Shown piece by piece: positions 1-41,490 of a DNA stretch of 41,490 nt (the first letter of the stretch is position 1; each line of letters begins with the position of its first letter). A model generated the notes under the pieces. That model did no database searches. It had not been told where the DNA came from and saw nothing but the letters and a program-made list of their open reading frames with translations. This DNA is from Mucispirillum schaedleri (GTDB taxonomy: Bacteria > Chrysiogenota > Deferribacteres > Deferribacterales > Mucispirillaceae), in NCBI GenBank assembly GCA_949287985.1, contig CASEIN010000046.1:1-41490 (forward strand). The letters are read 5' to 3'. The position numbers and the translations under genes are program-made.

Positions 1-23
1 TCGGTTTTAGTGTAATATCCATT

Positions 24-101
24 AGTGGTTGTTCTCTCCTTATTTATTTTTTTAGCTAAAAAATATTATTTTATTTTAAGAGAGTTAACAACCACTTTTT
101 T
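24..101 (+). terminator. Nested hairpin followed by a T run, probable terminator of an upstream gene
   Basis: An imperfect inverted repeat pairs 24-40 with 78-96 and is followed directly by six T (96-101). The loop holds a second palindrome of the form T-run/AGCT/A-run around 46-65. The placement before the thi promoter suggests the end of a transcript entering from the left edge, but the upstream gene is outside the window. The outer stem has a two-base bulge, so this is only a moderate call. Confidence 0.45.
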
Positions 102-218
102 ATTTACTACTTTTTTCGCAATCGTTTTTAGAATTTACCTGATTATTATAAAATCATATGATTTTAATATAATATTAAAAGTATTTTTGTATTATCAATT
201 ATTCTAAATATATACAAG

Positions 219-247
219 TTGACTTTTATAACTACTATATATATAAT
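219..247 (+). promoter_or_regulatory. Promoter of thiF-thiS, predicted leaderless
   Basis: TTGACT at 219-224 and TATAAT at 242-247 are separated by exactly 17 bases. The expected transcription start, six to eight bases after the -10 box, falls on the ATG of thiF at 254. No Shine-Dalgarno sequence precedes that ATG and there is no room for a TPP riboswitch downstream of the promoter. Confidence 0.7.
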
Positions 248-253
248 TCAGCC

Positions 254-1054
254 ATGAATATTACTGTTAATGGTAAAAATATAAATGTTGAAAATAACAC
301 TACTATATATGATTTGACTTTACTTTTAAATATAGAATCAGACTTATTTATAGTGAACTCTTTCCCTGTAGATAAATCATATATTTTAAATGAAAATGAT
401 AATGTTTCTTTAATAAAAAAAGGGCAGATGCCAGATAAAGAGCATTTAGAATATTTGCTTTTTAGCAGGCAGGGAGTAGAAGTTTATAATAAACTTAAGA
501 CTTCTAAAGTAGTAGTATGCGGTATAGGCGGGCTTGGAAGCCATGTGGCTATAAGCCTTGCTAGAAGTGGTGTTGGAACTATTAAAATAATTGATTATGA
601 TGTGGTAGAACCTTCTAATATTAACAGGCAAAGCTATTTTATTAACCAAATAGGCTTATATAAAACACAGGCTTTAAAAAACATTATTGAAAATATAAAC
701 CCATATATTAATATAATATGTAAAAATATAATGCTTAACAGCCATAATATAATCAATGAAGTATCAGGCTTTGATGTTATACTGGAATGTTTTGATAATG
801 CTGAAACAAAAGTTATGCTTATGGAAAAATGTATTAAAGAACTTCCATCATCATTTATAATTGGAGCCTCAGGTGTAGCAGGTTATTTTGATACTGATAT
901 TATAAAAATTAAAAAACTTGGCTCAAACTGCATTGTAGTTGGTGATTTTGAAAATGAAGCAGGTTTTTTTAAAGGGCTTATGGCTCCACGTGTTACAGCC
1001 TGTGCTGCTGTGCAGGCAAATGAAGCAGTAAAATACTTACTAAAGGATATATAA
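254..1054 (+). CDS. thiF: ThiF-type sulfur carrier adenylyltransferase with N-terminal ThiS-like domain
   Basis: E1-like enzyme that adenylates the C-terminal glycine of ThiS with ATP, a step in sulfur transfer to the thiazole of thiamine. The 266-residue protein has a ubiquitin-fold ThiS-like domain at about residues 1-60, which lacks a Gly-Gly end, and then a ThiF Rossmann domain. The nucleotide loop GIGGLG is at 90-95, Asp114 and Asp116 lie in the DYDVVEPSNINRQ block, and the DNAETK motif is at 181-186. The paired CxxC zinc motifs of classical ThiF/MoeB proteins are not seen, which fits the shorter ThiF subfamily found in anaerobes. Its stop codon overlaps the ATG of thiS by one base, so the two are translationally coupled. 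The start is set by the promoter spacing because there is no ribosome binding site. No thiG or thiH is adjacent. Confidence 0.88.
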   Translation: MNITVNGKNINVENNTTIYDLTLLLNIESDLFIVNSFPVDKSYILNENDNVSLIKKGQMPDKEHLEYLLFSRQGVEVYNKLKTSKVVVCGIGGLGSHVAISLARSGVGTIKIIDYDVVEPSNINRQSYFINQIGLYKTQALKNIIENINPYINIICKNIMLNSHNIINEVSGFDVILECFDNAETKVMLMEKCIKELPSSFIIGASGVAGYFDTDIIKIKKLGSNCIVVGDFENEAGFFKGLMAPRVTACAAVQANEAVKYLLKDI

Positions 1055-1254
1055 TGAATATTACATTAAATGGACAAAAACATAATATAGAAAGTAATAT
1101 AACATTAAAAGAAATGCTTATTAACTTGAATATTGAGCAAAAAAATATTATAGCTGAAGTTAATGGAGAAGTTGTTACTAAAGATGACTTTTCAAATAAA
1201 ATAATCAATGAAAATGATATTATTGAACTTGTCCGTTTTGTTGGTGGTGGTTAA
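1054..1254 (+). CDS. thiS: Sulfur carrier protein ThiS
   Basis: Small ubiquitin-fold carrier (66 residues) whose C-terminal glycine becomes a thiocarboxylate that donates sulfur for thiazole synthesis. The sequence ends in VRFVGGG, the free Gly-Gly tail expected of a functional carrier, unlike the ThiS-like domain fused to the preceding ThiF. The start codon overlaps the thiF stop. Two bases separate the gene from the next one; the glycine codons at its end (GGTGGTGG, 1243-1250) are the only Shine-Dalgarno-like sequence in front of the downstream ATG. Confidence 0.9.
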   Translation: MNITLNGQKHNIESNITLKEMLINLNIEQKNIIAEVNGEVVTKDDFSNKIINENDIIELVRFVGGG

Positions 1255-1255
1255 T

Positions 1256-2845
1256 ATGAAAAATATAATATCAGCTTTATTTCTAGTAATCTTATTAATA
1301 CCTAATATAATCTATGCTGAAGATACTTTTGATGGGTTTGCAGCAAGAGTTGAAAGCTGGGCAGATGGTTTAAAAGGCTATGTTGTTACTGATAATGGTG
1401 CCACCATTGATTTAGGCAAAAATGCTAATGTTGTAAGTGGTATGGAATTTACTACTTCCCGTAATGGAGAAAAACTTATTCACCCTGTTACTGGCAAATC
1501 TCTTGGTGTAAAAAAAATTACTACTGGTGTTATATCCATATTAAATGTGGAAGATAAATACTCCACCACAAAAATAATTAGTAATAATGGTATAAAAAAA
1601 GGTGATGCTGTAAACCATGTATTTCCACTGCCTGTAAATTTTACTACAAATCTTTTGCAGGATAATGAAATAGCGCAAATTAAATATGCCCTTTTTAAAA
1701 GTAAATCAATTATTGAAGATAGTTCATCAAACTATACTGTTACTTGTGCCCGAGAAAACAGTGGTGCAAATAAAGCTAAATGCTCACTTAATTTTAATGG
1801 TAAAGTAATTTTCTCTGATGAAATACCTGTAAAAGGTATGAAAATCATCTCTACTTCTGATAACAGCAAAAATAAACCAATTAAAGTGAATAATCAAGTA
1901 TATAGTTTAGCAGTTGGTTTTTTTTTAGGTAAGGATAAACCATTTCTTACTGCTGTTACAGATAGAGCCTCCATTACATTTTATGAAACAGGTAATGATA
2001 AACTAATAGAAAAATATTCACTTTCATCATTTCCCGGAGAAATTGTTAATATTGAAGCAGTTGATATTAATAATAACGGTAAAGATGAGCTTATTGTATC
2101 TATTTTAGATAAAAAGTTTAATGCAGTATCTCAAATATATGAGCACGATGGAAAAGCATTTGTTCGTTTAAAAGAAAAAGTCCCATACTTATTTCGTTCA
2201 TACTTTACTGAAGGGAAAAAACATCTTGTTTGCCAAACATACTCTGAAGGAACTATGATAGGAATGATTTATAATGTTACATATGATGAAAAAAAAGGCT
2301 ATGAATATGACAGTCCACAAAGTATGAGTTTTGGTGCTTCTATTTATGGTTATGGCGTATATAATGATAATATTTTATATTATAACAGACACGGGCTTTT
2401 AAATAAAAATATTAATGAAGAAAGCACTACATATGATAATATAGAGTTTGGAAATACAGTAAATTATATTATTTATTCTGAAAAACTAGATACTGGTGTT
2501 AATGTTGGTAATACTGGTGAAAGTGCTGGCTTTTTTGTATATGATGAAAAAAATATTGTAGTGCCTGTTTATCAGCGTATAATCCAGTTTAAAGATGGTT
2601 CATTAATAATATCTTCTAATAAACTGGCAAAAAACAATGTTATGGGGCAGTATAATGGCACTTCAATTGGTTCATATTTTTTAACTACAAAAATAGTGCA
2701 GTCATGGAATACTCAGCTTAATGCTGCAGCAGTATCTGATTTTGATATACTTTCTGATGGCTCTACTGTTGTATACGCATTTTCAAAAAACAAAAACGGA
2801 CTTGATGATATCTTTATAGATTTTATTGAGGCAGCTGCTTTTTAA
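1256..2845 (+). CDS. Secreted FlgT-like/VCBS-repeat protein
   Basis: Protein of 529 residues with a Sec signal peptide (about residues 1-21, ending IYA). Residues about 30-105 resemble the C-terminal domain of the flagellar assembly protein FlgT: an IDLG...V..GM strand pair, HPVTGKSLG, then a region ending KKGDAV. The rest looks like a beta-propeller with FG-GAP/VCBS-type repeats; the clearest is VDINNNGKDELIV near residue 268, and a weaker one is near the C-terminus (SDFDILSDGS). A longer reading frame begins at 1208 inside thiS, but the signal peptide and spacing favour the ATG at 1256. The last 23 bases overlap the convergent torD-like gene. Function unknown; a periplasmic envelope or flagellum-associated role is inference. 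Confidence 0.7.
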   Translation: MKNIISALFLVILLIPNIIYAEDTFDGFAARVESWADGLKGYVVTDNGATIDLGKNANVVSGMEFTTSRNGEKLIHPVTGKSLGVKKITTGVISILNVEDKYSTTKIISNNGIKKGDAVNHVFPLPVNFTTNLLQDNEIAQIKYALFKSKSIIEDSSSNYTVTCARENSGANKAKCSLNFNGKVIFSDEIPVKGMKIISTSDNSKNKPIKVNNQVYSLAVGFFLGKDKPFLTAVTDRASITFYETGNDKLIEKYSLSSFPGEIVNIEAVDINNNGKDELIVSILDKKFNAVSQIYEHDGKAFVRLKEKVPYLFRSYFTEGKKHLVCQTYSEGTMIGMIYNVTYDEKKGYEYDSPQSMSFGASIYGYGVYNDNILYYNRHGLLNKNINEESTTYDNIEFGNTVNYIIYSEKLDTGVNVGNTGESAGFFVYDEKNIVVPVYQRIIQFKDGSLIISSNKLAKNNVMGQYNGTSIGSYFLTTKIVQSWNTQLNAAAVSDFDILSDGSTVVYAFSKNKNGLDDIFIDFIEAAAF

Positions 2846-3497
2846 GAAATATATGGTCATATTCTAAAAAGCCATGAACGATACTGCATACAGGATAGTA
2901 AAATAACGCCCCTTCTGGAATATTGTGCATTGCATACATTAAATGTTCCACCCAGTTAAGCATATAGTTTTCAAGGAAATTTGTTTGAGTTTCTATTAAA
3001 TGAGATACCATTTCATGATTTTCTTTCTGAAGATTATATGCTGTTAAACCTGATAAATAACCTAAAAATGAAAGCTCGTAAGATATATGGTCTGATAAAT
3101 CAATATTCTCCTGCCCTGTATCAAAACCATACTGCTTTTGCAGATTATATAATGTTTCTTTAATATTTTCACCATATGGGGCTATATACATGGACTGGTA
3201 AAGAGATAAACCTTCTGATTTACAAAAAAGCTTAGAATAGTCATTTAACATACCATTATCAAATAACTTAAGGCTTTCCCCTTGTAGATTAATACGTTTT
3301 TGAAGGAAATTAGACAGTTCCACATAACCTTCTTCAAGCGCTTTATTATGCTTTGACAATATTTCAAATGCAGGTAATATATTTAGAGTGTATGTATATA
3401 AATCATCATCTGGAACATCTAAAAATACTCTAGCTAAAAAATAATATAACTGCTTTCTGCCAATATGAACCTGCATTAATGAAATATTATTATTCAT
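2823..3497 (-). CDS. TorD/DmsD family molybdoenzyme chaperone
   Basis: All-helical cytoplasmic chaperone family that binds Tat leader peptides and helps load molybdenum cofactor into oxidoreductases. The 224-residue protein has the characteristic DHISYELSFLGYL block near residues 136-148 (family motif of the form DHIxxEL) and a hydrophobic helical C-terminal half. A strong GGAG stands a few bases before the ATG. No molybdoenzyme structural gene is in the window, so its client must be encoded elsewhere. It converges on, and overlaps by 23 bases, the preceding secreted protein gene, leaving no room for a terminator between them. Confidence 0.8.
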   Translation of the reverse strand: MNNNISLMQVHIGRKQLYYFLARVFLDVPDDDLYTYTLNILPAFEILSKHNKALEEGYVELSNFLQKRINLQGESLKLFDNGMLNDYSKLFCKSEGLSLYQSMYIAPYGENIKETLYNLQKQYGFDTGQENIDLSDHISYELSFLGYLSGLTAYNLQKENHEMVSHLIETQTNFLENYMLNWVEHLMYAMHNIPEGALFYYPVCSIVHGFLEYDHIFLKKQLPQ

Positions 3498-3658
3498 AAA
3501 TTACTCCATAAAAATAGTATAATACATATTTTGCGATTTTTAAAGTATTTTATTGGCTAATTTTTAGCAGCACTGCACTATTTTACTTGAAATACCCTTT
3601 AGTATAAATAAATTATAAATTTTAACTTAATCATTTGTAGTTTTATAAAGCAGGTAAA

Positions 3659-4030
3659 CTATTTAACTAAAATAAACCTTTTATCACCTATGGTTAATGT
3701 GCTATTATCATAAGCAATGCTTAAATTATCCTGCAAAAATTTTAAGTAAGCAGTTTCATTATCCATATCTTCAGGCAGTCCCATCATCATAGTAGTGCCC
3801 ATTTGAGTAAAAGATATTTTATTATCCTTAATAGTATAACCACCCATATATCTATTTACACCAGCAGAACCAAATACACTGCCATTATCAAAACCAATAG
3901 TTATCTTATGGTTATCTTCAAGTTTAAATTCATGATTATTAATTGATTTGGAAATATTACTATCTTCTGACATTTTGTTACAGCCCGATATTATGATTAT
4001 TGGTAATATTATATAAATAAAATACTTCAT
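3659..4030 (-). CDS. META-domain (HslJ-like) lipoprotein
   Basis: A 123-residue envelope protein with an N-terminal lipoprotein signal ending ISGC (lipidated Cys17). It is followed by a single META domain: the block FGSAGVNRYMGGYTI, then ISFTQMGTTMMMGLP and an acidic helix with ETAYLKFLQ, which matches the order in HslJ and other DUF306 proteins. HslJ in E. coli is heat-inducible and linked to novobiocin resistance; the role here is unknown. It lies 56 bases downstream of the uspA-like gene on the same strand, with a hairpin in the gap, and may be partly read from that operon. Confidence 0.75.
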   Translation of the reverse strand: MKYFIYIILPIIIISGCNKMSEDSNISKSINNHEFKLEDNHKITIGFDNGSVFGSAGVNRYMGGYTIKDNKISFTQMGTTMMMGLPEDMDNETAYLKFLQDNLSIAYDNSTLTIGDKRFILVK

Positions 4031-4044
4031 TAAAATTTCACCAT

Positions 4045-4073
4045 ATACCTGCCCTTAAAATAAGAGCAGGTAT
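4045..4073 (-). other. Hairpin between uspA and the META lipoprotein gene
   Basis: A perfect 8-bp stem (4045-4052 with 4066-4073) extends by four further pairs after a mismatch. No T run follows on the minus strand, and the lipoprotein start codon is only about 15 bases beyond the stem. It may be a processing or stability element, or a weak terminator of the uspA operon. Confidence 0.4.
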
Positions 4074-4086
4074 GTTATATATTATT

Positions 4087-4554
4087 TTATGATTCCTGAT
4101 TGTTTTTTGGGCGAACTGTTAATACTGGACATGGTGCTTTACGAACAACTAATTCAGCAGTAGAACCAAATAAAACATGCTCTAAACCTGTTCTGCCATG
4201 TGTTCCAATAATAATCATATCGAAATTACCAGCTTCAGCTTCTTTTATAATTTCGCTGTAAGGGTTACCCCTTAAGATTTTTGTAGTAAACTCAACTCCC
4301 TGTAATTCTGGAGCATTTTTAACAAATTCATCAAACTGTTTTCTTGCACCATCTTCAAAATCAGGGGATAAATTTTGCATTGGCATACCCATCTGTGGAA
4401 TATAAAATGCAACAATATTACCCTCATCAAAAAGTATATGCACTATCTCAAGCTCAGCACCAAGTAATTTTTTCATCTCAACAGCATAAGCTAAAGCATA
4501 GTGAGAAGCTTCTGAAAAATCAGTAGGAAAAAGTATTTTTTTTACAGGACCCAT
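4087..4554 (-). CDS. Universal stress protein, UspA family, ATP-binding type
   Basis: Cytoplasmic Usp fold of 155 residues. The C-terminal half carries the ATP-binding loop of the form G-x2-G-x9-G-S/T, seen as GTHGRTG...FGSTAE, and ends in the family signature APCPVLTVRP. The N-terminus has the usual KKILFPTDFSEAS strand-loop with Asp12. A strong GGAGG precedes the ATG. It is the last of the tightly spaced genes of the mog-holB-ricT-metG-tatD-receiver operon, 10 bases after the receiver gene, suggesting a stress-adaptation module attached to a translation and replication operon. Confidence 0.88.
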   Translation of the reverse strand: MGPVKKILFPTDFSEASHYALAYAVEMKKLLGAELEIVHILFDEGNIVAFYIPQMGMPMQNLSPDFEDGARKQFDEFVKNAPELQGVEFTTKILRGNPYSEIIKEAEAGNFDMIIIGTHGRTGLEHVLFGSTAELVVRKAPCPVLTVRPKNNQES

Positions 4555-4564
4555 AAATTCCTCC

Positions 4565-4936
4565 TTATTTATTTACTTTTTCTGACTCTATAAGCAGTTC
4601 TTTTATTTCACCTGTTTTATAATCTTTAGGCAAAATTTCTAAAAAACCAAACTCATATGTCAAAAGGATATCATCAGCAGTAATATTTGATGATAAAAGC
4701 ACAACTGGCATAGATGTATGAATAAATCCTACATTATTCAACATATCCACCATATAAATTTCTTTCATACTTAAATCAGCTATTACTGCATAATAATCGT
4801 TACTGTTTAAAACTTCAATAGATAATAATGGGTTTGTAAGACGCTGCAAAGAATAATTATTTGCATCAAACTCAAAATGAAGTCTTGAAAACACATCATC
4901 ATCATTTGTAATAACAAGAATCTTCTTTACTTCCAT
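4565..4936 (-). CDS. Stand-alone CheY-like receiver domain protein
   Basis: A 123-residue protein consisting of one receiver domain. The acidic pair is at Asp12-Asp13, the probable phospho-acceptor is Asp54 in VIADLSM, a switch Ser is at 81-82 and the conserved Lys is at 103 in LPKDY. There is no DNA-binding or enzymatic output domain, so it should act by protein contact or phosphotransfer. Its start overlaps the end of tatD by 10 bases. No histidine kinase is in the window. A degenerate receiver with divergent signalling is possible. Confidence 0.7.
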   Translation of the reverse strand: MEVKKILVITNDDDVFSRLHFEFDANNYSLQRLTNPLLSIEVLNSNDYYAVIADLSMKEIYMVDMLNNVGFIHTSMPVVLLSSNITADDILLTYEFGFLEILPKDYKTGEIKELLIESEKVNK

Positions 4937-5730
4937 GTATCTGATACCCCCATTATATTTTTAAAATTTTCTTCCAATATTTTTGAAAGTTCAGCCATAT
5001 CCATATTAATATATTCTGATACAAACTTACCAGTATATGAAACATAAGCAGGCATATTTTTTTTGCCACGCTTTGGAACTGGTGCTAAATATGGGCTGTC
5101 TGTTTCTATTAAAAGCCTATCCTGTGGCGTCCTTTCTAGTGCATAACGCAAATTATCTGCAGATTTAAATGTAACATTACCTGCATAACTTATATAAAAT
5201 GAACGGCCTTTAATCCATTCCAATACTTCCATACTGCCATCAAAACAATGAAATATACCCTTTAAATTACTATACTTTTTTTCTGCCCTTTCAAGAACTT
5301 CTATTGTTTGACTAGCTGCACTTCTGCTGTGTATAACAATAGGTTTATTATGTTTACAGGCAATATCTATCATATCTTCAAAAACTTCTATCTGTTTTTC
5401 TTTTTCAGGGTTATCTTCATAAAAAAAATCAAGCCCTGTTTCTCCTACTGCAATAACTTTTTCATTTTCTGCCAGTTTATAAAACTTATCATAATCTGCT
5501 GATTTATTATACTTATCAGCATATTCTGGGTGTAAGCCAACTGCAGTATAAAGCCCTTTATAATTTTTTGATGTTTCTACTGCTAAAATACTATTTTCAT
5601 AATCAGTGCCTATTGTAAGGCAGCGATATACACCACTTTCTTTTGCTTCATTTATAAATTCTTCTACAGTTCTGCCAAACTCATCATCATGAATATGTGC
5701 ATGAGTATCTGTCCAAAAAATATTATCCAT
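4927..5730 (-). CDS. tatD: TatD family metal-dependent hydrolase (DNase)
   Basis: TIM-barrel hydrolase of 267 residues of the TatD/YcfH family, linked to 3'-5' DNA exonuclease activity and DNA quality control. Metal and catalytic motifs appear in the usual order: DTHAHI near residue 8, GETGLDF near 97, VIHSR near 132, FHCFDG near 161 and ETDSPYL near 210. Only two bases separate it from metG. The metG-tatD pairing is a common arrangement (for example in Bacillus), which supports the call. Confidence 0.92.
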   Translation of the reverse strand: MDNIFWTDTHAHIHDDEFGRTVEEFINEAKESGVYRCLTIGTDYENSILAVETSKNYKGLYTAVGLHPEYADKYNKSADYDKFYKLAENEKVIAVGETGLDFFYEDNPEKEKQIEVFEDMIDIACKHNKPIVIHSRSAASQTIEVLERAEKKYSNLKGIFHCFDGSMEVLEWIKGRSFYISYAGNVTFKSADNLRYALERTPQDRLLIETDSPYLAPVPKRGKKNMPAYVSYTGKFVSEYINMDMAELSKILEENFKNIMGVSDTWK

Positions 5731-5732
5731 AC

Positions 5733-7652
5733 TTATTTTATTCTTGTTCCTGCAGGTATACTTTCAGGAAGCTCCATAACAAAATGACGCTCCCCGTTAA
5801 AAGCTGCTAAAATCATTCCACAAGATTCTATACCCATAAGCTTTGCAGGCTTTAAGTTTGTAACAACAGCTATTGTTTTACCAAGTAAATCTTCCGGCTT
5901 ATAGCTTTTTGCAATACCTGAAACTATTGTTCTTCCACCATCACCTACATCTATTTTAAATTTTAAAAGTTTTTCACTTTTTTTCACGTTTTCTACTTCT
6001 AATACTTTACCAGCTTTTAATTCCACCTGCTCAAAAACACTAAAATCTATTAAGTTTTCCTGCACAGGATTATTTTCAGGTTTCTTTTGTGATGAATATA
6101 CTTTTTCAAGCATTTCCTTTTCATCAATACGTGGAAAAATATTTTTTATTTCTCCAAGCATACTGCCTGATTTTAAAAGCTTCATTTTATATATATCCTT
6201 TTCTTCTAATACATTAATATTATCATCAGAGCCTATCTGCTTTCTTATCTCCATTGCAGTTTCAGGCATAAATGGGTATATTAAATGGCTTACTGCCCTT
6301 AAACCGTCAAGAACAGTATATAAAACAGAACCAAGCCTGCCTTTATTTGCCTCATCTTTTGCTAAAGCCCATGGTTTTGCATCATCAATATACCTGTTCA
6401 TAGCACTTATACTTTCCCATATACTTAAAAGTGCTTTATTAAATGATAAGTTTGTAATATGCTCATCTGCTTCTTTACTTGATTTTTCTATGGCTTTATA
6501 TATATTTTCATCAAGTGCATCACTAACACTGTATTCTGGCACTATACCATTAAAATATTTTTTCACCATAGAACATGTTCTTGATACTAAATTGCCTAAA
6601 TCGTTAGCTAAATCACCATTTATTCGATGTATTAATGCTTTAAAAGAAAAGTCACCATCAAGCCCAAAAGGCACTTCTCTCATTAAAAAATACCTAAAAC
6701 TATCCCTTGAAAAAGTATCCACAAGCCAAACAGGGTCAATAGCATTGCCCATAGATTTTGACATTTTTTGCCCGTCAACAGTCCACCAGCCGTGAGCAAA
6801 AACAGATTTTGGTAACTCTATACCTGCACTCATTAACATAGCAGGCCAGTATACTGTATGAAACCTTAAAATATCTTTACCTACTATATGATAATTTGCA
6901 GGCCAGTATTTTTTCCTTTCACTTTCATTATCAAAATAACCTAAAGCTGATAAATAGTTAGTAAGTGCATCTACCCATACATATATAACATGTTTTTCAT
7001 TTTCTTCCATAGGAATACCCCATGAAAAATTAATACGGCTAATAGATAAATCTTTTAAACCTTCTTTTATAAATGATACTATTTCATTACGCCTTGATTC
7101 TGGTCTTATAAAATCTGGGTTTTTATTAATATGCTCCAATATGGCTTCACCATACTTACTCATTTTAAAAAAGTATGATGATTCTTTTAATTTAGAAGTT
7201 TCTCTGCCACAGTCTGGACATAAGTTGCCTTCTAAAAGCTGAGTTTCTGTCCAGTATGCTTCACAAGGGGTGCAATACCAGCCCTCATATTCTCCAAGGT
7301 AAATATCACCACTTGCCTGCATTTTTCTAATAATTTCCCAGACTGCTTTTTTATGCCTGCTTTGAGTAGTCCTAATAAAATCATCGTTTGATATATTTAA
7401 TATTTTCCAAAGTTCTCTAAACCTTGCATTATTTCTATCTGCTAATTCAATAGGCTTTATACCCTGCTTTTGAGCAGACTGTTCCATTTTCTGTCCATGC
7501 TCATCTGTGCCTGTAAGAAAAAATACATCATAGCCACACATTCTTTTATACCTGCATACTACATCTGATGCTACAGTTGTATATGCATGGCCAATGTGGG
7601 GCTTATCATTAACATAATATATAGGTGTTGTTACATAAAAAGTTTTTTGCAT
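5733..7652 (-). CDS. metG: Methionyl-tRNA synthetase
   Basis: Class I aminoacyl-tRNA synthetase (639 residues) that charges tRNA-Met. The HIGH motif is HIGH at 19-22, the KMSKS motif is at 296-300, and a single zinc knuckle is formed by Cys127, Cys130, Cys145 and Cys148. An anticodon-binding helical domain follows. About residues 538-639 form a C-terminal EMAP/Trbp111-type tRNA-binding OB fold (block KAGKVLEVENVKKSEKLL, then GIESCGMILAA) that supports dimerisation. A GAGG precedes the ATG. It sits in an operon with ricT upstream and tatD downstream. Confidence 0.97.
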   Translation of the reverse strand: MQKTFYVTTPIYYVNDKPHIGHAYTTVASDVVCRYKRMCGYDVFFLTGTDEHGQKMEQSAQKQGIKPIELADRNNARFRELWKILNISNDDFIRTTQSRHKKAVWEIIRKMQASGDIYLGEYEGWYCTPCEAYWTETQLLEGNLCPDCGRETSKLKESSYFFKMSKYGEAILEHINKNPDFIRPESRRNEIVSFIKEGLKDLSISRINFSWGIPMEENEKHVIYVWVDALTNYLSALGYFDNESERKKYWPANYHIVGKDILRFHTVYWPAMLMSAGIELPKSVFAHGWWTVDGQKMSKSMGNAIDPVWLVDTFSRDSFRYFLMREVPFGLDGDFSFKALIHRINGDLANDLGNLVSRTCSMVKKYFNGIVPEYSVSDALDENIYKAIEKSSKEADEHITNLSFNKALLSIWESISAMNRYIDDAKPWALAKDEANKGRLGSVLYTVLDGLRAVSHLIYPFMPETAMEIRKQIGSDDNINVLEEKDIYKMKLLKSGSMLGEIKNIFPRIDEKEMLEKVYSSQKKPENNPVQENLIDFSVFEQVELKAGKVLEVENVKKSEKLLKFKIDVGDGGRTIVSGIAKSYKPEDLLGKTIAVVTNLKPAKLMGIESCGMILAAFNGERHFVMELPESIPAGTRIK

Positions 7653-7677
7653 ATTTATATTAACCTCAAAGTATCAC

Positions 7678-8496
7678 TTACTGTGTCTTGTGATGCTTAT
7701 TATTTTTATGGCTGTTATGATTATTATTATATTTAGTTGTATCTGAAGAAACATTAATAATATTTTCTTCCTGCTGTAAAAGACCATCAAGGGTATCATT
7801 TAATTCAATATATTCAATATCACCATCTTCACAGCCTTCACAACCTTCACAGCCATACTGCTCTTTTTCAAACATAAGGCAGCACATAAGCCTGCCACAT
7901 ACACCAGATATTTTATTAGGGTTCATAATCAAATTCTGGTTCTTTGCCATTTTAATAGAAATATTATCAAATCGGCGTAAAAAATTAGTGCAGCAAAGCT
8001 CTCTACCACAAAGCCCAAAGCCACCTATCATTTTTGTAGCATCACGCACACCAATTTGCCTCATTTCTATTCTTGTTCTAAAAACTCTTGCTAAATCACG
8101 AACAAGCTGGCGAAAATCTACCCTGCCTTCTGATGTGAAATAAAATGTTATCTTACTTCTATCAAGGCAGTATTCTGCCGATAATAGTTTCATATCAAGC
8201 CCTGCATCTGTTGATAATTTTTTACATACCTCAAATGCTTTTGGCTCATCTTTTAAATTTTGCTCTTTAGCACGTAAATCTTCTTCTGTGGCAATACGCA
8301 GTATATTTTTCATAACCTGCTCTTCCGGAACCGATATGTTACGTGGTGCAATACATACACGTGCCATATCCTCTCCCTTGTCAGATTCTACTACTACATT
8401 ATCACCAACTTTTATATCAAAACCATCACACAAAAAGTCATAAACTTTTCCTGCACGTTTAAACAAAACTCCACAAGCGTTATACTCTTTCACCAA
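7678..8496 (-). CDS. ricT: PSP1-domain protein, RicT/YaaT-like
   Basis: Homologue of Bacillus YaaT (RicT), a member of an Fe-S complex that affects RNase Y and phosphorelay function; the role in diderms is less clear. The 272-residue protein has the PSP1 core and the cysteine-rich pattern of the family: CGRELCC near residues 174-180, CGRLMCC near 200-206, then a CEGCEGCE run near 217-224, candidate iron-sulfur ligands. The C-terminal 20 residues are Asn/His/Lys-rich and probably disordered. It overlaps holB by 17 bases. The order holB-ricT-metG-tatD is shared with Firmicutes. Confidence 0.88.
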   Translation of the reverse strand: MVKEYNACGVLFKRAGKVYDFLCDGFDIKVGDNVVVESDKGEDMARVCIAPRNISVPEEQVMKNILRIATEEDLRAKEQNLKDEPKAFEVCKKLSTDAGLDMKLLSAEYCLDRSKITFYFTSEGRVDFRQLVRDLARVFRTRIEMRQIGVRDATKMIGGFGLCGRELCCTNFLRRFDNISIKMAKNQNLIMNPNKISGVCGRLMCCLMFEKEQYGCEGCEGCEDGDIEYIELNDTLDGLLQQEENIINVSSDTTKYNNNHNSHKNNKHHKTQ

Positions 8497-9370
8497 ATAC
8501 CTCTATTGTTTTACTTACAAAATCATGTTTTGCTAAGTCCATATTTACATTATAATTTAAACTTCTTAAAATTTCCAGTATATACTCACCATAACGAATA
8601 TATATACCTTTACCACTGCTTTTATATTCCTGTAAAGCATAGGGATATAAAAACTCTATTACTGCCTTAAATATAAGTATATCATCTATATTTAAAATAT
8701 ACCATGCAAACTTTTTAAAATCTTTATTATTAATATCTTCTAATATATTAAAAAGCTTTAAATCATCTATTAAAAATGCACGTTCAATAGAACCAGCTGA
8801 TAAATTTACTATTTCATCACTAATACTTCTATTATAAAAACCTGCCACCTCTTTTATTTCATTATCACTTAAAGGTGAAAAATTAATAACACTGCATCTT
8901 GAACGAATAGTAGGCAGTATTGTATCATATTTTGATGTAATAAGTAAAAATAAACAGTCTTCCCCCGGCTCTTCTAAAGTTTTTAAAAAGGCGTTACCTG
9001 CTACTATATTTGCACCATTTGAAAGCCTTTCCACTTCATCAAGTATAAATATTTTCCACCTGCCAAAAAGACCAGTCATACCAGCAGATTCTGAAATAGC
9101 CCTAATATTTTCTATTTTTAACTCTTTGCCCTCATACTCATACAAATCAGCATAAGTGCCTGATTTAACATGCATACAGTTTTGACAATCGCATTCTGAA
9201 AAAAATGAGCCTTTAGAACACAATATACTTCTTGCAAGCTCTCCGGCAAAAAGTTTCTTGCCTATGCCACTTATACCTGAAAATATATAACTATGGCTTA
9301 AACGACCACTTGTTAAAATTTTCTTAAAAAAATCTTTCTGTTTTTTATGGCCTACTACCTTGCTGCACAA
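8480..9370 (-). CDS. holB: DNA polymerase III delta' subunit
   Basis: Clamp-loader subunit (296 residues) of the AAA+ family. The P-loop is GISGIGKK near residues 31-38, a zinc module is formed by Cys in LCSKG and CDCQNC, the Walker B-like strand is FILDEVE, and the SRC sensor motif is in TIRSRCSV. The only in-frame start that keeps the conserved N-terminal VVGHKKQKDFF segment is a TTG at 9368-9370, directly after an in-frame TGA and about ten bases after AAGGAG; both lie inside the end of the mog gene. The TTG start suggests reduced, coupled translation. Confidence 0.9.
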   Translation of the reverse strand: MCSKVVGHKKQKDFFKKILTSGRLSHSYIFSGISGIGKKLFAGELARSILCSKGSFFSECDCQNCMHVKSGTYADLYEYEGKELKIENIRAISESAGMTGLFGRWKIFILDEVERLSNGANIVAGNAFLKTLEEPGEDCLFLLITSKYDTILPTIRSRCSVINFSPLSDNEIKEVAGFYNRSISDEIVNLSAGSIERAFLIDDLKLFNILEDINNKDFKKFAWYILNIDDILIFKAVIEFLYPYALQEYKSSGKGIYIRYGEYILEILRSLNYNVNMDLAKHDFVSKTIEVFGERV

Positions 9371-10284
9371 TCAGACTTATCTCCTTGCAGTTTTTTTATA
9401 GTATGCTCAATGGCAGGCATAATAACAGATAAATTCTCAACTGCACCTTTTGGGCTGCCTGGTAAATTAATAACTAAAGAATTACCTATTGTGCCACATA
9501 CTGCACGAGATACTATGGCGCTTTTTGTTATTTTAAAACTTTCTGCACGCATAGCTTCTTCAAAACCCGGCAGTCTTTTTTCCAGTAATGGAAGTGTAAC
9601 ATCTGGTGCTATATCTCGTGGTGAAATTCCTGTAGAACCATTTGTTATAATTAAATCTAACTTTTGAGTTTCTGCAAAATCTTTTAAAGTAAGCTCTAAT
9701 TTTTTCTTATCATCTGCTATTATTTCTTTGCGAATAAATGATGTTGGTAAATTTTCTGATATATATTTTTCTAAAGCAGGGCCTGTTAAATCTTCATACT
9801 CTCCCTTGCTTGCTCTATCAGAAAGAGTAATAATACCAACAGAAAAACCAGTTTTACCTAAATCTATAATTTCATCGCCCACCTTTATTTCACCACTGCC
9901 ACGCACAACACCAAATATACCCTCTTTTGGCATAACACATTCACCAGCATGATAGTATACTGCACATTTGTGGTGGCATATTTTACCTATTTGAGAAATA
10001 ATAATCTCTACATTATTAATTTTTATTCTATTGCCTACAGGAAAAGAAAGTAAATCAATACCTTCTGTAGTAATGTTTTCTGCAAAATCACCACTTTTTA
10101 CATCAAGACCTTTTTCCTGCATTTTTTTAACACTCTCAAGTGCTAATAAACTTACCTGCCTGTGCCATTTACCAGCATGAGCATCACCTTTTATACCAAA
10201 ATCATCTTCTAAAAAAGCTGATGGAACATTTTCTTTTATTACACCTTTTTTTTCACTAACGGATATTGCCTGTATTTTTCCCAT
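9355..10284 (-). CDS. MOSC domain-MogA fusion protein
   Basis: Two-domain protein of 309 residues. About residues 1-145 form a MOSC domain, a fold proposed to carry sulfur to or from molybdenum cofactor (GIKGDAHAG, GDFAENITTEGIDL, then a Cys/His-rich GKICHHKC segment). About residues 150-309 form a MogA/MoaB domain for molybdopterin adenylylation (TNGSTGISPRD, NLPGSPKGA). A longer frame starts at 10311, but GGAG at 10291-10294, six bases before the ATG at 10284, selects the shorter start. First gene of the operon running to uspA, and the cofactor counterpart of the TorD-like chaperone at 2823-3497. Confidence 0.87.
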   Translation of the reverse strand: MGKIQAISVSEKKGVIKENVPSAFLEDDFGIKGDAHAGKWHRQVSLLALESVKKMQEKGLDVKSGDFAENITTEGIDLLSFPVGNRIKINNVEIIISQIGKICHHKCAVYYHAGECVMPKEGIFGVVRGSGEIKVGDEIIDLGKTGFSVGIITLSDRASKGEYEDLTGPALEKYISENLPTSFIRKEIIADDKKKLELTLKDFAETQKLDLIITNGSTGISPRDIAPDVTLPLLEKRLPGFEEAMRAESFKITKSAIVSRAVCGTIGNSLVINLPGSPKGAVENLSVIMPAIEHTIKKLQGDKSDCAAR

Positions 10285-10408
10285 ACTCATCTCCAAAATT
10301 AAATATGACAATTATATATCTTATCAACAAATCTTATTTTATGCAACAAGATAAATTTTGCGAACTTAATTTAATCTTACATGTCTACTTATTATAAGGG
10401 TTATATAT

Positions 10409-10666
10409 ATGAAATATTTTTTAGTTATTTTATCTATATTATTATTTGCTGCTGCAGGCTATGCTCAAACAAATGTAATAAAAAGCACAAATATCCCTAC
10501 AAGCAGTAATGCAGTATCTACTATTATAAAAAATAGAACTGCAAAAGATGCTGAAATTAATAGTATTGATAGAGAACTTAATATGTATAAAGGTAACCCT
10601 GATGGCTATTCTATGCAAAAAAGCATGGAATTAGAAAAACAAAAAATAGATGTTAGAAATAAATAA
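10409..10666 (+). CDS. Small secreted protein of unknown function
   Basis: An 85-residue protein with a clear Sec signal peptide (cleavage likely after AGYA, residue 19). The mature part of about 66 residues is polar, Asn/Lys/Ser-rich and predicted helical near its end (SMELEKQKIDVRNK). AAGGG lies upstream of the ATG. No family is recognised. It sits alone between the divergent mog operon and the sigma-54-driven flagellar operon. Confidence 0.6.
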   Translation: MKYFLVILSILLFAAAGYAQTNVIKSTNIPTSSNAVSTIIKNRTAKDAEINSIDRELNMYKGNPDGYSMQKSMELEKQKIDVRNK

Positions 10667-10876
10667 TTTTCTATATTACATTGTGGTCTTTTTACTATAT
10701 TATTTATTTTAATCCTTAACCCCTTTATTAATCTGTTGGCATGCTCTTTCCCAAATAAATGGGTAAGAGTATAATGCCCAACAAATTAAATTCCACACTT
10801 TATATTAAAATCTATACGTGAAAATTTTCTCTCCACTTTTTTACTTCAAAATTTATTTTTAAAAAAAAATAAGTTT
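10667..10876. other. Intergenic region with an imperfect stem-loop
   Basis: This AT-rich gap precedes the flagellar operon promoter. It holds an imperfect hairpin in which 10731-10752 (TGTTGG, CAT, CTCTT and CCC blocks) pairs with 10761-10786 around a short AT loop. No T run follows, so it does not look like an ordinary intrinsic terminator. Nothing coding is seen. Confidence 0.4.
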
Positions 10877-10892
10877 TGGCATGGAGCTTGCT
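10877..10892 (+). promoter_or_regulatory. Sigma-54 promoter of the lipoprotein-flgF-flgG-flgA operon
   Basis: TGGCATGGAGCTTGCT matches the RpoN consensus TGGCAC-N5-TTGCW at every key position except C to T at the sixth base. The -24 GG (10878-10879) and -12 GC (10890-10891) are exactly 12 bases apart. The predicted start near 10903 leaves a leader of about 13 bases that still holds the GGAGG of the first gene. Confidence 0.85.
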
Positions 10893-10915
10893 AGTAAAAA
10901 AGCGGAGGCGATATT

Positions 10916-11536
10916 ATGAAACGATTAATTACTTTATTATGTTTATTATTAGTTATATCAGGGTGTTCAACAGTTGGCGGAGCTGTTGCAGTTGTAAATC
11001 CATTAAACTTTACAAACACTGGTTTTTATCCATTACTTATTATTGGCGAACTGGAAACTAATCTTTCCTCTTTAGTAATAGATAAAACTAAAGCTCATGT
11101 TGAAGACTTTAATGTTAACCCTTTTGAAGTTTTACCAGAAAAATCATTAATATATGTTATGCCAGCTATTATAACAAAAAGCTATCAAAAATCATATGAT
11201 ACTTATTATTCAAACCTTATTAAAAGGTATATCCAGCTTAATAACTATGCTGTTATTACTGAAGATATTGCAAAAGCTGATTTCATATTAATGACTACAG
11301 TTGCTGAATCTCCAGAAAGAAGAATGGGCACTAACTCATCAGTTGTTTCTATTAGCATTATGGAACAAAATGAAAAGGCAGTTTTCTATTCTACTGTTAG
11401 AGTAAACAGTAAATCAGATGAAAATTTTTACTACTACCCTTCAAAATCTGCTAAACCAGTTCATGAACTTACATTATTAGGTTTTGAAGAAATATTTCAA
11501 TCAGGGCTTCCACAAGCTTTTGGTATAGTGAGGTAA
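10916..11536 (+). CDS. Lipoprotein of unknown function heading the flagellar rod operon
   Basis: A 206-residue protein with a lipoprotein signal ending ISGC (Cys17). The mature domain has alternating beta-strand-like segments (LIYVMPAIITKSYQKSYD, ADFILMTTVAESPERR, AVFYSTVRVNS), reminiscent of small periplasmic outer-membrane-associated lipoproteins. No family could be named. It starts directly behind the sigma-54 promoter and its stop is six bases from the flgF ATG, so it is very likely co-expressed with the rod proteins and may have a flagellar envelope role; that is inference. Confidence 0.75.
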   Translation: MKRLITLLCLLLVISGCSTVGGAVAVVNPLNFTNTGFYPLLIIGELETNLSSLVIDKTKAHVEDFNVNPFEVLPEKSLIYVMPAIITKSYQKSYDTYYSNLIKRYIQLNNYAVITEDIAKADFILMTTVAESPERRMGTNSSVVSISIMEQNEKAVFYSTVRVNSKSDENFYYYPSKSAKPVHELTLLGFEEIFQSGLPQAFGIVR

Positions 11537-11542
11537 TGTGTT

Positions 11543-12307
11543 ATGCAAAACGGATTATATACAGCTACAAGCGGACTTTTAATGCAACAAAATAGAGTGG
11601 ATTCTATATCCAACAACTTAGCAAATATGAATACTAATGGCTATAAAAGAGATAGAGCAGTTTTCTCAGTTTATAGACCAGAAGATAATAGATACCCACA
11701 AAATTATATTAGGCAGTCTCATTATAATAAAACTATTAATACAGTTACATTATTACATGAAAATTCTGCTAATTTTGAAATGGGACCTATTAAAGAAACA
11801 GGAAATAAATTTGACTTTGCTCTGCAGCAGGAAAACGCTTTCTTTGCAGTGGATACTCCATGGGGTATAAGATACACTAGAGATGGTGCTTTCACTATTA
11901 ATGATAATGGCGAATTAGTTACTGCTGAAGGGTTTAAAGTGCTAAGTAGAAATGACCAAGGTGCAGGAAATATTGTGGTTGACCAAAATGCCAGATTTGA
12001 AGTTGATAAAACTGGCACGATTTATGCTAATGGTATAGCAGGTGACCAGCTTATGATTGTGGAGTTTGATGATGTTCGTCAGCTTCAAAAAGTTGGTAGA
12101 AACCAGTTTGCTGCTGTGGATATTGAACCTACTGATGCAGATAATGCAGGAGTTAGGCAAGGTTACGTTGAGGGAGCCAATGTAGACCCTATTGCTGAAA
12201 TGGTTCATATGATTGAAGCATCAAGAGGATATGAAATGTATGCAAAAGTAGTTCAAACTCATGATGAAATCAGTCAGAAAGCAGCATCACAAATTTTAAC
12301 ACAATAG
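11543..12307 (+). CDS. flgF: Flagellar proximal/distal rod protein FlgF
   Basis: Axial rod component (254 residues) of the FlgB/C/F/G family. The N-terminal signature is QNGLYTATSGLLMQQNRVDSISNNLANMNTNGYKR. A central D1 beta-region follows (YTRDGAF, LVTAEGF), and the C-terminal coiled-coil helix has the EMVHMIEASRGYEMYAKVVQTHDE block. The C- and N-terminal helices pack in the rod. It is followed after 24 bases by flgG; flgF-flgG pairing is standard and separates it from flgG by order and lower similarity to the canonical FlgG signature. Confidence 0.92.
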   Translation: MQNGLYTATSGLLMQQNRVDSISNNLANMNTNGYKRDRAVFSVYRPEDNRYPQNYIRQSHYNKTINTVTLLHENSANFEMGPIKETGNKFDFALQQENAFFAVDTPWGIRYTRDGAFTINDNGELVTAEGFKVLSRNDQGAGNIVVDQNARFEVDKTGTIYANGIAGDQLMIVEFDDVRQLQKVGRNQFAAVDIEPTDADNAGVRQGYVEGANVDPIAEMVHMIEASRGYEMYAKVVQTHDEISQKAASQILTQ

Positions 12308-12331
12308 TAGTATTGTAAGGAGGAAAATACT

Positions 12332-13120
12332 ATGGTACGTTCACTTTGGACAGCAGCGACAGGCATGCAGGCACAACAAATGAATATTGATAATATGTCT
12401 AACAACCTGTCAAACGTAAACACACATGGATTTAAAAAAGGTAGAATATTATTTCAAGACCTTTTATATCAAGACATTAAAGCAGCTGGTGCTGTTACTT
12501 CTGCAGGAATTTATCACCCATCTGGTATTCAAATGGGTATGGGTGTTGCAACAGTTGCAATACAAAAAATCCACTCTCAAGGTAACTATGAAAATACTTA
12601 CAACCAGCTTGATTTAACTATCGAAGGTGATGGATATTTCCAAGTTACTTTGCCTGATGGAAATATCGGTTATATAAGAAGTGGTGCATTTTCTATTGAT
12701 GCAAATGGTGATGTTGTTACACCAGAAGGCTATCTTTTAGAGCCAGGCATTAATATTCCTGATAATGCATTAAGTATATCTGTATCAAGTGATGGTATCT
12801 TCTCTGTAAAACTTCCAGGTGAAGATGAAGAAACAGAGCTTGGTCAGATTGAAATCGCTCGTTTTATTAACCCTACAGGCTTAAGCTCAATAGGTGAAAA
12901 TATTTACCTTGCTACTGGTGCATCAGGTGCTGCACAAGTGGGTATTCCATCAGAAGATGGTTATGGTAAAGTTCGCCAAGGGTTTTTAGAAACTAGTAAC
13001 GTTGTTATGGTTAATGAAATGGTTAACATGATTACAGGTCAACGTGCTTATGAAATGAACTCTAAAGCAATTCAAACAAGTGATGAAATGCTTCAGACTG
13101 TTGCAGGGCTTAAACGCTAA
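12332..13120 (+). CDS. flgG: Flagellar distal rod protein FlgG
   Basis: Distal rod subunit (262 residues). The N-terminal MVRSLWTAATGMQAQQMNIDN signature and the SNNLSNVNTHGFKK block are typical of FlgG, as are FQDLLYQDI (the FlgG-specific stretch that sets it apart from the hook protein) and the C-terminal EMVNMITGQRAYEMNSKAIQTSDEMLQ helix. A strong GGAGG precedes the start codon. flgA follows after 11 bases. Confidence 0.96.
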   Translation: MVRSLWTAATGMQAQQMNIDNMSNNLSNVNTHGFKKGRILFQDLLYQDIKAAGAVTSAGIYHPSGIQMGMGVATVAIQKIHSQGNYENTYNQLDLTIEGDGYFQVTLPDGNIGYIRSGAFSIDANGDVVTPEGYLLEPGINIPDNALSISVSSDGIFSVKLPGEDEETELGQIEIARFINPTGLSSIGENIYLATGASGAAQVGIPSEDGYGKVRQGFLETSNVVMVNEMVNMITGQRAYEMNSKAIQTSDEMLQTVAGLKR

Positions 13121-13131
13121 GGCGGTGTAAC

Positions 13132-13986
13132 ATGAAAAAATTATTAATTATAACTACACTTATACTTTTTTCATTCTCTTATGCCTTTGCACAAAAAGAG
13201 ATAACTATTAATGAAGAATGTGTATATCTTGATGAATTAACTGCAAGCCATGTTCCACACAATAAAGTGCAGTGTGGGATTACTGCAGGCAGCAAAGTAA
13301 CTATATCAAAAGATATAATACAACAGCATATAAATGAAGCTGGTATCAATGGGACTGTAATTGCTGATGTGGTTGTTTTTAGGCAGTGGGAAAAACTTTC
13401 CTATAATAAAGTAGCTGAACTTATTAAAAATGAATATGCTGCAGCGTATCCTGATGTGGAGATTTCCATAGAACAAATAAGAATACCTGATAACCTTTAC
13501 GATATTAATGACGGCAGATTACAAATAAGCTGCGATACTACAAAACTTGGTGCTGCTTATGCTGAAGCACGTATTGAAAACAGTAAATACCAAATATACT
13601 ATTACGTAAAAGGTTATAAAGAAGCTTATGTTACTAAAGAAAGAGTAAAAGCTGGCGACAGCCTTGCTGGTAAAGTAATAAAAGAAAAAGTTGATGTTAC
13701 AAATATTAAAAGTGAACTTGTAACAGATGCTGAAAGTATGGCAGCAAACCGTGCTATGCCTGCTGGGAAAATTTTAACTACTGATTTAGTATCTACACGC
13801 CCAGCACTTAAAAAAGGTGAAGCAGTAAAAATTATAGTATCTAATGGAACTCTGCATATAGAAACTCAAGGTGTGGTGGAAGAAAATGCTATGCCTGGGA
13901 AAAAAGTTCTTGTTAGAAATACTGCTTCTCAAAAAGTTATTACTGCAAGCTATGTAGGAAACGGTGTTGTAAAAGCAGAATTTTAA
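13132..13986 (+). CDS. flgA: Flagellar P-ring assembly chaperone FlgA
   Basis: Periplasmic chaperone (284 residues) needed to polymerise FlgI into the P ring. A Sec signal peptide covers about residues 1-20 (ending AFA). The C-terminal half holds an SAF/antifreeze-like domain beginning near AYVTKERVKAGDSLAG and the FlgA end block AVKIIVSNGTLHIETQGVVEENAMPGKKVLVRN. It is the last gene of the sigma-54 operon before a large hairpin. flgI is not directly downstream; only flgH follows. Confidence 0.9.
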   Translation: MKKLLIITTLILFSFSYAFAQKEITINEECVYLDELTASHVPHNKVQCGITAGSKVTISKDIIQQHINEAGINGTVIADVVVFRQWEKLSYNKVAELIKNEYAAAYPDVEISIEQIRIPDNLYDINDGRLQISCDTTKLGAAYAEARIENSKYQIYYYVKGYKEAYVTKERVKAGDSLAGKVIKEKVDVTNIKSELVTDAESMAANRAMPAGKILTTDLVSTRPALKKGEAVKIIVSNGTLHIETQGVVEENAMPGKKVLVRNTASQKVITASYVGNGVVKAEF

Positions 13987-14050
13987 AATTAATTAATCGT
14001 TACATAAATTTGAGTGTATTTGACTCATAAACATTTTTATCTCCTTACTT

Positions 14051-14107
14051 TTGTCTGGTTATAGTGGTGTTTCGCTTCCAATTTTAAACACTACTGTAAC
14101 CAGACAA
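14051..14107 (+). other. Long 22-bp hairpin between flgA and flgH
   Basis: Arms 14051-14072 and 14086-14107 pair along all 22 positions in plus-strand RNA, 20 as Watson-Crick pairs and two as G-U wobbles, with a 13-base loop. Only GTTTTC follows, so terminator strength is uncertain. It may end or protect the flgF-flgG-flgA message ahead of the separate flgH promoter. Confidence 0.65.
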
Positions 14108-14135
14108 GTTTTCCCAATACTATTATACTTTATTT

Positions 14136-14151
14136 TGGCATTACTTTTGCT
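14136..14151 (+). promoter_or_regulatory. Sigma-54 promoter of flgH
   Basis: TGGCATTACTTTTGCT fits the RpoN consensus, with -24 GG at 14137-14138 and -12 GC at 14149-14150, 12 bases apart. It shares the TGGCAT form with the promoter at 10877. The expected start near 14162 is 28 bases before flgH, whose GGCGGTG ribosome site lies in between. Confidence 0.82.
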
Positions 14152-14189
14152 TAACGTATTATATACAAATATATTTAGGCGGTGAATAT

Positions 14190-14915
14190 ATGAAAAGGAT
14201 ATTTTTATTAACTGGTGCATTTGCCATTTTATTATCAGGCTGTGCCAATAAAAACTATGATGATGTTATAACTTCTATACCTACTTCTGGGTATAAATCA
14301 GAAATTGAAGCATATAAACTTCAAGAAGCTGAAATGAATAAACCAAACCCTTCCCTTTGGTCTGATGTGGGCTCCAGTGGCACAATATTCCTAGACTATA
14401 AGGCAAGAAGAATTGGCGATGTTGTTATTGTTAGAATTGAAGAAGATTCTTCTGCTTCTAACTCTACAAATAATGCAGCAAGTAAAGCTACTACATATAA
14501 TGCAAATATTACTGCTATGATGGGGCTTCCTAATAACATGGGTGTAAATAACTTTTTAGGTTCAGGTGCAGCATTCCAGCCTACTATTGCAGCAACAACT
14601 GGTAATTCCCATCAAGGACAAGGCTCTAATAATAAGTCTGATACATTCACTGCTACTATTGCAGCAAGAATTGTAGATATTATGCCTTCTGGTAACCTTG
14701 TAATTGAAGGTAACAGGGAAATTATAATAGACCAGGAAAAACAAACTATTACTTTAAAAGGTATAGTTCGCCAAAAAGATATAGATGCTACAAATACTGT
14801 ATCATCAAGTGCCATAGCTGATGCACAGATTACTTATACTGGTAATGGTGCTACTTCTCAAGCTACGAAAAAAGGCTGGCTCGGAAAAGTTATAGATGTG
14901 GTATGGCCATTTTAA
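14190..14915 (+). CDS. flgH: Flagellar L-ring protein FlgH
   Basis: Outer-membrane lipoprotein (241 residues) that forms the L ring around the rod. The lipoprotein signal ends LSGC (Cys18). Family blocks include DYKARRIGDVVIVRIEEDSSASNST, the FTATIAARIVDIMPSGNLVIEGNREI segment, and the C-terminal GIVRQKDIDATNTVSSSAIADAQITY, followed by a short KGWLGKVIDVVWPF tail. A long Gly/Asn/Ser-rich stretch in the middle is usual for the family. Its presence shows a diderm envelope. It has its own sigma-54 promoter and terminator. Confidence 0.96.
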   Translation: MKRIFLLTGAFAILLSGCANKNYDDVITSIPTSGYKSEIEAYKLQEAEMNKPNPSLWSDVGSSGTIFLDYKARRIGDVVIVRIEEDSSASNSTNNAASKATTYNANITAMMGLPNNMGVNNFLGSGAAFQPTIAATTGNSHQGQGSNNKSDTFTATIAARIVDIMPSGNLVIEGNREIIIDQEKQTITLKGIVRQKDIDATNTVSSSAIADAQITYTGNGATSQATKKGWLGKVIDVVWPF

Positions 14916-14960
14916 TTTGAAAAAAATCACTTTTACATAAACTCATTTCTCACTTCTAAG

Positions 14961-14995
14961 TCCTGCCTTTATTTATTAAAGGCAGGATTTTATAT
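14961..14995 (+). terminator. Rho-independent terminator after flgH
   Basis: A perfect 11-bp stem (14961-14971 with 14977-14987, core CCTGCC/GGCAGG) with a five-base loop is followed by a T-rich tail. It lies 45 bases after the flgH stop, between the convergent flgH and acetyltransferase genes. Confidence 0.88.
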
Positions 14996-15028
14996 TGTTA
15001 GTATCATTTGATTATTAATAGATAAGTT

Positions 15029-15604
15029 TTATATTTCTTTGATTACTTTACATGGGTTGCCTGCTGCTACCACATTTGCAGGTATATCTTTTGTAACAAC
15101 GCTGCCTGCTCCGATTGTTGTATTTTCTCCAATTGTTACTCCCGGGCAAATAACAGCACCACCACCTATCCATACATTATTACCTATTGTTACTTTTTTA
15201 GCACTTGTTTTCCAAAATTTTTTGCCGTTTTCATCAATATAATATCTATCCTTACTTGATACTGGATGAGTAGCTGTATATATTTTAACATCTGGAGCTA
15301 TCATTACATACTCACCTATTTCAATATAGCCAGTATCTAAAAAAGAACAGTTGTAATTTACAAAAGAACCTTTGCCTAAAAATATATGAATACCATAATC
15401 ACAGTTAAATGGTGCTAAAATATCTGCATCTTCTCCAAGACTGCCAAGCATCTCTTTTAATATTTTAAAATGTTCTTCACTATCATTATAATCAAGGTTA
15501 TTAAACTTAACAGCCAGATTTTTTGCTTTTGACTGCTTTGCCCAGCAGCCCTTATCCCTGCCGTCATAATGCTGTCCTGAAATTAGTTTTTCATATTCTG
15601 TCAT
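15029..15604 (-). CDS. Maltose/galactoside O-acetyltransferase-type hexapeptide acetyltransferase
   Basis: Left-handed beta-helix acetyltransferase (191 residues) of the Maa/LacA/NodL family, which moves acetyl from acetyl-CoA to a sugar hydroxyl. The N-terminal Mac domain (EKLISGQHYDGRDK), the catalytic His in YTATHPV and the end block IGGGAVICPGVTIGENTTIGAGSVVTKDIP..VVAAGNPCKVI are all present. The natural acceptor cannot be told from the sequence. It is a monocistronic-looking gene between a convergent flagellar gene and alkD-like DNA. Confidence 0.88.
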   Translation of the reverse strand: MTEYEKLISGQHYDGRDKGCWAKQSKAKNLAVKFNNLDYNDSEEHFKILKEMLGSLGEDADILAPFNCDYGIHIFLGKGSFVNYNCSFLDTGYIEIGEYVMIAPDVKIYTATHPVSSKDRYYIDENGKKFWKTSAKKVTIGNNVWIGGGAVICPGVTIGENTTIGAGSVVTKDIPANVVAAGNPCKVIKEI

Positions 15605-15700
15605 TATTTCACTCCATTTCTTTTTTCTTATAAATTAAAAAATTAATACTATTATTACAATATACAATACAGCTTATTTTTTGCCTAAAACTATTTAATT

Positions 15701-16384
15701 TTATCTTTTTAATGTTTTCATTAGTTCTTTATCTTCTTTTGATACACGTAATGACTCTCTTATTTTCTGCAGTGCTTTATTATATGTAAAATCATCTAAC
15801 CTATTGTTATATAAATAATTTAAAGTATAATCTCTATATTTTACAAACATTACAGATATAAGCCAGGCTGCTGCCATTTGAGTATAATATTTATCAAAAG
15901 TTTCTGTTTCTAATATTTCTTTTATTTTATCTAAATATTCTTCCCTTATAAACGAGTTTAAAAGCATAACTATCATAAACCGTGTTTCATATTCGTTTTT
16001 AGAAAATCTATATTTCATTATAAAGTCATATACTTTTATAAGCTCATACTCTTTAAATTTAAATGATGAAATAACTATATCACAGCCAGACCAGTCATAT
16101 ATTTTTGGGATATATTTTTCAAGCATGGTAAATTTTTCTTCCAGTGGTGCTTTCATATATGCTATAACTATTCCATAAAGCAAAAATTCTTCATGAGTAT
16201 CAATAATATAATTATCAAGAAAATCTTTTCCATTTGTTTTTGCTATTTCTTTTGCCAGCTTTCTAATATAAGGCACTCTAACCCCTGTTACATTTTTAGC
16301 AACAGGTGAAATTTTTTGAAAAAATACTGCATTGCTGTTATCAGCACCTAATTTCATGTGATTTTTTATGCTATTTATATCCAT
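15701..16384 (-). CDS. AlkD-like DNA alkylation repair protein
   Basis: HEAT-like-repeat DNA glycosylase family (PF08713), 227 residues. The family pattern is seen as GVRVPYIRKLAKEIAK near residues 34-49, an acidic/aromatic YDWSGCDIVIS segment near 97, and the C-terminal MAAAWLISVMFVKYRDYTLNYL followed by NKALQKIRES. Close relatives are annotated DNA alkylation repair enzymes; many in anaerobes are uncharacterised. A terminator-like hairpin ends only about nine bases before its start codon, which may limit its expression to read-through or attenuation. Confidence 0.83.
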   Translation of the reverse strand: MDINSIKNHMKLGADNSNAVFFQKISPVAKNVTGVRVPYIRKLAKEIAKTNGKDFLDNYIIDTHEEFLLYGIVIAYMKAPLEEKFTMLEKYIPKIYDWSGCDIVISSFKFKEYELIKVYDFIMKYRFSKNEYETRFMIVMLLNSFIREEYLDKIKEILETETFDKYYTQMAAAWLISVMFVKYRDYTLNYLYNNRLDDFTYNKALQKIRESLRVSKEDKELMKTLKR

Positions 16385-16392
16385 ATAACACC

Positions 16393-16424
16393 TAAAAAAA
16401 TGGTATGAGATATACTCATACCAT
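16393..16424 (-). terminator. Terminator of the fumarase operon, close to the alkD start
   Basis: A perfect 10-bp stem (16400-16409 with 16415-16424, loop ATATA) is followed on the minus strand by seven T. It ends about nine bases before the alkD-like ATG at 16384. A second 10-bp hairpin without a T run lies upstream at 16493-16517, just after the fumarase beta stop codon. Confidence 0.85.
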
Positions 16425-16539
16425 AAGGAGTGTTGAAAAAACTATTTATGTTATTGTCTACAGTAATATACTCAAAATGATTTTTTAGAACCAGTGGTAT
16501 AACTGCATTATACCACTAAAATTATATATGCAAATTATA

Positions 16540-17121
16540 TTATTTTCCAAGTAACTGGTTATAGACTTTTCCACTTTCTTCTAAAATATTTGCATGAAGA
16601 GAGTTACCGTGAGCGTCCATTGTAACAATAACAGGAAAATCTTCCACATCTATTACCCAAAATGCTTCTGGTGTCCCAAATTCTTCCATCATAAAAACTT
16701 TTTCCACCTTTTTAACTCTGGAAGCTGTTACAGAACCAGAACCACCTATTGCATGAAGATATACTGCCCCATGCTCTTTAAGACCTGCTAAAGTTTTAGG
16801 CCCCATACCACCTTTACCAATAACTGCACGAACTCCATATTCGCCAATTACTGTGCTTTGGTATGGTTCTTCCCTAGATGATGTTGTAGGACCAGCTGAT
16901 ACAAATGACCACTCACCCTTGCTGTCCTGTTTTACTACTGGACCACAGTGATATATAACAGCATCTTTTAAATATTCACGAATAAAGTCTGGTTTTTCTT
17001 CCACCATTAATTTGTGAGCTGCATCCCTTGCTGTTACAATTCTACCAGAAAGAAGGACAGAATCACCTACTTTTAAAGATTTTATTGTTTCTTCTGAAAT
17101 TGGAGTAGTTATTTTAAGCAT
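16540..17121 (-). CDS. Fumarate hydratase, class I, beta subunit (C-terminal half)
   Basis: Small subunit (193 residues) of the two-subunit, oxygen-sensitive class I fumarase, which interconverts fumarate and malate; it corresponds to the C-terminal half of single-chain FumA. Typical blocks are LKVGDSVLLSGRIVTARDAAHK near residues 15-36, YHCGPVV near 57, AGPTTSSREEPY near 76, VIGKGGM near 100 and LHAIGGSGSV near 123. It overlaps the alpha-subunit gene by eight bases. A tartrate dehydratase beta subunit is the alternative, but the mdh neighbourhood favours fumarase. Confidence 0.9.
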   Translation of the reverse strand: MLKITTPISEETIKSLKVGDSVLLSGRIVTARDAAHKLMVEEKPDFIREYLKDAVIYHCGPVVKQDSKGEWSFVSAGPTTSSREEPYQSTVIGEYGVRAVIGKGGMGPKTLAGLKEHGAVYLHAIGGSGSVTASRVKKVEKVFMMEEFGTPEAFWVIDVEDFPVIVTMDAHGNSLHANILEESGKVYNQLLGK

Positions 17122-17980
17122 AAGTCACCTCACCATCTTTAATAGTCATCATTTTTCTTCTGTTTGCCCAGCACATATATGCAATGGATACATAAAATGT
17201 AGCAGGGTGACGGTGTTGATAGCCAATAAATACTTCTAATGCAGTAGTTTTGCCACCAAAGCCCATAGGACCTATACCTAATTTATTAATATCTTTTAAA
17301 ACATTTTCTTCTAAAGCTGCCACTTCTGGGTCAATATGCCTTTCTCCCATTTTTCTAAAAAGCTGTTCTTTTGCTAAAATGTGAGATAATGCCCTGTCCC
17401 CACCAATACCAACACCAATAATGCCCGGTGCACAGCCTTGACCTTGAGCATTATATATTGCATCTATAATACATTTTCTAACGCCTTTTAAATCTCTGCC
17501 AGCACCAAGCTGAATATCTGGCAGTCTGTATTGAGTGCCACAGTTTTCACAGCCGCCGCCTTTTTGCATAAAGCGAATACGAGTGTAATCTTTATCCCAT
17601 TGATGAAAATGGATATATGGTGCATTTGTTCCTGTATTATTACCACTGTTTTTACCAGTAACAGGGTCCACAGCATTAGGGCGAAGATATTGTTTTGCAG
17701 TAGCTTCCTTAACAGCTTCACCTATGGCATCAATAAATACTTTCTCTTCACCACCTGCTTTATAGTCTACATAAAATATTAATGCACCAGTATCCTGACA
17801 TATTGGTGTAGACTGACTTCTTGCAAGTGAAATGTTTTCAATAATAGTATTTAATGCATTTCTTGCAGGGCTGCCCTCTTCTTCATTTAATGCTGCCGCC
17901 TTAATTGCTTCTTCCACATCAGTTGATAGATTGGTTGATGATAAACGTATCATTTCTAGAATTTGACCTTTTAAATCCAT
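17114..17980 (-). CDS. Fumarate hydratase, class I, alpha subunit (Fe-S half)
   Basis: Iron-sulfur subunit (288 residues) of class I fumarase. Cys61 in PICQDTG and further cysteines at 144, 147 and 183 are candidate [4Fe-4S] ligands. Other family blocks are GKNSGNNTG near 109-117 and GIGPMGFGGKTTAL near 236-249. The SD GAGG precedes the ATG. It is divergent from mdh, so the two enzymes joining fumarate, malate and oxaloacetate share a 243-bp control region. Oxygen-sensitive class I enzymes are typical of anaerobic or microaerophilic organisms. Confidence 0.92.
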   Translation of the reverse strand: MDLKGQILEMIRLSSTNLSTDVEEAIKAAALNEEEGSPARNALNTIIENISLARSQSTPICQDTGALIFYVDYKAGGEEKVFIDAIGEAVKEATAKQYLRPNAVDPVTGKNSGNNTGTNAPYIHFHQWDKDYTRIRFMQKGGGCENCGTQYRLPDIQLGAGRDLKGVRKCIIDAIYNAQGQGCAPGIIGVGIGGDRALSHILAKEQLFRKMGERHIDPEVAALEENVLKDINKLGIGPMGFGGKTTALEVFIGYQHRHPATFYVSIAYMCWANRRKMMTIKDGEVTYA

Positions 17981-18018
17981 ATATCCCTCACCATATTTAT
18001 TGTATTATTTATTTTCAT

Positions 18019-18047
18019 AATATAACACTTATTTATTATTAATACAA
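18019..18047 (-). promoter_or_regulatory. Fumarase operon promoter
   Basis: Read on the minus strand, TTGTAT (18042-18047) and TATATT (18019-18024) are separated by 17 bases, giving a start near 18012 and a leader of about 32 bases with a GAGGG ribosome site. The dyad halves at 18048-18053 and 18075-18080 lie just upstream of the -35 box, where an activator would sit. Confidence 0.55.
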
Positions 18048-18157
18048 ATTGCACTTATAATCAATAAAAATATTTGCAATAAAATTTATTAAAAATATTT
18101 TTTTAATTTTTTTCATTTTTTATTAGACTATTTTTATAAGTTGGATTAGAATAGTAT

Positions 18158-19198
<1,041 letters not shown>

Positions 19199-19205
19199 AA
19201 TATAT

Positions 19206-19235
19206 GGGCTGCCTTTTTTGAGGCAGCCCTTTTTT
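19206..19235 (+). terminator. Rho-independent terminator after mdh
   Basis: A perfect 8-bp GC-rich stem GGGCTGCC/GGCAGCCC (19206-19213 with 19222-19229) is followed by six T. It lies between convergent mdh and the symporter gene; the minus-strand T run is poor, so it mainly serves mdh. Confidence 0.92.
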
Positions 19236-19271
19236 ATTGCTTACTAACCATACCCTAATTAAATCTATTTC

Positions 19272-20639
19272 CTACGCTTCTGTTTCATCTTCGGTTATGT
19301 GATGGTCATGTTTATATATTTTATCAATAATAATGGCTACAGCACCATCACCTGTAACATTTGTAGCTGTACCAAAGCTATCCATTACAATATATAAAGC
19401 AAACATTAATCCATAAAGCTCTGGACTAAAACCAAGCACACTTGTAAGAGCAGCCTGCGCTGTAACTATTGCACCACCCGGAACTCCCGGAGCTGCAACC
19501 ATTGCAACTGCTAAAGTAAAAATAAATGCTACAATTACTCCAAAAGTAATTTCTGTTCTTTTTACAACTTCCCTTTTTTCTACCACATTTACTTTACTTT
19601 TTTCACCTGCATCATTAATGCTGGCACTTGCTGTTATTTCTGTGGCTGGCTTAACTTCTTCTACTACTTTATATTCTATAACCATACCGTGTGTGTATAT
19701 TATAGCAAAAGCACAGGCTACAATTTTTAACATAGAGCCTGATAAGTTAATTGTAGCACAAAGTGGTATAACAAAACTTGCTATTGAACGGCGAACACCA
19801 TTTGATAAAGTAGCTTCCAAAGTTACTGGAATTGTTGCTGCTGAAGATGATGTGCCCAATGCTGTTATATATGCAGGCATCATTTTTCTTAAAAGCGTAA
19901 TAGGGTTCTTTTTGGCAACAATACCTGCTATTGAAAAGAATATTAAAAGCAGAACTACTGTTAATATGAAAATTAATATAATAATTTTTATAAATACCAC
20001 TAAAACTTTTCCAATTTCACCAATGTAAGTTATATTCATAAATATTGTTAAAATATAAAATGGTAAAAGTGGTATAATAACGGAAACTATTATTTTATTT
20101 ATTATTATTCTTAAATCATCTATAACGTCCATTAATTTATCTGTTTTTGTAACAGCTAAACCAAAACCAATAACAAATGCAAAAATCAAAGCTGATGTAA
20201 CAGAAAGAACTGGTGGCATATCTAAAGTAAAATATGGTGCAATAGAGTTTTCCACATGAGCATTAGTTTGGAAAATAGTAGCATTATCAAGCATAAATGG
20301 GTATATTAAACTTGTTACAAAATAAGTTCCAAAACCAGAAAATAGTGTGAATATATAAGCTATTGCAACTGTAATAAGTAATAGTTTTCCAGCATCTTTT
20401 CCTAAATGACCAATACCCGGAGCAACAAGCCCTACAACTAATAAAGGTACTATAAATGACAAAAAGTTACTAAATAATTTACCTAATGTTATTAAAAGCC
20501 TGCCAAACTCTTCTCCAAAAGGGATAATTTTAAATAAGAAACCTAATATTATACCTAATATGATTGCTATTACAATTTTAACAAGTAATGCACTTTGAAA
20601 CTTTAATTTGTCCTTATTCTGAGAATCTGTATTATTCAT
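19272..20639 (-). CDS. Dicarboxylate/amino acid:cation symporter (DAACS family)
   Basis: Inner-membrane secondary transporter of 455 residues (GltP/DctA/SstT fold, eight helices and two hairpins). The serine-rich re-entrant loop is GTSSSAATIPVTLE near residue 263, and the ion/substrate-binding block is MDSFGTATNVTGDGAVAI near 421. A hydrophilic charged insert of about 40 residues (around 322-361, EVKPATEITASAS...KREVVKR) separates the end of one helix from the next and is unusual for the family. A gene position near fumarase and mdh suggests C4-dicarboxylate uptake, but glutamate or aspartate are equally possible. Confidence 0.88.
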   Translation of the reverse strand: MNNTDSQNKDKLKFQSALLVKIVIAIILGIILGFLFKIIPFGEEFGRLLITLGKLFSNFLSFIVPLLVVGLVAPGIGHLGKDAGKLLLITVAIAYIFTLFSGFGTYFVTSLIYPFMLDNATIFQTNAHVENSIAPYFTLDMPPVLSVTSALIFAFVIGFGLAVTKTDKLMDVIDDLRIIINKIIVSVIIPLLPFYILTIFMNITYIGEIGKVLVVFIKIIILIFILTVVLLLIFFSIAGIVAKKNPITLLRKMMPAYITALGTSSSAATIPVTLEATLSNGVRRSIASFVIPLCATINLSGSMLKIVACAFAIIYTHGMVIEYKVVEEVKPATEITASASINDAGEKSKVNVVEKREVVKRTEITFGVIVAFIFTLAVAMVAAPGVPGGAIVTAQAALTSVLGFSPELYGLMFALYIVMDSFGTATNVTGDGAVAIIIDKIYKHDHHITEDETEA

Positions 20640-20678
20640 AATAACCCCATATATAGTATTTGCATAAAAGCATTTTTA

Positions 20679-20707
20679 ATATTAAACTAATCTATGAAAT
20701 TTGTAAA
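20679..20707 (-). promoter_or_regulatory. Promoter of the DAACS symporter
   Basis: On the minus strand TTTACA (20702-20707) and TAATAT (20679-20684) are 17 bases apart. An inverted pair TGCAAT-N7-ATTGCA at 20743-20761 lies about 80 bases upstream of the expected start and could also serve the divergent gene. Confidence 0.45.
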
Positions 20708-20815
20708 TAATTTAATCAAAAATGTAACAAAATTATAGATTATGCAATTTATATGATTGCAAAAAAATATTTTAGTATATAAGATTATTTTAATTTATTA
20801 ATAAACAGGTGAAAA

Positions 20816-21706
20816 ATGAAATCTTTTTTGAAAAAAACTGCTGCTTTTATATCAGCTCTAGTTATATTATTTATTATTGCTTCCATATTTTTGGTATTTT
20901 ATACACGTCACCATCTTGAATTTAATGCGGCAAATAAAGATATGGATAAAATTGTTATATATGGAGATGTGCGTTCTGGTTATTTAACCCATAAAAAAAT
21001 AGCAGATATGATTTATAATGAAAAACCAGATATGGTTCTTTTTACTGGTGATATTGCTTCAAACAGCAGAAACTATATTCACTACCTGCAGTTTGCCTTA
21101 TTTGAAAAAAAATTATGGGATAATGCAGAATATTACCCAGTCCGTGGCAACCATGAATCTACATACTGGCTATATGATTTGTTTTTTGAGCTGCCTAATA
21201 ATTCTACATATTATTCATTTGATAGAATGGGTATGCACTTTATTGTCCTTGAATGCTGGGACGTTTTTAATCCATTAGATGAAAAACAGCTTGCATGGTT
21301 AAAAGAAGATTTAGCAAAAAATGATGGCAAACCAATATCTGTTGCTATGCATGTTCCACTTTTTACTTCAGGCAAATATGAGCCTTATGATGCACCTTAT
21401 CTATTAGAACTTTTTGATAAGTATAATGTGCTTTTTGTGTTTTCTGCTCATGTTCATTCTTATGAACGCTCACTTTATAAAGGTACAAATTATGTTGTAA
21501 CTGCTGGTGGGGGTGCTCCATTATACCCTGTTACAAGAGATAATCCTTATAAAATATTTAGGCAAAATATTCACCATTACACTGTTCTTGAAAAGAAAGA
21601 TGATGTATACACATTAAGAGCAATAGATATTAATGGTAATGAAATAGATAATGTTTCCACATCTTTAAAAAGTGTTTTAGGTAATAAAAAATGGTTAGTT
21701 CAATGA
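20816..21706 (+). CDS. Membrane-anchored metallophosphoesterase, copy 1
   Basis: Calcineurin-like phosphoesterase (296 residues) anchored by one N-terminal helix (residues about 8-29) with the catalytic domain outside. Dinuclear metal motifs in order: GDVRS near residue 50 (Arg where many family members have His), FTGDIAS near 77, RGNHE near 112, MHVPLFTSG near 179 and SAHVHSYER near 215. The substrate is unknown; the family includes phosphodiesterases and purple-acid-phosphatase-like enzymes. SD AGGTG. It overlaps a close paralogue and belongs to a four-gene chain with an LTA-synthase-like enzyme. Confidence 0.85.
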   Translation: MKSFLKKTAAFISALVILFIIASIFLVFYTRHHLEFNAANKDMDKIVIYGDVRSGYLTHKKIADMIYNEKPDMVLFTGDIASNSRNYIHYLQFALFEKKLWDNAEYYPVRGNHESTYWLYDLFFELPNNSTYYSFDRMGMHFIVLECWDVFNPLDEKQLAWLKEDLAKNDGKPISVAMHVPLFTSGKYEPYDAPYLLELFDKYNVLFVFSAHVHSYERSLYKGTNYVVTAGGGAPLYPVTRDNPYKIFRQNIHHYTVLEKKDDVYTLRAIDINGNEIDNVSTSLKSVLGNKKWLVQ

Positions 21707-22566
21707 TTTTAGATATTTTGTATGTTTTTCTATTTATTTTATGTGCTTTAATTGCACTTATTTTAATTACTTATTTTCTTGTTCGCCACAGGTTAAAATT
21801 TGATAAAAATAATAAACATATGGATAAAATAGTTATTTATGGTGATGTGCGTTCCAGTTATAAAAACCATAACCGTATTATTAACTTAATTAAAAAAGAA
21901 AATCCTGATATGATTTTATTTACTGGTGATATTGCTTCCAACAGCCATAATTTCCTGCATTTTCTTATATACAGCCTTATTGAAAATAAAATATGGCGAA
22001 AATGCGAATATTATCCTGTTCGTGGTAACCATGAATCTGAAATCCACCACTACCAGATATTCTTAGATTTACCAGATAATAAAACATATTATTCATTTGA
22101 TAGAATGGATATGCATTTTATTGTCCTTGATGTAATAGATGAAAGTATCCATAATGAAGTAATATCATGGCTTAAAAAAGATTTAGAAGAAAATAAAGAT
22201 AAAAATATTTCTGTTGGTATGCATTACCCACTTTTTACATCAGGCAAATATTACCCATATCACGCACCTTATCTTTTAGAACTTTTTGATAAATATAATG
22301 TTATATTTGTATTTTCAGCACACGTTCATTCTTATGAACGCTCACTTTATAAAGGCACAAATTATATTGTAACTGCCGGTGGTGGTGCTCCATTATACCC
22401 TGAAACTATTACAAATGAATATAAAGTATGCCGTGTTAATAACCACCACTACTGTGTTATGACATATGATAATAATGAATATAAAATTAAAGTAATTGAT
22501 ATTGATGGAAACCAAATAGATGAGTTTTCTTCATCAAAAGCAAAAGTAATTGCAGGTAAATTATGA
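21691..22566 (+). CDS. Membrane-anchored metallophosphoesterase, copy 2 (tandem paralogue)
   Basis: A 291-residue paralogue of the preceding gene with the same anchor and motifs (GDVRSS, FTGDIASNSHN, RGNHESE, MHYPLFTSGKY, SAHVHSYERSLYKGTNY). Identity is visibly highest around the metal sites and the YKGTNY..TAGGGAPLYP block, lower between motifs, which points to an old tandem duplication rather than a recent one. The start is ambiguous: ATG at 21691, or ATG at 21703, which forms an ATGA overlap with the previous stop. It overlaps the next gene by four bases (ATGA). Confidence 0.85.
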   Translation: MVSSMILDILYVFLFILCALIALILITYFLVRHRLKFDKNNKHMDKIVIYGDVRSSYKNHNRIINLIKKENPDMILFTGDIASNSHNFLHFLIYSLIENKIWRKCEYYPVRGNHESEIHHYQIFLDLPDNKTYYSFDRMDMHFIVLDVIDESIHNEVISWLKKDLEENKDKNISVGMHYPLFTSGKYYPYHAPYLLELFDKYNVIFVFSAHVHSYERSLYKGTNYIVTAGGGAPLYPETITNEYKVCRVNNHHYCVMTYDNNEYKIKVIDIDGNQIDEFSSSKAKVIAGKL

Positions 22567-24434
22567 GTAGATATTTAAAGCTTTTTTATGCTGTCCTTAT
22601 TGGGCTTATTATTTTCTCACTTTTTAGAATAGGTATATTAATTGCATATTTTGACCAGTTTAAAGATAACTCATTTACTCAAATATTATTTGCAATGCTT
22701 CATGGAACAAGGTTTGATGCATCTATTTTTTTAACAATAATATTACCTTTTATTGTTCTTTTACTACTGCCTGTAAATAATAGAATATATGAAAAAATAG
22801 TATACTGGGCAATGTATGTTGTATATTTTTTAATGATAATATATTTAATGATAGATGCAGTTTATTTTGGGTATGTATCACGTCATTTGGCAGGGGAATT
22901 TGCACTACTTGGTCAAGATAAAGAGTATATTTCCACTATGGGATTTGAGTATTGGTGGCTTGTTGCTCTTGTTTTTCTTTTTGGTTTTATATGTGCATAT
23001 TTTTGGAATAAATTTGTGCGTATTGAAATAAAAAAATCAGAATATAATAAAAAAGCAAATATAAAATCAGCCCTGTATTTTTTACTTGCTGGTATTATTG
23101 TGTTTATTTTAATTAGAAGTAGTTTTGATATTAAGCCAATAAGCACAATAAATGCGTTTGTTAGTGGCAGCAATGCTCTTGGAAACCTTACATTAAATGG
23201 GCTTTTTACATCTATTAGATATATGACTGAAAATAATAATGTAAATACAGATATATATAACTTTTATGATGATAATGAAACCCATGAATTTATGTTATCA
23301 CAAAAAAGTGGCAAATGTGAAAAACCATTTAAATTTGATGGTAAACCAAATATTGTATTTATTCTTTTAGAAAGCTGGAGTGCTTATTATGTAGATTCGT
23401 TTAATGGAAATAAAGGAAAATCTCTCACACCTAATTTTGATAAATTAGCAGAAAATGGTATAAAATTTATGAATCATTATTCTCCAGAAAGAAGAAGTAT
23501 TTCTGCAATCCAAGCTATATTATTAGGTATTCCACCTATGGATAATATACCACGACTTGGTTTTGGGCTGGAGACTATTTCAGGAAGTGGTAATCTTGCT
23601 TCTAACCTTTATAAAAATGGGTATGATACTGTTTTTATACAGTCATCAAAACGTAATTCATTTTATTTAGATGTTATTGCAAAATCTGTTGGTTTTAAAG
23701 AGTATTATGGTATGGAAGATTTAGATGAAATACTTGATTATCCTGATAAAAAAGCATCGCAGTTTGGCTGGGACTATGAAACATATATGAAGCTTTATGA
23801 TGTATTAAAGAATAAAGGTAAAGATAAGCCATTTTTTGCATTCTTATTTACTGGCACAACACACATACCATATGCAGAGCCAAACAGTATAAACGTAAAA
23901 TTTCCACATAATTCTGGTGATGAAAATGGGTTCAAAAATACCCTTGTTTATGCTGACTGGAGTTTAGGCGAATTTATGAAAAAAATGGAAAATGAGCCTT
24001 ACTTTAATAATACTATTTTTATATTTACAGCAGACCATGTTCTTGGTAAATTTGAAAAACAAGAATTTCCAGAAGACTACCACGTGCCACTTTTAATATA
24101 TTCGCCTGCATTTAAAGGGAAAAAAGAATATACTTTTACAACAAACCATATTGATTTGGCTTCCACTATACTTGATATAGCAGGTCTTTATACAAATAGG
24201 TCAGAATATATTGGAGATAGTGTTTTTTGTAAAGATAATGAAAGCTTTAGCATTGTTCACAGCTATGGTTCTGCAAAAATTATAAAAAATGATAAATGGC
24301 TTATTCATTCTTTTGCAAATATACTAGAAACAAGTCCAGAAGATATGAGTGAAGAAGAAAAAAATAATCTGGCAAAATTACTGCTTTCCTATTATCAGGA
24401 AAGCCACAATATTTTAATGGGGAAATATAAATGA
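22563..24434 (+). CDS. LTA-synthase-like phosphoglycerol transferase (sulfatase fold)
   Basis: Inner-membrane enzyme of 623 residues with about five N-terminal membrane helices (residues 7-185) and a periplasmic alkaline-phosphatase/sulfatase-fold domain (about 262-560). The domain begins NIVFILLESWSAYY (metal Glu270), and the likely nucleophile is Ser312 in PERRSISAIQAI, where Gram-positive LtaS has Thr. FTADHVLG near 500 supplies the second metal cluster. Relatives transfer phosphoglycerol or phosphoethanolamine to envelope glycans or lipids. ATGA overlaps on both sides couple it to the phosphoesterase and thpR genes. The acceptor is unknown. Confidence 0.87.
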   Translation: MSRYLKLFYAVLIGLIIFSLFRIGILIAYFDQFKDNSFTQILFAMLHGTRFDASIFLTIILPFIVLLLLPVNNRIYEKIVYWAMYVVYFLMIIYLMIDAVYFGYVSRHLAGEFALLGQDKEYISTMGFEYWWLVALVFLFGFICAYFWNKFVRIEIKKSEYNKKANIKSALYFLLAGIIVFILIRSSFDIKPISTINAFVSGSNALGNLTLNGLFTSIRYMTENNNVNTDIYNFYDDNETHEFMLSQKSGKCEKPFKFDGKPNIVFILLESWSAYYVDSFNGNKGKSLTPNFDKLAENGIKFMNHYSPERRSISAIQAILLGIPPMDNIPRLGFGLETISGSGNLASNLYKNGYDTVFIQSSKRNSFYLDVIAKSVGFKEYYGMEDLDEILDYPDKKASQFGWDYETYMKLYDVLKNKGKDKPFFAFLFTGTTHIPYAEPNSINVKFPHNSGDENGFKNTLVYADWSLGEFMKKMENEPYFNNTIFIFTADHVLGKFEKQEFPEDYHVPLLIYSPAFKGKKEYTFTTNHIDLASTILDIAGLYTNRSEYIGDSVFCKDNESFSIVHSYGSAKIIKNDKWLIHSFANILETSPEDMSEEEKNNLAKLLLSYYQESHNILMGKYK

Positions 24435-24997
24435 GAGCCTTTTTAGCTATTGAAATACCATCAGAAATACGAGAAAAATATGCCTCATTATGCAGGGTAT
24501 TGAGAAAAAATAGTGTGCTTTCATTTGTTTCTCAGGAAAAAATGCATATTACTATTGCTTTTTTTCCTGATTTACCCGCATCTAAAATTAATGATGTTAT
24601 GAGTATTTTTAAAAATATTGACTTAAAACCCTTTACAATTAATTGTGATAATATAGGTCTTTTCAAAAGAAAAGGAATACCTTCTACTATATTTATTAAA
24701 ATATTATCAGAAAATTTGTATGAATATACTAAACAAATACATAATTATTTAATGGATTTAAATATTCCTTTTGATAACAGGAAGCCTTTCACACCCCATA
24801 TTACACTGGCAAGAATTAGAGAAATGATTAATGAAGACTCTTTTATGAAAGATTATAGAGTAATTGTTCAGCAGTTTGAAAAAAGCAGCTTTACAGCAGA
24901 AACTATTAATTTATATTCCAGTGATATGATAACTTATAAAATACTTGCATCACATAATTTTAGGGATATTGATGCTGATAATATAGAAAATATTTAA
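24431..24997 (+). CDS. thpR: RNA 2',3'-cyclic phosphodiesterase
   Basis: 2H-phosphoesterase (188 residues, formerly LigT). Two catalytic histidine motifs of the form HxT are visible: HITIAFF near residue 39 and HITLARIRE near 126. Family members open 2',3'-cyclic phosphates on RNA ends and can ligate tRNA halves in vitro. The ATG overlaps the stop of the LTA-synthase-like gene (ATGA), making it the last gene of that chain; the functional link, if any, is unclear. Confidence 0.9.
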   Translation: MRAFLAIEIPSEIREKYASLCRVLRKNSVLSFVSQEKMHITIAFFPDLPASKINDVMSIFKNIDLKPFTINCDNIGLFKRKGIPSTIFIKILSENLYEYTKQIHNYLMDLNIPFDNRKPFTPHITLARIREMINEDSFMKDYRVIVQQFEKSSFTAETINLYSSDMITYKILASHNFRDIDADNIENI

Positions 24998-25071
24998 AGT
25001 AGAATAATGCTATACTATATTATATAACTAAAAATAACACTATAATCAAAGTAGGTATTATTATAATTTAT

Positions 25072-25105
25072 AAAAAAAGTCTGGCAAATATAATTTACCA
25101 GACTT
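25072..25105 (-). terminator. Terminator of the recJ-rel-pse-maf gene run
   Basis: Arms 25077-25089 and 25093-25105 form a 13-position stem with one mismatch (core AAGTCTGG/CCAGACTT) and a three-base loop. On the minus strand a run of seven T follows at once. It lies 13 bases after the maf stop codon. Confidence 0.85.
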
Positions 25106-25117
25106 CTTGTAATATAT

Positions 25118-27016
25118 TTATTTTTCTTTATTATTAAGAAATTCTTCTTGATATTTTTCCATGATTTCAATAGATACATTAAATTCAACTATTAAAACTT
25201 TAAGCAGCCCAATCATTACAGCAAAAAGTTCTCTGTGTTTTAAAAAGAGCATTGTATCTCTTTCCACACCATTATCTTTACTAAATTTTATATAATTTAT
25301 ATCCTGTAGAATTTTAATATAAATTGATTGAACATAATGCATGACAATATAATAAAAATCTTTTCCTACAAATTTTAATGGTATTTTTACCACTTCATCA
25401 AGATTTTTCTTATAAACTTCCACATCTTCCCCTTGTGGTTCACAGTCTGTTCGTCTCATTATCTCTTCAATAATTGCACATTTATTTAACCCGTCCTGAC
25501 ATACTTCTATTATTTCGTTACAAAACTTATTGGCATGATGAAGTTTTTTTAAAGTTTCTTTAATATTTTTTTCTTTCTCTTTTTGTTTAGGGTATTTTAA
25601 AGCTCTTTTAATAGTATTGGTTGTATCAATATTAGTTGTTATATATTTATCTATAGCTTCTTGAAATGTCATAATTTGGGTTCCATGGATTTTTGCTCCA
25701 CCTTCTGTAGCATTAATAACAGTGCCTTTAAATGATGCTACATCTCTTTCGTAATGGAGTAAGAACTGTTTATACCATACATTTGTTTTTACTTTTTCTT
25801 GATAGTTACCTTCAAGTTCTATCATACCAGAAAGAATTGCTTTCTGTTGTGTCCCGTAATGGAAACCTTCTGCGTGTGTTTGTAAATCATCTGTTACGGC
25901 TAAATCCTGCCCGATAAGTATGATTGGATCACACCCTAAGTATTCTAACACCTTAAATGCCATATTACCTGCAGATGGTCCAATATCTAATATACCACGT
26001 TTAATATTAAGCCAGTCAAAAGTAGCAAAATTACGGTAAACAATTATTTTATCCCCCGGAAAGTTTGCATAAGTTTCAGGAACAACAACAGGGCAGGCTG
26101 CTAAATATGAATCTTTAACATCTTCTGGTGTTAGCCCTTCAAACAAATAAGATGTTTGAATAACACGCTCTAAACTTGTAACCATATGAGCTGGTGGTAA
26201 GTTATTATTTTTTAAAATCTTAACACTACCATCTGCTGCACATATTACAGCTTTCTCTCTAATATCTTTTAATAAGTGCATATTTTTATTTAATGAAGGA
26301 CCTGAAGCCACAACTATACCAGGTTTTCCTTTAAATATATTTTCAAGCTCCAATATTCCCGGATTATCAATAATTGTAGGAATATTTCTTAATGTGTATT
26401 TTATACCTAGAAGGCTGTCCTGTGGGTCATTACCATATAAAAGTAGAACCTGCTGTATACCTTCTTTTAATAACTGTAATGCAGATGAATAATATTCTCT
26501 GTTACCATAATAACAAATTGGCTGTTCTAATATATTAATAGCCTTAAGATAGTGAATATTTACGCTCATATTTAAAAAATTAAAAATATAAGGATAAGAT
26601 TCCCTTATATTTGGACCACCAACAAAATGAACATTAGGGCTGCTTAATAAATCTGTATATTTTACTGCACTAAAAGCGGTTTTTAAAAGTTCCACATCAC
26701 CTTCTATAATCATAACCCTTGCATGTGGAAATTTATTAATGTATTCATATACTTCATAACCAAGCCCAAAACCTAGAAATACAGCCACATCACCAAGTCT
26801 GATTTTTCTATTTTTTATATCTAATTCTGCAACTCTAAATGGGTCAATATTATTATAAAAATTTTTATTAAATTTAAGGTCTACCATTGAAGGAAGTTTA
26901 TCTTTTCTTTGAGATGGTGCAATAACATATCTTCCTGTTAGTTTTGCACTATTTACAAGTTCTGCAAGCTGAGGATTTCTTTTAGCAAGCATCTCAATAT
27001 TACTTTTATAAGGCAT
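25118..27016 (-). CDS. Motility accessory factor (Maf), flagellin glycosyltransferase family
   Basis: Maf/DUF115 protein of 632 residues, the family proposed or shown in several bacteria to move nonulosonic acids onto flagellin in the cytoplasm. The central MptE-like domain is seen in IFKGKPGIVVASGPSLNKN near residues 230-248, AVICAADGSVKIL near 258, the DIGPSAGNMAF block near 346 and LIGQDLAVTDDLQTHAEGF near 368. An upstream GTG at 27028 is possible, but GGAG six bases before the ATG at 27016 decides the start, leaving one base after the pseI stop. Its place at the end of the pse operon predicts a pseudaminic-acid-type donor. Confidence 0.9.
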   Translation of the reverse strand: MPYKSNIEMLAKRNPQLAELVNSAKLTGRYVIAPSQRKDKLPSMVDLKFNKNFYNNIDPFRVAELDIKNRKIRLGDVAVFLGFGLGYEVYEYINKFPHARVMIIEGDVELLKTAFSAVKYTDLLSSPNVHFVGGPNIRESYPYIFNFLNMSVNIHYLKAINILEQPICYYGNREYYSSALQLLKEGIQQVLLLYGNDPQDSLLGIKYTLRNIPTIIDNPGILELENIFKGKPGIVVASGPSLNKNMHLLKDIREKAVICAADGSVKILKNNNLPPAHMVTSLERVIQTSYLFEGLTPEDVKDSYLAACPVVVPETYANFPGDKIIVYRNFATFDWLNIKRGILDIGPSAGNMAFKVLEYLGCDPIILIGQDLAVTDDLQTHAEGFHYGTQQKAILSGMIELEGNYQEKVKTNVWYKQFLLHYERDVASFKGTVINATEGGAKIHGTQIMTFQEAIDKYITTNIDTTNTIKRALKYPKQKEKEKNIKETLKKLHHANKFCNEIIEVCQDGLNKCAIIEEIMRRTDCEPQGEDVEVYKKNLDEVVKIPLKFVGKDFYYIVMHYVQSIYIKILQDINYIKFSKDNGVERDTMLFLKHRELFAVMIGLLKVLIVEFNVSIEIMEKYQEEFLNNKEK

Positions 27017-27017
27017 T

Positions 27018-28064
27018 TTATTCTCCACTTTCTATTAAATTATCACTTATTGGTGTATATTTTTTTATTTTATTTTTTGCTTTTTTGCCAATAATGTTTT
27101 TTATATATTTAGGGCTTATTCCAAGGTGTGGTCTATAAGAACCTATATTACTATAAGAAAAAATTTCATCTTTTTCAATATCTTTTACAGCATATAAACT
27201 TCGCATAAAACTTCTTCCCTTAATTGAAGCTTCACTTACTTCATAATCTGCCTTACCTATGGCACTTTCTGCTGCTCTTATATCATCTACAAATTTTTTA
27301 AACTGACTTTCATCTAAAGAAAATGCACTATCTGGTGAATTTATTGATTTATCTAAAATAAAATGTTTTTCCACCATACAGGCACCTAATGCAACAGATG
27401 TTATTGCAACAGCATTATTTAATGTGTGGTCTGAAAGCCCTGTTAAACAGTTAAAATCTTTAGCCATAACCTGTATCATTTTTAAGTTTGCTTCATTTAC
27501 AGGAGCTGGGTAACTGGAAGTGCATTTAAGTAATATTATATCATTATTTTTAGCATTTCTGCAGGCTGCAACAGCATCTTCAATTTCATGTTTATAGGCA
27601 ACTCCTGTAGATAATATTACAGGTTTTCCCTTTGATGCTGCATATTCTATTAAAGGAATATCATTAATCTCAAAAGATGCAATTTTATAAGCAGGCATAT
27701 TTAATGTTTCTAAAAAATCAACAGCTGTCTTATCAAAAGGGGAAGAAAAACATATAATACCATTATCGCAGGCAACCTGCTGCAATTTTTCATGCCAATG
27801 CCATGGAGTGTGAGCTTTGTCATATAATTCATAATAAGATATATTATCCCACAGTGTGCCACCCTTTATTTTAAAATCATCACTGTCACTATTTAAAGTT
27901 ATGGTATCTGCTCTATAAGTTTGTAATTTTACAGCATCTGCTCCAGCTTTAGCTGCTGATTCTATAGTTTTGCAGGCTAAATCTAAATCACCATTATGAT
28001 TAGCAGAAAGCTCTGCTACAATAAAAGTTTTTCCAATGCCAAGTTCAAAATCTGCTATTTTCAT
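27018..28064 (-). CDS. pseI: Pseudaminic acid synthase PseI
   Basis: NeuB-family synthase (348 residues) that condenses a 2,4-diacylamino-2,4,6-trideoxy hexose with phosphoenolpyruvate to give the nonulosonic acid. The TIM barrel starts FIVAELSANHNGDL; further blocks are DAVKLQTYRADTITL, CFSSPFDKTAVDFLE, PAYKIASFEIND, LLKCTSSYPAP and GLSDHT. A C-terminal SAF domain (about 290-348) with RRSLYAVKDIEKDE-like sequence (here MRSLYAVKDIEKDE) follows. The WHWHEKL segment is typical of PseI rather than sialic or legionaminic acid synthases. ATGA overlap with the upstream fusion gene. Confidence 0.93.
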   Translation of the reverse strand: MKIADFELGIGKTFIVAELSANHNGDLDLACKTIESAAKAGADAVKLQTYRADTITLNSDSDDFKIKGGTLWDNISYYELYDKAHTPWHWHEKLQQVACDNGIICFSSPFDKTAVDFLETLNMPAYKIASFEINDIPLIEYAASKGKPVILSTGVAYKHEIEDAVAACRNAKNNDIILLKCTSSYPAPVNEANLKMIQVMAKDFNCLTGLSDHTLNNAVAITSVALGACMVEKHFILDKSINSPDSAFSLDESQFKKFVDDIRAAESAIGKADYEVSEASIKGRSFMRSLYAVKDIEKDEIFSYSNIGSYRPHLGISPKYIKNIIGKKAKNKIKKYTPISDNLIESGE

Positions 28065-29140
28065 ATTAATCCTAATTTATATATTATTAAATTATTTTTT
28101 TTATTTATTTTTTGAAATCCTGCTTTTAATATACAGTGTTTTGAGATACTATTTTTTTTTAACACTTCCATATAAACTTCGTTTATTAAAAGTATATTAG
28201 AAGCATAGTATTTTGCTGTCTCTATTAATATATTACCTATGCCTTTAGCAGCAATATATGGGTTTTTATAATAACCTATATATGCACTTTTTTTATGTAT
28301 ATGAGTAAAACTTATGACACCAATATTAAGCTTTTCAAATTGCACTACAAAATATAATTTTGATAAATCTTCTTTTAGTGAACAAATAAATTTATAATGT
28401 TCATCAATATCTATAATTTCAATATTTTTTGAGTTTAAACGTACATCTATATGATTACGCCATAGTAAAATTTCATTTATCAAACCAATATTGCAATTTG
28501 TAAAATTTTTTAATCTTACATTATCATATTTGCAGTTTGTCAGCACTAAATCAATATCATCAAGATAATTATTTCCCCCCCCCATTATTAAATTCTTAAC
28601 TAGTGTATTATATCCATTTTCTATAAGAAGACTCATAAACTTTTCTTTATCTTTTAAATAATGCAGGCTTCCATTTCCATGCTGTTTTTTACTTTTTATG
28701 CTGCCTGTTAGTATATCTTCAATATTATCATTAAAAAGCATAACTATCTCATTTATTAGCCTGTCATAACTTGTTTTCAATGTATCTGTTTCCACGTTAT
28801 CTTGAACTTCTTTTTGAACGATTATATCACCAGTATCAAGCCCTCCATCTATATAATGAATTGTTACACCTTTGGGAGTATTTTCAAGATAGCTCCATAA
28901 ATTAGGATCAGCTCCCCTGTTATATGGAAGCAGGGAAATATGAAGGTTTATTATTTTATTTATAAATTTATCAATAATATCTTTTTTGATAATATGGCGG
29001 TAACTAAAACTTATTATAAAATCATAATTTTGCACCATATCAAGTGATATTTTATCACAAATTATTTGAATATTATGACCTGCACTAATTAATTTATCAG
29101 CAAGTAAATTACTTTTTTCTCCCAGTAGCAATATATTCAT
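28061..29140 (-). CDS. Formyltransferase-PseH (GNAT) fusion with poly-G tract at the domain junction
   Basis: A 359-residue two-domain protein. Residues 1 to about 165 are a methionyl-tRNA/sugar N-formyltransferase fold with the catalytic triad Asn65, His67 and Asp102 (NLHISLLPYNRG and GGLDTGDI). Residues about 205-355 match PseH, the acetyltransferase for UDP-4-amino-4,6-dideoxy-AltNAc: VRLKNFTNCN, LLWRNHIDVR, DEHYKFI, an acetyl-CoA loop AAKGIG at 297-302. Nine consecutive G (28575-28583 on the complementary strand) encode MGGG at 186-189 between the domains. The frame is intact here; G8 or G10 would stop the protein at about 197 or 190 residues. ATGA overlaps both neighbours. Confidence 0.88.
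   Translation of the reverse strand: MNILLLGEKSNLLADKLISAGHNIQIICDKISLDMVQNYDFIISFSYRHIIKKDIIDKFINKIINLHISLLPYNRGADPNLWSYLENTPKGVTIHYIDGGLDTGDIIVQKEVQDNVETDTLKTSYDRLINEIVMLFNDNIEDILTGSIKSKKQHGNGSLHYLKDKEKFMSLLIENGYNTLVKNLIMGGGNNYLDDIDLVLTNCKYDNVRLKNFTNCNIGLINEILLWRNHIDVRLNSKNIEIIDIDEHYKFICSLKEDLSKLYFVVQFEKLNIGVISFTHIHKKSAYIGYYKNPYIAAKGIGNILIETAKYYASNILLINEVYMEVLKKNSISKHCILKAGFQKINKKNNLIIYKLGLI
28575..28583 (-). repeat. Homopolymeric G9 tract, candidate phase-variation site
   Basis: Nine C on the given strand, G on the coding strand, inside the formyltransferase-PseH fusion gene. It is the only G/C homopolymer of this size seen in a roughly 30% GC window. A one-base change shifts the frame and creates a stop codon within 13 codons either way. 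Confidence 0.85.
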
Positions 29141-29952
29141 TTTGCTCTCTCTAATATTCTATATGCATTACTCATTCCATTAAGTTTTAAAAGTTTTAAA
29201 GCCTCATCTATTTCTTCTTTTTCACTTTTAAATACATATTTTTGATATACACTTTTATTTAACTCTTTTAACCAGCTATTATTATTAAATAATTGAATTA
29301 TATCTTTATATGTAAAATCATCACCCAGCATAAAATATACAAGGTTTATTAATGCATAATCTTCATTAGTATCAACTGTTATTCTAATATCTGAATAGTT
29401 ATTGCCACCATCTTCTACTACATCTATTTTAGAAAAATTATCACTTTTTCTTACATGCCATGTAACATGCTCTCTAACTCTTATATCTTTTTCTTCCCTG
29501 TCTGTTTTTTTAAGTGCATCAAGTGTTACAACTTCTGTATCAAGCCCGTGAGGAAATGTGCGTTTTTCCACATTTGATACGTAATCAGCCTTTGAATTAA
29601 TATGTTCATCTATACATTTTTTTATAACATTATAATCAATACATGGGCAGTCTGCTGTAATTCTCACAATTCGTTCCACATTATATTTTTCTGCTGCACC
29701 AATATATCTTAAAAGCACATCATCAAGACTGCCTCTATATACTTTTGCTCCGTATTTTAAGGCTTCTTCAGCTGTTAAATCATCTTCTGCTAAATCACTT
29801 GTTGCAAGAATTACATTATCACACGCTTTTTGTGAACGCATAATAACACGCCCAAGCATAGAAATATTGCTGTCAGCAGGAATAGGCATAACCACTTTAT
29901 CTTTTAATCTGGTAGAAGAACATCTTGCCTGAATAATTATACCAGTATTCAT
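29137..29952 (-). CDS. spsF: SpsF-type cytidylyltransferase (CMP-nonulosonate activation role)
   Basis: Nucleotidyltransferase of 271 residues with the SpsF signature IIIQARCSSTRLKDKVV at residues 4-20, an ATSDLAEDD block near 51 and RITADCPCID near 96-105. SpsF-type enzymes accompany NeuB/PseI-like synthases (as in the Bacillus sps operon) and replace the usual PseF/NeuA, presumably making the CMP-activated sugar. It differs from Helicobacter/Campylobacter PseF, whose N-terminus reads IPARGGSKRIP. A C-terminal helical extension of about 40 residues is present. ATGA overlap with the fusion gene. Confidence 0.82.
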   Translation of the reverse strand: MNTGIIIQARCSSTRLKDKVVMPIPADSNISMLGRVIMRSQKACDNVILATSDLAEDDLTAEEALKYGAKVYRGSLDDVLLRYIGAAEKYNVERIVRITADCPCIDYNVIKKCIDEHINSKADYVSNVEKRTFPHGLDTEVVTLDALKKTDREEKDIRVREHVTWHVRKSDNFSKIDVVEDGGNNYSDIRITVDTNEDYALINLVYFMLGDDFTYKDIIQLFNNNSWLKELNKSVYQKYVFKSEKEEIDEALKLLKLNGMSNAYRILERAK

Positions 29953-29954
29953 AA

Positions 29955-31088
29955 CTAACTCGCCAATGCTTTTTTTATATTATCTATTAAAAATTCTAAC
30001 TGACTGTCAGTTAAAGCAGGATACATTGGTAAAGACAACTCTCTTTCATAAAACTCATATGCTTTTGGTGTATCTTTATAACTATAACCTAATTCTTCAT
30101 AATATGGGTGGCATGTAACTGGCATATAATGTATTTGGGTAAAAATATTATTTTCTTTTAAAGAATAATAAACATTATCTCTTATAGCTTTACTTTCAAA
30201 AAGAACAGGAAATAAATGCTGAGAATTTATTCTATCATCATATATCTTCTGCGTTTTAATATTCATATCTTTAAAAGCATTATTATAAATATCTGCAATT
30301 TCACGTCTTCTTTTAATAAAACCATCTAATTTTTTTAACTGGGATATACCTAAAGCAGCCTGTAAATCTGTCATTCTATAATTATACCCTAACATTTGCA
30401 TTTCATGATATGTTGGACTTGTTGGTTTATTTTTAAAATTTTCACGAACAATACCATGGCTTCTTAAAGCGATACATTTTTTATAAAGAGTTTCATCCTG
30501 CAGTAATATTGCTCCACCTTCTGCTGTTGTAATATGCTTAACTGGGTGAAAGCTAAAAACAGCAGCATTAGAATACTTTAAACTTCCTGTTTTACTTCCT
30601 TTATAACTGCTTCCTATACTGTGGCAGGCATCTTCTACCACATATAAATTATGATTATCTGCAATATTTTTTATATCCTGCATATTGCATGTAAGCCCTG
30701 CATAATGAACAGGGGCTATAATTTTTGTATTATTATTGATTAGTTTTTCGATATTTTTTTCATCTATTAAAAAATCATCTAAACTAATATCTGCAAATTT
30801 TGGTTTTCCACCAAGATATAAGCATGCATTACTTGTAGCTGCAAATGTATTTGGAGTTGTAATGATTTCATTATCTTTTTCAAGACCTAAGGCATGATAT
30901 ATAATATGAAGTGCAGCAGTGCCAGATGATACACAAACTGCATATCTTGCACCAGTATATTCTGATAATAATTTTTCAAATAAAGGGACATACTGCCCTT
31001 GAGTAATGCTTTCTGATTTTAAAGCATCAATTACAAGTTTTATATCTTCATCGTCAATAAACTGCCTGCCATACGATATTTTATCCAT
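29955..31088 (-). CDS. pseC: PLP-dependent aminotransferase PseC
   Basis: UDP-4-amino-4,6-dideoxy-N-acetyl-beta-L-altrosamine transaminase (377 residues) of the DegT/DnrJ/EryC1 family. The start ISYGRQFIDDEDI, the cofactor segment CVSSGTAALH near 52-61, VEDACHSIGSSYKG near 151 and the Schiff-base Lys in SFHPVKHITTAEGG near 182-195 match PseC. It catalyses the second step of pseudaminic acid synthesis and is separated from pseB by one base. Confidence 0.94.
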   Translation of the reverse strand: MDKISYGRQFIDDEDIKLVIDALKSESITQGQYVPLFEKLLSEYTGARYAVCVSSGTAALHIIYHALGLEKDNEIITTPNTFAATSNACLYLGGKPKFADISLDDFLIDEKNIEKLINNNTKIIAPVHYAGLTCNMQDIKNIADNHNLYVVEDACHSIGSSYKGSKTGSLKYSNAAVFSFHPVKHITTAEGGAILLQDETLYKKCIALRSHGIVRENFKNKPTSPTYHEMQMLGYNYRMTDLQAALGISQLKKLDGFIKRRREIADIYNNAFKDMNIKTQKIYDDRINSQHLFPVLFESKAIRDNVYYSLKENNIFTQIHYMPVTCHPYYEELGYSYKDTPKAYEFYERELSLPMYPALTDSQLEFLIDNIKKALAS

Positions 31089-31089
31089 A

Positions 31090-32094
31090 TTATTTTGCCA
31101 TTTCTTTTAATTTTTTTTCTACTTCTGTTGCAATATTTCTTAAAAAATCAGCGTCCATTTTTTCTGGATTATTATCACTTGAATAGCAAAAATTCTCTGG
31201 CAGTTTTGTTCCTTTTTTACAAATTTTACTTTCATTAGTCCAGTTAACAAATTCTGGCATAATCCTGTAATGGTCTTCATATTCTATTGTATGGCGTGCA
31301 TCATCTGTAGGTATCATAACTTCATGCATTTTTTCACCAGGTCTAATACCTATATCTTCTATCTGACACTCTGGAGCAATAATTTTAGCAAAATCTTCCA
31401 TAGAAATAGATGGTATTTTTGGAACAAATATCTCACCGCCTTCCATCTCTTCAAATGCTTTTATAACAAGCTCAATAGCTTTTTCAATAGTTATCCAAAA
31501 CCTGGTCATCTGCCTGTTTGTAATAGTTATTTTACCTGTTGCTTTCTGCTCTAAAAATAAAGGAAGCACAGAACCACGGCTGCCTAAAACATTACCATAG
31601 CGAACTACGCTAAATCTTGTAACTCTGCCACCTGCATAAGAATTACCTGCTACAAAAAGTTTATCACTGGCTAGTTTTGTAGCTCCATATAAATTTATAG
31701 GGTTTGCAGCCTTATCTGTTGATAATGCCACCACTTTTTTAACACCTGCATCTATTGCTGCTTCAATTACATTTTCAGCACCTAAAATATTTGTTTTAAT
31801 AGCTTCAAAAGGGTTATACTCTGCTGCCACCACTTGTTTTGAGGCTGCTGCATGCACTATATAATCAACTCCGTAAAAAGCTCTGTTTAAACGTTCTCTA
31901 TCTCTAACATCACCTATAAAAAACCTTAAATTTGGAATATCTTTAAAAGCACGAGCCATCTCATACTGCTTAAATTCATCTCTGGAAAAAATAATGATTT
32001 TATTAGCTTTATAATTTGAAGCCACATATTTTACAAACTGTTTTCCAAAAGTTCCAGTGCCACCAGTAATTAAAACATTTTTTCCATTAAACAT
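31090..32094 (-). CDS. pseB: UDP-GlcNAc 4,6-dehydratase (inverting) PseB
   Basis: SDR-family dehydratase/epimerase (334 residues) that starts the pathway from UDP-GlcNAc. The NAD loop is LITGGTGTFGKQF near residues 8-20, a Lys is seen in place of the usual Tyr region's STDKAANPINLYGATK block near 125-140, and the segment MTRFWITIEKA near 204 is characteristic of PseB/FlaA1. GGAG stands before the ATG and the gap to rel is only 14 bases, so the pse genes are probably read together with rel. Confidence 0.95.
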   Translation of the reverse strand: MFNGKNVLITGGTGTFGKQFVKYVASNYKANKIIIFSRDEFKQYEMARAFKDIPNLRFFIGDVRDRERLNRAFYGVDYIVHAAASKQVVAAEYNPFEAIKTNILGAENVIEAAIDAGVKKVVALSTDKAANPINLYGATKLASDKLFVAGNSYAGGRVTRFSVVRYGNVLGSRGSVLPLFLEQKATGKITITNRQMTRFWITIEKAIELVIKAFEEMEGGEIFVPKIPSISMEDFAKIIAPECQIEDIGIRPGEKMHEVMIPTDDARHTIEYEDHYRIMPEFVNWTNESKICKKGTKLPENFCYSSDNNPEKMDADFLRNIATEVEKKLKEMAK

Positions 32095-32108
32095 TATTCT
32101 TCTCCAAT

Positions 32109-34247
32109 CTAATTTTGTGAAACAGATATAACATGCTTATAACTGCGTATTTTTTCGGACAAAGTATTTGCCTGCTGTTTACTTGTAACCATAACAACAA
32201 AGTCCATTTTAGCAGTGCCATCGCCATAGTTTTTTATATTCATCTCATAAATATTTAAGCCCATATCTTTAATAATGGTTGATATTTCCACAAAAACTCC
32301 CGGAGTATCTTCTAAAATAGCTCTAAATTTTAAAGGCATACTCACTTTTTGAGAGCTGTCCCACTCTACATCTACAAGCCTGTCTTTATTATTTTCAAGC
32401 CTTGTAATATTTGGGCAGTCTGCCTTATGTACAATTATCCCCCTGCCAGTTGATACATAACCCTTCACTAAATCTCCAGGAAGTGGAGAGCAGCATTTAG
32501 CAGTTTTTATCATCATATTATCAACACCAGTGATTTTAAAAGGTTCTGCTTTTTTAGTGGTGCTTTGTTTCACCTCTATTTCTTCATCTTTAACTTCTGG
32601 TAAAAATACATGTAGCAATTTTCTTGCCGATATTTGACCAAATCCCACATGGGTAATAAGCTCATCTAATGTATGAAGTGAAAATTTATCCAGTGCTTTT
32701 TTTACATTTTGTTCATCATTAAAAACTTCTTCAAACTCAAGACCAGCCTGCTTAAATTCTTTATTTAAAAGCTCTTTACCTGTAAGCATTGCTCGTTCAG
32801 ATTCTTTTTTACGTAAAAAAGCACTTATTCTTGAATGAGCTCTGTTTGTTTTTACAATATTCAGCCAGTCTTTGCGTGGTTCTTGAGTCTGAGATGTTAA
32901 AATCTCCACTTTATCACCACTAATAAGCTTTGCTTTTAATGGTGCTATTCTGCCATTAATTTTTGCTCCAACACAAGTATGACCAATTTGTGAATGTATT
33001 GCATATGCAAAATCAATAGGTGTTGAATCAACTGGAAGTTCCACCACATGCCCATGTGGTGTAAATACAAAAATCTGCTCCCTAAAAACATCTTCTTTTA
33101 TAGCATTTACAAATTCGGTTGGTGGTTTTTCTTTATTATCTTCTTCTAATGCACGCCTAAGCCATACAAACTGCTTATCTTCTTTTGGATTAAAAATCCT
33201 GCCCTCTTTATATGCCCAGTGGGCAGCAACACCTTCTTCAGCTATTTGGTGCATTTGCCTTGTACGTATTTGAAACTCTACCATCATTCCACCAGGCCCC
33301 ATAACAGTTGTGTGTATTGACTGATACATGTTTGCTTTTGGGTTTGCTATATAATCTTTTATTCTATGTGGTATGGGTGTCCATAATGAATGGATAATTC
33401 CTAGGGCAGAATAACAGTCTGATTTTGTTTCCACTATTACACGTAATGCTAAAAGGTCAAAAATATCCTCAAAAGCAGTGCCTTTTTTAATAATTTTAGA
33501 ATAAATACTATAAAAATGCTTTGGTCTGCCTGATATTTCACCGTGAATATTAGCCTTTTCTAAAGCAAGGGATATAATATCTTTTACTTCACCAAGGTAT
33601 TCTTCACGCTCTCCCCGTTTCATTTTTACTTTTTGGTGGATTTCATAATACATTTCTGGGTTTAACACACGGAATGCTCTGTCTTCTAGCTCCCATTTTA
33701 TCCAGGCAATACCAAGCCTGTCAGCAAGGGGAGCATATATATCCATTGTTTCTTGAGCTATTCGTTTTTGTTTATCTTCCCTAAGGCTTTCTATGGTTCT
33801 CATATTATGGAGCCTGTCAGCAAGTTTTATAATAATTACCCTAATATCATCACTCATAGATACAAGCATTTTTCTAAAAGATTCTGCCTGCTTTTCTTCT
33901 TTCGACTGAAATGGGATTTTACTAATTTTTGATACTGCATCAACTAAAAAAGCAACTGATTGACCAAAAAGTTCTTCCAGCACTTCATATGTGGTATCAG
34001 TATCTTCAATAGTATCATGAAGCAGCCCTGCAATAATACAGTCTACGTCCATTTTCATTTCAGCTAGAATATATGCAACATTTAATGGGTGGGAAAGGTA
34101 TGCTTCCCCACTTTGACGAAGCTGCCCTCTGTGCTGCTGGGCTGCATAAACATAAGCTATATTTAATTTATCTATCTGGGCTTCAGGGTTATTACTTAAA
34201 ACTTTATCCTGAATATCCATAAGTCTTATAGTTTTTTTGACACTCAT
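32109..34247 (-). CDS. Bifunctional (p)ppGpp synthetase/hydrolase, Rel/SpoT type
   Basis: Stringent-response enzyme of 712 residues. The HD hydrolase domain is intact (SHPLNVAYILAEM, LLHDTIEDT), the synthetase domain has YQSIHTTVMGPGG near residue 310, TGS follows (VFTPHGHVVELPVDSTPIDFAYAIH near 390), and a C-terminal ACT domain ends the protein, so both activities are expected. A TTG at 34259 would extend it by four residues; the ATG at 34247 is preferred, though both lack a strong ribosome site. It lies between recJ and pseB on one strand. Confidence 0.93.
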   Translation of the reverse strand: MSVKKTIRLMDIQDKVLSNNPEAQIDKLNIAYVYAAQQHRGQLRQSGEAYLSHPLNVAYILAEMKMDVDCIIAGLLHDTIEDTDTTYEVLEELFGQSVAFLVDAVSKISKIPFQSKEEKQAESFRKMLVSMSDDIRVIIIKLADRLHNMRTIESLREDKQKRIAQETMDIYAPLADRLGIAWIKWELEDRAFRVLNPEMYYEIHQKVKMKRGEREEYLGEVKDIISLALEKANIHGEISGRPKHFYSIYSKIIKKGTAFEDIFDLLALRVIVETKSDCYSALGIIHSLWTPIPHRIKDYIANPKANMYQSIHTTVMGPGGMMVEFQIRTRQMHQIAEEGVAAHWAYKEGRIFNPKEDKQFVWLRRALEEDNKEKPPTEFVNAIKEDVFREQIFVFTPHGHVVELPVDSTPIDFAYAIHSQIGHTCVGAKINGRIAPLKAKLISGDKVEILTSQTQEPRKDWLNIVKTNRAHSRISAFLRKKESERAMLTGKELLNKEFKQAGLEFEEVFNDEQNVKKALDKFSLHTLDELITHVGFGQISARKLLHVFLPEVKDEEIEVKQSTTKKAEPFKITGVDNMMIKTAKCCSPLPGDLVKGYVSTGRGIIVHKADCPNITRLENNKDRLVDVEWDSSQKVSMPLKFRAILEDTPGVFVEISTIIKDMGLNIYEMNIKNYGDGTAKMDFVVMVTSKQQANTLSEKIRSYKHVISVSQN

Positions 34248-34315
34248 AATTTTAACCAATATAATAATAGCTATTATAAAATGTAATTATTGATGTGGCA
34301 AGAATTTTTAATGTA

Positions 34316-36070
34316 TTATTCTGATTTTTTTATATCTTTAATATTTAACTGGATTGTTTTTGTATTCTTCCATGTATTATGAACCAGTGAAAAAAGTATA
34401 TCAAACTCATCATTTTCTGCCATAATAGATTTATATTCTTTCATATTAAACCCTATGGCATCAAATAAAATACCTTTCTTTTCAAAAATACATTTTAAAT
34501 GGTTTTGCTCTTTACCAACAAATGTTTCATACTGGTATTTTGATACTTTTTTCATGTAAAATACTGGCTCTTTATTACCCTGCCCGTATGGTTCAAGTTT
34601 TTCTAAATACTGCATTATTTCATTTGTTATATCTTTTGAATCAATCTCTGCATCAATATTTATTTCAGGAATAAAATCTTCCTTTTTTAAATTTTCTTTT
34701 ACTATCTTATTAAATCTTTCACGAAATTCTTCTAAATTTTCTTTGGCTATTTTAACACCTGCTGCATATTTATGACCACCAAATGATAACAATAAGTCTG
34801 AAAGACTGCTTAATCCATCATATAAATGAAATCCTGGAATACTCCGTGCAGAACCTTTGTATACTCCATTATCATCGGTGAGAATAATAGTCGGTCTAAA
34901 ATATTTATCTACAACACGGGAAGCAACGATACCTATAACACCAGGGTGCCACCCTTCAGAAGCTACAACAATACCGCCTTCATCTTCTGCATATCTGTTT
35001 GTTTCTATAATATCAAATGTTTGCTGCAGGATATCACGCTCTATCATCTGCCTGTATTTATTTTCATTATCAAGCTCTATGGCTAACTGACGAGCTTCAT
35101 TTCTATTTTGAGTAACAAGCAGTTTAAGGCTTTTATCAGAACTTGCCATTCTACCCATAGCATTAATACGTGGTGCTATTTGAAAACCAATATTTGATGT
35201 TTTCATTTTTTGCACAGTGCTTAAGCTGTCTATTACTTTCTTAAGTTCATCTATACCAATACGAACATTGTCACCACTCATTAATTCTAACCCATGACGG
35301 ACAAATATTCTATTTTCATCAACTAACGGCATAACATCAGCAATAGTGCCTAATGTAACAATATCTAAAAGGTTTCTAATATTTGGTGCATCGTTTTGAA
35401 AGAAATTATGTTTTCTTAAAGTAAACCTAAGAGCCATAACAACTTTAAAAGCAACGCCTACACCTGCTAATGTTTTATTTGGGTATAAGTCATCTTCACG
35501 CATAGGGTTAATTATAGCATCTGCTGCAACTGGAAGCTCTTTTGATGGCTGGTGATGGTCTGTAATGATTATATCCATACCTAATTCTTTTGCAAGCAGC
35601 ACTTCTTCTATGGCACTAATTCCACAGTCTACAGTAATAATTAAATCTGCCCCACGCTGATGTATTTCATTAATTGCATCTTTATTAAGCCCATAGCCTT
35701 CTTCAAGCCTGTTTGGTATGTAATAAGAAACATTTGCACCACACTGCATTAAAAATATATACATTAAAGCAGTGGCAGTAACACCATCAACATCATAATC
35801 CCCATATATAAATATACTTTCATGGTTCATAACAGCTTTTGCTATACGCTCGGCTGCCTTTTCCATATCTTTTATATCAAAAGGGTTGCGAAGTGATTTT
35901 AATGAACCATTAAAAAAAAGCTCAATATCATCTTTAGAATATATACCCTTTTTAATCATTAACTCTGCCACTGGTATAGGTATATTATTCTCACTGGCTA
36001 CCTGCTTAATAAGGCTGTCATCTATTTTTTCGTATTTCCATTTATACTTTATACTCTTAAAATTATCCAT
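34316..36070 (-). CDS. recJ: Single-stranded-DNA exonuclease RecJ
   Basis: 5'-3' ssDNA exonuclease (584 residues) of the DHH superfamily, acting in recombination and mismatch/base repair. Metal motifs: IFIYGDYDVDGVTATALM near residue 89, LIITVDCGISA near 145, IITDHHQPSKELP near 169 and NAMGRMASS near 305. The DHHA1 domain shows SFGGHKYAAGVKI near 446, and the OB fold is C-terminal (EPYGQGNKEPVFYM). It is divergent from the biotin operon, and its upstream region includes the BirA operator. Confidence 0.95.
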   Translation of the reverse strand: MDNFKSIKYKWKYEKIDDSLIKQVASENNIPIPVAELMIKKGIYSKDDIELFFNGSLKSLRNPFDIKDMEKAAERIAKAVMNHESIFIYGDYDVDGVTATALMYIFLMQCGANVSYYIPNRLEEGYGLNKDAINEIHQRGADLIITVDCGISAIEEVLLAKELGMDIIITDHHQPSKELPVAADAIINPMREDDLYPNKTLAGVGVAFKVVMALRFTLRKHNFFQNDAPNIRNLLDIVTLGTIADVMPLVDENRIFVRHGLELMSGDNVRIGIDELKKVIDSLSTVQKMKTSNIGFQIAPRINAMGRMASSDKSLKLLVTQNRNEARQLAIELDNENKYRQMIERDILQQTFDIIETNRYAEDEGGIVVASEGWHPGVIGIVASRVVDKYFRPTIILTDDNGVYKGSARSIPGFHLYDGLSSLSDLLLSFGGHKYAAGVKIAKENLEEFRERFNKIVKENLKKEDFIPEINIDAEIDSKDITNEIMQYLEKLEPYGQGNKEPVFYMKKVSKYQYETFVGKEQNHLKCIFEKKGILFDAIGFNMKEYKSIMAENDEFDILFSLVHNTWKNTKTIQLNIKDIKKSE

Positions 36071-36189
36071 AGTTATAAATATACATGGATTTTAAAAAAA
36101 TTGTATAAAGTATTATCTTTTATCAATATTTTTTACAAATTTATTTTTTTGCTTATTTATTTTTTCTTTATTTTCATAATATATGTTCT

Positions 36190-36223
36190 ATTGTCAACCT
36201 TATAATTTTATATAGTTGACAAT
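36190..36223 (+). promoter_or_regulatory. BirA operator of the biotin operon
   Basis: A perfect inverted repeat ATTGTCAAC (36190-36198) - 16 bases - GTTGACAAT (36215-36223) matches the known BirA operator pattern TTGTnAACC-N14/16-GGTTnACAA. It stands 39 bases before the birA ATG and overlaps the likely -35 box, so biotin-bound BirA should block transcription of its own operon. Confidence 0.88.
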
Positions 36224-36244
36224 TATATTTTTTCTTTATACTAT
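36216..36244 (+). promoter_or_regulatory. Promoter of birA-bioYBDA
   Basis: TTGACA (36216-36221) lies within the right arm of the operator. The -10 box is either TATACT (36237-36242, 15-base spacer) or TACTAT (36239-36244, 17-base spacer). The start near 36249-36251 gives a very short leader that still holds AGGAG at 36251-36255. Confidence 0.6.
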
Positions 36245-36261
36245 TTTTGCAGGAGAGTGAG

Positions 36262-37224
36262 ATGTCTTTAAAAGAAAATATTTTAAGGCTGTTAAGTGAT
36301 AGCCACAACAAGTATATTTCTGGAGAAAGCATGGCAGAATCATATAATGTAAGCCGTAATGCTGTATGGAAAGCTGTTAACTCTCTACGTAAACAAGGAT
36401 ATAATATTAATGCAGTGCAAAATAAAGGATATATTTTAGAAGGTCCACTGTTTACTGCTGAAGAAATAAAAAAATATATTAATTCACCTTTGGATATTAA
36501 ATATATCTCATCAGTTACTTCCACAAATGATGTTGTTATGGAGCTTGGTAAAAATAATGAAAAAGAAGGGATTGTTATAGTATCAAACCACCAAAGTGCA
36601 GGCAGAGGTAGAAAGGGAAGAGTCTTTTATTCACCTAAAGATACAGGTGTTTATTTTTCTATTCTTTTGCGGCCTAATATCCATTTTTCAAAAGCATTAT
36701 TTATTACAACAGCTGCTGCAGTTTCGGTTTGTAAAGCCTGTGAAATACTTTATAATATCAAACCTGATATTAAATGGGTTAATGATGTATATATTAATAA
36801 CAAAAAAATATGCGGAATTCTTACAGAAGCTCATATTGATATGGAAAGTATGACGATTGACTATGCTGCTTTAGGTATAGGCATAAATGTTTTTACTCCA
36901 GTTGATGATTTTCCTGAAAATATATCTGCAACGGCTGGGGCTGCCTTTCATAAAGATGATTATAACGATAATATTAAAAGCCAGCTTACTGCAAAAGTAT
37001 TAGATATTTTTTGGGAAAATTATAAAGAATTAGAAAGTGCATTATTTTTTCAAGATTATATTGATAGAAGCTTAATTACTGGAAAATATGTGTTTATTGA
37101 ACAAAATGGTGAAAAAGAAAAAGCATTTGTAAAAGAGATAAATAAAGATTTTAAATTATGTGTTCAATATGAAAACGGCAGGGAAGAAATTATTGATTCT
37201 GGAGAGGTTAGTATTATTTTATGA
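36262..37224 (+). CDS. birA: Biotin operon repressor / biotin-protein ligase BirA
   Basis: Bifunctional protein (320 residues). Residues 1-60 form a winged helix (SLKENILRLLSDSH, GESMAESYNVSRNAVWKAVNSLRKQGY) that binds the operator. The catalytic domain shows SAGRGRKGRVFYSP near 112-125 and KWVNDVYINNKKICGILTE near 171-189, and makes biotinyl-AMP for carboxylase modification. The start at ATG 36262 with AGGAG six bases upstream is preferred over a TTG at 36247. The operator in its own promoter implies autoregulation. bioY overlaps by four bases (ATGA). Confidence 0.94.
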   Translation: MSLKENILRLLSDSHNKYISGESMAESYNVSRNAVWKAVNSLRKQGYNINAVQNKGYILEGPLFTAEEIKKYINSPLDIKYISSVTSTNDVVMELGKNNEKEGIVIVSNHQSAGRGRKGRVFYSPKDTGVYFSILLRPNIHFSKALFITTAAAVSVCKACEILYNIKPDIKWVNDVYINNKKICGILTEAHIDMESMTIDYAALGIGINVFTPVDDFPENISATAGAAFHKDDYNDNIKSQLTAKVLDIFWENYKELESALFFQDYIDRSLITGKYVFIEQNGEKEKAFVKEINKDFKLCVQYENGREEIIDSGEVSIIL

Positions 37225-37763
37225 GTAACCAAAATACTAAAAACGCAGCTTATATTGGTCTTTTTGCCACACTTGTTATGGTGGGGGCTTTTATTAAAAT
37301 ACCTACACCAATTATTCCATTTACATTACAGTTTTTATTTGTATGTTTATCAGGTCTTTTACTAGGTTCTAAAAAGGGATTTTTAAGTGTATTTATATAT
37401 GCTGCCCTTGGGCTTGCAGGGCTTCCTATTTTTACAGGTGGTGGAGGTATTACTTATGTGCTGCAGCCTACTTTTGGGTATATTGTAGGCTTTGTAATAT
37501 GTGCTTATACTGCAGGGCTTATATCTGAAAGGTTAAAACCTAATCTTTTAAATTATACTATTGCAGCAGTTTCTGGGCTTATTATTTTACATATTATTGG
37601 CGTGCCTTACTACTATTTCATATCCCATAATGTAATTAATAATAACCTTTCATTTAGCCAGATATTTTTATTCTGCTTTGTATATACTTTTCCTTTTGAT
37701 TTTATATTAAGCATAATAAGCGCCCGCCTTGCATTAAGGCTAAAACCTTTTATAAATAAATGA
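37221..37763 (+). CDS. bioY: Biotin transporter BioY (ECF S component)
   Basis: Integral membrane biotin-binding subunit (180 residues, about six helices) of an energy-coupling-factor transporter. The family motif LAGLPIFTGGGGITYVLQPTFGYIVGF at about residues 66-92 is typical, with the preceding KIPTPIIPFTLQ block near 26-37. No bioM or bioN genes are nearby, so it must use a shared ECF module or act alone. Together with bioB-bioD-bioA, the operon couples uptake and synthesis. Confidence 0.93.
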   Translation: MSNQNTKNAAYIGLFATLVMVGAFIKIPTPIIPFTLQFLFVCLSGLLLGSKKGFLSVFIYAALGLAGLPIFTGGGGITYVLQPTFGYIVGFVICAYTAGLISERLKPNLLNYTIAAVSGLIILHIIGVPYYYFISHNVINNNLSFSQIFLFCFVYTFPFDFILSIISARLALRLKPFINK

Positions 37764-37771
37764 GGTGTATG

Positions 37772-38737
37772 ATGATTGATAAATTATATGAAAAAGTAAT
37801 GAATAATCAGTTTATAACACATGATGAAGCACTATTACTTAGTAATGCTCCACTTGATAAACTTACTCTTTATGCTGATAATATACGTAAAAAATTCTGC
37901 CAAAATATTTTTGATGTATGTTCTATTATTAATGCAAAAAGTGGAAAATGCAGTGAGGATTGTAAATTTTGTGCTCAGTCTGCCCATTATAAAACAGATA
38001 TATCAGAATATCCTTTGATTAATAAAGAAAAAATAATATCAGAAGCATTAAGTATGGCAGAAAAAGGTGTATTAAGGTTTTCTATTGTTACTTCTGGTAA
38101 ATCATTAACAGATAAAGAAGTTGATATTGTATGTGATACTATTTCTGAAATAAAATCAAAATGCAGTATTTCCATATGTGCTTCTTTAGGGTTATTAAGT
38201 GATGAAAATTTTAGAAAGTTAAAAAATGCAGGTCTTGAAAGAGTGCATAATAATTTAGAAGCTTCTAAAAATTATTTTCCACAAGTTTGCTCCACCCACT
38301 CTTTTGAAGATAAAATAATGGCCATAAAAATTGCACAAAAACATGGTTTTTCCATATGCAGTGGTATGATTTTAGGGCTTGGAGAAACTATGGAAGATAG
38401 GATAGATTTATCATTTACTCTTAAAGATTTGGGTATAAAATCTATCCCTGTAAATATATTAAACCCAATTAAGGGAACACCTTATGAAAATAATAAACTT
38501 TTAACTTATGATGAAGTTTTAAGAACATGTGCTGTAATTAGATTTATTATGCCTGAAGCTTTTATACGCCTTGCAGGTGGAAGATTATTACTTGATGATA
38601 AAGGTGAGAAAGCATTTTTATCTGGTGTTAATGCTGTTATTACTGGCGATATGCTTACTACTGCTGGAATTTCTGTTAATACTGATATGCAGATGATACA
38701 TAATGCAGGATACATTGTGGAGCTTGCAAATGCATAA
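37772..38737 (+). CDS. bioB: Biotin synthase BioB
   Basis: Radical SAM enzyme (321 residues) that inserts sulfur into dethiobiotin. The [4Fe-4S] motif CSEDCKFCAQS has Cys60, Cys64 and Cys67; further blocks are FSIVTSGK near 108, SICASLGLL near 136, and NNLEASKNYFP near 167. An in-frame ATG at 37760 overlaps the bioY stop, but AGGTG at 37763-37767 points to the ATG at 37772 (or 37769). The fold ends with the RLAGGR segment that places the second-cluster Arg. It overlaps bioD by eight bases. Confidence 0.95.
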   Translation: MIDKLYEKVMNNQFITHDEALLLSNAPLDKLTLYADNIRKKFCQNIFDVCSIINAKSGKCSEDCKFCAQSAHYKTDISEYPLINKEKIISEALSMAEKGVLRFSIVTSGKSLTDKEVDIVCDTISEIKSKCSISICASLGLLSDENFRKLKNAGLERVHNNLEASKNYFPQVCSTHSFEDKIMAIKIAQKHGFSICSGMILGLGETMEDRIDLSFTLKDLGIKSIPVNILNPIKGTPYENNKLLTYDEVLRTCAVIRFIMPEAFIRLAGGRLLLDDKGEKAFLSGVNAVITGDMLTTAGISVNTDMQMIHNAGYIVELANA

Positions 38738-39401
38738 AAAAGTATTTGTTACAGGCACAGGGACAGATATTGGTAAAACATATGTATCTGCCCTTTTAAT
38801 GAAAAAGTTAATAAGTGAAAAATATAATGCCTGCTATTTTAAACCAGTTTTAAGTGGTGCTGAAATTATAAATGGTGTTATTGGTGACTGTGATATTAGG
38901 TATGTCAAAAATATAAGTGGTCTTAATGAAGATATATCTTTTTTAGGTTCATATATTTTTAAAGATGCATTTTCCCCTCATTTAGCAGCAAAAAAAGCAA
39001 ACTGCATTATAGATATTAATAAAATAGTTGGTGACTATAATAAATTACTTGAAAAATATGAATATATTATTGCAGAAGGTGCAGGTGGAATAATATGCCC
39101 CTTTTGTGATGGAGAAAACCCAGTTTATACAAAAGATATTATTAATGCACTTAATATGAATGCTGTAATAGTATCTACAACAGGTCTTGGAAGCATTAAT
39201 AATGCTATGCTTACAATATATTATATGCAGCAGCATAATATAAATATAAACGGTATTATTTTTAATAATTATACTAACAGTATAATAGATAATGATAATA
39301 TTGATTTTATACTAAAAAATACAGGCGTAAAACTTTTATCTACTCTTCATCACGGGGAAGAAAATATTAACATAAATATTAATGAATTATTTGGAGAATA
39401 A
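38730..39401 (+). CDS. bioD: Dethiobiotin synthetase BioD
   Basis: ATP-dependent carboxylase (223 residues) that closes the ureido ring of dethiobiotin. The P-loop VTGTGTDIGKTYVSALL spans about residues 7-23, FKPVLSG follows near 38 and IIAEGAGGIICPF near 110 is the second nucleotide/substrate segment. GGAG at 38719-38722 selects the ATG at 38730 over an earlier frame start at 38703; this start overlaps the bioB stop. Confidence 0.92.
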   Translation: MHKKVFVTGTGTDIGKTYVSALLMKKLISEKYNACYFKPVLSGAEIINGVIGDCDIRYVKNISGLNEDISFLGSYIFKDAFSPHLAAKKANCIIDINKIVGDYNKLLEKYEYIIAEGAGGIICPFCDGENPVYTKDIINALNMNAVIVSTTGLGSINNAMLTIYYMQQHNININGIIFNNYTNSIIDNDNIDFILKNTGVKLLSTLHHGEENINININELFGE

Positions 39402-39402
39402 T

Positions 39403-40755
39403 ATGGAAAATATAAGCTTAGAAGAAAAAGACTTAAAATATATATGGCACCCATGCTCCCAAATGAAAGATTATGAAAACCTGCCACCTATTATTATTGA
39501 TAAAGGTAAGGGAATCTATCTTTATGATATTTATGGAAACGAATATATTGATATTATTAGCTCATGGTGGTCAAACCTTTTAGGCCATTCCAACGATAAA
39601 ATAAATAATGCCATAAAAAGTCAGCTTGATAAGTTAGAACATGTTATATTTGCAAATTTTTCCCATACTCCAGCCATAGAATTAAGTGAAAAACTTGTGC
39701 ATATTTCTCCAAAAGGGCTTGATAAGTGTAATTTTTCTGATAACGGCTCTGCTGCTGTTGAAAGTGCATTAAAAATGGCTTTTCAATACCAGTTTCAAAA
39801 AGGTAATACAAAAAAGACGAAATTTATGTGCTTAAGTGGAGGTTATCATGGGGAAACCATTGGTGCTTTATCTGTTGGGGCACTTGATTTATATGCTAAA
39901 ATTTATGAGCCTATTTTAATCCATTCAATAAGAATTAAAGCTCCAGACTGTTACAGATGCCCATTTAATAAAACTAGAGATACTTGCAGCACAGAATGTT
40001 TTATGTATGCAGAATATGAATTTGAAAAACATGGGGCAGAAACTTGTGCCCTTATATTAGAACCACTTTTGCAGGGCAGTGCAGGAATGCGTATATACCC
40101 TAAAGAATACCTGCAAAAATTAAGAAAAATATGTGATGAATATAATGTTATTTTAATTGCTGATGAAATAGCTACAGGCTTTGGAAGAACTGGTAAAATG
40201 TTTGCCTTTGACCATGCTGGCGTATCCCCTGATATGATGTGTATATCAAAAGGGCTTACAGGTGGTTATATGCCTATGTCTGTTACTCTGACTTCAGATG
40301 AAATTTACTATGCATTTTATGATGATTATAATAAAGGAAAAGCATTTATGCACTCCCATACATACAGTGGCAACCCTTTAGGCTGTTCTGCTGCTAATGC
40401 TGTTATTGATATGCTTTTAAATGAAAATATTATAGAAAATGCCCAAATTACTGCCAAATATTTAACAGAAAAAATGAATGAACGGTTTTTAAACCATAAA
40501 AATATTGGTGAAATACGCCATATTGGTTTAATCCATGCAATGGAACTGGTAGTAGATAAAAAAACAAAAGAGCCTTTTGATGCTGAAAAACGTATAGGCT
40601 ATGAAATATATAAAAAAGCCTTGAAAAAAGGGCTTATTTTAAGACCACTAGGTAATGTCCTTTACTTTAACCCTGCATTAATTATTACAAAAGAACAACT
40701 TGATACTTCTATTGATATTGCATATAATGCTATTGTGGAAGTGTTAGGAGAATAG
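39403..40755 (+). CDS. bioA: Adenosylmethionine-8-amino-7-oxononanoate aminotransferase BioA
   Basis: PLP enzyme (450 residues) that aminates KAPA to DAPA using S-adenosylmethionine. The N-terminal IWHPCSQMKDYE is diagnostic for BioA. FSDNGSAAVESALKMA binds the cofactor phosphate, LIADEIATGFGRTGKMFA carries the PLP Asp, and the Schiff-base Lys is in CISKGLTGGYMPMS. GGAG at 39393-39396 selects ATG 39403. The gene contains a Cys-rich loop (CYRCPFNKTRDTCSTEC), seen in some BioA of anaerobes. bioF is not in the cluster. Confidence 0.95.
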   Translation: MENISLEEKDLKYIWHPCSQMKDYENLPPIIIDKGKGIYLYDIYGNEYIDIISSWWSNLLGHSNDKINNAIKSQLDKLEHVIFANFSHTPAIELSEKLVHISPKGLDKCNFSDNGSAAVESALKMAFQYQFQKGNTKKTKFMCLSGGYHGETIGALSVGALDLYAKIYEPILIHSIRIKAPDCYRCPFNKTRDTCSTECFMYAEYEFEKHGAETCALILEPLLQGSAGMRIYPKEYLQKLRKICDEYNVILIADEIATGFGRTGKMFAFDHAGVSPDMMCISKGLTGGYMPMSVTLTSDEIYYAFYDDYNKGKAFMHSHTYSGNPLGCSAANAVIDMLLNENIIENAQITAKYLTEKMNERFLNHKNIGEIRHIGLIHAMELVVDKKTKEPFDAEKRIGYEIYKKALKKGLILRPLGNVLYFNPALIITKEQLDTSIDIAYNAIVEVLGE

Positions 40756-40756
40756 T

Positions 40757-40930
40757 ATGGATAATGAAAATGATAATAAAAATGGTAGTGAAAATAAAGA
40801 AGATATAGATAATGAAAATATAAAGAATCCATTATGTATTAATGGAGTATGCAAAATACCTGAAAATGATTATAAAAAAGAAAATATTACAAATAAAGAT
40901 ATGATGCTTAATATGAAATTAAAATTATAG
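40757..40930 (+). CDS. 57-residue small protein at the end of the biotin operon
   Basis: An open frame of 57 codons starting one base after the bioA stop, with AGGAG six bases before the ATG. The first 22 residues are acidic and Asn-rich (MDNENDNKNGSENKED...), then comes a compact NPLCINGVCKIPEN segment with two cysteines four residues apart, and a basic C-terminus. No family is recognised. The strong ribosome site and one-base gap to bioA argue that it is translated; an AT-rich chance frame remains possible. Confidence 0.55.
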   Translation: MDNENDNKNGSENKEDIDNENIKNPLCINGVCKIPENDYKKENITNKDMMLNMKLKL

Positions 40931-41160
40931 TATTAAAAATATTTTTTTACTTCTAATTCACTGGCTTATTAGATGCTTTGATATTATATTCTTTATATGC
41001 ATAACTGCTATTATCTTGGTTTACTGCAATAATATTTTTATATAAGGTATATTTTATAGGATAAAAATTGTTTAAGTTTACTTATCTATTATAGTTTCTG
41101 GTGGTACCCCATTTTTATTTAAAAAATTATTATAAGTTATTGTAATATATAATAAAAAGA
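40931..41160. other. Gene-poor gap with a decayed remnant, before the insertion sequence
   Basis: Between the small protein and the insertion sequence there is no intact gene. No terminator for the biotin operon is evident. The minus strand carries two adjacent open stretches that look like one broken gene end, listed separately. Confidence 0.5.
40953..41155 (-). pseudogene. Possible 3' remnant of a gene cut by the insertion sequence
   Basis: On the minus strand a frame of about 25 codons ends NKNGVPPETIIDK and a stop at 41078-41080. A second frame, shifted by one, begins beside it and runs 40-odd codons (NNFYPIKYTLYKNIIAV, ending ASNKPVN) to a stop at 40953-40955. Together they read like one C-terminus with a frameshift and no start, adjoining the left end of the insertion sequence. 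AT-rich DNA can give such frames by chance; no family is recognised. Confidence 0.3.
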
Positions 41161-41171
41161 GTGTTTTTAAA

Positions 41172-41200
41172 TTGCAAAAGCTCCTAAAAATTGTTATAAT
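41172..41200 (+). promoter_or_regulatory. Transposase promoter
   Basis: TTGCAA (41172-41177) and TATAAT (41195-41200), preceded by an extended TG at 41192-41193, are exactly 17 bases apart. The start near 41207 lies downstream of the left arm of the hairpin that can mask the ribosome site. Confidence 0.7.
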
Positions 41201-41245
41201 GTTATATGCAAAAAAAAAAAACAAAAAACAATCAAGGAGCTTACT

Positions 41246-41490
41246 ATGATATTACAAGATAATTTTTTAAAAATAAAGTCAAAAATGCATAATGTTGTAA
41301 AAGGTTTTATAAGTTTAAGCAAACCAGAAAAGAGATTTTTATTAGATATTTTATTAGGAGTATTTACAACTAATAGTTTTAATTTGATGTCTATAAGTCG
41401 TAATCTACCCTATGAAATAAGTATTAAGCATATACATAAACGCTTACAAAGGCATCTATCCAATAATATTAATATGATGAATAAGATAAA
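41246..41490 (+). CDS. Transposase, N-terminal part (partial)
   Basis: An open frame starts at ATG 41246, six bases after GGAG, and continues past the window end (81 codons seen). The visible N-terminus contains FISLSKPEKRFLLDILLG, TTNSFNLMSISRNLPYE and HIHKRLQRHLSNN. This is the small helical N-terminal domain of DDE transposases (IS4-like group) found in many anaerobes: a Lys-Pro-Glu-Lys turn, then an 'SI-x-R-x-L' helix and a K-R-L-x-R-x-L segment. The catalytic domain is outside the window, so the family is provisional. Confidence 0.65.
   Translation, partial: MILQDNFLKIKSKMHNVVKGFISLSKPEKRFLLDILLGVFTTNSFNLMSISRNLPYEISIKHIHKRLQRHLSNNINMMNKI

Follow-up and report, generated by a model that had tools for sequence, protein, structure and literature searches.

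In the biosynthesis of pseudaminic acid, the 4-amino group of UDP-4-amino-4,6-dideoxy-L-AltNAc is installed by PseC and becomes N7 of the finished sugar. Two enzymes act on this same group: PseJ transfers a formyl group from N10-formyl-tetrahydrofolate, and PseH transfers an acetyl group from acetyl-CoA. PseH is usually encoded by a separate gene and is usually an alternative to PseJ. The closest described switches are the poly-G contingency genes of the flagellin glycosylation locus of Campylobacter jejuni, namely the maf genes and Cj1295, and poly-G phase variation in such loci is already classical in Campylobacter (PMC3068675). The locus analysed here shares with C. jejuni an intragenic G tract of about nine residues, ON/OFF switching by frameshift, a pseudaminic acid and flagellar context, and many tracts per genome. 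However, it belongs to another phylum, its tract joins two enzymes, its OFF state leaves a predicted working enzyme, and variation at its tract is a prediction from the sequence. A search of the open-access literature (most subscription journals lie outside it) turned up no previous account of phase variation in Mucispirillum or of a PseJ/PseH switch.

The window, that is, the whole stretch of 41,490 bases that was analysed, comes from a metagenome-assembled genome of Mucispirillum (Deferribacterota; hereafter G000) of 2,435,794 bases in 79 contigs. On its minus strand, inspection of the sequence and its frames revealed a pseJ-pseH fusion gene of 359 codons (28061..29140), which is open with 9 G. 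The N-terminal N-formyltransferase domain (PseJ, residues 1-185; 28586..29140, minus strand) matches Formyl_trans_N. Its residues 3-185 align with the full-length PseJ of the 7-N-formyl pathway (PDB 6ci2, E = 1.4e-49), and this alignment showed the N-x-H and the downstream D of the formyltransferase family; the difference from that enzyme is the fusion to PseH via the tract. The C-terminal N-acetyltransferase domain (PseH, residues 211-346; 28103..28510, minus strand) scored 97.6 bits against TIGR03585, above the family cut-off of 93.1, and matched PDB 4xpk with an E-value of 4.6e-18. It thus resembles known PseH proteins (PDB 4xpk, 4ri1), but its presence here is conditional on the tract. From these similarities, both halves are predicted to act on UDP-4-amino-4,6-dideoxy-L-AltNAc, the PseJ half formylating it and the PseH half acetylating it. 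An AlphaFold2 model of the fusion (mean pLDDT 80) contained two folded domains and, between them, a linker of residues 187-197 (28550..28582, minus strand) with pLDDT below 50, which is where the tract is translated.

The tract itself consists of nine G on the coding strand (C9 on the plus strand) at 28575..28583, in codons 186-189 of the fusion gene. The first-pass annotation had placed it between a formyltransferase and a PseH-like domain, and the domain borders agree with this, since the PseJ match ends at residue 185 and the PseH match starts at residue 211. We recomputed the products for each tract length and obtained 197 amino acids with 8 G, 359 with 9, 190 with 10, 198 with 11 and 360 with 12, so that the frame states given by the same annotation (open with 9 G, 197 residues with 8 and 190 with 10) were reproduced. 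Its statement that the formyltransferase stays intact while the acetyltransferase is removed is likewise borne out, because the similarity to PseJ ends before the stops at 190 and 197. In all OFF products (8, 10 and 11 G) the PseJ region is complete and PseH alone is lost. The stand-alone PseJ proteins of four relatives (G002, G003, G004 and G007) have about 188-190 residues, with pseI directly next. The OFF products, being complete PseJ proteins of about this length, thus reproduce the natural stand-alone enzyme.

We then compared the tract with chance expectation. No other G/C run in the window reaches six bases, and the absence of others of its length had already been remarked. With the composition of the window (G 14.3%, C 16.4%), a first-order Markov model predicted about 0.019 runs of nine or more per window. 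The assertion that such a run is very unlikely by chance therefore does not stand on the window alone, where the chance is not negligible (about 2%) and the tract is suggestive, short of conclusive, but it does stand on the whole genome. In G000, there were 29 G/C runs of at least nine, where about 1.1 would be expected: 24 had nine bases, four had ten and one had eleven. By contrast, there was only one run of seven (about 24 expected) and one run of eight (about 4.6 expected). This bimodal distribution of run lengths is unexplained by composition, and the genome-wide picture is decisive.

About 16 of the tracts in G000 lie inside coding sequences with G on the coding strand. The genes concerned encode glycosyltransferases of the GT2, GT8 and GtrII types and a sulfatase/LTA-synthase-like enzyme. 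Others encode two N6/N4 DNA methylases, an MBOAT acyltransferase, a DUF2172/DUF4910 protein and a methyltransferase, as well as a predicted outer-membrane protein and a lipoprotein (the last two have no Pfam match and were called from the sequence alone). At least five tract genes are frame-broken at present (L004, L016, L019, L022 and L061); in L061 the MBOAT domain is split by the tract and resumes in another frame. Three of the features by which contingency loci are recognised are found together: the tract is longer than expected by chance, the gain or loss of one G gives a different protein, and the targets across the genome are surface, glycan and methylase genes. The two methylase genes with G tracts, L016 (C52:49072) and L020 (C57:1217), are in different states, one broken and one open, and possibly give rise to phase-variable methylomes. 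The frame-broken L004 with its G tract is the DUF2172/DUF4910 gene, whose family we take to be related to Cj1295, the phase-variable flagellin modification gene of C. jejuni.

About ten other tracts of G000 are poly-C and lie in the spacers of TTGACA...TATAAT-like promoters upstream of lipoprotein and surface genes (L001, L008, L009, L010, L013 with two tracts, L015, L021 and L065). A strict version of this promoter motif was found in 9 of 10 Mucispirillum genomes and in G011, a family member with 54% GC, and in none of the 49 other genomes searched; the reversed control gave one match. Promoter-spacer phase variation is known, for example, from Neisseria porA and opc, and these poly-C tracts, which are of the same kind, probably form a transcriptional class of phase switches, a companion of the window's tract with a mechanism other than its own. 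Note that a 1.6-Mb genome of the same order (G037, 76% complete) contained 417 overlapping C9 matches, far more than its relatives, possibly an artefact.

Changes in tract length and position are visible elsewhere in the genus. In the sulfatase-like gene, the same site has ten G with an open frame in G000 and nine G with a frame broken at residue about 259 in the sister genome G005, with immediate flanks of equal length; in G001, G006 and G009 the tracts of this gene are at other sites. The outer-membrane protein gene has one tract site common to G000, G005 and G009 and another common to G006 and G001 (turnover loci of these two genes: L196-L204 and L176-L195). The one-G difference and the differing sites thus document length change and position turnover within Mucispirillum, at loci other than the window's tract. 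MutS1 is intact in G000, which rules out loss of mismatch repair as the cause of tract instability and implies that slippage may be slow.

The neighbours of the fusion gene, all on the minus strand, are consistent with the biosynthetic context proposed by the first-pass annotation, as pseB, pseC, pseI and a Maf/PseD-like gene lie around it. The pseudaminic acid synthase gene pseI (27018..28064, TIGR03586) overlaps the stop of the fusion by 4 bases at its start, and its ATG is preceded by its own AGGA. The Maf/PseD-like gene (25118..27028), which likely functions in flagellin glycosylation, has the MptE-like domain PF01973 and scored 184 bits against NF050051, under the cut-off of 670. On the other side are a cytidylyltransferase gene in the pseF position (29137..29952; CTP_transf_3, PF02348, without a PseF equivalog match), pseC, encoding the aminotransferase (29955..31088, TIGR03588), and pseB, encoding the dehydratase (31090..32094, TIGR03589), the last two above their cut-offs. 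PseG (TIGR03590) was found neither in G000 nor in any of 15 Mucispirillaceae genomes. The textbook CMP-pseudaminic acid pathway, in which PseB, PseC, PseH or PseJ, PseG, PseI and PseF are all present, is therefore incomplete; the pathway departs from it and another hydrolase must be assumed. A UDP-sugar hydrolase of another kind may substitute in these PseG-less Mucispirillaceae, given pseB, pseC and pseI in the window.

The closest records to the window were Candidatus M. faecigallinarum (L074) and uncultured Mucispirillum MAGs, and a scan of genome contigs, from which the window's own genome was perhaps left out, returned no second strain of its species. In G009, the fusion is present without the tract and reads ESSNN at the junction. 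The replacement of the tract by mixed glycine codons in relatives, which had been raised as evidence against a switch, is not seen in this fused relative, and a conserved glycine linker is ruled out as the reading of the tract. The tract-free fusion of G009 (L032/L074) has Asn in the LDTG motif at residue 102, where the others have Asp. This Asp is expected to be catalytic in formyltransferases, so that the PseJ half of the G009 fusion may lack activity. In G005, a G9 lies about 28 codons earlier, inside pseJ, and breaks the frame there; the well-conserved remainder of pseJ runs on in a different frame, and pseH stands apart as its own gene. The two genes are also separate in G011, where the G9 is inside pseH. 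In the single-contig Mucispirillum genome G006, we read the translation upstream of pseH as a short vestige that is similar to the first part of pseJ and contains a G9. The four genomes with stand-alone PseJ (G002, G003, G004 and G007) lack pseH at the locus and have no tract there, and in G008 the locus is cut by a contig end. Since G9 occurs at different sites of the pair in these relatives, and nowhere where pseH is absent, the recurring target of the tracts is apparently the pseJ/pseH pair rather than a particular site, although the comparison was made post hoc. We estimate that a chance G9 in a 1.1-kb gene pair would be rare at the GC content of Mucispirillum and would occur with a probability of roughly 1% at that of G011.

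The locus is also a mosaic. The DNA identity between G000 and G005 (L066) is about 92% over the locus, and falls to 54-73% over the last part of pseJ together with pseH (28061-28710 of the window), and the alignments of G002, G003 and G007 to G000 stop at the tract and restart at the start of pseI. In these alignments, pseH behaves as an exchangeable module, open to gain and loss. We also surveyed 80 PseJ loci of GTDB genomes for a PseH domain within about 4 kb. Only three Mucispirillaceae loci and a Syntrophus MAG (L084) had a strong one; three further loci had weaker GNAT matches within this distance. In L084, the gene at 1712-2830 encodes a PseJ-PseH fusion (TIGR03585, 150.9 bits) with an in-frame G8 at codon 148, in the pseJ half, and is possibly an independent case of the switch in another phylum. 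In G019, of the same order as Mucispirillum, pseJ and pseH are separated by about 1 kb and have no run of seven or more, and G036 has a PseJ-like match and a nearby weak GNAT match without a tract. The idea that PseJ and PseH coexist only in tract-bearing genomes is ruled out by these two genomes, and G019 in particular indicates that coexistence alone implies no switch.

Building on the tract, the frames, the identity of the domains, the genome-wide tract set and the relatives, we consider it probable that the G9 is a contingency locus at which strand slippage adds PseH or takes it away and thereby shifts the balance between 7-N-formyl and 7-N-acetyl pseudaminic acid. Slipped-strand mispairing at replication would change the tract by one G. 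With 9 (or 12) G the PseJ-PseH fusion would be made, and with 8, 10 or 11 G translation would meet a stop codon only a few codons past the tract, leaving a complete stand-alone PseJ. If both domains are active, cells would shift between 7-N-formyl pseudaminic acid only and a mixture with, or a preference for, the 7-N-acetyl form, and the neighbouring Maf protein would probably attach the sugar to flagellin. We infer that the halves compete in this Mucispirillum as rival acyltransferases for one substrate, so that the switch probably alters the chemistry of the sugar instead of turning a gene off. The enzyme toggled would be PseJ in G005 and PseH in G011. The choice of acyl group is preferred over a simple ON/OFF switch or a polar effect because the arrangements in the window, G005 and G011 all alter the ratio of the same two enzymes. 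As first proposed in the initial annotation, phase variation is the best explanation of the tract, given the contingency tracts across the genome and the one-G difference between open and broken frames in the sister species G000 and G005 at another locus. Against it we count the intact MutS1, the tract-free fusion of G009, the absence of PseG and the post hoc nature of the comparison.

Other explanations were weighed against this reading. Phase variation could act by polarity, the OFF state leaving about 500 untranslated bases before pseI and lowering PseI, hence all pseudaminic acid and perhaps motility. The 4-base overlap between the fusion stop and the pseI start does suggest coupled translation, but a polar effect, while possible, is not required, since pseI has its own AGGA before the ATG; pseI also directly follows pseJ in relatives without pseH, and acyl choice also fits G005 and G011, whose tracts fall in the other enzyme or in a separate gene. 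We therefore regard polarity as unlikely to be the main effect. It is equally unlikely that the tract is fixed, having arisen as a side effect when the pseH module was joined or exchanged, with no useful rate of length change. The mosaic would accommodate this, with its divergent 3' pseJ and pseH segment inside similar flanks and the alignments that break at the tract and resume at pseI, and so would the roughly 2% chance of such a run in the window alone. However, 28 other tracts of similar length occur in the genome, in typical contingency genes and promoters, and those of G005, G006 and G011 lie away from the fusion point.

The G9 could also act at the RNA level: if RNA polymerase slipped or ribosomes shifted frame on it, the ratio of fusion to PseJ would be set within each cell with the DNA unchanged. 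Both products would be meaningful proteins, and there is a report of frameshifting during translation at G/C tracts in the maf genes of Campylobacter (PMC3068675). In Mucispirillum, however, frames at other loci are broken in the DNA, the one-G difference between G000 and G005 is also in the DNA, and poly-C tracts in promoter spacers cannot act through frameshifting, which makes an RNA-level ratio still less probable than either of the preceding explanations. Least probable of all is an error of assembly or consensus in the length of the tract. The assembly has 79 contigs and is probably based on short reads, and homopolymers are error-prone, but tracts recur in the single contig of G006 and in independent Mucispirillum assemblies, and an error would alter the length of a run rather than make one; in addition, the frame is open as assembled.

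With the acyl choice at the window's tract preferred, a broader proposal can be made, which in our judgement is evenly balanced between holding and failing: a switch choosing the acyl group of a nonulosonic acid would have come under phase variation on several occasions, at differing positions in the gene pair, in Mucispirillaceae and perhaps in Syntrophus, with other Mucispirillum fixed for one enzyme, in a genus with a large poly-G repertoire of two classes. Mucispirillum is a mucus-dwelling gut bacterium that is linked to inflammation in mice. If the proposal is true, about 29 phase-variable loci, including a flagellar sugar switch, would allow one clone to present many surfaces to its host and to phages. 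A toggle between formyl and acetyl groups, which would be readable by mass spectrometry, would offer a test of bet-hedging on the chemistry of a sugar as opposed to its presence, and the genus-wide claims are testable in cultured M. schaedleri.
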